64,000 bases of DNA from Tachypleus tridentatus. Taxonomy: Eukaryota; Arthropoda; Merostomata; Xiphosura; Limulidae. Below are positions 1-64,000 of the stretch, in pieces; positions within the stretch are counted from its first letter, which is position 1; every line of letters starts with the position of its first letter. The notes beneath the pieces were generated by a model. The model was given only the letters and a program-made list of their open reading frames with translations, was not told the origin of the DNA and ran no database searches. Made by a program: the position numbers and the translations under genes. The stretch lies in NCBI RefSeq assembly GCF_004210375.1, contig NC_134830.1, forward strand, positions 46,257,094 through 46,321,093, read 5' to 3'.

Positions 1-319
1 TTGTTGGCAGTGTAACTCCATCTTTGCGAGTGGAGATACACCTCACTGCAGAAACTCCTTGAGTGGAGAGACCAGCGAGAATCTCTGACTCAGGAACGTT
101 CTTCAAATCCCTTTCAACAATAACTCCTCGTGAAGAATTCAAGGTAGCATGGGGTGTAACCTCAATAGGTATATCCCCAATTGCCTTTGAATTCAAGAGG
201 AGTTCACTGTGTTGGGATGTGGATGTTTCAACCAATATGTCACCAGATTAAAGTTTCTTTACTGACATTGGAGAGCCAGCAAGTCCCTCTAGTCCCTTTT
301 GAATAAAAAAAGGGGACAT
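1..319 (-). pseudogene. LINE ORF1 (gag-like nucleic-acid-binding protein), partial, one stop
   Basis: Translation from the ATG at 319 begins MSPFFIQKGLEGLAG and, after one in-frame stop at about codon 24, continues in the same frame with text such as GDIPIEVTPHATLNSSRGV and LSTQGVSAVR. That pattern is typical of the N-terminal part of ORF1 proteins of jockey/X-element-like LINEs, upstream of their zinc knuckles. A single stop in about 106 codons suggests a fairly young copy. The rest of ORF1 lies off the window. It would bind element RNA in the retrotransposition particle if intact; this copy is broken. Confidence 0.65.
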
Positions 320-960
320 TTGCCCTAAAGGTTTTTCCGAAAGAGAATGTAATATAAGAAAATGAGGTACATGTGTTACTGATGTTGAAGATTGCTGTTC
401 TGAGTATTCAAGGCGTGGTCGCTACCCATTGACTGTTTTTTTACAATTTTATTTAAATTGTTTAGAGGATCCATAGGAAAAAGGAAAAATTTCGGTACCC
501 ACTGACCCCACCCACCATGGAGCCCTACAAGGGGACGCACTGCAAAGTCACACAAGGACAATGCAGCAACGCCAGGGTTACGTGAGCACTATACCCAAAC
601 ACCAGCATCAGGCACAATGTCCACAACACCCGTTGAGAACTTCCAACACTGGTACTTGGTTGACTCTAGCCCAAGTGGACCAGCCGATTGACCCATGGGG
701 GGCCACCCAAAGGCCGCCCATCTACAGGAATTCGAGGCCAAAGTGGTGTGTTAGGGTTGGACCCCTCAACCACCAGGATCCTCTCCTCCCCTTCACGGGT
801 CGCCACGCACGGCAAACACGTGGGTGGATGTTTAGATCCCAGAGAAGGTAACCAGATAGAACAGAACCTTCCCTGGGAGGTCCCCTCACCACGTACAGGA
901 ATCCACACCGAGGGGAGTAAAGGATGACAAAGGAGCCAATGTGGTGGTAATAAGGGAGAG
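1..960 (-). mobile_element. Jockey-like LINE copy 1 (5' region plus ORF1 start)
   Basis: This is the 5' part of a non-LTR retrotransposon read on the minus strand and cut by the left window edge. Positions 480-930 hold a 5' leader closely similar to 5500-5900 and 6046-6430. Positions 307-368 match 5328-5393 almost base for base. The leader runs into an ORF1 start at 319. The assignment to a jockey-like clade rests on the ORF1 text and on the RT and RNase H text of the second copy. The 5' boundary near 930-1000 is approximate. Confidence 0.75.
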
Positions 961-2572
961 GCTGTCCCTTGAAAAACTTTCAGGATTTTCGTGGATAGCC
1001 TCTGAAAAAGAGATGTATGGTAAATAAATACTATACAAGGGAAGTAAGGGCAAGACAAAGGTATGGAAACTTGGCATGGGTTAAACACATTGGAAAATCA
1101 GGGAGTGCCCTCCTAAACTGATAAAACAGACCCTAACAACTGAGTGTCTATCAATGGGCGGTCTGCACGAATGTCTGCCAAATCAAACCAATCAGTAGCC
1201 TTTGGAAGGCAAGGCATGCTGGTACTTTCAACCAGTTGGAAAGTAAAATGTTCAGCATGAATCCTTATATCTGGAGAAGGTGAAAAAAAATAAATGAGAA
1301 GAACAAATTAGTGTATGGTATCTCAAGTGAGTATCATTACTACATGTACTTAAAACGAGGATATAACACACTATTATGAGTAAACTTAGCCCAGTAATTA
1401 TACCAATTAAACTACTCTCAAATTATTCTATCAATTTTTTTGGTGTGTATTACTTTACATTTAAGGCATTACATATTTGAATAGTCTTTTAAACCCAATG
1501 AATGAAAGTTATTTTGTGTGTAATTTGTTTTGTTTGCAAAAATCTTTCAACTAAATTACCGTGAAAATAGTTTTCCTATTATAGAGACAAGGATCAAATT
1601 TAAAAGTAGACTTGGGTTTCCAACAACATTATTGTTGATGCATCTTTTGGTATAAAGTAAGCTACACTTATAATGTCAAGTCACACTGAAACGGTACTAA
1701 TGTTACCATTTCAATTGGAAAAGAAGTCACAAAGATGCTATTAAATTTTTAACAATCAAAGAGTAAAATTCTTGACAAATACTTGTATAAAAAATAAATA
1801 AAAAAGTATTAAATTCATCCAGGTCAACTCTCTCTTTCCAGTAAAATACCACAATATATATATGGTCTCAGATTTTGGTTACATTGTAACCAAACAAAAA
1901 TTTAAATTAACAGTGCACCCAATACTTTCAGATAAACCATTTCTTATATTTATTATGGTAACCCTTTTTAGTGTGAACTGGATTGAGTTGGTGAAATGCA
2001 GCTTTTAAGAAAATTTAGTTAAGTCTCTTCAAAATTAAGATAATGACTTTTTTCTACTGCTATATTATTAATTACCATTTTCTTTAATTAGCATGCTCAT
2101 TGTTTAAAAGAACTGGTGAACCAGCAGTAGAATTTGATATTTCAAAAACAGAAAAACAGCTCTGAAATTAGATACGTATCTTAAAAACTTGTAACCTTAA
2201 AAACTTTTCATTGTTGGATACATTTTTACATTGATACTATCAATAAGTAAGAATGGAAAATAAGTACCAATAAAACTGCTTATTGTAATTTATGGGAGTT
2301 GTTATTTGTTTAAATTTTTAATGTTGTCCTTTACTTATTGTAACTTATAAAAAGCCCAAAGCAACCTCTACTCTGGTTAGATGTTAACTGAGCCACATAA
2401 ACAAAGATATCTGGATGATAAATAACTACCATTCTCTCACAAAAGTGAATCTCATCCATGTACCAAAAACTATTTCACAATTGCACTTACAAAACTTGCT
2501 TTACATAACAGAGTAATTAAAAATTTTATGGAAAGTATTATCTAAAAGGCATGATTTACACCTAACTCTCAC
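961..2572. other. CNIH4 intron 2 sequence, no gene seen
   Basis: AT-rich sequence without a recognisable coding segment on either strand. I looked for the third CNIH4 exon (expected to begin with a WVIPEL-like motif on the minus strand) and did not find it, so that exon probably lies to the left of the window. Confidence 0.5.
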
Positions 2573-2641
2573 CATGTTGAGCTTTGTGCAGCACTGTTGT
2601 GCATTTAAATAGTCACATTCCAAATCTGACAAAGTTACAAC
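2573..2641 (-). CDS. CNIH4: Cornichon homolog 4, exon 2
   Basis: A 69-nt exon (23 codons) encoding VVTLSDLECDYLNAQQCCTK plus LNM. Vertebrate CNIH4 has an exon of the same length at this place, with the family core LSDLECDY(I/L)NA. The acceptor is ...tttccacag and the donor gtgaga, both on the minus strand; both ends are phase 0. Cornichon proteins are three- or four-helix ER membrane proteins that load cargo into COPII vesicles; CNIH4 is reported to help export GPCRs. This exon covers the stretch just after the first membrane helix, including the paired cysteines. The following exons (WVIPEL onwards) are not in the window. CNIH4 is preferred over CNIH1-3 because those read FDELKTDYKNPI here. 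Confidence 0.9.
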
Positions 2642-3292
2642 CTGTGGAAATGTTAAGGTAAATAATACAAAAATATTATTCAAGTACACATACATAGATA
2701 CCTGTGTAATAAAAAGTATATCTGCTTATAAATATATATCACTTTAAGTTTAAAGAATTATTCACATTGTCTCAAACCATATCTCTTAGATGTAATGTTA
2801 AGTGTATGGGTTAATATTTTGAATTTTATTTTAAAATCAGTGGTTTTGTTAAAGAATACATAAGAAGACATCATTCCAACCTTAAAAACATTGCTAACAT
2901 AGTATTCTATATGCAATAATCATCCCATAATAGAGAAACTATTTATTGATATTATAAAAGCTAATTAGCTGTTCACCTAGTTTATTTATCCACATAACAA
3001 GCCATTCTTTAAAGACCTCCAAATATATATATATATATATATATATGGTCCTTAAAAGGATGTGTGTAAGTGGTTCATTTCTCCTAAATTGTTATCTTAT
3101 TTTTAAACTAATTTTATAAGTATGTAAATATTAAAATACATGGTATAATTCCCATGGTACAATGTTAGCAATTTGGCTACCTGCATGAAACAACAAGTTA
3201 AAAAACCCAAAACAATGCAAAAGTAAAAATCACTGTAAAATGTAAAAATTAACCAAGGTAAACCTAAATAAACTTCACAAAGCTGTTAAAAC

Positions 3293-5328
3293 TTAAACAG
3301 AATTTAAAAGGCCAATGGCTCTTAAAACTTTAAAAACAAGTAAGGTTGACAGTGTCATCATTGCCATTGACACTGTCCAGTGATAAAGGGTAAACCTGTG
3401 GAAAAAACATTTAAACTGATGCTGCTGTTCAGAGCTGCAACATTGGTATGACAGTAAAACATGGGCTATTATGACTTGAGTGTCAAGAAAACCACACATT
3501 GGTGCATCAGTCCCAGATAAAGGAAAATGATAAATTAAAAAAAAACTTTGATCAATGCATAGCCTTTCCAGAACAAATTCCTCCTTCTAATCCTTATGGA
3601 AACAAGATGGCCAAAGAGCAACAGAAGATTTGATTTGGAAAAGCTTCTTATCATATTGCTCACTCCAAGTCAACTGCCAAATGGCATGGAGCCAAGCCTC
3701 AAACATAGGATTGTAGTCCATATATTGCATAGGCACAAAAGTGATAGCACCAGAGCAGATGAACTTAGCTGCAATGTCAGCAAGCTTGTTCCTGTGAATA
3801 CTGACATAGCTTGGTATCCTAAAAAACTGAATAGAAACAGAAGACAAAGGAAAATGGACCAGCTCATTTTGAATATTGATGAGAACAGGGTGAAAACTAA
3901 TAAGAAGCAATTTCAGAACCAGTAGAGAGCTAAGAGAATCAGTATGAATAGTACAATTGATGTACTGCATAGCTTCTACATGATCCAGGGCAAGAGAAAT
4001 GGCATAAAACTTAGCAGTGAACACAGGAACTGTAGAGGGGATCTTGTGAAAAACCACCAAAACATAACAAACTATGGTAGAGCCCACAGAGTGATCTGAT
4101 TTCAAACTATCTACATAGACTGGAATAGAAGAATGGTTAAAAAGATGTTTGGCAAATAGAAAATGGTACTTCCAATTGAGTATATGCCTTCCTCAGATGA
4201 CTCACAGAAAGGTCACTGGTGGAGATGGTAATAAGTGATAGTGAGTTGAGCTGACCAGTGAAAACAGCAGTCATCTAAGGACAGACCCAATCCAGCCAAC
4301 TGCACCTGAACACAAAGGCCAAGAGGAAGAAAGGCTGATCATCTATTCCAAAGGACAATAGCCTACTGAAGAAGGAAGACACAACCTCAGGTGGGATGCT
4401 GTGGTAAGGACTGCAGTCTTAATGCATAGTGTAAAGAAATTTGCAAGCAGCAGAGGTAAAGAGGAGCTTTGTGTGACTCAGTGTAGAAACTCTGGACTGA
4501 AGAAGTGTGGAAGGGTTCAATGCAAGCTGAAGCCCCAGATGGTGAAGAAGGTCTGACATCTTCAAGGCCAAGATCCTGGCAGAACCACAGACTGAGTCCA
4601 GTTTAGATCAAGTGAGAGCACAATTAATCTTTAGCACAGAACATTAACCTGCTCCCGGAGGATGTTCAGAGCCCTTGTGCACTTGACACATAGCTGGCTG
4701 ATGTGTGGAATAAAGGTCTACTTATGGTGAAAGATCAGCTCCGAGAACTTTGCCTTAGGGACCATAAGAAGAACAACATCATAAGGACAGAGATCAGAAT
4801 TGAGGGTAAATGTCTCATTGGTGGCAAAAGTGTGTGCAAATGGTTTTAGAAAAAGAAAAGGTAAAAACTGTTTGTTGTGGTTCACTTCAACAAATGATTG
4901 AGGGCAGTCTGAACCTGCTGCTCAATAAACCTTATTCTTGATTGCTGACACAAGATGTGGAAGTTGTCAACATAGAAGTTATTTGCAACAATTGGAGGAA
5001 GTTATGCAATGATGGTATTAATCTTCATGCTGAAACATACAACACTCAAGATACAGACCTGAAGGACTCCAAGTTCCTGTAGAAAAGAACAAGAAAGTGT
5101 CAAACCCACATAAACTCAGAATCACTGGTCCATTAAAAGTTCTGTTTAAAAGTGGACACACAACCCAAATGAGTGGAGGTCTTGCAAGATGCCATACCTC
5201 CACGTAGTATTGTAAGCTTTCATAATGTCAAAGAATACAGAAACAAGATGTTGAAGTTGGAGAAAGGCTTTCCTAATTGACATTTCAAGTAGAATCATGT
5301 GTTCCATGGTGATAGAACTGTCCACAAA
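3293..5328 (-). pseudogene. LINE ORF2 fragment: reverse transcriptase, RNase H, C terminus
   Basis: Three frame-shifted pieces are clear. At 5146-5328 an RT segment reads LVSVFFDIMKAYNTTWRYGI, close to the FDIEKAYDTTWR motif of the family. Near 4960-4975 the catalytic box reads YVDN instead of YVDD, so the second metal-binding Asp is lost. At 3587-4105 a 172-codon open stretch is an RNase H domain: FTAKFYAISLALDHVEAMQY, then HTDSLSSLLVLK, then IPSYVSIHRNKLADIAAK. The last piece, at 3293-3499, is the family's C-terminal tail, ending FKVLRAIGLLNSV and a stop. An intact protein would perform target-primed reverse transcription. The order is correct for a jockey-like ORF2. Confidence 0.8.
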
Positions 5329-5499
5329 AAAGGGAGACATCTGCCCTAAAGGTTTGTCTGAAAGAGAATGTAATATAAGAAAATGAGGTACAGGTTTTAC
5401 ATTTGTTAAAAATTACTGCTCAGAATCTTCAAGATGTGGCCATCTACCTATGTCTGTTTTTCTACTACTTAAATTTTTTATTTGGGGATGCATAATAAA

Positions 5500-6430
5500 G
5501 AAAGAATGTTTCAGTGCCTACCAACCCCACCCACCATGGATCCCGACCAGCGGATGCACTACAATGCCAAACAAGGACACGGCAGCACTGCCAGGGTTTT
5601 GTGAGCACTATACCTAAACACCAGCATCAGATACGATGTCCACAACATCTGTTAAGAACACCCAACACTGGTACTTGGTTGACTCTAGGGGGGCACCCCA
5701 AAGCTGCCCTTCTACAGGAATTCAAGGCCAAAGTGGCATGTTAAGGTTGGATCCCTCAACCACCAGGATCCACTCCTCCCCTTTACAGGCCACCATGCAC
5801 AGCAAAAATGTGGAATGATGTTTAGATCCCAGATGAGGCAAACTGAAAGACCTTCTCTGAGAGGTCCCCTCACTATGTAAAGGAATCCACACCAAGAAGC
5901 TGAAAAAGGATATGGACCTGAACAGAAGCCAAAGCAAAAGAAAGTGGATCCAGAGAGCTACTGAAAGGAATGGTGGGAACAGAGATAGGAGTAGATGTTG
6001 ACTCATCAACTCTTTTAATCATGGAGGGCAAAAGACTCTTCATGTGGTTGGGGATGTACTACAATGCCAAACAAGGACACTGCAGCAACCCCAGGGTTTC
6101 GTAAGCACTATACCCAAACAACAGCAAACACAATGTCCACAACTTCCAACACTAGTACTTGGTTGACCACAACCCAACAGGAACAGTCAACTGACCCTGA
6201 GGGAAGCCACCACAAGGTTGTCCATCTACAGTAATTCAAGGCCAAAGTAGCATGTCTGGGTTAGATACCTCAACCAGCAGGATCCTCTCCTGCACTTCAC
6301 AGATTACCATGCACAGCAAACATATGGGTGGACGTTCAGACCCGAAAAGAGGTAAACTGAAAGTATAGAACCTTCTCTGGTAGGTCCTCTCACCATGTAC
6401 AGGAATTCATCTTGAGAGATAGATTTATTG
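5500..6430 (-). repeat. Tandem LINE 5' leader units (two copies)
   Basis: Positions 5500-5900 and 6046-6430 are diverged copies of one ~400-bp unit; a third copy in LINE copy 1 is at 480-930. Shared landmarks include aaacaaggacac followed by ggcagcactgccagggttt-like text, ggtacttggttgac, tcaaccaccaggatcc and gaggtcccctcac. On the minus strand these lie upstream of ORF1. They may be promoter monomers of the kind known in some LINEs, or a rearrangement. Confidence 0.65.
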
Positions 6431-8702
6431 TTAACCACTGAGGTGGATGTGATTACAGAAGATGAAACAGAATAATTTGCAGAAGGGTGAATATTGGATA
6501 ATTAAGTTATGATTTTTTGTAATCTCAACATGAAGAAAAATATCAAAGTTTAGTTTTCATTATTTCAGATCATGAGGCAATATTTATGATTAATGAACTC
6601 AGAGAAAGAGTTGAAAGGTTATGTGGAAGGTATAAGTGATAAAGAGGAATTCATTTGAATTTGAATCAAATGTTCCCCAAAAAAGAAAAAAACAATAACA
6701 TGGAAGATCAAATTTAAGTGGCTTGCTAAAAATCAAATAGATATTGATGAATAAATGTCACAAGTTTAAGCAGTTTGAATGAACAGATAAGGTTTGGTTG
6801 TTGCTTTGCACGAATCTATACAATCTGTGTTTTGACAGATAAAATGGAATACTTACAGTATAGAGGAAAAGCTAGGTTTTTATTAATTCAAAAAATGAAA
6901 TTTCTAGCTTTTTTTACAATTTGCCTCAAAATGTTTTCATGATATGAAAGAAGCAAGTGACTGAAGCAGATGGACAGATAATTTTAATCCATAAAACAAA
7001 TGAAGGTTTACCTGGCCAAGTCCTTCGCTTGTTTTTACACTACACTTTACATCTTGTCGTGTTGTTTGCAGAAGATTAGTTCAGCACTTTAAGCATACAT
7101 GAGTATATTTTGTTGAAAGATCACCAAACAACAAGCAGAGTTTAGTTGTTCTATTTCAACAGTGTCCAAAGGTTAATTTTATTAGTATCCTTTGTGATCA
7201 TATTCTCAGTAATTTCCAAAATCTTTTTTTATTTCATACTTCACATAAATAAGAATTGCAATGATGATCAACTACAAACTCACAGGAAAAGTGTGGGTTT
7301 ACTATGATGCACTGTTCAGCAAATATAGGAAATGGCAATTTGTGTGAAAAGTTGTTGTCCAATCATCTTTAAATATTTGTTGGATATCCTAGCTTTAATA
7401 TAAATTATTCAAGACTGAAGTGATAGATGGAATGTTTTCACCTTGAGATGTGAAAAAAACAAATTGACCTGACTGTATGAATGAGTGTTTAGGGGCAAGA
7501 TTTTGGACTATAAAACTGACCTTTTTATATTTCTTTACGTCATAGTAAATTACCAACTTTGCACCTGACTGTCTAAAATAAGTTTGTTAGATCCACAAGA
7601 ACACATTATTTATTTTTAAAATATTCTCTAATGTTAGGACAATATTATTTAGTACTGATACTGACAAAAACCACCTTTCATGTCGTGTTTAGCGTCCAGC
7701 CATGCTGCACTGGATGTCTTGTGCAACTGCATTCAGAATTCAGTTCCACATGCATGTTTGCCAATAAGCTTGTATATTTTCTATAAATTCATTAGTTATT
7801 GTTAACAAAGACCTCAGCTTTCGATATTGCACATTGTGACTGTATTGTGATATTACCATATTTTATATCCTAAATAAATAATATAATTAGGAAACAATAA
7901 AAAAGTAAATGCAATACAAAAATAAATAACTTGATGATGGTGGTTCAGTAGCAAAGAATATAAAGAATTTTTACACATTAAGTTTGTTATATTTTTTCTT
8001 AGTAGCATCTGATATCTATCAGTGCTACTTTTACAAAATGGAATGCAACTCCACCATTAACTCTATATAATGTTAACAATTGGAGTATTTTTGTAGGAGC
8101 TTATAATTGCTGTGTAATTCATCAAAACTAGTTCTCAACATGTTGCAATTTAAGTGTAAATATTTACAAATGCTAAAGGTTAAGTACCTGTCATCATTTA
8201 GTTCATTAAAATATATAGTTAGAAGATAATGAATCAGAAAAAAAAACACACAAAAATACTAATACAAAATATTACCAACATCTCCACTTGGCTGCCAGGT
8301 TATTGGGATAGTTATAAATTTTGTGGAATGTTTTGTTTTGATAATGTGATTGGTGAAGTTACTTTGAAACGCTTTAAAAAATTTTTTATTATCCTACACT
8401 AATCCAAACTACACTTAAAAATACCTTCCCCCCTATTCTCACAATTTCTAAACATTTCTTCCCATCTCCCAGCTTGGCTGGATTGTGTACCTCATGCTGC
8501 AATAAATAATTTATTTGTTAGACTGAATAAATACATATTTAATTTTTACATGTTTGAAACAGCACACCTCCATATTATACTTGAGGTGAGTCTTAGTGTC
8601 AGTAAAACCTTCTTGAAATTTAAGCTAATACTTTATAAAATTGTCTCTATGTTATACATATTAAAAAAACAAAAGATTAAAACAGATTTTTCAAAAGGAT
8701 AC
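6431..8702. other. No feature seen (within CNIH4 intron 1)
   Basis: AT-rich intronic DNA. I found no exon, RNA gene or named repeat here. Confidence 0.5.
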
Positions 8703-8774
8703 GACGTAAACGGTTAAGAACAGAAGTGCTGCAGAATCAAACAAAGCTCCAACAAAAAGAAGTGCGTCTCCCAT
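8703..8774 (-). CDS. CNIH4: Cornichon homolog 4, exon 1 (start codon)
   Basis: A 24-codon first exon: MGDALLFVGALFDSAALLFL then TVYV, followed by the donor gtatcc. Joined to exon 2 it gives ...VYV|VVTLSDLECDY, collinear with vertebrate CNIH4 (...VYFIITLSDLECDY) without gap or frame change. The residues form the first transmembrane helix, preceded by a very short cytosolic start. The ATG at 8774 is the only in-frame start close to the expected N terminus. The exon lies in a stretch with more CpG than its surroundings, as expected near a transcription start. Confidence 0.85.
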
Positions 8775-10433
8775 AATCTTACAAATGCCGTTTTAGTTGT
8801 AGAATTCACTATGACTGCACAGTTAAAGTTGAATTATGTAACTAATATTAAGTTACAACTTAAGGTCGATAAACTAGACGCAAACTTAATCTACCAACCT
8901 CTGGGATTTTCGCATACAGTAATATGACAATTTTCAGTAACAAATCTGTACGTATATATTACTTCTGCCTATCCCTATCAGTATAAACCGCACTCAAAAC
9001 ATTTAAAATTTTAATTAATATACACCGCTAACGTCCCACATCTCCCATCATCACATGTTCTCTATCTCCTTATTGTCACTTTACCGTTGAATTAGTTTTT
9101 CACCTTATAGCCAGAAACTGCACATAACCTGTAGATAACGTTTGCTGGCCTGTAGCTAAATGACACGATAATTGGTAATATTTGTTTCAGCACATTTTTA
9201 TCCATTTAAAATAATGCCACGGTATTACATCAACCCATTTATTCCCTCGAGGAAGGAGAAATATTATATTTACAACTAAAGGAGTAAAAAAATATAATCA
9301 TGGGAATCAACTGGTAAAGACAATTTTAATATCGTATATATTGAAAAACCAGGACTAAGAGAAAAGGAATTGTGTATATGGAAAAGCTAGTTGCTGTTGT
9401 CCCATTTTTTTTACTGTTGTCCGAAGAGAGAAAGCAGTTAGCCAGTAGCACATTATATTATCTATTATCAACGCTATGTGATTGACTGTCACTCTTGGTT
9501 TTTGTTTACTGTTACTCTAATCTTGTCTTATTCAAGTACTTGCCGTTTTACCTGCTTAAACTTTGAAGGTCTTGTTCTTTGATAATCAGGTAACTTTAGT
9601 TACTTTTATTTCGAGTATTAAGCACCACAGCTTATTTTGTTCATTTTCTGATTCACTGTCTAGGATTTAATTAATGCAGAAGTAATAGTTGATTTGTATT
9701 TGTCTCTTTTCTTTTAATTTTTTTTCTATAGTTTTTGTAAGATCCCTTCCGAGAGAAGACTTTGTCTGGTTGTAGGACCAACTGTAGAAGAGAAAATTGT
9801 AATTAAATTGAGCTAAGAACACAGATGAAAGACTTGGAGGAACCTTTTAACGAACATGTAGTGTTCCTCAACATTAAATGAGTCCTTTGGAACTTCTTAC
9901 TTTGATCACTTACTGACATAATTGTATCACGACCAAAGCCTTCTTTGATCACTAATTATGTTAGATATTCTCCTCTACATCATATAGGCTTATAAGTGAA
10001 AGTTGAATCTTGTTATTTGAAATATTCTGATCGCATTTATGTTATCACCGTAAAAATCAGTCTCAAATTTGTCTGTCTAAGATCCTGTTTCAGTTTGGAG
10101 CCATAATAACATCGAGGAACAAGTTTCAGTGAATGAAGTATTGTTTCCAACTTAACCACTTCCTGAAATCAGTTGACATAGTCACGTTTTTGTTATGTGT
10201 ATGATGTACTTAGACAAGCCAGAAGCTCTCTTGTATTTAAATGAGATTCTTTGATATTACACATTAACAAGAACCTCGAAACAAGTATTGATACAACGCC
10301 AGATATTTGTTCCCGTAAGTGCCACCTGTTTTTCATAAAGAAGATGATGTATTTTATCAATTAATTTTGTCAGTGTAGCACTCTATTACAATGTACTAGA
10401 TTACATCTGTCATCAATATTTAACTGTTGTTTG
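8775..10433. other. Region upstream of CNIH4; divergent promoter interval
   Basis: This lies 5' of CNIH4 (minus strand) and somewhere upstream of CCDC167 (plus strand). I searched it for the missing ~14-codon first exon of CCDC167 (ATG and a phase-0 donor) and found no convincing candidate. No TATA box or other element can be assigned with confidence. Confidence 0.4.
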
Positions 10434-10544
10434 GAATTGAGATCAACGCTACACAACGGGCTATCTATGTTCTGCCTATCACGGGTATCGAAATCCAGTT
10501 TCTAGTAGTACGAGTCCACAGACATATAGCTGTGCTACTGGTGG
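10434..10544 (-). repeat. SINE-B copy, diverged
   Basis: Matches the SINE-B family on the minus strand: ctacacaacgggctatct, then cacgggtatcgaaatcc (B-box region), then gtccacagacatatagctg and tgctactggtgg. Compare the clean copy at 17655-17779. Confidence 0.7.
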
Positions 10545-11243
10545 CTAACCACAATTTAACATCACTAGCACATTGTCACTATCCCCTTTTCAACACGTAC
10601 ATCATATACAGTCTGCTGACATTGGAATGTTTATCTGAATAATTGTAGTTCAATTCATAAATATCGAAGCTAGCTAACTAGTAATGCAGTATGTCTGTAC
10701 CTGAGATACATAGAGAAGTTTAGAGAAATTAACACCTTAGGACTCTGAGCACCGCCAGTTACAACACAGGTTGAGAAACACGTCTACATATTCATTAAAA
10801 ATGACAAACACACCATCACACATTTGTATGTGCCAAAGACTATGTATAGCTACAATCTGTGATGGGCACGTGGCACCTTGCTGCGTGGTAGGGAACACCC
10901 ATGCTACCTATGGACTCTTTAATTGATTTTAATATTTGAGTGTCGAAATCCAATCATCAATGGAATCACTTACAGCGTAGCTCTTTTTAACAACAGCTGA
11001 AATGGCCTTTTCTTCAACATATTGTCCGAGATCAGAACGTTTAGTGAGTGGACAAGATCTCATCATGTGGTAAAATAATCCACTTTTGTTTATGTTATAC
11101 TCTGAGACTCTGCTATATCACCATGTTATAGTCTTGCACTGTTGTGTTTCAGTTAGGATAATCTTTTTCAAAGTTCTGAAGCTCATCAAAATTGTTAGAG
11201 ACACGTGAATCACTTCATGACTGAACTTTCTGTTATAAAACAT
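10545..11243. other. No feature seen
   Basis: No gene, RNA or nameable repeat recognised between the SINE-B copy and the LTR-like segment. Confidence 0.4.
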
Positions 11244-11636
11244 TGTTAGTAGTGCTTTATTAAGATTAAAGTTTCAAACAGTTCTTTATTTCTTATGCAG
11301 CGATACCATTTACAGCTGTGAATGTCTGGTTCGTGTGCACAATCACTTGTTCAGCTCTGTCCTGTGACTGCAACAGTCCTTCCTCACTTTTATATTATCA
11401 GTGATACCTGTATAAATCAGGAACCCACAGTTCTACACTAATGTATCAGCCCTTGTCCATGGTATACCACGCCATACCACCTGTGAGGTATTAGCTGTGC
11501 TTCCTCTCCCAATGAAGCTCAAGCTTGACAGAAGGCTCGAATTTGAGCAAGGAAGCACGTGCTGGGAATTACAATAACAGGCTTTCTCCTGTTTTACGAC
11601 TTGTCCCAGGTAATCATCTCAAAACCTTTCATTACA
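11244..11636 (-). mobile_element. Possible LTR of a decayed retroelement
   Basis: Read on the minus strand, a purine-rich tract (gaaggaggcag) at about 11648-11640 is followed by TGTAATGAAAGG. Further on come a TATA-like ataatataaaagtgagg and two AATAAA signals, ending ...AATAAAGCACTACTAACA. This order (polypurine tract, TG, TATA, polyadenylation signal, CA) is what a 3' LTR looks like. No second copy of the LTR is in the window, so the call is inference. Confidence 0.4.
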
Positions 11637-11694
11637 AAACTGCCTCCTTCAAGGTATAAGTACCTCATACTCCCGGGTGATGCCTCATATCTTA

Positions 11695-12310
11695 TCATTT
11701 GAGGTTGTTGACAAGTAGGTCATTGTGATCTGACAATGCAAGATCAGGAAAGACTTTCCTGTGTAAAAAGTACGGATTATCCGAAAAGTTATTCATGTTT
11801 TTGAATGGGCCCATCTCCAGAGCGTTTAACTTGACATGGAGTGTGGCTCGGTTTTCCAATATGTTGAACCATAAAAACAGTTCAGCTATGACAATGTCAA
11901 AATCCTGTAGCTGTTCCCTCAATAATTGCTCTGCCAGACCATTAGAATTCAGGACCAGATACTGTTTCGCATTTTTCTTAAATATCAAGCAGAAGTCTTA
12001 GCATACTTATTTCTCTTTATATTCGTGATCTACCTTGACTTGTACAATCTTGTACAGCACGGAGTTAGTAGAATAGACAGCTGCCAGAAGCTCTTCATTC
12101 AGTCGAATATTAGCCCCAACCCATCCGGCCACAGATTGGTAAACTACAGGTTGTGGCTTGCCTATTGGTCTAACAAAGCTCCAGGTCACTCTTTGATCTA
12201 TGTTTGCCTCAGAAATCTGACACCCACCTGGGAGAAGTATCCTGCTATTCCAGATATTACTTCCTCCATCACACGCGATACAGTCTTGTTAGTATATGTC
12301 TTCAACTGAT
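11695..12310 (-). pseudogene. Unrecognised coding remnant next to the LTR-like segment
   Basis: Two minus-strand open stretches look protein-like rather than random. One, at 12007-12189, reads WSFVRPIGKPQPVVYQSVAG and on to WVGANIRLNEELLAAVYSTN. The other, at 11695-11988, reads YLVLNSNGLAEQLLREQLQD and ends in VNNLK. They are separated by stops and a frame change. I do not recognise the family. Their position just upstream of a polypurine-like tract suggests the 3' end of an LTR-retroelement polyprotein, but a decayed host gene is also possible. Confidence 0.4.
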
Positions 12311-12770
12311 GGTACCTAACTTCCCTTCCAACTCTTTACTACTGAAAATAGTATGAAATAAAGACAAAGCTCTGTAATTTTATCAAAGACAGAGATTATA
12401 GAGAGACTGCACCAGTTTGTTTCAAATACCCTAGGTTATGTACCAATTCAGTAATCCTTAAACAAATTGTTTAGAATCCACTTACTCTGAGCCTCAAATT
12501 AAAGGAAGAACATTATCAGGCTCTATGTGTACTCCAGATGATATATATTCCTTTTCATGAGCTTGTAGCCGCAAAGTTAAAACAATAAGGGACCTCTACA
12601 ACATAGGTTCAGAAGGAGACTTCCCAAAGACTTGGTCATCCCTCCTGTAGGCTGTATTTCATTAGCTCTTGTTAAGATCAATAAAGCCATGCTGCTCTTG
12701 TCAGACGTTCGAGCGTGGGGGTTAGAGAGCCCCGTGACATCACATTATTCGCTGACATATAATACAGCTA
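12311..12770. other. No feature seen
   Basis: No gene or nameable repeat recognised between the retroelement remnant and the Tc1 element. Confidence 0.4.
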
Positions 12771-12789
12771 CACTACATGGCCAGAAGTA

Positions 12790-14064
12790 TGGGGACACCC
12801 GACCATCACTCCCACATGCACTTGTTGAACATCTCATTCCAACACCATGGGCATTAATATGGAGTTGGTCCTCCCTTTGTTGCTATAACACTAGATTTTG
12901 GAGCATGGCTGCGGTGATTCACTCCTATTCAGCTACAAGAGAATTAGTGAGGTCAGGCACTTATGTCGGGCGAGAAGATCTGGTTCGTAGTTGGCGTTTC
13001 AATTCATCCCAATGGTGTTCAGTGGGGTTGAGGTCAGGGCTCTGTGCAGACCAGTCAAGTTATTCCACACCAACCATGGCAAACCATGTCTTTATGGACC
13101 TTACTTTGTACACGGGAGCATTGTCATGCTGAAACAAAAAAGGGCCTTCCCCAAACTGTTACCACAAAATTAGAAGCAAACAATTCTCTAGAATTTCATT
13201 CTATGCTGTAGCATTAAGATTTTTCCTTCACTGAAACTAAAGAGCCTAGCTCAAACCATGAAAAACAGCCCCAGACCATTGTTTCTCTTCGAGTTGGCAT
13301 TATGCATTCAAGAAGATAGCGTTCTCCTGGTATCCGCCAAACCAAGATTTGTCCATGCCAGATAATGAAGCGTGATTCATCGCTCCAGAGAATGCGTTGT
13401 TTCCACTGCTCCAGAGTCCAATGGCGATGTGCTTTACATCACTTCAGCTGACGCTTGACATAGTGCATGGTGATCTTAAGTTTGTGTGCGGCTGCTTGAC
13501 CATAAAACCATTTCATGAAGCTCCTGATGAACATTTCTTGTACTAACGTTGCTTCCAGAGGCAAGTTGGAACGCGGTAGTGAGTGCTGCAAGTGTGTAGA
13601 GACGATTTTTACGCGCTACGTGCTTCAGCTCTCGGCAGTTTCGTTCTGTGAGCTTGTGTGGCCTACCGCTTCGTGGCTGAGCTGTTGTTGCTTCTAGACT
13701 TTTCATCCCCGTCACACCAAACATGCTCACCCTTTCGGCTGTGGGGGCGTTATAATGTCATGGTCAATCCCACTATTCGTTGGAAAAAGAGTAGCCCAAG
13801 AGTTGGTGGTGGGTGGTGATGACTAGCTGCCTTCCCTCTAGTCTTACACTGTTAAATTAGGGGTGGCTGGCGCAGATAGCTCTCGTGTAGCTTTGCGCTT
13901 ATTTCAAAACAAATAAAACCAAACATAAACGTTTCTGCTTCACAATAACGGCACTTACAGTTGACTGGAGCAACTCTTGAAAACTGACGAACTGACTTGT
14001 TGGAAAGGTGGCATTCTATGACAATGCCATGTTGAAAGTCACTGAACTCTTTAGTACGACCCAT
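12790..14064 (-). pseudogene. Tc1-like transposase, broken
   Basis: Minus-strand text in family order: MGRTKEFSDFQHGIVIE at 14064 (helix-turn-helix start). After the SINE comes QPRSGRPHKLTERNCRELKH, with the GRPR-like AT-hook-type linker, and then RKNRLYTLAALTTAFQLASG. Further down come FLFQHDNAPVYKVRSIKTWF (second catalytic Asp) and SPDLNPTEHHWDELKRQL (the final catalytic Asp/Glu region), at about 13130-12985. Stops, frame changes and the SINE insertion make it non-functional. The enzyme would cut and paste the element by recognising the terminal repeats. Confidence 0.85.
13707..13930 (+). repeat. SINE-A copy, 5'-truncated, inside the Tc1 transposase
   Basis: Starts at ccccgtcacaccaaacatg, so the tRNA-like head is missing. 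The body is well preserved (atggtcaatcccactattcg, ggtgatgactagctgcc, ctctagtcttacactg) and the tail is aaaacaaataaaaccaaac. It separates the first ~40 residues of the transposase from the rest, so it inserted after the Tc1 element was in place. Confidence 0.85.
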
Positions 14065-14642
14065 TCTACTGCCAATGTTTATCTATAGAGTTTGCGTGGT
14101 TGTATGCTTGATTTTATGCACCTGTGAGCAATGGGTATGGTTGAAATAGCCGAACTCAGCCACATACTTTTGACCATGTAGTGTTTTTTTTTTTTTTTGA
14201 TATCGTTAGTGATGTTACAGCTTTTTCTTGCAAGAAAACATGAATAATGGCTAGTTGGGGGATCACAGTCCAGTGTGCAGCTAAAGCAAGACGTAATTAA
14301 GCCGTTTACTTGAGCGACGCTCTGCGCTCAAACTAAAAAGAAAGAACATAGAACATTCAGAAAATTGTATTATCTAAGAAGTAGCAAACATTTAATACCA
14401 TCTTCTACCACAGTTACATCACAATTAAACTGATATAGTGGTAATTTGCTTTACCAGATGAGTATTTAAAACTTTCTAGCAGATGTTTGTAACTTTTTAA
14501 AACAAATTATCTTTAATTACATCAAGTCTACAAGTCATAACATTCTAAAGTAATAGACTAAACACTTTAATCTGAAACTATTTTAACAGGTCAAGATGTA
14601 TCTATTTATGAACAATTTAATATTGTTCTAAGAGCTCATGAT

Positions 14643-14764
14643 GTGTGTGTGTGTGTGTTTTCATTTAGCAAAGTCATCTCGAGCTATCTGCTGAGTTCTC
14701 TGTGGGGAATCGAGCCCCTGATTTTAGCGTTGTAAATCTGTAGATTTACCGCTTTAGTAATGGG
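14643..14764 (-). repeat. SINE-C copy
   Basis: Minus-strand member of the third tRNA-derived family. It has a (GT)n tail on the plus strand, agctatctgctgagttctct, a B-box region ggaatcgagcccctg, and attttagcgttgtaaatctg. Confidence 0.75.
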
Positions 14765-14783
14765 ACACAAGCTCATGATGTAC

Positions 14784-14907
14784 TTGTTCCAGCTGGTTCA
14801 CTGGTAAATCTCTGGGCTTATGACAAAAAAAATCACGTTTTAATACCCATGGTGGGCGCAGTATAAATGGCTCATTGTGTAGCTTTATGCTTAAAAACAA
14901 ACAACCA
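14784..14907 (+). repeat. SINE-B copy
   Basis: Plus-strand SINE-B: ttcactggtaaatctctggg, aatacccatggtgggcgcag, ctcattgtgtagctttatgc, and tail acaaacaacc. It lies 19 bp from the SINE-C copy, in the opposite orientation. Confidence 0.75.
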
Positions 14908-15440
14908 AATAATGAATTATGATGTACTTTTGTTCTATATCCTGACAACTTTAGTTATCAAAACTCAAGAACCTGAGAAGTGATTGAGGAACCTTTGGAT
15001 TTTGAGTCTGTTTTGCTTCACCGTATAGTAACGTTAGATTAATTTCGGTATGTGAATAAACATTATGACATTTTGTCGAATTCATCATTCGATATTCAGT
15101 AAATGGGTGAACTGGAAGTTTAACTACTGTTTTGCCTGTTAGGAGATTATGAGCGCTGATGTATCAGTACACCTTGCAGTAGTCGTTAAGATTTTGTATT
15201 GGGTATATGTGTATGTATATATCTCTGGCTATCTTTTTGTGTTTTTGTAATTTTAAACTCGTGATTCATTTAATTACGTATTTCTCTTTTTTATCATGAA
15301 GTTACAGCTTAAATATTGTCAGAAAGTTCAAGGCTAAAAACAACACAATTTCTTAATTACTAAATTACAAATTGTGGATTGACCGAGCGTGTTACTCAAG
15401 ACGGCTGGTATGATTATTAAAATTTAATTGAAATAAAGTA

Positions 15441-15507
15441 CAGAACAACGTTGCAAACCCTCTTTGTTAACCTGAAAATGACCTAAGAAGGTCGAAACGT
15501 TGTTCTG
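15441..15507. repeat. Palindromic repeat fragment (relative of the 29-kb foldback element)
   Basis: The left arm cagaacaacgtt and the right arm aacgttgttctg are inverted copies. The right arm carries aagaaggtcgaaacgttgtt, the same core as in the element at 28997-29205. The inner part is diverged. Confidence 0.65.
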
Positions 15508-15884
15508 CGTACTAATTAGACATTAACCAGTGTGATAAAGATTAATCTACATTAATTTGTACAGAATTAGATATAGACCTCTAAAACTTACTTTTACTTG
15601 AAAATGTACCTGCCCCACATTCTAATCTTTGTTTTAGTAATCAATCTCTTGAAATTGATTGACAGATGATTACTGTGATTTTGTGACACCACTTCTCTTG
15701 TTTGGTAGTATATGATTTTTTATTTTAGCTTGTATACTTCTAAGTGGGCTGTGTGTAAATCAGAAAGGTTACTCTTTAGAATTATGGGTGCATTATGTTT
15801 ATAAATGTAATATTGATGGTAATATCACACTATTATATTATATAATTTATATTTGCCAAGAGTTGATTAGCTACATTCCTTCTA

Positions 15885-15993
15885 GTGTGCCCTGCAATGG
15901 AACAGCAGTGTGTTTGGACTGGCAGGTACCCATTTTGGGCAGAACACATATAGCCCATTGTGTAGTTCTGTACTTAATTCCAAACAAACAAAA
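15885..15993 (+). repeat. SINE-B copy with target duplication
   Basis: Contains cagcagtgtgtttggactgg, ttgggcagaaca, tagcccattgtgtagttctg and tail caaacaaacaaa. It is flanked by attccttctagtgtg on the left and attcctctagtgtg on the right, a slightly imperfect target-site duplication. Confidence 0.75.
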
Positions 15994-16800
15994 ATTCCTC
16001 TAGTGTGTAAGTTCAAAATGAGGGATCTTTCAACATGCATTCTGTTGGGAAAAGAATGGTTAGGGTTGGTTTAACTGTTTACCTTTTTGAAAGGTGGGTT
16101 GAAAGGATAGCCTTGGATGTTGAAGGACCAACTTCTCTCTTCTTGTGATTTTGGCTTTGGTTTAACATTGTATTTCATTCATACTTTTCAAGTATAATAA
16201 ATTTAATATATATAACAGTTTTAGTATTCCTTATTCAAAGTGCTTATTTGTGCAAGATTAATGCACTTCAGTTTTGCTTGTTGGACTTTTGTTGTATAAA
16301 GAATGCAAGTCTGATGTTTAATATACTTTAGAAAATCATCTGTAAAATTGCCTGGTTCTTTCTTTTTCACACTTGTCAACAACCAGGGGCTTGAATATAT
16401 GTGATACAGTTACTTGTGCTGAAAATTAGTTTTATTTTTTTCTTTTGTTTTGCAGACTGTAATAATTTTTATCTTAGATGTATCTTTTCCCTAAATTTGC
16501 ATTTCTCCAATTTCAGTTTTAATTCCAACAAACAAGCTTTACAAATTCTACAGGTCTACTCTGAGCCTCTTGAAAGTAGTTGTTGACAGTTAATTTATGA
16601 TAAAAAATCAACGAAAACTTATCGCACTCCACAAATGCACTATTTTATTCCTTCTTTAATAGTACTAATAAGAATCTGCAATTATCCCACTACAGAAGCA
16701 AGCCTAAAATTTCTGGAACAACTCTCATCATTCTCTTTAAAAATATTAACATTAGTAACTTTACAATCTTCAGGCTACCTGTCCACTGTTTATTGACCTA

Positions 16801-16868
16801 CCACCCTCAGTGGGCTCAGCAGATAGCCTGATATGTGGCTTTACTACAAGAAAAACACACACAAACAC
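16801..16868 (+). repeat. SINE-C copy, 3' fragment
   Basis: 5'-truncated: ctcagtgggctcagcagata, then gtggctttactacaagaaaa and an (ac)n tail. Short direct repeats attgacct lie on both sides. Confidence 0.75.
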
Positions 16869-17654
16869 ATTGACCTTCCAAAAATGAAAGAGGCTTGCAT
16901 AACTGATCCTTGACTTTCTTTAAAACACAAGGGAAATTACTGTCTAGTCATAGTGCTGTATTTGTTAATCTGTTTATTCTTACCATCAGGGATTACAATT
17001 TATATGAATTGCATTATTTATCATATAATGTTTAGTACCAGGAATATTACTAATATCATGTAAAAAAACAAAAAAAAATGTCTTAAGGTTGAATCATTTG
17101 ATGTCATCAATGAAAACTTTATCATCAGCATTTTTAAAGATCTATCCTTTATTTTAACATTGTGATTACTTTTAGCACAGTTAAAACTTTTCTACTGTTT
17201 TGATATTGTCAGTTAGTTGTTCATTATGAACCATTCTGGATTTCCTTTTTTTTTTTTAAACAAATCTGTAGTTGTTTTATAATTATGTAAATTTTTCATC
17301 CTGTTTCTCAGTTTAAACTTCTCAAACTTATATCCTTATGATTTTCTCCTTTATATTTTATAGTAAAACAATTCAGTTTGATTTATCCTGTTCCATTTTT
17401 TTTCCCTTTGAGAAGCATGTCAGTTTTAAATTAAAAGTAGTTTATTTTTTGAAAACTTTCCCAGATCTGTCATGTATTTTTTAACTAAACTATTCCAATA
17501 CACTAGTGATAGTGATAAATCCTGTACCATGACTTCAAAATTGATTTCCTGAAAATTAGAAATTAAATTTGATGTTTATATCAACATACAACAAAACATT
17601 AAACCTAGTTATGTAATAATCGCTCTAACCTAAATGTTCCTCCATTGCAAAAGG

Positions 17655-17779
17655 TGCCTCCCAGTTGCACAGTGGTACGTCTGCAGACTTGCACACTAAA
17701 AACTAGTTTTTGATACCTGTGGTGGGCAGAGCACAGATAGCCCATTTTGTAGATTTGTGCTTAATCCTAAACAAACAAA
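17655..17779 (+). repeat. SINE-B copy, well preserved, 13-bp target duplication
   Basis: The clearest SINE-B copy: gcctcccagttgcacagtgg (A-box region), gatacctgtggtgggcagag, cacagatagcccattttgta and tail aaacaaacaaa. It is flanked by perfect 13-bp direct repeats ccattgcaaaagg at 17642-17654 and 17780-17792, proving insertion by retroposition. Confidence 0.9.
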
Positions 17780-17792
17780 CCATTGCAAAAGG

Positions 17793-19089
17793 CATGCCTC
17801 TGGTTGGTTCCATAACAGTTTGGTATATTAAATCATCATCATAAAGAAATCCCATCACCTTAAAATTTCACTTGATTTAATCATACATAGTTTCTCTAAA
17901 CTTTTACAATTAGGTATTTTTTTATCTTTGGGAGCCAAGAGAAATGGTCAATGAATGAGAAGGCTGGAATGTCTAAAGACAGTTACTGAAGAATTTGTTT
18001 GTTCCAATGATCAAGTGTGAGTCAAGTTAATTCAGAACAGTGTATTCTTTAACAATGTTTAGTTAAAATGTTGAAATAAAATTACATCAGCAGATGTGAG
18101 TATAAATCATTGTTTTTATGTTATGTAAAATGTTTCTTTATCATGTAGTGATCCATTTAATATTTTTGCATCCTAAGAAAAGTTTTAATATCTATACGCA
18201 TTTGATTGTTACCTGTTTCATAATCCATTGACCTATTTAGGTATCATCATTCAAGCTGTATATCAATTATTCATTTAGATTTTCCATTCAGGAATTATTG
18301 CATAAAAGAAATATTAATTGATTTCTTAAAATATAGTGCTAGTGTTATATGAGACACAACTTCAAACATTTTGTCACAATTTATATATATGTTTCCTAGC
18401 AAAGAGACTTCATTTTATTTATTTTTATTTTCATACCTCTGACAGCTAGATGTATTTGATTGAAGTTCTGCAATCACTAAGCAAGTATGTCTTTAATAAA
18501 ACAGGTATGTTAATGTTTAGTGATGTATTATTCAATCCTGAATAATTGTTAATTTGTATATATTAATGCACACATGTAATAGATATATTTTTCACTATAT
18601 AGTGAAAAAGATGCCTGAATTCCAGTGGGGATGAATAGTTTTTTGGTTTTTTTTGCCTTGTTTCCATTTTTTTGTGTCTAAGACATTTCATTAGCTTTGA
18701 CATGAACCCAAAAAATAACTGTAGTAAGTAACAAAAAGGCTTTTTACTTTTGCAGGTTTTAGCCTTTATTATAAATGAACTCCATTTTATATCACAAGTT
18801 CTTATATTTGTATACTTAACTGTAAAGCTGTTAAACAATATTTTCTGGTAAAATTTGATATGAGCATCTTTCCATGTTTCTAAAAATCACTGAGTTTTTC
18901 TGATATAATATAAAGTAAAAGAACAAATTAAGTCTCTAATAGAGATTTTAATACATCCAAACAAAAGGTTATGTGGAACTCCTTTCAATGCAAAATACAG
19001 AATATTGTACTAATACTTTAATAGTTTTACTTCCTCGCTAACTAGTATTAAACCAAGTGATCTGATTGATTCATCCATGCTGTCTATAG
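17793..19089. other. Presumed CCDC167 5' intron, no feature seen
   Basis: AT-rich DNA before the first recognised CCDC167 exon. No upstream exon with the required phase was found. Confidence 0.4.
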
Positions 19090-19184
19090 ATCGAAGAAAA
19101 AGATGCTTTAATTAAGCAGTATCATAAGCAACTAGAAAAAATTCAAGAATGGCTAAATATTACTATGTTGACATTGGAGCAAAG
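19090..19184 (+). CDS. CCDC167: CCDC167 homolog, coiled-coil exon (first recognised)
   Basis: A 95-nt exon bounded by acceptor ...ctatag and donor gtaaga. It encodes IEEKDALIKQYHKQLEKIQE and then WLNITMLTLEQ, ending two bases into an Arg codon. It aligns without gaps to human CCDC167 from the IDGLEEK position, where the length to the C terminus also agrees exactly. The heptad-like leucines and isoleucines mark a coiled coil. CCDC167 is a ~97-residue tail-anchored protein of poorly known function. The short first exon (about 14 residues with the ATG) was not found. Confidence 0.85.
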
Positions 19185-21171
19185 GTAAGATTTTTATCTA
19201 AATTGGTGAATTTTCTAAAGTACATCTCTCCTAGAATATATTTTAAATTCTTATAATTCTGGTTCTTCAAAATTCAATGAACGTGTATTACTTGAAATTG
19301 TTCCTTAATATGTCATTTTTAGTCTCGATTTTCAAAGCTAATGGTCATTATTTTTAATTCATGTTGATAGTTGTCTAATAATTACAAACTTCATTCTGTT
19401 GTTTTTTCCCATAAAACATAAAAATATATCAGTAAATAATTTAAAGCACAATTTTCTAAAGATATTTTTATTTATGTGGTGTTAAACAGTGTGATAAGAG
19501 TTAAAATATTGGTATAAAGATTTTGATATTAGCTAATGAATTGTGTTTATTTCTTTTTTTTTGATATATGATTACAGTGCAGTAAAGCATGCAAAATCTA
19601 ATGCATTACACATGTATGTTGCTTAATTGTTACCTGATTCTAAGGATGAATTTGACACATGCAAATAAACTATAAATAAACTTAGATTTCCAGTTAAACT
19701 AACATTAGCAAAATAACAATATCAAAAAGGTAGGAAGCTAAAGCTTCACTTTTGATTATTGCTATAACCAAATTAACAGAAGCATATGAAAAAAACTTAA
19801 GTACAGACTCAGTCTAAATTTCAGTTAATTTATGTAATGAAATCTTTATGAACAGATAATAGATTTCTTTTTAGTGATTATACTGAATTATTTTGGCCTC
19901 TGTATTTTAAATTTGTGGATTCTGGAGAGTAAAGACCATTTGAAGCTAAGCTGTTGGATTTTTTTTTTTATATGTTAGGATTCATTAATATTCCTTTTAA
20001 TTTTTACAAATATTGTAATTAATTTTGAGTTCTTTTGAGAATAAGATAGAGAAGATGGATCAATATATGTATATTGTGCTATTTGATACTGAATTAGGCT
20101 GATGTTTGCCTTGTTGCTATAGTATCAAACAGATAGTAAAAGTAAATGACAGGCCTATTTTATTGCATCAAATAGATACATTAGCTATGGAATTAGTTGA
20201 CATAAGACCTTATTGTGTAACAAGAAGCTATAATGGAACAACAGTACTAGACACAGTTACTCTTAAGTAAAATTCAGTGTTTTTAGAAAAGAACAAATTG
20301 TATTAAAAAAGGATTATACATATCTGGCGTACATTTATAGATTTTTTCAACAGCAGATTGTAGTTTAAATATTATTATTAATTTCTTCTAAATATTCTAG
20401 ATAAATTGAAATTTTGGTTTATTTTGCTTAGTTTTTACTATTCTATATTGGCTTCCATTTGTTTTATCTCTCACTTATATTCTGAATTTAGTATCAACTA
20501 ATGATATATAGTAACAAATAACTAAATAATATATATATAAAAGCAGTAGATTGCTGCTGGCTATTTGTTTTACTCTGGTTGGTTATTCAAGATTAGGAAA
20601 AACTGGCCATGGTATCTGAACTGCACACTGATAAATATCCTGCAACATGATTCTGTAACTGGAAGGAAAAGAGCTCATGCTTTGGCCAGAGATAAAAATT
20701 ACTCTAGCATATAATCATAACTGTAGTTTTGTTTGTGTATGTAGATATTTGTACAGCTGGATTTATTGATAGTTTGACATTGTGTTTAAAATACCATTCT
20801 TTAGCTGGTGGTTTTTTTCTTTTAATTTTATCAGAATATGTTTCAATAGTTCTTCTGACTGATATTAGTGATCAGAAGTATATACGAGTTTTTCTGTAGG
20901 TGTAGAGCACAAGTAATCTCTATTGAAGATAATTGTTAAAAGCAATGGTTTATTTTTAATAATTGTTCTATGCATCTTTTATTTTCCTTTACTAAATTAT
21001 ATTTGTTATTAATTTGATTAATATTTACCTGTATTACACGTTTTGTGTAAATTAAAGTGCCATAAAAGTGGTAACATACACATGACAATCTTCCAAACAT
21101 ATAAATGGTTTGAGAGGATTATTAAACATAAGTAGCTTTTACTAACCATCTTTCTATCTTTAACTTAACAG
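19185..21171 (+). other. CCDC167: CCDC167 intron, no other feature seen
   Basis: AT-rich intron of about 2 kb with short simple repeats only. Confidence 0.6.
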
Positions 21172-21224
21172 GATGGAATTAGAAGCAGAAGTCAATGTTA
21201 TCAAGGATGAATTAAATAAATTAG
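21172..21224 (+). CDS. CCDC167: CCDC167 homolog, middle exon
   Basis: A 53-nt exon: acceptor ...taacttaacag, donor gtatgt. Its first base completes the Arg codon of the previous exon; then come MELEAEVNVIKDELNKL and one base of the next codon. Together the exons read LTLEQRMELEAEVNVIKDEL, the same length as the human [20 protein letters not shown] segment. It continues the coiled coil. Confidence 0.85.
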
Positions 21225-22849
21225 GTATGTTGTTTAGTAAGATTGATTATCAAGTTATAATAAAAAACATTACAATTAATAATTTTTCTCATGAGTGATT
21301 GTGTTTAAGTTAAAACTATGTAACAGTAACAAAGGTATTGTTGTGAAATAATACAAAGTATTATTTAATATTTATCTGAATGTTACTTATAAAATATATT
21401 TTTACTAAAATAAATTATTGGAGTTTCTTCACCGAGAGAGATCTCCATCAATGAGCTTCTGTAGTTGGAGCTTACAAAAATATGATAATCACGAATAAAC
21501 CTATAAGTAACTGCTAATAAGTTAACATAGTCTAAAAGTTACATAGTGATATTGGTTTTCCTTAAGTTATAAGCCTGTTATTTAATAACAATATTCCTAA
21601 GTACATTTTGTTTCAACCATAGTTTACACTTGCTGAATGTATCAACATAAAGTGTATATATTGGCTTTAGATTATACCATGAGTTATTTTGTAATTTAGC
21701 TAAATTTTCTTAAACTACTATGGAGATAATTTTTCAAAAATCATATACAAAATGGTGATTTAATATTAATGATTAAAACAATAAGTAATACTACTGCTGA
21801 TATTATCCCTGAAAATAAAGCATCTGCTGGAGAGGTAGATTTTCTAGCTTGCATAGGAAATAAAGTTGTTAACTTAGCTACTAAGTTTCTCTGAAGATCA
21901 TTGGAAAGTGTAGAATAATTTAGGACATTTAGGATTTATGTCCTGATTTCTCTGTTCAGGGGAGATATGGGTTCTTCAGAGAATGATATAGCTTAAAAAC
22001 CAGATTTGGTTTAGACTTGACTTCTAAAACAAATCATAGTGGAGTCTGAACATGTTTTCACTGATAGTATCTTAAAGATTGTATTACAATATCTTGTGCC
22101 AGCTTCTAGAAGACGAGAATCTTAGAAATGTTTTACAATATCTTTTTACTGTGTCTTAAGTCTTTGTCTGTTTCACAATATTACTTATAAAGTCATTCAT
22201 GATGGTTAGGGTATTTCTTTTGAAGTAAATGCCACATTGACAAGTTGGTTTTACAACACAAATGAACCTTACAATACCATTTTTTTTCCTTGATCATAGA
22301 GATCTTCAGCTATTTGTGTGACTGTGTATCTGTCTATCATTGTGCAAATGATCTTGTTCACAGCTGGTATTGATGCATTTATTTATAAAGTTCACTGTAA
22401 GTGTGGTTCATAAGTAATTTAAAACACCACATTGAAGATTGCATACTTGCTTATGCTGTTTTTAATTTTACATTAATGTCAAGTTTTTTTATTCTTTATA
22501 AATGAACACAATTTTTATAAATATTAATAAAGATAATGACCTATATCTCTGGAATGAACTTTATTAGCTTAATATTTCATGTGTAACTTTGTCAGGAGCT
22601 ATCAATTTCCTAACAGTTCACTAGGAATTTTAATTTGTTTTACAACATTTGGAATATGAACTTTAAAAACTGGATTAAAGATCAAAGTGATGTTATCAGT
22701 AGGCTAGAGATACAAGTACAAGAAAAATATCCTTCAATGTAAATTTGAAACCCCAGCTAATGAATGCTCATATAGTTACATCAATGAAATTAACTAAGAG
22801 GAATGTGAAGCTCTCAAATAAAGTAATATAACTGTAGAAGGTGGTATTA

Positions 22850-24210
22850 AATTGAATGATGCAACTTAATCATTGCACAGTTGACGACTGAATTTTGCAA
22901 TTTTAACTGGACGAGATGATGATTTAGATATTTTATCATCATTACAGCAAACAATACACAAAATACTACAACAAGAAAAACATTCTTCAGAGACCAGGGT
23001 GGAAGTGATAGTGATTCATCAAACAATGACAAGGAAACCAACTGCCAGTTACACAGTGAAATCTAATTTATCTTTTCAGGAAAATAAAGCTTTGTATAAA
23101 TTTAAAGAAGTTAAAGTAAAGGGTTTGTAATTTTGGTGAAGGGTAGATATGAGAAAAACATTTATATTTGTTTATCAAATGAAGATAACTATTTAAAAAT
23201 AAACAAATATCCTACTAAAACATTTGGAAGTAAAAGTAGAATTCTTTTATATGAATTAAAGAAAGGTAGTCATATAGCTCCACAGTTAGTGAATAGTTTC
23301 AAACCATATTATAGATGAGTCCCTGAATTATACTGCTGTCCTAATGATCATAAGCCTGGATTACCTCATGGACCCACAGCATCCACTTGCAGATCTCTGA
23401 CAAAAAGTATGTGGCAGGTTTTAAGTAGACTATTACACCCTTTACTGGAATTAGTCTCTGCTAATATCAACTAAACACATCATTTACTTGAACAATTAAA
23501 TAATGACTCACACCTCCTTAATGATAATTATTCTGTTTATGTTGTTCAGTTGTTTCCCTGTTGAAGAAGAGAGATTGTGTTATGACTACAATGAGAAAAA
23601 TCAGAGATGACTTAGAACTTTTAAATATTTCAACAGATTGGTTAGAATGAACTCTGAGGTTTGTGTTAGGTAATGGGTATTTAATGTTTGATGGGGAATT
23701 TTATAAACAGATTAGATGAATAGCTATAGGTAATAGGGTGACAGTAGTCTTAGCTGTAATATTTGTGCAATATTCGAACTGAAGCGCTTAAGTTCTTGGA
23801 AAACAGTAAGAAACGTTGGCCATATATGTGTGTATATATAAAAAGGAGGAAACATAGGCCTATCTATCTGGTACAGATTCATAGATTTGGAATGTGGAAC
23901 ACTAATTTAGTCTATTTTTAGTTTCCATGAATTCTTTAATATTGTTCATCCATTCATAAAATTTACATTTGCTTATCCTATACTGGGTAGATATATACTG
24001 TTTCTAGATACAACAGTTCATGTCAGGAATGGTATTTTCAGCAAGTCATCTTCTAAAGCTCTTTGTTTACATTTCTACTCTTATTATCCCCCTACACTAA
24101 ATATAGACCACACTGATGATGCCATAGTAAACATCTTGTTTATGAAGTAACTTGTTGCAGTTGCTATGTTATGTATGTAAGAGAAATTTGTCAACTCGTA
24201 CATTATTGAA
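22850..24210 (+). pseudogene. Penelope-like retroelement reverse transcriptase, heavily decayed
   Basis: Plus-strand text with several stops and frame breaks, but in the order of Penelope-like RTs. At 23335-23385 it reads CPNDHKPGLPHGPTAS, matching the GLPKxHKPxxPLRPI region. At 23588-23640 it reads MRKIRDDLELLNISTDWLE. At 23655-23765 it reads LRFVLGNGYLMFDGEFYKQI followed by IAIGNRVTVVLAVIFVQ, in place of the AMGSPLSPxxANIF block. Around 24000-24100 it reads FLDTTVHVRNGIFS and HFYSYYPP, matching the LDxxIxxxxG...YxHxxSxHP thumb region. No GIY-YIG endonuclease was recognised. Old and non-functional. Confidence 0.7.
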
Positions 24211-25604
24211 TATCTGAGTATGTGTGTGACAACCTTGAATATCTGAGTATGTGTGTAACAACCAAAACCTCAATGCTTATAATGCTATTGCAGAACCTTC
24301 TGGAAGGGAAAATGACGTATCACAAACAGATAACATCAGATGTCAAGATATTATCTACTTCCATAGATTTCTAGACTAAAAGATCAAAGAATCAATTTTC
24401 ATGAAGAAAAATAAGACTAGAATAAACAAATAGAAAGCTTGGCCTTTAGTATAGAAATGTTAATAGTATTCTTAAGGTTTTAATATATTCAACTTTGACA
24501 AAGCCTCTACAAACTTCTGAAGGTTGAAAGATATTTTCAGAAATTGTTTTGTATATGCATTAATATAATAAGGTAAAATTATACTTCAGACACAAATATG
24601 AAGATATATGTTCATAACAAATCATATTCTGAATCCAATAATTTTAATAGTTTATTTGTTGGCTTACATATGTTATTTATTTACCATTGTTTGTTTGATT
24701 TGTTTCAACCACTTATGTTCAAGAATGTTTTATATTATTTGAATATGATTTGAACTTTTTAAATGTGTACTGATGTTAAATTTACTTTTAATGGCATTTC
24801 AATTTAGATTGAACTGGCAAGAAATTGATGGTTCCAGATGAAGCTGTAATAGTGAAATATTGAGCTAATAAAGTTACATTCTAACAGTATAGATTCTTAT
24901 TTTATTTACATTCATAAAAATGTCTTGTAATAAACTCTAGTTTGTGTCAAAGTTAAAAATAATAAGCATTTTAATTTTTTTTTATTTTGGATTAAGGACA
25001 GTATGGCAAACATTGATTAATCCAAACCAATAAACTATTATTGTTAAAGTTTTTTCATATAAAAATACTGTAAACTTAGTTACTGTGCTATACAGCTAAC
25101 TTTTTAAAAGTTAATTGGTGTCATATCATTATCTTAAAATTAAAACTTCATTGCAGCTAATGTGTAGAGGTTAAACATTGTTCCTTGTTAAAATAATAAA
25201 GTATTGTCTACAAAGATTAATTTTTATTCTTATTCATTCCCCAATGGTTTTCAAGTATTATAAGATAATGTTATAACTGTCAGGTACTTGATTTTACAAA
25301 ATAAGGTGATGTCATTCTAATTTTCTTGTTGTTTTACTTTATATCTAGGTTATGTGAAAAATATCCAAGAATGATATTTTTACTTTGGTAGTACTCTTTG
25401 TTTATTATAATTTCTGCAAACATTCCCTTTAGTTCCATTTCTTTGTGAATTGTGAAAGCATATTTGCATGCTAAATTATATCTGAAAACTACAGAAATTT
25501 TCTTCAGTAAGAAAACATCAGATAATTTGAGATATGATAAGCTTATATATTGTAGGAATAAGATGAATAAGTAACTTTGTTAGAAGTTTAACACAATAAT
25601 AAAT

Positions 25605-25650
25605 GTACAAAGTTCGAAGAAGGTTTGGTCATCATCAGGTAGAGTAGTTT
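25605..25650 (+). repeat. Weak relative of the foldback element core
   Basis: gttcgaagaaggtttggtca followed by tcatcaggt resembles the gaccttcttcggtcatcgtcagg core of the 29-kb element. It is only a fragment and diverged. Confidence 0.35.
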
Positions 25651-28242
25651 ACATAGACACATGAATATGTGTGTGAAATGAACTCAATTCACTAGAGATT
25701 ACCTAAAACTTGTTAATAAAGGTATCTCTTAATGTGTGTGTTTTTTTTATGAATTTTACAGTATTTTTACTTTTATGTAGCTACACTACTGTTTTATTAA
25801 ATTGGAAAGTATGTATAAATTTAAAAAATTCAATAAATAAAACTCTCATTTTCTGGTTAGTGAGTACACTAGTCAACTACAAAATATTCTGATGACTCAA
25901 ATCCTTATTAATTACTTTTTTTCAATAGAAATAATTAGGATGTTTTCAATAAAAACACTATTACCCTTATCAGCAACAGTAAAATATGTTTTTATTATTT
26001 GATTTACAAATGGTAAATGAGGGGTTACTGTGTATTTTAAAAGCAAACATATATGGTGTACAGTTGGCATTAGACACTTGTTTGTCATGTGGGAAATGTC
26101 CAGATTGTCTTTAAAACAAAATTATGACAGAATATTTTTATACAAAAGATTTTTTTTGCAGAATTGGCAAATGGCAACCTTTTGTAATGTGAAGGTAATT
26201 TGAAAACTACTTAAAGAAACAATGTGAATACAAGTAGGAAGGTTGAAAGGAAGGTACTAATTCATTAATGGACTTGTTGGTTAATACCACTAATTGCCCA
26301 GCTCTGTTTTTGATTTAGAAATATGTTTGATTTATTCAATTGAATAATTTGTGAACTTTTCAGATAATGCTTTAAATAATATCTTTACTGACAGTTTTAT
26401 GCTGATTATATAAATGCTCGTCCTGATTTATTCTTTTGTGTTATCAGGCATAATTTTATTTATTTATATTTTGTGTAACTTTTATTGGAAGAAAGTTAAA
26501 GTTATTTGATCTAAGGATTAGGGGAAGTTGTAGTCACAAATAGCAGAAAACAATCTTACATCTTCAGTTCCCAAGTGTACCTAGACTATGCTAAGATAAT
26601 CAGACACTGGTAGGAGACAGTGTTCCTGAGATGACAAATAGCCGTAGTTGAAGGGATTGTACAGTAGACTTTGACTGTGAGTCTCAAAAGCTTGTTTGAT
26701 TATATATACATAGATAATGGGTCAGCATCTGTTAAGCAAAGTGTGTGCTTATACCTGTGTTTACCTTGTACATGTTTGCCTCTACCTTGAACTTTGTGTA
26801 ACATTGACTGAACTCCTGATTTTAATTTAACTGAAAATTTCTTAATTACTTGTTAATGGAGTCATAGGTCTTGTGAACTGTCTGAGAAAATGTATTGCAA
26901 TAATGAGAGGACTCCATGAGCTCCCTTTGGACCTGAAGACCAGCTTAATACATTGCCAGTGTAAAACAGCACAGTGGACAGTTAGAAATGTATTATTTGT
27001 GGGAAAAACTGAAATGTCTTTGATCAGTGAATATTTACATGTATCTAGGTTCTTACTGTTATTATTAATTTTACAATACAGCTAGGAAAGCAAAATACAC
27101 ATCTTATTTAACTGCTGGTCATGAAACAGTAAATGGTATGGTGATAGGTATCTTAACATACAGATGTTAACATCCTCTGTGTAGTATATTTTGACAACAA
27201 ATCTATACTTTCTCTGAACTGAGCAGCATATTAAAACATGAATCTGTAAAGATAACTTCTTCACATATTCAATATTTTTGTGACTTATTTGCACAGTTAT
27301 TTTACCTAGTACCCAGTGGCTGTTTTAGGCATGTTTAAAGTCTACTTCAAGTTCTAATATATATGAAACTGTAGTCATATTGTAAACATTTTTCAGTATG
27401 TAAATTTAAGATGTGTACTGTGAGAGTGGATTAAAAATAAAACTTCAACAACCAGCTTATCCCTGCAAATGATGAATTATGTTGTGATGTATCAGTTCCT
27501 AACAGTTTTGTTTATAATTCTGGTTTACTGCATACTGTCATTTAAACTTCCTTGTTTCCAGGAAAACCATAGTTTTAAAAAATAAGTTGTATAGTCTTTA
27601 ACACCCAGAGTGACATGACACTATTTTTGAAGAGAAAATAAAGTTTTTAATATAACGTTTTGTAATAAAATCCCTTTCTTCTTTTCCATGTAGTGAAATA
27701 TATTTAGAAAAAAAAAACTATAAACAATGCAATTATCTATCATGAATATCAGTGAACCCATCACACTTTTAGATCTAGGCAATTAACTTAGTCAGTTAAT
27801 TGTGAACATTGATTAGAAAATTAATCAGCTAATGAATTTAGTGTTTCCAGTTGTTACTGTTTGTTGATTATTCTAACTATTTGATAATCAAAATATGTAC
27901 ATTTTTATTGTTGTTTCTGATTAATTCAATCTTGTTTAACTAAAATTATGAAAACAATCATCTATTTTAAATTATTGTTTATGGTTATTACTATTTTCAG
28001 TTATTCCAGTTGTCAAGGTCTTGTAAGAATGATCATTTACCAAATTACACCAATCACAGATAGCTTAGCTCTACAGATATTCATAACATTATCTTCATGA
28101 ATTTCTTAGGAATATTTGTAGTGAATAAAATATTATCTTTGGCATTCTGATGTTGGATACTAATTTTAATGCATTTAGTTTTTTCCCCCTTGTAATTAAT
28201 ATGGTGATATTTTTTTGGAAAAGTATATTTTTCTACAAGTGC

Positions 28243-28362
28243 TGATTCTCTGCTTGCTCAGTGGTAAGTCTGAAGGCTTATAACACTAAAATCTAGGTTT
28301 CAATACTTTGTGGTGGGCACAGCACATTGTGTAGTTTTGTGCTTAACAACAAAAGAAACAAA
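28243..28362 (+). repeat. SINE-B copy
   Basis: tgcttgctcagtggtaagtc, ctttgtggtgggcacagcac, attgtgtagttttgtgctta and tail agaaacaaac. It has a small deletion in the gcacagatagcccattg region. Confidence 0.75.
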
Positions 28363-28802
28363 CTAAAGTACTCTAAAACTATAATGTTAAAGCCAAAGTA
28401 CATTGATTTCGTAAGAAAAGCAACTCTTTTAGCTTCATATTGTTTTCTTTGTCAATATGAGAGATCACTGTACAACTTTTGTTGTTTATATAGTTACTAC
28501 AGGCTCTTCCTTACTTTGTACTTCTTATTTTTATTTATGAACTCCTAAATTGTTAATTAATGGATTATTTTGAGACCTGGATTTGTCAGACTGAACTTTT
28601 TTACCATAATTATCCTTTGGAGAGGTCTCATCCTTAATTTTAGTTTGTTATAAGATGTAATGGGTTAACATTTTCTGATACTTTTCTTTGTTTAAAACTG
28701 CTTTTTCTTTCCAGTGTTTGTGAAGATACTGTGCCTACTTCACTGTCTTCTTTAAGCAGTTAAACTAATAGTTTATATTTGTTTTGTTCACATTTATTAC
28801 TT

Positions 28803-28858
28803 TTGACTAGCTGCTTTCCCCCTAGTTTTATCAGTGAAGAATTTGGGCTGGCTAAGAA
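28803..28858 (+). repeat. SINE-A fragment, decayed
   Basis: ttgactagctgctttccccc and ctagttttatcagtgaagaa match the SINE-A body (tgactagctgccttccctct, then agtcttacactgctaaa). Only this short core is recognisable. Confidence 0.5.
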
Positions 28859-28996
28859 AGGTAGTCCTTGTTTTAAATAGTTTTATGAGAATATCCAGGA
28901 CAGTAATATTTCTTTTATGATAGAAATTAAATTAAAGTTTTTTTAGTTTTCATTAATTACTACCAAAGGACAAGTACTACATCCTACTGTGTTTTT

Positions 28997-29205
28997 CAGT
29001 GATGTCGAGAAACCCACTTGTTGAGAAATTTATATGCAAAAACGGCTCGTTTCGGTTGAGAAAATATTTTACATAGAAGAGCGAACAACGTTTCGACCTT
29101 CTTCGGTCATCGTGAACCTGACGATGACCAAAGAAGGTCGAAACGTTGTTTGCTCTTCTATGTAAAATATTTTCTCAACCCAAACGAGCCGTTTTTGCAT
29201 ATAAA
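28997..29205. mobile_element. Foldback (palindromic) element with 13-bp target duplication
   Basis: Positions 29029-29205 form an almost perfect inverted repeat. The left arm starts tttatatgcaaaaacggctc and the right arm ends gagccgtttttgcatataaa. The ~80-base arms differ at about three positions, with a short spacer around gtgaacctgac. The unit from 28997 to 29205 is flanked by perfect 13-bp direct repeats ctactgtgttttt (28984-28996, 29206-29218). The central motif gaaggtcgaaacgttgtt recurs at 15441-15507, and an arm recurs at 39211-39262. Its transcript would fold into one long hairpin. Confidence 0.8.
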
Positions 29206-29703
29206 CTACTGTGTTTTTGTTTTTCAAGTTGATTCACAAGAATAATGCTAATTCATAACTCTGTAAGCAACATAGGGAGCACTTAATATTGAACCAATCC
29301 CTTTCTTTTTGACCTGTGATTGACATTTTCTTCTACTTTTCCATTTTTAGTTAATTTTTTTGATACAGTAATATTCAAACTTATAAGTTTCAGTATTTAC
29401 TAATTTATGACTGCAGATCATTTCTTCTGGTTATTTTGCTGGTGCTCATACCTACCTGATATCACCATAGGTCTTTGTGTAAATATTTTAAACCACTAGC
29501 CTGTGACTTCAAGTCATTGGTCCAGTATTAGTCTTACAAATTTTTTATTAAATAAAACATTATGTACACATAAATATGAAGATTTTTTGATGGTTTTGTG
29601 TATTTAATAACAAATATTAAAATTGTCGACCAGCATGCAATGCAAAAGTTCTTTAAAAGTTAAAAGTATGATTGGAAATGACACATCTTTAAATAAGCTA
29701 CAT

Positions 29704-29822
29704 GTATGTGTCTTTTTTATATAACAAAGTCACATAGAATTATCTGCTGTGTTCATCAAGAGGAATTGAACACTGGAGTTTAACAAATAAATCTGTAGAC
29801 TTACCACTGTTCCACCAGAGGG
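29704..29822 (-). repeat. SINE-C copy, diverged
   Basis: Minus-strand SINE-C: aacaaagtcacatagaatta, tctgctgtgttcatcaagag, gaattgaacactgg, and aaatctgtagacttaccact. Confidence 0.65.
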
Positions 29823-30243
29823 TAAATAAGATGTATAATGTAAAAATATTGTTGCAGTATTGGCAGTTGGAAAGTCAAATTGACAATGGAAATTCTAATA
29901 GAACTATTTTAACCTAGACACATGAGCCTCTAAGTGTCTGTCCATCTGTTTTGCTCTGTATCTCGTGGATGATTAATCATAGAAAAATAATTATGTACAA
30001 AAAAGGCCTATCTTCAAGATTATATTATATGAAAATTGTTAATTTTTTTGCAGTTCCTTAACTTTAATATCAGCATCTATGTTAATTCACCATTTTTGTA
30101 GTGCTAAACAGTCATTCTTAGAAAATAACTTAAGAACAAAAATGTTTCTTTTCACGATGAAATTTCACAAAGAAAATGCGACTTCATCCATTGAGTAATT
30201 GAAAAAGATGTTTCAAATATAGGAGAATGATCAGAAAAAAACA

Positions 30244-30305
30244 AATATATATATATATGAATATGTTTAAGTATACATTAGTTGTTGTATGTATATATAT
30301 ATTTT
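30244..30305. repeat. (TA)n-rich simple repeat
   Basis: A run of alternating TA at 30244-30258 and a second at 30290-30304. Confidence 0.7.
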
Positions 30306-32057
30306 AATGTTGGTATTTATATAGTTGAATGATTTTATTATACCATGTTGAATAAATTGATGTGAATTCAACATCTCCTCTTGAACAACTGTAAAAAGCA
30401 TTCACTTCTGTAGTGGGCTTTTCTTGCACTCAGTGGTTACTTACTGAAGCTGAGTGCTCTATTACACTTGATGCACCCATTGCATCAAAAAACAAAGATT
30501 TGTGCCAGACATTCTCAGTCCCAGTTTCCTTTGCTTAGAAACAAATGTAGTATATTTCTCATTATTGAAATAACACATGAAATGACAAAAGATGGTTGTA
30601 AATAGCCCACTAAATAATCGTTTTGCATATGTGCTCTGATCCAAGGGATTTAGTCGTCTACTCATTTCATATTTATTCACGACTATTTTTAGGGAAATTA
30701 TCTTTGAACTGATTCAGTTGGTATCTGTTAAGAAATTTGTCCCTTCACTGTGGTATTCTACAACAGTTCTTTAATGTAAAGCATCTCACTTGATACCAAA
30801 CAAATTTCTTTGTTGTGGAATTTTGTTGACTTATGCACTTAAAGGGAAGAAAAATTTTAGGTGATTTTAGGGCTCAAACACAAGCTTTGATGTTTGCACA
30901 CTGTTTACTTTTAAAGATTTATTAGCTACAGGTATATTTATAAAACCAGTAGCATATTTAAAATATAATTATTGTATATTATTACTAAACAGTATTTAAT
31001 ATATTTAAGAAATAATTTAATAGATTAAATATCATAAGTGTAACATACATATATCCAAAAAGTCTTTGAATAAGCATGATACAATTATTCAAGAATCTTT
31101 GAAACATCAAACTGAACAGTCTGCTAATGCTGGTCCAAAAGAAAATTAATTTCTGATTGGCTGTTAAATTACTTCTTTTCCTGCTTTCAGAAATGCACAA
31201 TTTGAACATGCTGAGTTTCAGAAATTAATTAGTATCACAGTTTGGCTGTAAAAACAACAACAACAAATTGAATGTGTGAGTATATTAAAAATACAAAAAC
31301 AAAGCAGACACGTAATATTCAGCTGGGACAAGATTACATTTCGTACTTGTTCCAGGTTTTTGGGTTGAAGTTAATTTCAGTGTCTGAGTCCATTTTATTT
31401 TCTTTCATTTTAGAACACTTGGTATTTGATCAAAAGTGTAGTTTTCTGAGGAATGAAAAATTTTCTCTATTAACAACTAAGGATAGCATAGGTTTTTAAA
31501 ATTAGAATAATTTGATGTGGAACACAAGTTACTTACAAAAGTGAGACGTTTTGTAAACAAATTAGATCTAATAAATAATTTCAATTAAAAAACACATTCT
31601 CAAAGAGAGATACTGAATCTTTTGGGCTAATCTTCCTTCAAAAAATAAGCATACCTCCTTAAGAATGTTAGAATCTGCAATAAAAAAAAAAGAAATACAG
31701 GTAATAAAATCAAATCACTGTTGCTACTGGATGTTCATTGTTTTTAGTTAGCCAATCTGATTTTTGTGTTTTTAGTTAGCCAATATGATTTTGAGACATT
31801 TTTTTCTGTAAAACTTGAATGGTAAAAAGGAAACTAAATGAACTCCGTATGATTTCTTCTAAATAGGTGCTCATGTATTGTAAATTAATGAATCATTTAA
31901 GGGATTTATGATTTTCTCAAAAACTAACCTTGGAGATAGTTTCTTTTAGTTTATCCTTATTTCAAATTTCTATTAACATATTTTTGTACTGATTTCTATA
32001 AGTGTTAAGGGTTTTTTTATTATTTATTAAATTTTAAGTCTTATGTTATCATTACAG

Positions 32058-32164
32058 AGAAAGAACTGAAAGGACTGCGAAAAGAAAATTTTAGGAGCCT
32101 CATGCTTGTTGGAATTTTGCTTTTATTTATTTTTCTGATTTATTACTTTTTCTCTCCAGTTTGA
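32058..32164 (+). CDS. CCDC167: CCDC167 homolog, last exon (membrane anchor)
   Basis: Acceptor ...cattacag. The first two bases complete a Glu codon, then KELKGLRKENFRSLMLVGIL and LLFIFLIYYFFSPV, then TGA at 32162-32164. Human CCDC167 ends [20 protein letters not shown]...YAYWTM, so the end of the coiled coil and the single C-terminal hydrophobic helix (about 18-20 residues, two or three residues from the end) are conserved. This is tail-anchored topology, with the coiled coil on the cytosolic side by family rule. The recovered part is about 84 residues of an expected ~97. Confidence 0.9.
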
Positions 32165-34103
32165 CATTAACCTCCACCTGTGTTATAGATTTATAATGGA
32201 TGTCTGCTCAAATGCCTAAGGTGTTATTTCAAATTACATTTGCATTATATTCCTAATAAGTATTTAATTCGCACTCAATTGTTTTAAATTAAAGTATTTG
32301 ATTTTCTGTTATTCTTCTCAGTCTGTTTGTTTTCAGAAATTCTTTGCAACTCTGACTTTCAAATGTTTGTTATTTTAAAGATAATACAACGTGCCCAGTA
32401 AAACAAAGGTTTATTATTTCATGTAACAGATATTGTCTAACCTGCTGCTTCTTCAAGTAACTGCATTCTATACATGCGAATAATGCTTTAAAATTTCAGT
32501 TATAAGGTACAAAATCAGATGTATTATGTAGTTTTTCATGTTACTTCAAACAGAATATGTTATTACTAAGTTCAAATGTTTGTACTTCATTTAGAATTTG
32601 TTATTAAGGCATAGTCTATATCTTCTGTGAACTGTTACTTTTATAGGAGTCTATTAGCTCTGGATTTTGTTTTTAACAGTGATGTATCATTAATTTTACT
32701 GAACTCAAAAGAAATAACAGTCCTTAAGAATATTCTGGTTAAATAGGATTTCAACAACAAAAAAGTACTTTTCTAATTTGTTAACAAATTGATGCTTTTT
32801 GTACGAGACATTCCATGAAAAGAAAGTGAGACATATTAGTGTACTTGTTATACCTTTGATATTGACTTTTAAGGATTTATTTATATGAACCTGATTCACT
32901 TCTTATGTTCAAAATTTGTATACTTCAGGTATATGCGATTAACTTGTAAAAGCATTTGGTATTTTATACTCTTTGAATAGTTCTGCTAATGCTAAGGTTT
33001 TGTGTTCTTTTTAATACGCTGAAAGTTTATCTCATTACTTTCCTGTCATTCCAAAATATGACTAAATTTAAATTTTATTTCAATTTGTCTGAATTCTTAC
33101 ATGCTTATAAAGAACTGTAAAATTTTGTTTACTTGTATGTTAAATCTGTTCTTAAAAACATGAATGATAAATTGTTGTTTTAAGCAGGCATATCATGGGA
33201 AATGATGCTGATTAGGTAATTACATGTACTGATTTGTAAATGTATTTGTATAAATATATGAACTTCAAGAAATTCCATTCTTGTAAGATTACTATTTTTA
33301 TATTTTCATTGAAAATTAAAATATTTCTCAGCAAACACAATAAGATTCCAGTTTCATTTGTGAGAAATTTTTATTCATTGATTAGTAGTATTGAAGAATA
33401 TTGATAGTTGACACAGATGCATCATAAACAAGAATACAAGTAAACATCTTAAATGTGCAAGTATTTATAAACAATCTTATGATGGTGTATTTATCACTTG
33501 GTAAGATAAACATACACTTGTTACAACTAAGAAAACTAGTTTTCTGTACTTTGGTGGCCCAGAGAAATACTAACTTAAATTTCAGTTACAAAAAAAGATA
33601 ATGGAAAATACACTTCATATTCTGGTTGGCAATGTATCTGTCTATATTGTGCAAAAACTTGTAAAGGAACAAAATGTAACAGGAAATGATGTTTTTCATG
33701 TGACACACCTGTCTAATAAGCACATCTTTGTTATGAGAAACAAATTTCAAATTGTGACCTGAAATGTATAGCAAGAAATGTGGGTCTTCCCTGTAAATTT
33801 GTTCAACCAGTGCTATTAAAATTCTGTTACCTTTTTTATTATTATTACTGGGCCACCTTATACCTAATGATACAATCATCTTCATATGAATATAAAGTGT
33901 CCAACAAAGTTTAAACTTGAAAACCATCAACAGTTGACATGGCCATTACTCCATGTACTAGTATTATCTTAGAAAAAGAAACAACATGATTACTAACATG
34001 TATCACTTACAACATAAAAAAGCAAAACACATGATAAATGTTTGGTCCACTATCTATTCATGTATCTGAAGATACCTCTTAGTGACCTACTATATAGAAA
34101 TAA
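32165..34103. other. CCDC167 3' UTR and intergenic DNA
   Basis: The 3' UTR extends an unknown distance. A 114-codon open stretch on the minus strand at 33586-33930 lacks homology I recognise and is not called a gene. Confidence 0.4.
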
Positions 34104-34253
34104 CACAGCCATAACTAGGGTAAGGTGTACAGGGCAGCCACCCCAGGCAGTGAGGAATAGCAAATTGATGGAACTGTCTTGCCATGACACTCACGTGGGG
34201 GTCATAATTATGATGGTCAGCCCTGGCTGCTCAATTGCTGAGTTATGGCTCTG
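34104..34253. mobile_element. Non-autonomous hAT-type MITE, perfect 8-bp target duplication
   Basis: A 150-bp element with short inverted termini: left CACAGCCATAACT; right end the reverse complement of CAGAGCCATAACT (one mismatch). It is flanked by identical 8-bp repeats agaaataa (34096-34103 and 34254-34261). The 8-bp duplication and CA(G/C)AG ends point to the hAT superfamily. It has no coding capacity. It is richer in G and C than its surroundings. Confidence 0.8.
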
Positions 34254-37200
34254 AGAAATAATTATCATGTCATTGTACATTAGATATTTAAAGCTGTTGG
34301 AAGCACATTGATGAAAAATTTGTTAAAATGGTTTGGTCATTCAACAGTTTATAGAAGAAAAATGTAACTGAAAGAAACCCAAAACATCTTTCAGCGAAAG
34401 ATCTTTTATTGCTACTCTACTGTAGAACCCAATCCCCAAAAAACATTCTAATAGTGAAGCTACTTCTGTAAGCAAAATTTAATTTACTTGAAACATGACT
34501 ATAGTAACATCTTAATATTTAATGCAAATGTACATTTTTATACTTCTTGGGAATAAATTTTTTTTAAGCATGTTGCTAGTAATGCTGTGTTCATCCATCA
34601 ACTTTAATGTTTTTTATAACTAATATGTAACAAGTTTGTTTTTGTGTGGTTGTAACAAGTTGGCTATGATACTAAAATTTAATAATTTGTTTGACTTCTG
34701 TATAAAACTTATTGTACTGGCCTATGTCCCTGCTGAAGATCATAAGAACTAAGTAAGAGTAGACCCTCAGTGAACATTGAATGGATATCACATTAGACAG
34801 AACTGCTGGTTAACTATACTTCTGTTGAACTTCTCACAAGTGTGAGAAAAGTGTTCATTTCAGGCACTATGAGAAATATTTAGGGGTTGTTTCTTGTACA
34901 ATTTTAGCACAGATGCCAAGAAATTGGTGATGGGGATATTGCAAATAAGTTAAGAAATCGTTAAATTACTTCAGTGGACTTTATAGCTGGCTTCAGTAAA
35001 ACTTTTTAAGTATCATTATTGTGGATTATATGTGCAACCTAATGATATTAATTATTATTGAAAGTTTTGTGGACTTCTGAACAACTGCTTAACCATATTC
35101 TTGAGCTTCGTTTGTGTCATACTGCGTTATGAGTTCTTAGCTATACCTCAATATGAGCGTTCTATCGACCATGTCTCTTACTTTACAAACTTGGCCATAT
35201 TATACATATCAACACTGAATGTTTTTATAACTCATTGTATTATGAGATATACTGCTACATTGTTTGAAAACTTATTTCTTAATAGAAATTGTTTCCTTAC
35301 TATCCATATATCTACTGCCATATACATTGTTTTAAAACGCAACAATATTTGTCTGCTGTGTATACTCATTATGTCGATACAATCATGTAGAAGTAACTAA
35401 TCCAGTAAGCATACATGTTTCATGCCATACCTGTTGACTACAGCTATCTTAATTTTAAGATAAGGTCTTATAGGCTGTAAACAGTTAGTTAGTTTAGTTC
35501 ATAACATTTCACCAAGTTTATCTGACATCATCATATGAGATACACAAACTCAGATTTTTCCTCTCAACAACCGATAAAAACACAAAGAGAACGCTCATAA
35601 AACATATCGTTTTCCAATTAATCGCTATTAAATTCCTTAAAATGAAAAAAGAATTATCTTTCTTTCAGCGTTATCCACTTCGCTTTTCCTACCTTTCCAC
35701 GTGATCCAAGTTTTCTCATAACGATCTTTGGTTTGTTTATTTTTGTTCAATGAACATACTGTATTTTCTTATTTACTAGTTCGGCCATCTACATTTGTTA
35801 TATCAAGCCATTTTCTAAACCGAATGTTTATTTTTTTATGTGTAGGGATTTGGGCAATTTCCCGTCCCTACGTTTCTGCTCTAAAAGTGCCCATTTTCTC
35901 AGTAATTAAAAGTGAACATAACGACTAAAAGGTACACTTGATTATCCTATGTGTATCAGAGGCAACCAACTGTCCTCATACTTACTTCTAATACCTCTAC
36001 TCCTCTTTGCTTTAAAAGTGCCCCACTTCTTCGTCAGTGAGCCCCTGCTCTTTTAATGTATTTCTAACATTTCTGTCATTGTTTCTATATTTATTCTTGT
36101 TCAACTTGTTATTTGTATTTGTTTAACTTATCATTACATATTTTATATCCCTTAACTCATAATTGTTTATTCAAACGCTAGCCACGTAATTATTATTATT
36201 TTTTCTGTGACAGTTCTCATACTTTTATTGGTTCTATTCTGACATTAAGTTTTCGAGTTCTCAACCTACGTGCTCTTTGCTCATTTTTCTTGATTTTTTG
36301 ATACTCCGTCTCTTCTGAAAAAATACTTTTTCTTTATTAATAACCCGATGTTGGTCAAAGCGTTAATTTCGTATTCGTCAATAAACTTTTCTTTAATTCG
36401 GCGAGTGTTTTGCCATGTTTTTCTTTTGCTCACTGCACTACTACGCATTGTGTAAAATAACACACTTATGTTCATTTTTGCGTGTTTGTTGAGTTTTGGC
36501 AAAATTATAAAAGAACAAGATACGTAAGTATAAGAGGTAAAGGCCTGGCAACAAACGTAAGAATCGCTGACGAGGGAAGAGACATACAATTTAATTTCTT
36601 TTAACTAAAGTGGGGGCTACACAATTTTGGTAGAGTGTAAACATCTAGACAAAGGACAGAGCAGACACGCTAACCGCCTTTGTTACTATTCTGTACTATT
36701 ACGATGGAAATATATTTATAGTTCCATCTTTAATACTACGTTATCCGGTTTCACCAATACCAAATCTAACTGGCATGAAATTTGATACGTGAGTAATTGA
36801 AAAATTAAAAACAGCTGCAATTTTAAGGTTGGTTTAATTTTGAATTTTCAGTTTATTAAGTTCAACCAGAATCGTAATTACAATTATAGGGAAAAAATGT
36901 AGGGGATCCAATTACTTTTTATGGGTGGGTCATCTTCTGTAATCACATTAGCATGTGCAAGGTTTAAAATGTTAGGACTGAAAATATAAGTAGGCTAAAA
37001 TGAAATTAAAAAAAAAGAAGAGCCAAAACCAACTGCATCTTTTGTGTGTGTTTTTTGTGTTAACATTTTTATCAGAACAATAAAATATACTTCCTTTTTA
37101 TCCCATTTTTCTAGTTATAACTTTTTTATTTACTTTAAAGTCGGATAATTAATGCATAACAAAGAAAATAGAGAAGTTTGAAACTGACAGAGAAAATGTG

Positions 37201-39210
37201 CTGTTAGATATCTTGTGTACGCCCTCTGTCTGTAACGTAACTAATAAGTATACTGAACTAAAGAATATAAAATAAATAAAAACTGTATTATGGAAGTAGA
37301 ACGCAATCTTTTCGAGGTGGACAAGATGTGTCACCAGTAAAATACAAATCATTACATTTTTTGCTTTCATTGTGTTAAAATCTGTAAATAATTTTGAAAA
37401 TCCGTAAATAGTTTTATTCCAAAAGTACAAATGACTATCGTGGAAAAAAATAACAACAACAAAACTGAAAGCCCATGCCAAATTTTTTCGTTGTTATTCA
37501 TAATTATTATAAAAGTTTTATCACAAGGCAAACCAACAAAACCCGTGACACAGCAGAACACTTGATTCGTATTCCTTCAAAGAGAGGAATAACAACTTTG
37601 ATGATCAGAGTAAAATAGTGGATTTATCAGTAAATATTTTGCATACATTTTATCAAATTAATAATTTATATTGGATTTCACAAGCCTTGTACTTTAATGG
37701 AAAAGGACAAGGTTACTACGAACGACTATTCTGTATGAAATAATTGTCATCAAATTACCGAAGACGTAACAACTCTTATTTAACTACATTTTAATTATGC
37801 TGATAGTCTCATAAATTACCTAAACCTCATATAACTTTAACCTGAGTTAATTTCAACATCTTTGATCTACTGGTTAATAAAGCATTGCTCACGCATATGC
37901 CAAGGATAATGTATGTTGAACTGTAGAATTCCCATCACTTGGAATTTGTTGTAATTACATTAATATAAGTTGGAATTACTATATAATTTGTAACACAAAT
38001 TCGTAACCCGTAAACACGTTAGGCTAGCTGAAATGACTATCAACTATTAACAGTCACGGATGCTGGTACCGAATTTTCATGTGATATTGTTATATTCTGA
38101 GACAAGCAAAGAAAAATAAGGCTTCAAGCTGTGGAATTAATAAAACTTCTGCCTTATTATCGGTAGGGTTAAACACAGTGTTGTCACTATATGATAACAA
38201 ATAAAACCTACTACGGGCAAGATTTCAATTTAACTAGTTTGTCTGGAACATTTGATAGTTTCTTGATAATATAGTTTCTTTAATGGTACATAATCGAGCT
38301 CCACGTTCCCCCAGATGGATAGATAAACTTATATATATATATATATACTTAATTAGATTATAATCTAATTATAAAATTATAATTATAAAATAATTCATAA
38401 TCTATCTTCTACGTTATCCATAATTAAGTTCTATTCGAGTTAAAGTTAGACCTATTCCTAGAGAAAAGGTACTGCTCCACAGATGCCTGTTTGACAGCCA
38501 CTATATTATTATGATCCACTCCGTGTGGATGATTGTGTTTTGTACTCGTTTGCTTTGATTTTCTAATAGTTTAGTATGCAAGTACCTACATACCTTACTC
38601 TTCTGTACTGTTGGACCTAAATATTTTTTTCTGCAGAATTGTTTACATTATCTTAAGCCTTGATTTAAAAAAATAATAAATTTAGCTGAGATCGTAAAGT
38701 AAATTTTATCTGAAATGTCACTATTTGTCAACTGTTTCAAGAGATACTTTTACTGTATTCTACTTTACCTCGTGTATGGAGGTCTATCCTGAAACTGTGA
38801 AATGGAGCAGGAATATTCTCTCATTCTGATACTCTTCTTGTCACTAATTAGAATGTGTATTATGAAAATACAAAACAAACAAAGTTTTCGCGCTTTTAAA
38901 GGAAATTCACTCTAACTTCCGAAGAAAGCAGGTCATTTATCTGAAAGAAAACCAGGTATACTGTGGAAGTCCTGACAATGTTTCACTGGATTTTTACCTG
39001 CTGGTCGTGCGCGTGTGCTGCAGTTTAACGATTCTCACTCATTTTCATTTCCTTCTTACATTTCTCTTATTCCCAATAGTCTAAATATGCTACCTGACGA
39101 TGTTTAGACACATTCTTTGCCTAAATAGTTTAATTTTTTTATTTTGACTTCGATACCGTGTCTTGCCCCTCTTTCATTTTACACGTAACGTGTCGCTTTA
39201 TATTTTAGAT
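34254..39210. other. Intergenic DNA downstream of the channel gene
   Basis: No exon recognised. Open stretches at 35101-35400 (+), 36281-36589 (-) and 37149-37561 (-) show no known motif. The block 35400-36600 is pyrimidine-rich on the plus strand and looks like an old repeat, but I cannot name it. A (TA)n run lies at 38331-38346, followed by a short AT palindrome. Confidence 0.4.
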
Positions 39211-39262
39211 TTATATGCAAAAACGGCTCGTTTGGGCTGAGAAAACACTTTACACGTCATCA
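39211..39262 (+). repeat. Fragment of the foldback element arm
   Basis: tttatatgcaaaaacggctc followed by gtttgggctgagaaaacact matches one arm of the element at 29029-29205. The second arm is absent. Confidence 0.7.
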
Positions 39263-39542
39263 CTGATTATATTTTAGATTCACAAACCTCTTGTTCTTAT
39301 GGAATCGAGTGACTGTAAGCTATGTTTATCCGTGTATTACCACAACATTTCTTTCTCATATATTATTTAGAATTTGAAAATACGTAACTTATTTAACACC
39401 ACAAATACTATCCTAAATTTATACTCACGTTCTTAACCCAACTGCAGTCACTGTGAACGCAAGCTTACGCTTACATCAACAGTGTGAATACTGCACACAC
39501 ACAAAAAGCTAGAAGTTTGAATAAATAAAGCGAACGACATTT

Positions 39543-39775
39543 TCAAGGGTTATCATCTTCAGAAGACGAACTAGATCGCCGTATAGTTTTAACATGCCGA
39601 ATTGTGGAGTCGGGATCATCGAACTGACCAGGGTATCTGGCACGAACATTGGTCTTGGCTGTCCCAATAACATCATCACTCTTTGTAAGGAAAAATATCC
39701 CAATATTGAGTTCTGGAATGGTGTACAACACTGACAAGAAGAACATCATAAACGTTAGGCCAATCAGAAGGTAAA
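39543..39775 (-). CDS. TWIK-type two-pore K+ channel, last exon (M4 and C-terminal tail)
   Basis: Acceptor ...ttcttttcag. Two bases complete a Phe codon, then YLLIGLTFMMFFLSVLYTIP (fourth membrane helix), a tail with DDVIGTAKTNVRARYPGQFD, and the end RRSSSSSEDDNP with stop at 39543-39545. The join to the exon at 58251 gives YKVCSA|F|YLLIGL, aligned residue by residue to YKIGITCYLLLGL of TWIK-1. The tail is cytosolic; its serine/acidic run is a plausible casein kinase 2 target (inference). The intron before this exon is about 18.5 kb. Confidence 0.85.
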
Positions 39776-39790
39776 CTGAAAAGAAATCAA

Positions 39791-39830
<40 letters not shown>

Positions 39831-41688
39831 AAAAAATTCATAATAAATCTTTACATAATAATAGTAAAACTTTAAATCTGAATGTGTAGTTGAGTTTTCA
39901 GTTTGAGTTCAGTTTTGTATTTACAAATTCAATTCAAAGTTGTCTTAATTGAGAATAATAGTAGTAAAACACTGGAAATCGTGTCAATTTTATCATCTTA
40001 TACTTTTGTGTATGTGACAAAGAAAAATGGGTTACTTCAAGATAAGAGGTTATAAAAGAAAACATCAGAGAGAGATTTTGTGGTCGTCAACTTAGATGGC
40101 ACGACAAATTAGCGAAAGTGCCAAGTAGGAAACCCTTGATATCCTTAACTGAGAACTACTTACCAAATCAGCACTAGTCAGCAGCAACCTCCTCCTATTA
40201 TGCGGTTACTTTTTTGAATTATTTATGGAAAACAAATACTAAGTATATACATGTTTAAAGGTTTATCAAGATCTATATTTTATTTTTAACATATAGCATG
40301 GAGAAACCAGCAGATCGAAAGTGTTATAAAAAAAATGTGGACACTAGTGAGTCACAAAACCAAATAAGAAAGATGCAGGCTTGAAGCCTATCACAAGAAT
40401 TAACCCAAGACTTTCCAGTCTCGACTTCAGAGGTAAAACAATTCACAACTACCAGCTTTTGCATCATTTTGATAAAAATCCTACAGTTAGATAAAACACA
40501 CGCCGAAATGAACCAATGTCACAAAAGAAAAGCAATTAACACGACAATGATGAAAGACAAAGGTGAACTACTCTTAGTGAAGAGATTAGAGTAGCCTCGC
40601 TTTTTTCTGTATACCCTAAGTTAATCGTCTTGGGTAATTTCGCCACAGATATAAGATAAAAGACAGAAATAAGCTCTGTAAGAACCAATAACAAAGTGGA
40701 TTTTGATTACAGTCTAATAAAATAGTACACTCATTACTGGAATATTCCACTGTATCAATCGAATTAAAAAAATAACTATTTTTGAAAATAGATCTGTTAT
40801 ACTTCTTAAACAATTAGAAAAAACCTAAACATTGTGTGTATAATTCTTGTTTCTGACTCCAAACATCTATTTCTCCACACTAATCAAGTTCCTCTGAGGA
40901 TATGACCTGATTACAGAAGCTGGCAATAACCCAGGATCTTCAATAAACTCGCCGCACTAGCTCTTTTTTAGTATATTATTTCTGATCTAGTCGAACAGTA
41001 CTTTATTAATGTACAATAATGTATAAAGAAAGAAAAGTGAAGAATACTAAGTGTACTAAAGAAATAGTAAAGTTGATAACGATTATACTGGAACTACAGA
41101 AAGATATCTCATAAACACTGTTAATGCAGTTAAACAGGTTATGACCGAGATAATTTCTTGTGTTAACTTAGTTGATAACTTAATTAAAGATGTGTCTAAG
41201 CTATTGAACATAACAGAAGGTCTTATAAATGAACATTTACACTTTAAAGGTGAAGAGTTCAATGACTTAGAGTTAGTGTTGTTTCAAGACAACGTTGGGA
41301 GTTTCAGTATAAATGAACTATTCAACAGTATGTAAATAAAGAAGTTATTTGATTTGTAGCCAGTTGTCTCTGTGTGAGGTATTTATTCCACACGTAAACT
41401 TCCGCGAGTTGGTGGCTTGTGTGCCATAGCACGACCTGAAATTCATACAATTTTCTTTATGACAAGTGTAAAATTGAACCAAATGACTGAACCCACAGGC
41501 TGTTTGCACGTCCGTTACGCTTAACTGAATTGCGAATATCGAAACTGAATTGATTGTTACAATTATAACATCCTCACAGTTGAATATACAAAGCGTGTTT
41601 AGCAGTATATCGCGACTCAAGCCTTTGATCTTCTGATATGCAGCCCAGTTTGTTAACCATTAGGTTATGCTCAGCCATATAAAGTGAA
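39776..41688 (-). other. Start of the 18.5-kb channel intron; simple repeat and a possible transposon tail
   Basis: A (TA)n run lies at 39795-39828. A 64-codon plus-strand open stretch at 41141-41335 (INEHLHFKGEEFNDLE) faintly resembles the acidic C-terminal tail of Tigger/pogo transposases, but this is too weak to call. Nothing else was recognised. Confidence 0.35.
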
Positions 41689-41928
41689 TTTGTTTGTTTT
41701 GAATTTGGTGTCCCTAATTTAACAGTAACAGATTAGAGGGAGGCAGCTAGTCAACAACACTCATCACCCCTTCTTGGGCTGCTCTTTTTCCAGCGAATAA
41801 GGGGATTGACCGTCACATTATAACGTATGCACAGATGAAAGGGCAAATATTTTCAATGACAGGGATTCGAATCCTCGACCTGCAGATTTTGATGCAAGCA
41901 CCCAAACTACTAGGCCATGTCAGACTAA
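41689..41928 (-). repeat. SINE-A copy
   Basis: tgtccctaatttaacagtaa, ggcagctagtcaacaacact, ggggattgaccgtcacatta and gacagggattcgaatcctcg (B box on the minus strand). Short direct repeats aaagtgaa flank it at 41681 and 41929. Confidence 0.8.
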
Positions 41929-42370
41929 AAAGTGAACTAAAATAAACAAAGTATTTCTTGTTTTCTGGGTAACCCTTAACGACATACTAAAACTAAGATA
42001 CTCACATTCCATAATTTGCATTTCTAACTTCTATGCAACAATGCGTTAAATCAGAAATCGTGTCACACTGAAAACTTGTCGTGATTTATTTGCTGCAGTG
42101 GTATGAACATAATAAAAGAAATCTAAACAAAAGTAGTTTCTTTCCATTATCGAAAAAAGAAACGAAATTTCAATATCTTTTTGGACTTGCTACATGTCAT
42201 TATTTTTGTTTTACTAGTTGTTAAATTTAGAGCAAAGCTATTCAAGGGCTATCTTCGCTAGCCATCTTTAATTTGGTAGTGATAGACTAGAGGGAAGGCA
42301 CCTTGTATAAACCACTCACCACTAACTCTTGGGTTACTCTTTGACATTGTTTGTTTGTTTGTTTGTTTGT

Positions 42371-42488
42371 AACTCCCGCTAGTACAGCAGTATGTCTACG
42401 GATTTACAACGCTAAAATCAGAGGATCGATTCCCCTCGGTGGACTCAGCAGATAGCCCGATGTGGCTTTGCCATAAGAAAACACACAC
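42371..42488 (+). repeat. SINE-C copy, well preserved
   Basis: aactcccgctagtacagcag, tatgtctacggatttacaac, gaggatcgattcccctcggt, gcagatagcccgatgtggct, then an (ac)n tail. It lies within a (gttt)n tract that is the tail of the neighbouring SINE-A. Confidence 0.85.
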
Positions 42489-42765
42489 TTGTTTGTTTGT
42501 TTTTAATTTCGCGCAAAGTTACTCGAGGGCGATCTGCGCTAGCTGTCCCTAACTTAGCAGTGTAAGACTAGAGGGAAGGTAGCTAGTCATCACCACCCAT
42601 CGCCAACTCTTAGGCTACTCTTTTACCAACTAATAGTGGGATTGACAGTCACGTTATAACGCCTTGAGGATGAAAGGGCGAGCATGTTTGGTGTGACGGG
42701 GATTCGAATCCGCGACCATCAGATTATGAATAGAGCTCCTTACCCATCTGGCCATGCCGGGCCTT
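42489..42765 (-). repeat. SINE-A copy, full length
   Basis: Contains the tail tgtttgtttttaatttcgcg, body ctagctgtccctaacttagc, gctagtcatcaccacccatc and tagtgggattgacagtcacg, B box ggggattcgaatccgcgacc, and head atctggccatgccgggcc. It is inserted in an older SINE-A. Confidence 0.9.
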
Positions 42766-42900
42766 TGGAATTGACTGTTACATTATAATACCTCCAAGAC
42801 TGAAAGAACGAAATGTTCGGTGAAGGTAATTCGATTCCATGACCAGTAACTGTGAGTTGAGAGCTCTAATTATTAGACTACATGCCATTGTACACAATAT

Positions 42901-44410
42901 AAGGAGAAAACCTCATCGTTTCGATGACAAGTAGAAGATAATTATGTTAGTGTCACCTGAAATGGGGGGTTTCCTTATGGTTAATATCAAATGAAAGATG
43001 GAGTTTCCTTAAGGTATAGTGCAACAGCTGAAAACTGACAAATCCTACTCCTTCGTAACTAGAATAATTATTTATTCATATTGACATTTTTTTAGCATTC
43101 ATGTTTGTATTTGTTTCGCTTAGCTGTGCTTTAAAGAGGACGTAGTCAGTCCTATTTTGTGCCAATCTTCGCCTCAGACAAACGTTACATATCATAACGG
43201 TGAGTGGTTATTCAACAACGTGGCCTCGCCTATGCAGGCTTTAATGTCGTTTCTTCCCTTGTGAAATATTCAACAGGAAGGCGGTGTAGCGAGTTGTAAA
43301 AGCTAGTAAAAGCAAGAAGTTTATCTTTCATAAAAATTAGTATGAAAATAACCTCTGAAGTAGGAATCTTAAGATTGTGAGGCATCACATTAAGGTCCTG
43401 GTATTGGTGAAGTATAATCCTAATCCACCGTCTTCATCTTGTAATGGAGTAGTGTTTTTCTCTGTGCTCCAGAAGAAAGAGTTATGAAACTGCACAAGTG
43501 ACCAGTCAATTAGAAAATTAAAACCTCCAGGAGGTGCGTGTGTGTGTGTCTATAAAAATATCCAAAACACTGTGTGTAAATATATTTTATTTTCTGGTGT
43601 TACAATTGTGTATGGCTCACTTTTCTTACTGTACTATTTTAATTTTTAGTTGAAACTCTGATAATTTCAGTCCAGTTACGTATTTATTGTTTACAGTTTC
43701 AACTGAGAATGCCATAAGTACTTTTGATTAGGATGAATATATGTCTCGAAAAAGTATTCCCAATTCGAAAAACCCACAAAACTACTCAAAAATACCTTTC
43801 ATTTCTTATATTTATTATGATGTCTGCAACATAAATGCATTAAAAATAAATATTCAGCCAATTTTATTATTATCATAAGCCTAGGTATCGCATCAACAAC
43901 ACTGGTTCAGTTGCCATAGTTACAGTCTCGACGTAAACAAAATGGATGAAAAAGTACATTTTTACAGTTTAATCCAGTTCTTAACCCAACAGGTGTTATC
44001 AAGACATTTACTAATATAAATAGTGTCTGAACCATTACTATGATTGTAGTATCCCAGCCAGAATGTACAGCCTTGATATTGAACGAATATCCTCGCTCGC
44101 ACATTCTTCTTTGCTATCGCTCAAAGGTCCATAATGCATTCCCGTGTTTTTTGTTTTTGGTTTTGGAACAATAAACTCTTAAAAGAGACACTAATCAGAG
44201 AAATACAACTGTCATTAATACAGTAAACTTCTACAGTACTGGCTGTACCTGCAATAATGGTGACTACAAGTACACACTTCTACATTAGTGACCCCGATTT
44301 TAGTTACATTTTAGTTGTTTTAGATATTGTTTTTACACCATATTTACTAAAAATCACCAGGTTGAAATATGTTACATAAACTTGATTTTTTACAGCATAT
44401 TTTGAGTCAA
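42901..44410 (-). other. Channel intron, nothing recognised
   Basis: No exon or nameable repeat. A short minus-strand open stretch at 43907-44104 has no recognisable motif. Confidence 0.4.
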
Positions 44411-44674
44411 GGCCCAGCATGGCCAAATGGTTAGGGCACTCAACTCATAATCTGCGGGTCGTGGGTTCGAATCCCCGTCGCACCAAACATGTTCACCCTA
44501 TCAGCTGTGAGGGCAATATAAGTGACGGTCAATCCCACTATTCATTGGTAAAAGAGTACCCCAAAAGTTGGCGGTGGATGGTGATGACTAGCTGCCTGCC
44601 CTCTAGTCTTACACTGCTAAATTATAAACAGTTAGCGCAGATAACTCTTGCGTAGCTTTAAACGAAATTCAAAC
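44411..44674 (+). repeat. SINE-A copy, full length, with target duplication
   Basis: Head ggcccagcatggccaaatgg (A-box region), B box gtgggttcgaatccccgtcg, then the full body and tail gaaattcaaac. It is flanked by 13-bp repeats tattttgagtcaa (44398-44410) and tattttgagttaa (44675-44687), one mismatch. This is the best plus-strand reference copy. The tRNA-like head gives pol III promoter boxes. Confidence 0.9.
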
Positions 44675-45344
44675 TATTTTGAGTTAAAGCCTTCCGAGAG
44701 GCTTCTCAACACATGTAAGTTGTTAGAAATATGTATACCCTATAAAACTACTCTGTGAAAAGTCATTAAACATACTTTAGAAGTTAAGTTTGAAAACAAA
44801 TCGAAGAATTATTAATGTTTTTCTATTCAACTCAAATCCTGTAAGGCATCTATATTCACTAGGCCTACATCCATAACATTTCCTACGCATATCGCCAACA
44901 AGAAGTCATAAAAATGGCATGTGCATGTTTCATGTGCTTATCAGATTAAAAGGTGCAGAGAGAGTAATAAAATATCTTAAAGTGAGAGAACCCAGCGATC
45001 CTAAATGGAAAGTTTCAGAAACTGTTATAACCCACTGTTAAGAGTGTATGGAACATGTAATGAACATGAAATCGAATATGTAGACTTTTGAACGTTGTTT
45101 ACCGTTAATTTATAAGGTTTGGTACACTGAAACGCTGAAACAACAATTTCTGAGTGGTCCAAATTGTATCTGAGGCTATTTCGAAGACTGCAATATTTAA
45201 TATCTAAATTACTGCCAAGAATAAATGAACAACAACAAAAAAAGATAACCATTTTACCTTTACGGCAAGGGCGCGATGATAAGAAATGTATTGGTCATTT
45301 GAGGCATTACTGAATAAGTTTAAAAACAGCAACAACTAAACGTG

Positions 45345-45734
45345 ACAGTAGTTTAGTTTAGCCTGTTCAGTGCCGTAGACGAGATAATTCGTCCAAGCCG
45401 ATTGGTAACACAGTGCCACGAACGAGTTAATTCGTTCTCAATAATACCTAACTTCAACGCTAAATGTCAGCACCATACATGCATTTGATCTACTTACAAG
45501 TTGTTTCACTTTCGATCCAAAATGGCGTCACGAAAAAAGTTACAAAATGAAGAAGCATTAGAGTTGTACTTTAAACTTGGTTCGGAGTTGCTGTAGCAGC
45601 TGAAATACTTAGCAGTCAACAGGTTAAAGGTTAAAAAAACAACCTTGTGTTTACCTGCTTTCCCAACTGTGGTGTTAGGGAACGGTTGTTCCCCTTCAAC
45701 CCCGCGCCTGAGATTAAAATACTTTAATATTAGT
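45345..45734 (+). mobile_element. piggyBac-like remnant with transposase N-terminus
   Basis: A leader with paired motifs gacgagataattcgtc and gaacgagttaattcgttc, then an ATG at 45522 opening MASRKKLQNEEALELYFKLG and a stop after 24 codons. Leaders of this form and short MAS(R/K)xxL...EA starts are typical of piggyBac-like transposons. No DDD catalytic domain follows, so this is a remnant or a MITE derived from such an element. The 3' terminus could not be placed. Confidence 0.45.
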
Positions 45735-45854
45735 GTTTGTTTAACGCCAACCGCAAAGCTACAGAATAATCTATCTGTACTGTGTATGTCGCTGGTATCA
45801 AACTTAATATTTAGCGTTATTAGCTTGCACACTTAATGCTGAGGCAGTGGGAGG
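45735..45854 (-). repeat. SINE-B copy, diverged
   Basis: tgtttgtttaacgccaaccg, caaagctacagaataatcta, tctgtactgtgtatgtcgct, ggtatcaaac and tttagcgttattagcttgca follow the SINE-B order on the minus strand. Confidence 0.6.
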
Positions 45855-46483
45855 CAAACTTTAAGTACTGTAAGTTCATAAACCTATCGCTGGCACAGAG
45901 GTGGATGAGAGTGTAATAAAAGTGAAAAACATCGTATCACTGCTTTGACGATTTATGGCGTTTAAGTCATAACCCAAAAGCAAATATAATATTTATAGGG
46001 AGACAGCCGATAGACTTTAAATAGTGAGAAATATAAATCAAATCAGTTGCAAAATCAGATTTTTTGCTGTAATTGCAGAAATTAAGGATAAGTCTTCTAC
46101 TTCTGTAAAATATTAAATTTTATGTTGTGGGCAGTATAATTACCTTTCTTACGCTAAAGTTTTGACTTTCAATTCATATGTACTCTTTTATATTTTTAAT
46201 ACCACTTACGTCGTGAATTTTAGGATAATACAAAAAATAAAAGTATTAAATACTGAAGATTTATTAAAATTTACTTTCAAGAGTACATGAAATTAACGAC
46301 TCTGAAACAAGATCTTTATTTAAGCAAACATTAAAGAGAGTTTAAAATTATCAGTACTTTTGTATAAGCCTACTTATGTTTGTTTGTGACAAGTGGCGAA
46401 GTCTGTTTTCCTTGACCGTTACCATCCTGTAAGGAAAAAACAGCTTTGACAAAAATTAATTGACTCTGCGTGCAATATTCAAT

Positions 46484-46610
46484 GAGACCAATAAAAGAGC
46501 CCAAGAACTGGCGTTGAATACTGTTAACTAGCTATCTACCTCACAGTCTATTAATTTAAATTTGATGACGTCTATATGATGACACTTCTCGTGTAGCTTT
46601 ACACAAAGGT
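46484..46610 (+). repeat. SINE-A fragment, decayed
   Basis: aaagagcccaagaactggcg, ttaactagctatctacctca and tctcgtgtagctttacacaa follow the 3' half of SINE-A. Confidence 0.55.
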
Positions 46611-47106
46611 TCTAGAAACAGCAACTAATTTACAGAATCAGTTAAGAAACAAAAACCCAACAAACTCTGTCGGTTTTTCTAATGTTTTTACTTATACCAC
46701 ACTTTAACCGAACCTTGATATTTATAACTTGTGATACAAACCATGATACCAGCGTTTCAATGTACACAATAACTATTTGGACAATGCTTCAAGAAAAGCA
46801 AAAACAGCACGCTCTACATTTGATCAACCATTTTGGAGAGATAGACTAATCTATTTACTAAATTGTGTTTCACTAATTATTCAATTACGGTATTTTTTAC
46901 GTTTTATCTCTAATAGGCTTAGCACTAGTGTACTTCGAACTCAACTCTTGTACAAAAGCACATGAGGAAAGGGGAACACATTAAGTCCAAGTACTTGTTT
47001 AGGAGAACATTAATTATCGCGAACACATGCTTATCGAATTCTGATGAAAGTTTAAATTAAAACCGATGTGTTACTACGCCAACCTCTTCCATTATAACTC
47101 ATAAGC

Positions 47107-50100
47107 AGTGGTGGGAGTAAAAAAATAATAACAACCAGTTCTATCTCGCTTTACACACCCTCATCTATTGCAATGAAAAATAATAACAAAAATATCTTGC
47201 TGAAATAATTTATTTATCATGCTTTAAATACTTCCAAATTTCCACTTGATTATCACCAAAAATCTTTATTTCTTCCATGATTGACCCTGTTGCCATTAGT
47301 TGTGTGGTTTTTTTCTTAGCCATGTTTGAACTGAAGAAGTAGGATCACATGAATCCAATGGGAGGCCAATCAAATTAATTGTCATCAGATTTGCCACATG
47401 TAAACTGTAAGGCAGCTTCTTTTATCTGAATATATGATATTCATTATTGAAAATCCTCCTTCTGTCTCTGTGGAACTAAGAGCAACCGTATTAGTGATAT
47501 TTCTAGCCTTTTGTGTAGTTCTTGGAATTTCATGATTATGACGAGTTCGTAGGATATTTTCCACATAGTCACGGAAATCATTAATGCTGATTTCGTGATG
47601 AAAGAGCTTACTAAATTCATACAATATTTCTTCAACGGCTTTCTAAGGGTCAACAATTTCATCAATATTCCAAGAATCTGGCTCAAGTATGTTTACCAGT
47701 TAATGAATTTTCTTGTCATTTTCTTGTATGTTATTTTTTTATTTGAAGTAATCATAATCCATCAATCTGGCTTTCATATTTTTTTATTACTGCTTCCAGT
47801 AATTTTTGACAAGGAAGGCTCACATATATTTGGTTTTCAACAAACTCGATATTCCTAAAGGCGTCAGAAGTAATGGTTTCATCAATTTTCTTTTCAAAGA
47901 TTCCCTACTGTCTTTGAGCATTTCAAATGCCTTAATGGCCAATTTTATTAGTTTTTCAGTTTTTGCTAAATTTAAATTTCTGGCTTGAAGGGCATTAGAA
48001 AGTAAAGAAATTTCTTGTAGTATATACATCATTATTGCTAAATCCTCCAGGAGGAATTTGTTGCAAAGACGGCTAGCCATTCATTAATATTTTTTCTCAG
48101 TAGAAAAATATTTGTGTAATGCTGGATAAGCACGCCATACAGCAAATGTTGATCTTAGACTGCAAGCAACCCATCTTGGTGCCAAGGCTCTACCAATCTT
48201 CAGAATTTCTAGTCCAATTTATTCCAAAATGTTGAAAAGTTCAATTTGTTTTTGTTCGATTGATGAAAGATCGTGTAGCTTTTATCAGTGACAGAATCAT
48301 TTAAAACCAGTTCCAAGTGGTGATTTAAGCAATGCCAAATTATGATATCAGGAAAATCATTTTTAAGTTTAGTGCTCACCCCTGATTTGCAGCCAAGCAT
48401 TACACTTGCACCATCTGAGCAGAATACGACCAAATTATTTTTCAAATATCCACTATCAAATCCTGTATCATGCAAACTTTTTAATAGAGATGTGTATATA
48501 GTGTCAGAATCCTGTCCTTTCAACTCAACCAAATCAAGAAAAATTATTGACGACAGATCACAATCTTCAACCTTTACAAAAATCATGGTTTACTAGATAT
48601 GACTGAAGCTTCATCAATGATGACACAGATTTAAATTTTCTTCAATTATTTCAGTAAATATTTCATTCTTAGTTTTTTTTTGCAATGTGATCAACTATTT
48701 TAACAGCAGTTTCCAAGAATGGAGTCTCACTCCCATGTTCAACCCATTTTTTATTTGTAGCTCAATCTCATCTTCAACGTCAGAAAATGTCCCGCTTCGT
48801 TTTGCTACACAGTAGATTGTATTAAAAACTTTACATGAATAGTTGCTATATTTTGGGCTTATTTTATTTAGGCATTTGGTTATTGCATCATCTGCACGAT
48901 CTTTCAATTGCATTGCACATATATTATGTGCCTTCGATGAAATATATTAATTCATTATTTTTCTGAGAGATACTTGTGGGCGGTTTTATTCCTTCTTGAT
49001 GCTTCAACACTGTAGCTTCTCCATTTCCTTCATGTTTATGGAATCAAATTTGGTACAGTGGTGAAAACAAAGTTTCTTGCTGCAAACAACTGAACCATCA
49101 TATTTTTTCTTGAACTCCTCGGCCTGCTTCATACTCCAGCAATCTGAAAGAGCAGCTGCTGGATCTTCATCATTTCTATTTTGTGCAGTATTAGAATCAG
49201 AAAATTAATCACTCCTTGAAGTTGCTGGTCATAGCTGTTCAATTGGATCTTGCTTTGAAGTTTCGGTTCTTGGGGATTTTTCTTACAAAGTCCAGTATAT
49301 CATGTTGCTGCTTCATTTTAGGGGCTGAAGCCTGAAATGCCAAAATTCTTTATTCAAAAATAAATGTATTAATATAACTTCTTATTAAACTTTCCTCAAA
49401 AGGGCTAAAAATATAGAATTGTTTTCTAATTATTTTTATAAATTTTCATATGAAAACTATTTTTATAATCATATTTTAATTTTTGTGGCGACATATAAAC
49501 AAAGAAAATTAATTTAACATTTAGCTGTTTTTGCAGATATTGTTTTTAGGTGACTCTGTTCCGCTTACATAAGTAATTTTATATAAGTATATATTAACAA
49601 ACATAAATATTGTGAAATATAGTTTTACTAAGCCATACAATTATAACACAAATGTAGCTCTATGGTGTTATGGTTTCATGTTTATATCTATTATTGGAAT
49701 AGTTTTTCTACGTGAGTACTAGCCTACTAAGCCTAGCATCCAAATTTCGTATCCTGTCAGTATGAAAATACAAGTGAAGAGAGATTCAGTATCCCGAGCG
49801 AAAACATGAGATGTATTTTATTCCCTTAGACGGTCAGACGCCATCACGTACTACGTTTAACATTTTTGGTAATATGCATATTAAAATAACTTGTCCATGT
49901 CTAAATAAATTAAATGTTTAACAGGCAAACTTTGGCTTTAAAAAAAACAAACAAACGTCAATCCAGGCTAAATCTCCAATCCATAAACCTTTAATTTTGT
50001 TCTAGAATAGTAAAACCTACAAAATAACATTAAGCCTCACAGTTTAACGTTAATAGCGTATAAGTCTACATAAAGTGTATCATTTTTCACACTCACCTTC

Positions 50101-50445
50101 TCTTCTCTGTCTGCTCCAAGTATAATAGATGATTGATATCAGATGTTCACATAGGAAAATGTAGGCCTATATTAGTATACGGCAATGCTCTTCTTCCTTT
50201 GTCTAAGATGGTTGATCTGTCATTTGTAGAGACCCGTGCAAATCCAGCCTCAAACGTTATCGTACTAATTTTACTCATTTACAATTGTGTTATAGTGCGT
50301 GACTTTACGTAGTATGAATTCCCATAGTCACAGTCGATACATTGCATATCTAGCATCAGATGGCTAAGAGCCTGTAAGAACCGGTTCGGAGAACTCGTGA
50401 AATTTAAAAAACAGGTTCTTACGAACCGGCTAAATCCCACCACTG
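47107..50445 (-). mobile_element. hAT transposon (KIAA1586-like), with 8-bp target duplication
   Basis: A 3339-bp element. The left end reads CAGTGGTGGGAGT and the right end is the reverse complement of CAGTGGTGGGATT, so about 11 terminal bases are inverted copies. It is flanked by perfect 8-bp repeats ctcataag (47099-47106 and 50446-50453), the hAT signature. Inside lies a decayed minus-strand transposase. The whole element sits in the last intron of the potassium channel gene. Confidence 0.9.
47250..49330 (-). pseudogene. hAT transposase (KIAA1586-like), decayed
   Basis: Minus-strand pieces in N-to-C order. Around 49150-49020 comes MKQAEEFKKKYDGSVVCSKK with a Cys/His cluster (zinc finger). 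At 48913-48695 comes MQLKDRADDAITKCLNKISP. At 48586-48209 a 125-codon open stretch has VVFCSDGASVMLGCKSGVST and IIWHCLNHHLELVLND, the catalytic DGA and HCxxHxLEL block. At 48080-47820 comes a helical stretch, and at 47624-47385 the C-terminal dimerisation block with VALSSTETEGGFSIMN. Frame shifts and stops interrupt it. Human KIAA1586/ZNF862-type genes derive from the same transposase group. Confidence 0.8.
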
Positions 50446-50456
50446 CTCATAAGAAA

Positions 50457-51070
50457 GCTTCACCTTCTGATAGACGAAGATGTTCTAAATGTGTAAATAC
50501 ATATGTATATATAATACTGTATATGTAATAATGATATAAAGTATATAACAGTTTCAACTTCTGATAGAGGAAGACATTCTTGATGTGTATATGTAAATAT
50601 ATATATATATTACACTGTATATATGATAATGATATTAATTATATAACAGCTTCAACTTCTGATAGAGGATTGTTTGTTTGGAAATTTCGCACAAAGCTAC
50701 TCGAGGGTTATCTGTGCTAGCCGTCCCTAATTTAGCAGTGTAAGACTAGAGGGAAGGCAGCTAGTCATCACCACCCACCGCCAACTCTTGGGCTACTCTT
50801 TTACCAACGAATAGTGGGATTGACCGTCACATTATACACCCCCACGGCTGGGAGGGCGAGCATGTTTAGCGCGACGCGGGCGCGAACCCGCGACCCTCGG
50901 ATTACGAGTCGCACGCCTTACGCGCTAGGCCATGCCGGGTCGTTCTGATAGAGGAAGACGTTCTAAATGTGTATGTGTAAATATATATATATTATACTGT
51001 ATACATAATAATGATATTAAGTATGTAATAGCTTCAACTTCTTATAGAGGAAGATGTTCCATATCTGCGT
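50457..51070. repeat. ~96-bp minisatellite, four units, interrupted by a SINE
   Basis: The unit marker cttctgatag recurs at 50464, 50558 and 50656, and (as cttcttatag) at 51038. Spacing is 94, 98 and, after removing the SINE insertion, 96 bp. Each unit has gaagacgttctaaatgtgta-like text, a (TA)n core, ttatactgtata and ataatgatattaagtatata. It starts 12 bp from the end of the hAT element. Confidence 0.8.
50670..50942 (-). repeat. SINE-A copy, full length, with target duplication
   Basis: Complete minus-strand copy (tail attgtttgtttgg, head ctaggccatgccgggtcg). It is flanked by 13-bp repeats ttctgatagagga at 50657-50669 and 50943-50955, created from minisatellite sequence. The B box reads gggcgcgaacccgcg here, slightly altered. 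Confidence 0.9.
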
Positions 51071-51139
51071 ATGTATACACATTTCGTAAATTAACATATA
51101 TTACAGCCCATATATATTGCAAATTTACTGCCTTATTTA

Positions 51140-51381
51140 GGACTAGCTAGGTGGTTAGGGCGCTCGACTCGTAATCTGAGGGGTGCGAGATCAAATCCCT
51201 GTTGCACCAAACATGCTCGCCCTTTCAGTCGTAGGGGCGTTATAATTAACGGTCAATCCCACTATTCGCTCGAAAAAGAGTAGCCCAAGAGTTGACGGTG
51301 GATGGTAATGACTAGCTACCTTCCATCTACATTGCTAAATCAGGAACGTAGCTTTGCGCGAAATTAAAAACAAACAAACAT
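51140..51381 (+). repeat. SINE-A copy
   Basis: gactagctaggtggttaggg, cgctcgactcgtaatctgag, atcaaatccctgttgcacca, ggtcaatcccactattcgct, and tail aaaacaaacaaac. It has a small deletion in the ctctagtcttacac region. Confidence 0.85.
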
Positions 51382-52150
51382 ACTGTCATATTGAATGTAT
51401 ACATGCATATTACAGTAAACTCCGTATAAATACTAAGTCCTTTTCTAGAATAAGCGTCCTAGGCTATGTGTCAGATAATCCAAGGCTCGAGATACCTATA
51501 TGCTGCTGAACTTTTTCCTTGTTACAAAAGTGATACCAGTCCTGCTAATCAGTTAACAGTATTGGTTTAGGCGAAGAGTGCTGTTGACTGGTAAATCTTT
51601 CTTCGGACCAGGAGTATTAAATCAGGGATAGTGTATCCGAACTTTGGGCCTACTAAACTGACTACTTATCTCAAGAGCTGCACGAGATGTACAAGATTCT
51701 CGTGCCACCTCTTGGTATAAATTGTCTTGCACACTTTAACATTATATCTGAGTTACCGACACCCCACATTGATCCACATTTTAAAATCATTGTTAAAAAA
51801 AACAACAACTGATAGTTATTCGGTAGAGGTTTCACCATTTTCTGTCAGATTTTGATATGTATACAAATAGAAGACCTGGCTTCAGTTCGCTTGTATTACT
51901 TTGTTAAGGCAACATAATAAAAATTAGAAATTTCCGTAGAGTATAACATCAAAAAAAAAAAAAAAGTATTATTTTCACGTTGGGATAACTTAATTTATGG
52001 TAATGTATTACAGCAGGTGAAAGTGCAGCTTTCTAAACAATTCACTTACAAGTACTTAAATTATAACAAGGTTTGAAACATTGCAGCACTAATGCAGAAT
52101 CACGAAGCTTACACATTTTTCTGTCGTTGAACATATTTCCTTTTTATGTT
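51382..52150 (-). other. Channel intron, nothing recognised
   Basis: No exon or nameable repeat; one A-run at 51951-51965. Confidence 0.4.
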
Positions 52151-52270
52151 GGAATAACACAGCGACATGTATCCGGACCTACCAGGCTAGAAACCTGGTT
52201 TTGATACCCGCGGTGGACACAGCACAGATATCCCATTGTGTAACTTTGTGCTTAACTTCAAATAAACAAA
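52151..52270 (+). repeat. SINE-B copy
   Basis: aacacagcgacatgtatccg, gatacccgcggtggacacag, cacagatatcccattgtgta and tail aaataaacaaa. Confidence 0.75.
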
Positions 52271-52322
52271 TATTTCTAAATACCAATGAGATCAAACGTC
52301 GTGACCTGTCTGTTTGTGAGGG

Positions 52323-52457
52323 TTTTTTTTGTTTGTTTGTTTAGAATTAAGCACAAAGCTACATAATGAGCTATCTGTGCTTTGCCTACCACGGGTATGG
52401 AAAGCCGGTTTTTAGTGTGTAAGTCCGCAGACACACCACTGTGCTACTGGGGGAACA
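52323..52457 (-). repeat. SINE-B copy, well preserved, with target duplication
   Basis: Tail ttgtttgtttgtttagaatt, gcacaaagctacataatgag, ctatctgtgctttgcctacc, cacgggtatggaaag, gtccgcagacacaccactgt. It is flanked by 10-bp repeats tttgtgaggg at 52313-52322 and 52458-52467. Confidence 0.85.
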
Positions 52458-53189
52458 TTTGTGAGGGAGACAAACCAATATTTCATGTTACTTACACGTA
52501 TTAGACAATTATGTTATACAAACACTTATGTGTTTTTATGTGATAACAATATAGTGGTATTGCTAAGAATACATGTGATATGTAGTCAAGATCGGTATTA
52601 TATTCAACTAAATTTTACATATCGATATTTAGTATCATTTCATACAGATGGTGAAAATGGCAATAGTGGCTGTGTGTTTTCAGGTAATACTTGTTTCCAC
52701 TATCATAGCATTAAAAAACCAAACTTCTCCGTAACCCTAATTAGGGAATTTGATGGACTAGCTAAGGGTAGGAGCATAGAATCTTCCGCTTGTCATTAGC
52801 TAATACATCTATTGTATTTATTATTAAATGTTTATGAATAATGTGAAATTGCTCTGAGGTTATGAAACCCTAAATAGAATGAATTGCTGTTCTAATTGTT
52901 TCAAAAACAGCACGGCAATACATTGTATTTGTTCCCCAATAGCTTATTGGTCAGTTTGATGTAGGACTTATACCACCAAAATTTAAGTTTCGCTTTCTGA
53001 CGTGTGCATGATGCAAATAGTCTGTAGTGCAATTTAATGATTAACAACAAAGACAGTTATTTTTAGTGGTAAGCAATCTTCCTTAACTCGAGTTTTATGT
53101 CTGTCTGTCAGTCTGTATATTATTTATACATTACTTCCAGGGCTAAAATGATTGTAATATTACATTGATTGGATTAGGATTTTGTCCGC

Positions 53190-53600
53190 AAGTAGTATAG
53201 GCCCCACTTTACTGCCCAAAGGATGTCGCCTCATGCTGATTGGCTGTTTCAGGGAAGGGGAAGAGGGCTGATGTCATTAAAGATAACAAAGTAAAGGCAC
53301 CAAATGTCGTTAGGGGTCATGATGTTATAGTTTAACAAATTGTCAAAGAGGGCGCAACCTAACTTATAGAGGAATGAAAGTAAAGTTCGATACCAGAGAG
53401 ATAGCCATGATGGATGATTACGTCACAAAGTAGAGAACGTTTTTAAGGTAGTTATGACTTATACAATACTCGTCTCAACAAGAATACAATTAATCATTAA
53501 TTCGATAGTTAATTAAATTATTTATGATTAATTTGTCCTAAAAAGAACGCTAAACACTAATTAATTTATTATTAGTTAATTAAATCACTTATAATTAATT
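53190..53600 (-). repeat. Left member of an inverted repeat pair (with 57832-58170)
   Basis: The reverse complement of 53370-53545 matches 57850-58015 along its length. A perfect 26-base block begins ccatgatggatgattacgtc at 53411. Weaker matching continues outward (atgacatca, cctctaacaacattt-like text) to about 53190. The boundaries are approximate. Confidence 0.7.
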
Positions 53601-53731
53601 AGTTTCATGTTCATTGATGTTTTTGATGGTAGATTTGTCCATATATTGTCCCTACAGTGTTATTTCTGCTGGTGAAGAGAAAAAGTTAGAGATCAAGTGT
53701 TTGACGATATCCTTAAGGTGTTGCTCTAGAT

Positions 53732-56123
53732 CAGAGGTCTCCAAACCTTTATGGACAAGGGCCGAAAAGTAGAATCACTTTAGGCTTCACGGGCTAGAGG
53801 AGTCATTGTAAAATTAAGTAGGGATGCATACATGATCATAATACAACATCACTAATTTATTTCTTATAAGAACACATACTGAAAATATTTAAGATGCACA
53901 ATCGTCTTTTTTAGTGAGAAGCATGAAAGTGGTGCTTTTCTTACAACATTACACTTAATTGAGGTTCAAAGTCATCCTCCCTGTCATCAAATGTGATTGC
54001 AAATGCTCATCAGATAAGGCTGATCTGTAACTAGATATCAAGTGCTTCATCTTTGAAAATATCTTTTTACAGAAGTAGTTAGTACCAAAAACTGAAATGA
54101 ATCAATGAAAAAAGTTTTTAAACGAATATATCGATCACTTGGAAGGTATTTATAGAACTCTGTCAGTTTCCCTTCTTTGTAGTTGTCCATCAACATGTCG
54201 TTGGATTGTAGATCAATCACTTCCATTTAAACTTTAGGTAGCAGTTCATCAATGACACAATCAAATGGGTTTTGAAAGACCCTTATTTCTGTTGCACTCG
54301 CATTAAGATAAGAAAAACGCTTCTTGAGCCGTAGTTTCGGGTCATAAAGGATACTTGATGCAAACCTGCATGGTAATGGGGATCCTCATTCTTGCTTGGA
54401 CTTTTCACAAAATGGAAAGTGCGTGAAGCAACTCCCCATCAATTGGGGTTCAAAAATAATTAGTTTTTGCCGAAATGCTTTCACCTCGGTGAACATATCG
54501 CAAATAAGAACGGTTTTGCTTTGTATTCTAAGATTGAATTCATTCAGACGTATGGTATAGTCTACAGAAAAAGCTAATTTCCTAAGCCATTCACTGTTTG
54601 TAAGTAACGGTTGAGGGCAGTTCTTTTCATTCAAGAACATTTCAATCTCAGTTCTCAGCTAAAAAAAAAATCGCGACATAACTTTCCCACAGCTAAGCCG
54701 TTGAACTGAAGTGTTGTTTCTATTTCCGCCAAAAATTCACGGAACTGACGATGGTTGAGTCCATGAGAGCGAATGAAGTTCATTGTTGAAACTACAGGTT
54801 CCATGACACACGACAGATCCAAATGTTTTCCACACAGTGCTTGCTGATGAATAGTGCAGTGAAGAACTATGGGCTTTGAATAACCCGCGCTTTCAACAGC
54901 TTTGTAAATCTGCCCAACTAAACCTTTTCCTGCACCACACATATTTTTACCACCACATGTTGTAACACACTTCAGCTGTTTCCATTCCAGGTTGTACTGA
55001 GTTAGTGATTTTTCAACCACTTTGAAAACGAAGATGTCCTCACCTGTGGTTGTTCCAGGTATACTGTGCACAGAAGCTAATTCTTCAGTTACGCACAAAA
55101 TTAATATTGACTCCGCGAATAAACAACAGTAACTGTGAAGTGTCGGACACATTGTTGACTTGTCAAGCGCGATGGAAAAACACCCGAACTCTTTGGTCTT
55201 GTCTTTCAGCTGAGACACAATGTTGCTTCCAATGTCCTCGACTCTACGAGCAATTGTATTCGTTGAAAGGCCAATAGTCTTAAATAAATCTACTTTTTAT
55301 AGCACATTTCTGCGGCTGCTTCAGTTATACGTACTTTAATTAGCTCACCATCAGTACCTGGTTTTCCTCGCTTGACTAACAGGTGTGTCACTCAGAAACT
55401 TGCTCTGGTTGCAGCTTCATTCTCAGCTTTCTTCCTCTTAAATACAAACTATTGTAACGATAAGTACATTTAAATGTTCCGAATTTGTCTGAATGTAGCT
55501 TTCCCATGAACTGAGAACAACTTGTTGAATGCTTGGTTTGGTAATGTCTACGAATGTTATATATTTTTTAGCACTGCTATAGTATCGTTGCACATTAAGC
55601 ACAATGCTTTGTTATGTGATTTAATAATGAAGTAGTTCACGTTCCACCGTTTTTTAAAAAAACATGACTCTGAAAGTAAACTTTTCTCCTCTTTCCTTGT
55701 CCTGACATAGTAACTGGGAATAGCTATGAACTTGAACATTAAGTAAACAGCGGCGTTCACTGACATACACTGAAGTATACGTCACAGGCGTGGGAAGAAA
55801 CACGCTGCTTCATGGAACTAGGATCGCTAAGTGAGATGACGCAATAATACTAAGTAATATGACGTTTTTCAACTAATAGAAAAGTGTATCGCACCTAGAT
55901 TGGCTTTTGTTCAATTACGTTTTATTTTTATATCATTAAAAATGAAAATGATAATGATACAAATATATCATTTTATTACTTTAAGGAACTGTTGGCAGGC
56001 CGTATCAATCACATTTCATTGTTTGCTTTTATACTACCATGATATTAAAAAATATTATTACTTTAATAAACTGTTGGCGGGCCGGATAAACCGAAGTCGC
56101 GGGCTGTAGTTTAGATACCTCTG
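53732..56123 (-). mobile_element. hAT transposon (GTF2IRD2-like), with 8-bp target duplication
   Basis: A 2392-bp element. The left end reads CAGAGGTCTCCAAACC and the right end is the reverse complement of CAGAGGTATCTAAACT. The 8-bp flanks are ctctagat (53724-53731) and gtctagat (56124-56131), one mismatch. The termini are of the CAGRGGTYYYCAAACY type typical of Charlie-like hATs. It carries a nearly complete but interrupted minus-strand transposase and lies in the channel's last intron. Confidence 0.9.
54000..55766 (-). pseudogene. hAT transposase of the GTF2IRD2 group, interrupted
   Basis: Minus strand, N to C. At 55766-55557 a BED-like zinc finger region reads KKRWNVNYFIIKSHNKALCL and MCNDTIAVLKN. 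At 55218-54655 a 187-codon open stretch reads FSIALDKSTMCPTLHSYCCL, GTTTGEDIFVFKVVEKSLTQ and LHCTIHQQALCGKHLDLS, then NFIRSHGLNHRQFREFLAEI. At 54640-54386 it reads LTNSEWLRKLAFSVDYTIRL and NEFNLRIQSKTVLICDMF. The C terminus continues broken to about 54000. This matches the hAT-derived half of vertebrate GTF2IRD2 and related FAM200/ZBED transposases. The DGA catalytic motif reads TCGGKNM, suggesting loss of activity. Confidence 0.85.
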
Positions 56124-56438
56124 GTCTAGATAAAAGTAACAAACAAATAACGAAATAATCGGTGTTTCACCTCGTACTGACCTACAAAAATCCTTCTATA
56201 TTCAATCTGAACATACCACGACTTTCGTAAGTCTGACATATAAGTTGGATAGAGAACCTAAAGTCTACAACTCTAGTTTGTGGGGTGTACTATAATGAAG
56301 TTCTTGCTTGAATGATACTGGAGACGATTTTTTTTTGTTTCGTCGCCTTTTCCTGTCAGTACTTCATCTTTTTCCATTCTCAGGGTGCAGATATGACATC
56401 AGGAATACATCACACGCAGATCTAATGCAATGGCGTCA

Positions 56439-56839
56439 TCTATATAAATATAATAATATTGTCTGTTGTATGTCTATGTAAATACTCCAAGGGTGTGTGG
56501 ACGGATCTTCGCCAAAATTGGTAAGGAGGTTCAATAGGTACATGGGGTAATACACATACATTATCAATTGTGCATTTTACGGTTTTACGAGTGTTTTTTT
56601 GCGTTTTCTTTTACCACTACTTCGTCCCTGTTGATGGATCTTCATTGACATAAAGGTTTGTTGGGTCCATGATAAGATACATTAAAATTTACGGTTTCAC
56701 ATTTTGCGTTTTGCTGTTTTTATGGATGTCCTGTTTTTTTTAATATATATAAAGGAAATAACTTTTCGTGTCCTAAGATAACCTTCCATTAATCATGAAT
56801 TTACATAACTTCTGTCCGGGGTACTGGTACCCCAGCTAG
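56439..56839 (+). mobile_element. Non-autonomous Helitron
   Basis: The left end begins TCTATATAAATATAATAATA directly after an A. The right end is a perfect 7-bp hairpin, ggggtac-tg-gtacccc (56818-56833), followed by ag and CTAG at 56836-56839, then T. A 5'-TC start, a 3' hairpin a few bases before CTAG, and insertion between A and T are the defining Helitron features. Internal text gtgtggacggatcttcgcca and a repeated tggatcttcattgac motif are non-coding. At 401 bp there is no room for Rep/helicase. Confidence 0.8.
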
Positions 56840-57601
56840 TATTACATAATATTATATAGAGTGTAAGAATATATAAATTTATTTTAAAACAAAAACGTTG
56901 TCAGAGTTCATGTATAATGAACATACACTTTGTTTCAGTTGTAAAGTTTATTCTGTAATGACAGGCAGTAAATATATATATGTGTGATACTTTACTTACA
57001 CTTGTTTTAAGCTATAGGGGAGCAGTATGTTGAACACGACAGGGAGTTTAGTGTTCAAATATTTTGTATAGTTTCTAAAATAAAGAAACTTGCCACTTAT
57101 ATTTAATTTATAGCAATCTGCTTGAACAAGTATATATGGCAGTTATTATTACATTGATGTGAGGTAAGTATTTTGTAAACTAAGGAATTCTCTTAAATAG
57201 TATATCTTGAAGTTTTATTCACAAATGTTTCAGTATGCTTGTAAAATATGTTTACATATATTTACATAAGTTTGCTATATCAAATAGAGGTTTATTATAA
57301 ACTAAGGTTCATGGTGTGTAATTTATAAACTAAAATTTTCCTAAACAGTGTTTTGAAGTTCTGTTACTAAATGTTTTTTATGCTTAATTAAGTCAAACAT
57401 TTTACTCAAATACACTAAAGATAGTATATTAACCTGTGATAAGACGTGAGTTTCATACAAAAAAGTCAGAGAACTCTGGTGATTCTTAAAGTGTAAACGA
57501 AAGATAATTCATGTCATGATAACAGTTATAAAATGACGTAAGTATAAATTTTATGAAATAGTTGAAGAGTAATTACTTGATTATAACTAAAGCTTCCCAT
57601 A
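56840..57601 (-). other. Channel intron, nothing recognised
   Basis: AT-rich, with no exon or nameable repeat. Confidence 0.4.
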
Positions 57602-57613
57602 AATTCATTAATT

Positions 57614-57742
57614 GTGTGTGTGTGTGCTTTTTTCGTATAGCAAAGCCACAAAGGGCTATCTGCTAAGCACACCGAGGAGAATCGAACCCCTGATTTTAGC
57701 GTTGTAAATCCGGAGACATACCGCTGTACTAGAGGGGGGCTT
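57614..57742 (-). repeat. SINE-C copy, 3' part of a tRNA-Pro/SINE chimera
   Basis: Minus-strand SINE-C: tctagtacagcggtatgtct (A box), ggggttcgattctcctcggt (B box), agcagatagccctttgtggc and a (CA)n tail. It is joined through ttttaaag to a tRNA-Pro sequence. The pair shares one 12-bp target duplication aattcattaatt (57602-57613 and 57820-57831). Confidence 0.9.
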
Positions 57743-57747
57743 TAAAA

Positions 57748-57819
57748 GGGCTCGTCCGGGATTTGAATCCGGGACCTCTCGCACCCAAAGCGAGAATCAT
57801 ACCCTTAGACCAACGAGTC
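57748..57819 (-). tRNA. tRNA-Pro (TGG)-like gene, probably a retroposed pseudogene
   Basis: A 72-nt minus-strand sequence with cloverleaf layout. The anticodon stem-loop is ctcgctttgggtgcgag with anticodon TGG (proline), the T arm is ccggattcaaatcccgg, and the acceptor ends are gactcgt/acgagcc. Compared with the usual metazoan tRNA-Pro it shows three G-to-A changes: base 2 (breaking the second acceptor pair), one in the D loop, and base 53 (breaking the conserved 53-61 pair). A TTTT terminator follows at once. It sits inside the target duplication of the adjoining SINE-C, so it was inserted with that SINE and is more likely a pseudogene than a working tRNA gene. Confidence 0.75.
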
Positions 57820-57831
57820 AATTCATTAATT

Positions 57832-58170
57832 AGTGTTACACATCTTTCTTAGGACGAATTAATTATAAATCATTTATTTAACTATCGAATTAGTGATTAA
57901 TTATATCCTCGTTGAGACATGTATTGTATGATTCATGACTGCCTAAAAACACGTTCTTTACTTTGTGACGTAATCATCCATCATGGCCGTCTGTCTGGTA
58001 TCGAACTATAATTTCACCCCTCCATTTGCTAGTTTGTACCATGTAGTGACACTTTATTGAACTATGACATCATGTGACTGTCGTGGTATCCTAGCAACAC
58101 ACCTCTAACAACATTTATAACTGTGACCTCGTCATCTTTGATGACATCAACTCCAATTAGCGTGAGAGCC
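57832..58170 (+). repeat. Right member of an inverted repeat pair (with 53190-53600)
   Basis: Runs from tagtgttacacatctttctt through actttgtgacgtaatcatcc to about gatgacatcaactcc. It ends roughly 80 bp before the channel exon at 58251. See the left member for the match. Confidence 0.7.
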
Positions 58171-58250
58171 TCACTACTTCCGCTGAACTGGTATCGATAT
58201 TGTGACTACAGGTCTTCCTAATGAAATAGAAGAGTGGTGGTTATACTTAC

Positions 58251-58437
58251 ATGCACTACAAACTTTGTACAGAGGACGATACTGCTGGTGAGGACTGTCT
58301 GCAGGAACATAGTCTCCTAGTCCTATTGTTGTTAAAGAAATGAAACAATAGTAGAGGGCGTCCAAGAAGTCCCATTCTGGCTCCACGTGAGAGAATATGA
58401 CCGCAGGAACAATAAAAAATAAAGACAGAACTAAAAC
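58251..58437 (-). CDS. TWIK-type two-pore K+ channel, exon with M3 and second pore
   Basis: Acceptor ...tctcttttctttcag, donor gtaagt. The exon reads [20 protein letters not shown], then [20 protein letters not shown] and [20 protein letters not shown], then SA plus one base. The second pore filter is TIGLG, followed by DYVP, the combination typical of the TWIK group (KCNK1/KCNK6). The order is M3 end, pore helix 2, filter 2, start of M4. It joins in phase 0 to the exon at 59214 and in phase 1 to the last exon at 39775. K2P channels are dimers carrying background K+ current at the plasma or endosomal membrane. Confidence 0.93.
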
Positions 58438-59213
58438 CTGAAAGAAAAGAGAACCTCACTTTCGAGCAAATAAACCTTTCTTTAAAAATATTAATGATTT
58501 AATTTTGGCAATAATTTATTATCCAATGCTTTAAAATGGATAAACTGGAGATGGAATATAATCTATTATACCACATTGTTATTGGGACTATTCTTTCTTT
58601 AGTCCCTAAAGTATTTTTAGGCCTATAGAAAGAATGCAACGTTAAAAAGTATAAACGACCGAACACACATGTCTTATGATAAATATAATTAGTTATCATG
58701 TTACGTCAGCATGAAAGAGGTGTTCATACTGTAACGGAATGAAACGACAATTTAAAAATCAAGTTAAAAACAAATAGGCAACGAAAATATTCCAAGTAGT
58801 ACATTTGTTAGACAAGAAATACCCAGATCTCACGCTTTTAAAGTTAATTTACTTCAATTCTATTTGGATACCAAGCTATAGTGAAAAAAAAAACAACTGT
58901 AACCAAGTCAATATTTACAACCCGTGATCTTTGGAATACATTTATACTTGTGTTCAATGTGACTGAAATATTTCTATTATTATTACATCGGTTTATATAG
59001 GTTTACAAAATGTGTAATGTGGCGCATGAATTGTATTTTAAACAAATCTTTAACGCATCCCCTTAGCTGTTAACACTAATCTAAAAGAAATTACAGTTAT
59101 GTAATTGAAGTAATTTTCCAGTTGCAATTAATTAATATAAGAAAATGGTGGATATTTTTGCTAAGCACTTCTCAAAACGTAATTCTCAAGTAATAATTAA
59201 AAGCGCTACCTAC
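58438..59213 (-). other. Channel intron, nothing recognised
   Basis: AT-rich intron of 776 bp. Confidence 0.6.
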
Positions 59214-59425
59214 CCCAACTATAGATAGATGAAACACACGAATATTGAAAGGTTGGAACAGATGTCCAAGTCGAGAGTTTAGGAATTGTAGGAGGAACAC
59301 TGCTGGTATCATAAGACGTTCCACATAAGCTGATAATAGCGTCATTGTCAGAGGAATCCCTACCAATCCGTATATTATACAGAAAATTTTTCCACCTTGG
59401 GATAACGGTCTTACTTGTCCATAGC
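59214..59425 (-). CDS. TWIK-type two-pore K+ channel, exon with filter 1 end, M2 and M3 start
   Basis: The first two bases complete the first Gly codon of the GYG filter; then come YGQVRPLSQGGKIFCIIYGL and VGIPLTMTLLSAYVERLMIP, followed by a linker and RVFHLSIVG before donor gtaggt. It aligns to TWIK-1 YGHTVPLSDGGKAFCIIYSV and IGIPFTLLFLTAVVQR. It covers the end of pore 1, helix M2, the cytosolic loop and the beginning of M3. The 212-nt length is 2 + 70 codons, consistent with the neighbours' phases. Confidence 0.93.
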
Positions 59426-59650
59426 CTTCACATTCAGGAAAACCAAAACATTACGACAGTTGTACATCGAAAATAATATTGTTAACTTAATGTAGACAAT
59501 CTTAGTTTCGTATTGCAGTTGAAAATACAGAACATGTGCTAAAGTAACTATGCTCACTGAATTACAATAAATATATTTAGAAAAATCAATAATATATCTT
59601 CTCAAATTTTATTTTTCAAGTAATTTATTTGTAATTGTAAATGCCCTTAT

Positions 59651-59788
59651 CAGTGACGGCGTATTTAGGTAGGGGCTAGAGGTGGTTCAATCCCAGGACC
59701 CATGGTCTTAATGGGAACCCACTGATAATTTTATTCTATGTAAAATTACATGGGATATAGGGCCTACACAACCTTAAATCCACCACTG
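59651..59788. mobile_element. Non-autonomous hAT-type MITE
   Basis: A 138-bp element whose left end reads CAGTGACGGCGTATTTAGG; its right end is the reverse complement of CAGTGGTGGATTTAAGG. The 8-bp flanks are gcccttat (59643-59650) and gtccttat (59789-59796), one mismatch. It lies in the short intron between channel exons 59214-59425 and 60244-60384 and has no coding capacity. Confidence 0.75.
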
Positions 59789-60243
59789 GTCCTTATTCAA
59801 TTTTGAATAGTTCATTGAAAACTAGTAAAATTGTCAAGACGATGTATTTAATTTCACATCAAATACGAAACAGGTTGCACACATCGTGAATATTCAAACT
59901 TACGAAGGAAAAGAAACAGTCCAAACTGCAATGCTATAATATAATGCAGATTTCCTCTCTGAAAAATAACTCAATTCAATAGTAAGTTATCTGACTACTC
60001 TCTTCATACCCCAGATATGAGGTTTAAACTTCATCCTCAAAGTAGGTTGATAAAAGAATGCTGTTTAGTGTGGATAAAGTTCACTTACGCGGAGCTATAA
60101 CTCTATGATTTAGTACGACCAACAACAACAACCAAAGATACTCTGAGCTTCGTGGATGTAAATAAGAAGTTCTTGAAATAAGCTCACTTTATACTGCTGC
60201 ATATTTATTTTAACAACAACTTCACAAATACAAGGTTACAAAC

Positions 60244-60384
60244 CTATTGTTGTCACTACGGTGGTGGAGAAAAACACTGATTGGCCAAAACTCCAGTTAG
60301 GTTCCATAGTAACGTTTCGAACAGCTCTGACTCCCCTGTTACTTCCACTAATGATGTCTTTTACAAACGCCTCAAGATCTTCGT
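60244..60384 (-). CDS. TWIK-type two-pore K+ channel, exon with cap end and first pore
   Basis: Acceptor ...ctttttctgcag, donor gtttgt. After two bases completing a codon it reads EDLEAFVKDIISGSNRGVRA, VRNVTMEPNWSFGQSVFFST and TVVTTI plus one base of Gly. It aligns to TWIK-1 QLEQFLGRVLEASNYGVSVL...WDFTSALFFASTVLSTTG. It holds the end of the extracellular cap helix, an N-glycosylation site (NVT) and pore helix 1. The filter reads TTIGYG, with Ile where vertebrate TWIK-1 has its unusual Thr. The intron cuts the first Gly codon of GYG, a position shared by many K2P genes. The first exon (M1 and most of the cap) was not found. Confidence 0.92.
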
Positions 60385-60860
60385 CTGCAGAAAAAGGAAA
60401 CACAAAGAGAGAAATAAATCCATTATATTTTATTTAGTAACAGATCCTTATCGTCCAAAAATGAATTACAGTTCCAAGCGTTGAGTGTAAAATTTCTCTG
60501 CAAAACGCTGAACGTTCAAAATTCTACCTACAACGCGTGTAGTTAGCTTTATTGGAAGCTGCATTATCAGACGAAGAGAGCTGGCCAAAACATCATCTTA
60601 AAATAAAATACAATAAAAACTTACCGATTGTTTAACCCATTCTTTACTTTCAATATCTTTGTTACCTATGCGGTTAACTATATTATATCTTTCAAAATTT
60701 GTATGCACACATTGTGATGAAAAGTTGGAAGAAAAACGACCTTTAAACTCCAGATAAAATAAAATAACTTTTTATTTGAATCAATGTTTCGCTTTTGCAG
60801 CTTCATTACGGTTAGTATATGCAACTGTTTGATATTAGAACACGCGTTAAATTATAAAAC
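60385..60860 (-). other. Channel upstream intron, nothing recognised
   Basis: No first exon of the channel (M1 helix) was found here or further right in the window. Confidence 0.5.
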
Positions 60861-61118
60861 TGTTTGTTTTTTGAATTTCGCGCAAAGATACACGAGGGCT
60901 ATCTGCGCTAGCCGTCCCTAATTTAGCAGTGTAAGACTAGAGAATAGATAGCTAGTCATCACCACCCACCGCCAACTCTTGGGCTACTCTTTTACAAACG
61001 AATAGTGGGACTAACTGTCACATTATAACGTTCCCACGGCTGAAAAGACGAGCATGTTTGGTGCGACGGAAATTCGAACCCGCGACCCTCAGATCACAAG
61101 TCAAGCGCCTTAGCCAAT
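60861..61118 (-). repeat. SINE-A copy
   Basis: Tail tgttttttgaatttcgcgca, body ctagccgtccctaatttagc, cagtgtaagactagagaata, catcaccacccaccgccaac, and B box aattcgaacccgcgacc. The extreme 5' head (ggccatgccgggcc) is missing. Confidence 0.88.
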
Positions 61119-61185
61119 TGTGTATAACTCCAGAATATGGAAGTGTTAAATTAAAAGTAATAATGTCACCTATATTGATTCATGT

Positions 61186-61290
61186 TGTTAAACACAAAGC
61201 TACAAAAAGAGCTTGCTCTGCCCACCACGGGTATTGAAACCCGTGGTCTAACAAAAGAAGGCCGCAGACATACCACTGTGCTAGTGGGGG
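61186..61290 (-). repeat. SINE-B copy
   Basis: aacacaaagctacaaaaaga, ctctgcccaccacgggtatt, gaaacccgtggtctaac, gccgcagacataccactgtg, and tgctagtggggg. Confidence 0.8.
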
Positions 61291-63002
61291 ACAAGTGGTA
61301 TGATGTCTTGTTTTTTGAATAATAGTTTCAATACATGTATCACCTGCTGTCTCTGTTCATTTTTGGATTATTTTCGTTAATGAGTATAGATTCCATGTAT
61401 TTTCTCCTCTCTTTAAAATATATATTTTTTTGTAAGATAGATACTTGCAATGGGTTTTTAATTTTCAAAGTTTAGGTTCTGTGTTTGTTTTTGCTAGAGC
61501 GGTTTTATATTGATCCTATGCATGTAAGGGAATGACGTGTTTCGAGACAGGTTGGAATACTTACGTGATATGTGGAATCAGAGAGCCACTGGCTAGAATC
61601 CCATTTTATAAAAACATGAAGTATGTATAATCTTTCTTCGCAAATCGGATTCCAGGTTTTAGCCAAGGCATAGCGGCTTATAAAATGGCTTTAATTTTTT
61701 TTTCTCCAAGTAAAAACTTCTTAACTCATAACTCCTTTATCTCTTGAACAATTTGAGAACTAATTATGGTTTTGAGATCGGAAGGTTAAACACTTTCGAA
61801 GTCCGAGGGCTCGTAGATTAATCTGCTATAATCTAGTATAAAAGAAGTTCGATTTGAGGGTTAGGCTCGCGGAGGGCCTGACGAGTAATAAAATCTAATG
61901 GGGTATACGATCGCCCCACGCTTAATATTTCTAGCGCATTTTAAAAAATATATCTGATAAAATGGGAAAAATGGCCCCATAGATTGATTTACTCTAATTC
62001 ATTTTTTGTTTGCTGTGGCTATTGAAGAATCGCTCTTGTTTAATTCTGAAATACATGGAAATAATAATATATAATAAATAATAATATATTGGTAGCTCGA
62101 AAAACTATCTATAGAGTGTAATTTTCATACGTGTTCATTTACAAGTGACTATCAAAGTTTTATTGTTGTCCCATGTCTAAAATTTAGGATGTAAAGGCGT
62201 TGAAATACCACAGTCATGATGGGTTTCCTAAGATGGAGTATTAAACTACAAAAAAAAAATCATTCTTATAATTTTCAAAACACAAAATGTATATATTTTA
62301 TAAACTTACTGGCGTTTTGATTTAAAATACGAGGAAAACAGCAAAAGGATCACGTAAAGAAATAATTATCACTGGGGTGATACTGGATAGGTATCCAAAA
62401 ATTCGTAACATAGATGTGAAGAACCACCTTCCCCTCAAATGTTTGTTGTAGTTTTCTTGTGTAAATTTTCAGTGTAATAAAGTAACATAGTAAGTTTAAT
62501 TTGTTTATTACTAAATCATACAGTCTACGAACTGTTTTCTATGATATCACATGTATTGTGTACCCAAGAAAAGTATATACAAATAAATGTCGCTTCAGGC
62601 TGTTAAAATACATTGTCTGGATTTTTTTATTAAATCGTCTCGCATACGATTTAACCATGTTATATCTAAATAGCAACTGAATGTAGTGGACTGGTTAATA
62701 TAATGAATATCATTCAAAATATCGTGAACCATATAGCCTGATGTATATATGACATTAGTACTTTTTAGCCTGGTTTATATTAACCGCGCGGGGGCAGAAG
62801 ACAAGAGAGAGAAAACACTTTTATATTGTCTAACTACATGATATGTAAGGTTCTTACTCCAACTAAGGGCAGTATTATTGTAGTTTCAAGACAAAGATGG
62901 GGTTGGGAATATTCGTGTTGAGTTAATTTATTATATTTATTTCAATAACTGACATACTACCATGTACATAACTGTAACAGACCGAGTATGACTTACTACC
63001 CT
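61291..63002. other. Intronic or intergenic DNA with one unexplained GC-richer block
   Basis: No gene recognised. The block 61500-61930 is less AT-rich and contains gggctcgtagattaatctgc, gaggcctgacgag-like text (gagggcctgacgag) and a ggggtatacgatcgcccc hairpin. I cannot assign it. Confidence 0.35.
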
Positions 63003-63268
63003 GAGTATGACTTACTACCCTGCTTGTAAAACACTGTCCTATTTGTAGTTATGTCAGTATGACTTACTACCCTACTTGTAAAACACTGTCCTATTTGTAG
63101 TTATGTCAGTATGACTTACTACCCTGCTTGTAAAACACTGTCATATTTGTAGTTATGTCAGTATGACTTACTACCCTACTTGTAAAACACTGTCCTATTT
63201 GTAGTTATGTCAGTATGACTTACTACCCTGCTTGTAAAACACTGTCCTATTTGTAGTCATGTCAGTGA
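63003..63268. repeat. 52-bp minisatellite, five units
   Basis: The unit marker gtatgacttactaccct begins at 63005, 63057, 63109, 63161 and 63213, an exact 52-bp spacing. Each unit continues cttgtaaaacactgtcctat and ttgtagttatgtca. Units 1, 3 and 5 have ccctgctt and units 2 and 4 have ccctactt, giving a 104-bp two-unit pattern. A partial unit (gagtatgacttactaccct) precedes the array at 62984. Confidence 0.92.
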
Positions 63269-64000
63269 TTGGGAACATAATACGGAGTAATTAGCGCATG
63301 CATGTTTCTTTAAAGTTATGAGTGTTAAATTTTTATGTGCGATTTTAAGGTTTAATTTTATAACTGAAAGGAGTACGTCAAAGAAAAATAAATTACGTAA
63401 TTGTTATAGGTTCCGATTTTTATTGTACCGTTACAGTTGTTGTACTTCTGTTAACATATGTAAATGTTATGTTAATAGTGTAAATATACATATGGGTGGG
63501 TGGGTGTTTTGTGTTTATATCAGCTATGGTGACAAATCTAATATATCCAATACTTGTGCAGCATGAAGAAAATTAAGAAAGAAATGTTAAAATAGCGTAT
63601 AATAAGAAATAAAGCTTTGAATAACATACAAGACTATACCTTAAGTTTTGTCATGGTACACATATAGAGAGAGGGAGTGAATAGACTTGCTGAAAAAATA
63701 AGCAATAATCTATGTGAACTACATTCTTATGTACGTATCTACTCTTATATTTTTACTGAATCAAGTAATCAAGTGTGGAAGAGAGTTGGTGCTAGAGCCG
63801 TTGGACACCTTGAGATTAAAAGTGTCGAGATTTACTATGACACTGAATGATCATTAAATTTACACTCGCTGAAATAATGGCCCAAGTGTGAGACACTTAA
63901 CGACTCATGACGTGGACATGAATCCAGTATTCCCGTCTCTCCTGTTTCAGCGAAATAAGGTTTCGTAAATTATAGTTGTATGCAAGTAGAGTACAATTGA
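63269..64000. other. Right end of window, nothing recognised
   Basis: An 82-codon open stretch at 63318-63566 shows no family motif and is not called. A short ggtgggtgggtg tract lies within it. Confidence 0.4.

What the first reader, a model, noticed from the sequence alone, without database searches (positions are those of the whole stretch)
57602..57831. Retroposed chimera of tRNA-Pro and a tRNA-derived SINE inside one target duplication
On the minus strand, a full 72-nt tRNA-Pro(TGG) is followed by TTTT, AAAG and a SINE-C with its (CA)n tail. Perfect 12-bp repeats aattcattaatt flank the whole unit, not the SINE alone, and the tRNA begins exactly at the repeat. The pair was therefore inserted as one molecule. 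Possible routes are read-through of the tRNA terminator into a SINE, or template switching of the LINE reverse transcriptase from SINE RNA to tRNA. A tRNA-first dimer could be a new SINE subfamily.
Basis: partly seen in the sequence, partly recalled or inferred. Interest (0 to 1): 0.7.

Follow-up and report, generated by a model that had tools for sequence, protein, structure and literature searches.

The report
Precursor-tRNA fused to a SINE insertion
In what is very probably a horseshoe crab genome, an unfinished tRNA was copied into DNA together with a small jumping element as one insertion, most likely because the copying enzyme hopped from one RNA to the next, and similar fusions with other tRNAs are found elsewhere in the same genome.

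Summary
On the minus strand, 57602-57831 is one 12-bp target duplication enclosing tRNA-Pro(TGG), TTTT, AAA and a tRNA-derived SINE ('SINE-C') with a (CA)n tail. One full-length copy was found, so it is no SINE subfamily. Array-type tRNA-Pro genes also end CCC-TTTT but have other flanks, and no read-through source was found. The same arrangement joins SINE-C to Lys, two Val, Met and Asp tRNAs: 6 of 6 events, window included, have a T-run at the joint and 8-13 nt duplications around the whole unit. A second SINE family shows it with weaker support (3 of 7 with a boundary duplication). The Lys donor matches an array gene over 87 nt, from two leader bases to the last T of its terminator, where the sequences part. 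tRNAs lie in sense in 6 of 45 hits, in none of 35 antisense-control hits. Best explanation: the LINE reverse transcriptase reached the SINE RNA 5' end and jumped to the U-tail of a Pol III transcript. RNA pre-ligation remains a rival. Such chimeras are a known kind; intact SINE plus unprocessed sense pre-tRNA is a new variant.

The parts
57820..57831 (-). 5' target-site duplication (aattaatgaatt), abutting the first tRNA base
57748..57819 (-). tRNA-Pro(TGG) retrocopy, full 72 nt, no CCA, no 5' leader; 3 G>A changes (positions 2, 15, 52) from the parent-type gene in L010
57744..57747 (-). TTTT: reads as the Pol III terminator / U-tail of the donor; also follows CCC in the array-type tRNA-Pro genes
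57741..57743 (-). AAA at the junction; not in the 3' flank of the tRNA-Pro genes read and not part of the SINE 5' end; best read as untemplated addition at the jump (inference)
57627..57740 (-). SINE-C body: tRNA-derived head starting GCCCCCC, then a 3' region that by eye resembles that of the second SINE family
57614..57626 (-). (CA)n tail of the SINE
57602..57613 (-). 3' target-site duplication (aattaatgaatt)

Best explanation
A one-off retroposition chimera. A LINE-encoded reverse transcriptase nicked the target and started target-primed reverse transcription on the (CA)n tail of a SINE-C RNA. It copied the SINE to its 5' end, then continued on the 3' terminal U-tract of a tRNA-Pro precursor with unprocessed 3' end and copied that to its 5' end. 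The joined cDNA was inserted with a 12-bp target duplication. Shown: anatomy, target duplication around the whole unit, sense order, terminator T-run at the joint, one full-length copy, similar divergence of both halves, and independent cases with other tRNAs and a second SINE. Inferred: the enzyme, the jump itself and the untemplated origin of AAA. Further inference: because the U-tract becomes a TTTT terminator between tRNA and SINE, such a chimera should not be transcribed through, which would explain why it did not spread.
For: (1) Whole-unit target duplications in 6 of 6 tRNA/SINE-C events: 12 (window Pro), 12 (Val TAC), 10 (Val CAC), 11 (Met), 8 (Lys, the weakest) and 13 nt (Asp). Next to the SINE the best match was 7 nt or less in the 19 loci measured. 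In one search, 18 of 32 loci have an upstream match of 9 nt or more, against 48 of 488 mismatched pairs (9.8%). (2) One search did not require a T-run: the 6 tRNA hits recognised among 45 (5 events) all have TTTT at the joint and none has CCA. (3) The Lys donor matches array genes over query 2-88 of 99, that is AG leader + tRNA + trailer AGGTTATGTTTT, ending at the last T; 2 mismatches in 87, the next bases differ, and an independent Lys/SINE-A chimera keeps the same trailer. (4) Orientation: 6 of 45 sense, 0 of 35 antisense. (5) Both halves diverged alike, 3/72 and 3/95. (6) One non-LTR reverse transcriptase (silkworm R2) is shown to jump between separate templates, a step that needs prior untemplated addition or an equivalent overhang (PMC8857657: abstract and section 10 read).
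Against: For tRNA/SINE-A only 3 of 7 Rfam-confirmed cases show a duplication at the donor boundary (L088, L098, L101); L090, L092, L096 and L097 do not. The LINE was not identified and no RNA or enzyme was tested. PMC8857657 section 10 states that chimeras in human L1 assays arose by pre-ligation, not by copying separate templates, and that an overhang of three or more untemplated A was non-productive for jumping. No empty site in a relative could be checked. My patterns required an almost intact SINE 5' end and a good B box, so jumps from inside a SINE and decayed tRNAs were not surveyed (the window's own tRNA is missed by the B-box patterns).
Confidence: 0.78

Rival explanations
1. The pre-tRNA and the SINE RNA were ligated before reverse transcription (as proposed for U6/L1), and the joined RNA was copied without a jump.
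For: It gives the same DNA order and the same target duplication; PMC8857657 section 10 says L1 assay chimeras arise by pre-ligation.
Against: Pol III U-tails carry 3'-OH and SINE RNAs a 5' triphosphate (recalled), not the ends that RtcB joins (recalled). 4 of the 6 tRNA/SINE-C joints carry 1-4 extra bases (AAA, AGAA, A, CT; by eye), although the 5 of 13 plain SINE-C copies with an adjacent duplication of 11 nt or more start exactly at the G. The other 2 joints have no extra base, which ligation would also give.
Confidence: 0.15
2. Read-through: Pol III passed a tRNA-Pro terminator into a SINE lying downstream, and this one transcript was retroposed.
For: It would give the same sense order and one target duplication.
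Against: No second place with the tRNA-Pro 3' end, TTTT and SINE-C in order (exact matches only); the tRNA-Pro genes read have other 3' flanks; the same Lys trailer is followed by two different SINE families.
Confidence: 0.03
3. Two independent insertions (or a SINE landing beside a tRNA pseudogene) with a chance 12-bp repeat.
For: tRNA genes and SINEs are both abundant here.
Against: Only two exact AATTCATTAATT in 64 kb, both at the boundaries; no adjacent duplication for the SINE alone (4 nt); similar fusions with other tRNAs seen in one orientation only.
Confidence: 0.02
4. A founder or member of a new tRNA-first dimeric SINE subfamily.
For: It has a tRNA-like promoter in front of a SINE with a usable tail.
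Against: One full-length copy; the next 39 scored hits cover the SINE with at most a few bases of the joint (40 of 2314 candidates scored); a TTTT lies between the halves.
Confidence: 0.01

Closest known systems
PittSINE emergence by template switching, passerine birds (PMC5729268; passages read)
   Same: A tRNA (Asp) joined 5' of SINE/LINE sequence by a proposed switch during target-primed reverse transcription.
   Different: There the head was replaced and the product became a family; the switch was inferred from comparing families. Here single junctions within target duplications, the entire SINE retained, donors ending at a T-run.
tRNA/LINE-1 chimeras, human (PMC13174262; passages and section 11 read)
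   Same: tRNA and retroelement inserted as one unit, with 9-19 bp target duplications in the eight cases that the authors checked.
   Different: There 21 loci, typically tRNA halves, predominantly antisense, assigned to twin priming. Here sense, mostly full-length, with unprocessed 3' trailer, on SINEs.
U6 snRNA chimeras with L1, L2, RTE and the SINE Mon-1 (PMC4476161; passages read)
   Same: Small RNA joined 5' of a LINE or SINE with target duplications; the authors report no internal initiation for U6/L1.
   Different: Partner is U6 snRNA, not pre-tRNA.
WEIRD/Mg-SINE/MGL bipartite and tripartite chimeras of Magnaporthe (PMC2104539; passages read)
   Same: RNA joined to a SINE, and a triple unit within one target duplication; compare tRNA-Asp/SINE-C/SINE-C in L082.
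   Different: Different donor RNA; the SINE is 5'-truncated there.
Pre-tRNA retropseudogenes in human (Schmitz et al. 2004, seen only as cited in PMC4476161)
   Same: tRNA precursor retroposed.
   Different: Alone, not joined to a SINE (recalled).

Membership tests
template-switch (chimeric) retrogenes | two RNA copies fused inside one target-site duplication | tested here: met
   12 bp perfect around the unit; none for the SINE alone
template-switch (chimeric) retrogenes | donor sense and ending at an RNA 3' end | tested here: met
   T-run of the array-type genes at the joint; Lys case ends at the last T
template-switch (chimeric) retrogenes | made during reverse transcription and not by prior ligation | not testable with these tools
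   needs biochemistry or RNA data
tRNA-derived dimeric SINE subfamily | many copies of the same dimer at different sites | tested here: not met
   one full-length copy (40 of 2314 candidates scored)
functional tRNA-Pro gene | intact tRNA structure | tested here: inconclusive
   Rfam 43.3 bits against 56.7 for the parent type L010; 3 substitutions
functional tRNA-Pro gene | located in the gene's own context | tested here: not met
   lies inside a target duplication beside a SINE, away from the C1 array

The most novel reading that the evidence does not exclude
Pol III U-tails are a general landing pad for this animal's SINE-mobilising reverse transcriptase: at the end of a SINE RNA the enzyme adds a few untemplated bases, mostly dA, which pair with the 3' UUUU of pre-tRNAs and prematurely terminated SINE heads. 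This would be a route by which SINEs acquire tRNA heads, and the same U-tract would become an internal terminator that kills nearly all such products.
Probability: 0.35. Interest if true: 0.72.

Novelty: new variant of a known kind. Interest (0 to 1): 0.52.

Why it matters
How SINEs get their tRNA heads is largely inferred from comparing families (e.g. PMC5729268). This genome holds several single junctions between tRNA precursors with unprocessed 3' ends and intact SINEs, bounded by target duplications and with RNA ends preserved. That would allow the switching rule (U-tract, sense, whole primary transcript, few extra bases) to be measured, and it offers a simple, testable reason why such products rarely found families.

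Tried and rejected
Subfamily idea: rejected. Read-through: rejected for lack of a source locus. TTTTAAAGCCCCCC as a shared joint: 8 hits with up to one mismatch; only the window has a tRNA there, L046 has a SINE-A head and a T-run, the other 6 look like plain flanks (by eye). L100, picked as a possible tRNA/SINE-A case, is an ordinary SINE-A insertion (12-nt duplication right at the SINE). L069-L074 and L080 gave no tRNA. L066 was dropped from the duplication counts (no tail found). L001 and L046 are not among the 32 loci but are. In one search the L082 duplication was measured wrongly (wrong tail); one search corrects it. Of the 18 upstream matches of 9 nt or more, those of L095 and L097 are not at the donor boundary and look like chance, and in L091 29 nt of unclear origin lie between the duplication and the tRNA-like part. 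Minimum-energy folding of the tRNA did not give a cloverleaf and was not used. The passages of a horseshoe crab genome paper (PMC7815833) give 1.7 Gb for two species, smaller than G000, so they did not fix the species.

The claim of a new variant rests on searches of the open library; subscription papers are mostly not covered.

Full report
What is there. On the minus strand the order is aattaatgaatt, a 72-nt tRNA-Pro(TGG), TTTT, AAA, a SINE beginning GCCCCCCTCTAGTACAG, a (CA)n tail and aattaatgaatt again. ARAGORN and Rfam (43.3 bits) both find the tRNA at 57748-57819, the only ARAGORN gene and the only Rfam hit at gathering threshold in the window. The 12-mer has only two exact copies in the 64 kb.

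Which genome. The window lies in G000, contig C6, of a 2.17-Gb assembly in 205 contigs. The Pfam coagulin family gives 19 matches there, all over the cut-off, and none in 14 control genomes. Coagulogen is, to my knowledge (recalled), confined to horseshoe crabs, so the source is very probably a horseshoe crab; the species is not established.

Not a subfamily, not read-through. A search with the 230-bp unit scored 40 of 2314 candidates. Only the window matches along its length; the other 39 cover the SINE with at most a few bases of the joint. A search with the tRNA part (40 of 112 candidates scored) finds tRNA-Pro genes mostly on C1 between 167.5 and 168.5 Mb, spaced at about 2.75-2.77 kb or multiples of it, plus dispersed copies. 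The array-type genes read have TTTT after CCC or nearly so, then non-SINE flanks such as CTTTCACTTTC; the dispersed gene in L021 has only TT. The pattern CGAGCCCTTTT-N(0-30)-CTAGTACAG occurs once, in the window.

The same thing elsewhere. One search gave 21 hits, (T-run required) 17, (no T-run required) 45. In one search, 6 hits (5 events, since L082 and L083 have nearly identical flanks) are recognisable tRNAs: Met(CAT), truncated on the 5' side (L068), Lys(TTT) (L076), Val(TAC) (L059), Val(CAC) (L065) and Asp with a deletion in the anticodon arm (L082). ARAGORN confirms Lys and both Val and so does Rfam; Met and Asp are identified by eye and were missed by both programs. The other 39 hits were judged from the printed letters or from loci, and not all of them were fetched; they include SINE heads in the tRNA's place, other repeats and chance. 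With the window there are six tRNA/SINE-C events. All six have TTTT at the joint and none has CCA. Several SINE-head fusions, e.g. L050, L061, L062, also end in a T-run inside one duplication; others, e.g. L064, L066 and L067, have no T-run.

Target duplications. For the six tRNA/SINE-C events the duplication around the whole unit is 12, 12, 10, 11, 8 and 13 nt. The 8 nt of Lys is the weakest: 17 of 380 mismatched pairs reach 8. In the Asp case the duplication encloses tRNA-Asp, SINE-C and a second SINE-C, as in published double jumps. With one uniform rule (18 SINE-C and 14 hand-picked SINE-A loci), 18 of 32 have an upstream match of 9 nt or more, against 48 of 488 mismatched pairs (9.8%); two of the 18 (L095, L097) are not at the donor boundary. 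Next to the SINE only 1 of 32 (L100) has 9 or more, and L100 proves to be an ordinary insertion. As a positive control, plain SINE-C copies show a duplication of 11 nt or more directly at the SINE start in 5 of 13 loci.

A second SINE family. A pattern for B box, T-run and GGCCCGGCATGGCC (SINE-A, my label) gave 46 hits. I read 14 of these 46, chosen because the matched letters looked like a tRNA or a SINE-C head. 12 of the 14 were given to Rfam (not L093 and L094), which confirms a tRNA in 7: L088 Val, L090 Lys, L092 Asp, L096 Met, L097 (partial; Asn by eye), L098 Ala and L101 Glu (names by ARAGORN except L097). L093 and L094 carry SINE-C heads ending GGATATCTTTT; L091 is Asp-like with a deletion; L089, L095 and L099 look like 3' tRNA fragments or a decayed tRNA by eye; L100 is a chance hit. 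Boundary duplications are clear in 3 of the 7 (L088 12, L098 9, L101 8) and were not found in 4. So the evidence is weaker for this family, whose pattern also required the T-run.

The donor is a primary transcript. The Lys donor in L076 matches the tRNA-Lys array on C13 (130.22-130.28 Mb, about 1.06 kb spacing) over positions 2-88 of 99. Direct comparison with L087 shows 87 nt with 2 mismatches, from the AG before the tRNA to the last T of AGGTTATGTTTT; the next bases are CTTGG in the gene and AGCCC in the chimera. In the independent Lys/SINE-A chimera L090 (7 mismatches in the 87) the likeness to the gene also stops at AG on the 5' side and at TTTT on the 3' side, followed by GGCCCGG; no duplication was found there to fix its 5' boundary. 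This fits a complete Pol III primary transcript. In the window the tRNA has no leader, so its 5' end is mature or the copy stopped there; its 3' end is unprocessed.

Orientation control. With the tRNA reversed relative to the SINE there are 35 hits; 10 are SINE-A, 4 SINE-C and 21 other, none of the 21 with a tRNA A box in the 64 letters shown after the motif (matches were printed only to 80 letters and not fetched). Sense gives 6 of 45. Insertion near tRNA genes should not prefer one orientation.

Age. The tRNA half differs from the parent type at 3 of 72 positions, the SINE half from the majority of 30 copies at 3 of 95. This is what one insertion predicts.

Mechanism. Target-primed reverse transcription begins at the SINE tail, reaches the SINE 5' end, jumps to a U-tailed Pol III RNA and copies it. 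In PMC8857657 (abstract and section 10) the silkworm R2 enzyme needs untemplated addition, or an equivalent overhang, to jump; with balanced nucleotides it adds mostly A, and the authors call the resulting overhang of three or more non-productive for jumping. My extension, not tested: such dA overhangs would suit acceptors ending in UUUU, which would explain the T-runs. The same section says chimeras in human L1 assays came from pre-ligated RNA, which is the main rival. The AAA at this joint would be TTT on the cDNA, so it is not explained by dA addition.

Place among known things. Template-switch chimeras are well known: U6 with L1, L2, RTE and the SINE Mon-1 (PMC4476161), WEIRD/Mg-SINE (PMC2104539), human tRNA/L1 (PMC13174262, 21 loci, predominantly antisense halves), and the proposed origin of PittSINE by a switch from a SINE to tRNA-Asp (PMC5729268). 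I read passages of these, plus section 11 of PMC13174262. The present case is of that kind; what differs is the combination of sense pre-tRNA, exact terminator end, intact SINE and recurrence in one genome. I saw nothing describing it in the listings of searches, but the library is partial and for most papers I saw only the listing.

Noticed in passing
G000:C1:167568827-168414790 (L011-L020, L022-L038): Large tandem array of tRNA-Pro genes, spaced at about 2.75-2.77 kb or multiples, TGG and AGG anticodons both present, many copies with small indels, often in the T arm.
   Followed up: partly
G000:C13:130225164-130278106 (L087): Tandem array of tRNA-Lys(TTT) genes, about 1.06 kb spacing, 38 of the 40 scored matches.
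   Followed up: partly
L052, L054, L060, L062, L093, L094: SINE-C heads ending in GGATATCT followed by T's or a close variant, unlike the SINE-C body, joined to SINE-C or SINE-A: they suggest a separate short Pol III transcript (perhaps the tRNA-like gene behind SINE-C) as a frequent donor.
   Followed up: partly
L082 and L083 (C13:19.6 Mb and 24.0 Mb): tRNA-Asp + SINE-C + SINE-C inside one 13-nt duplication: a likely double template jump, present twice with nearly identical flanks in opposite contig orientation (probably a segmental duplication).
   Followed up: yes
L082, L091: Two Asp-like donors have lost part of the anticodon arm, as if the reverse transcriptase skipped the hairpin.
   Followed up: no
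L055-L058 (C8:55.18 and 55.41 Mb): Tandem SINE-C heads joined by TGTAAAA(A)n; L056 and L058 show the last head in a full SINE-C with tail: multi-headed SINEs.
   Followed up: no
window 42379-42390: One-mismatch match to the SINE-C motif CTAGTACAGCGG on the + strand, perhaps a second SINE-C copy in the window.
   Followed up: no
G000:C11:9.02 and 42.9 Mb, C7:19.2-29.1 Mb: Groups of coagulin-family (coagulogen) matches, which point to a horseshoe crab.
   Followed up: partly
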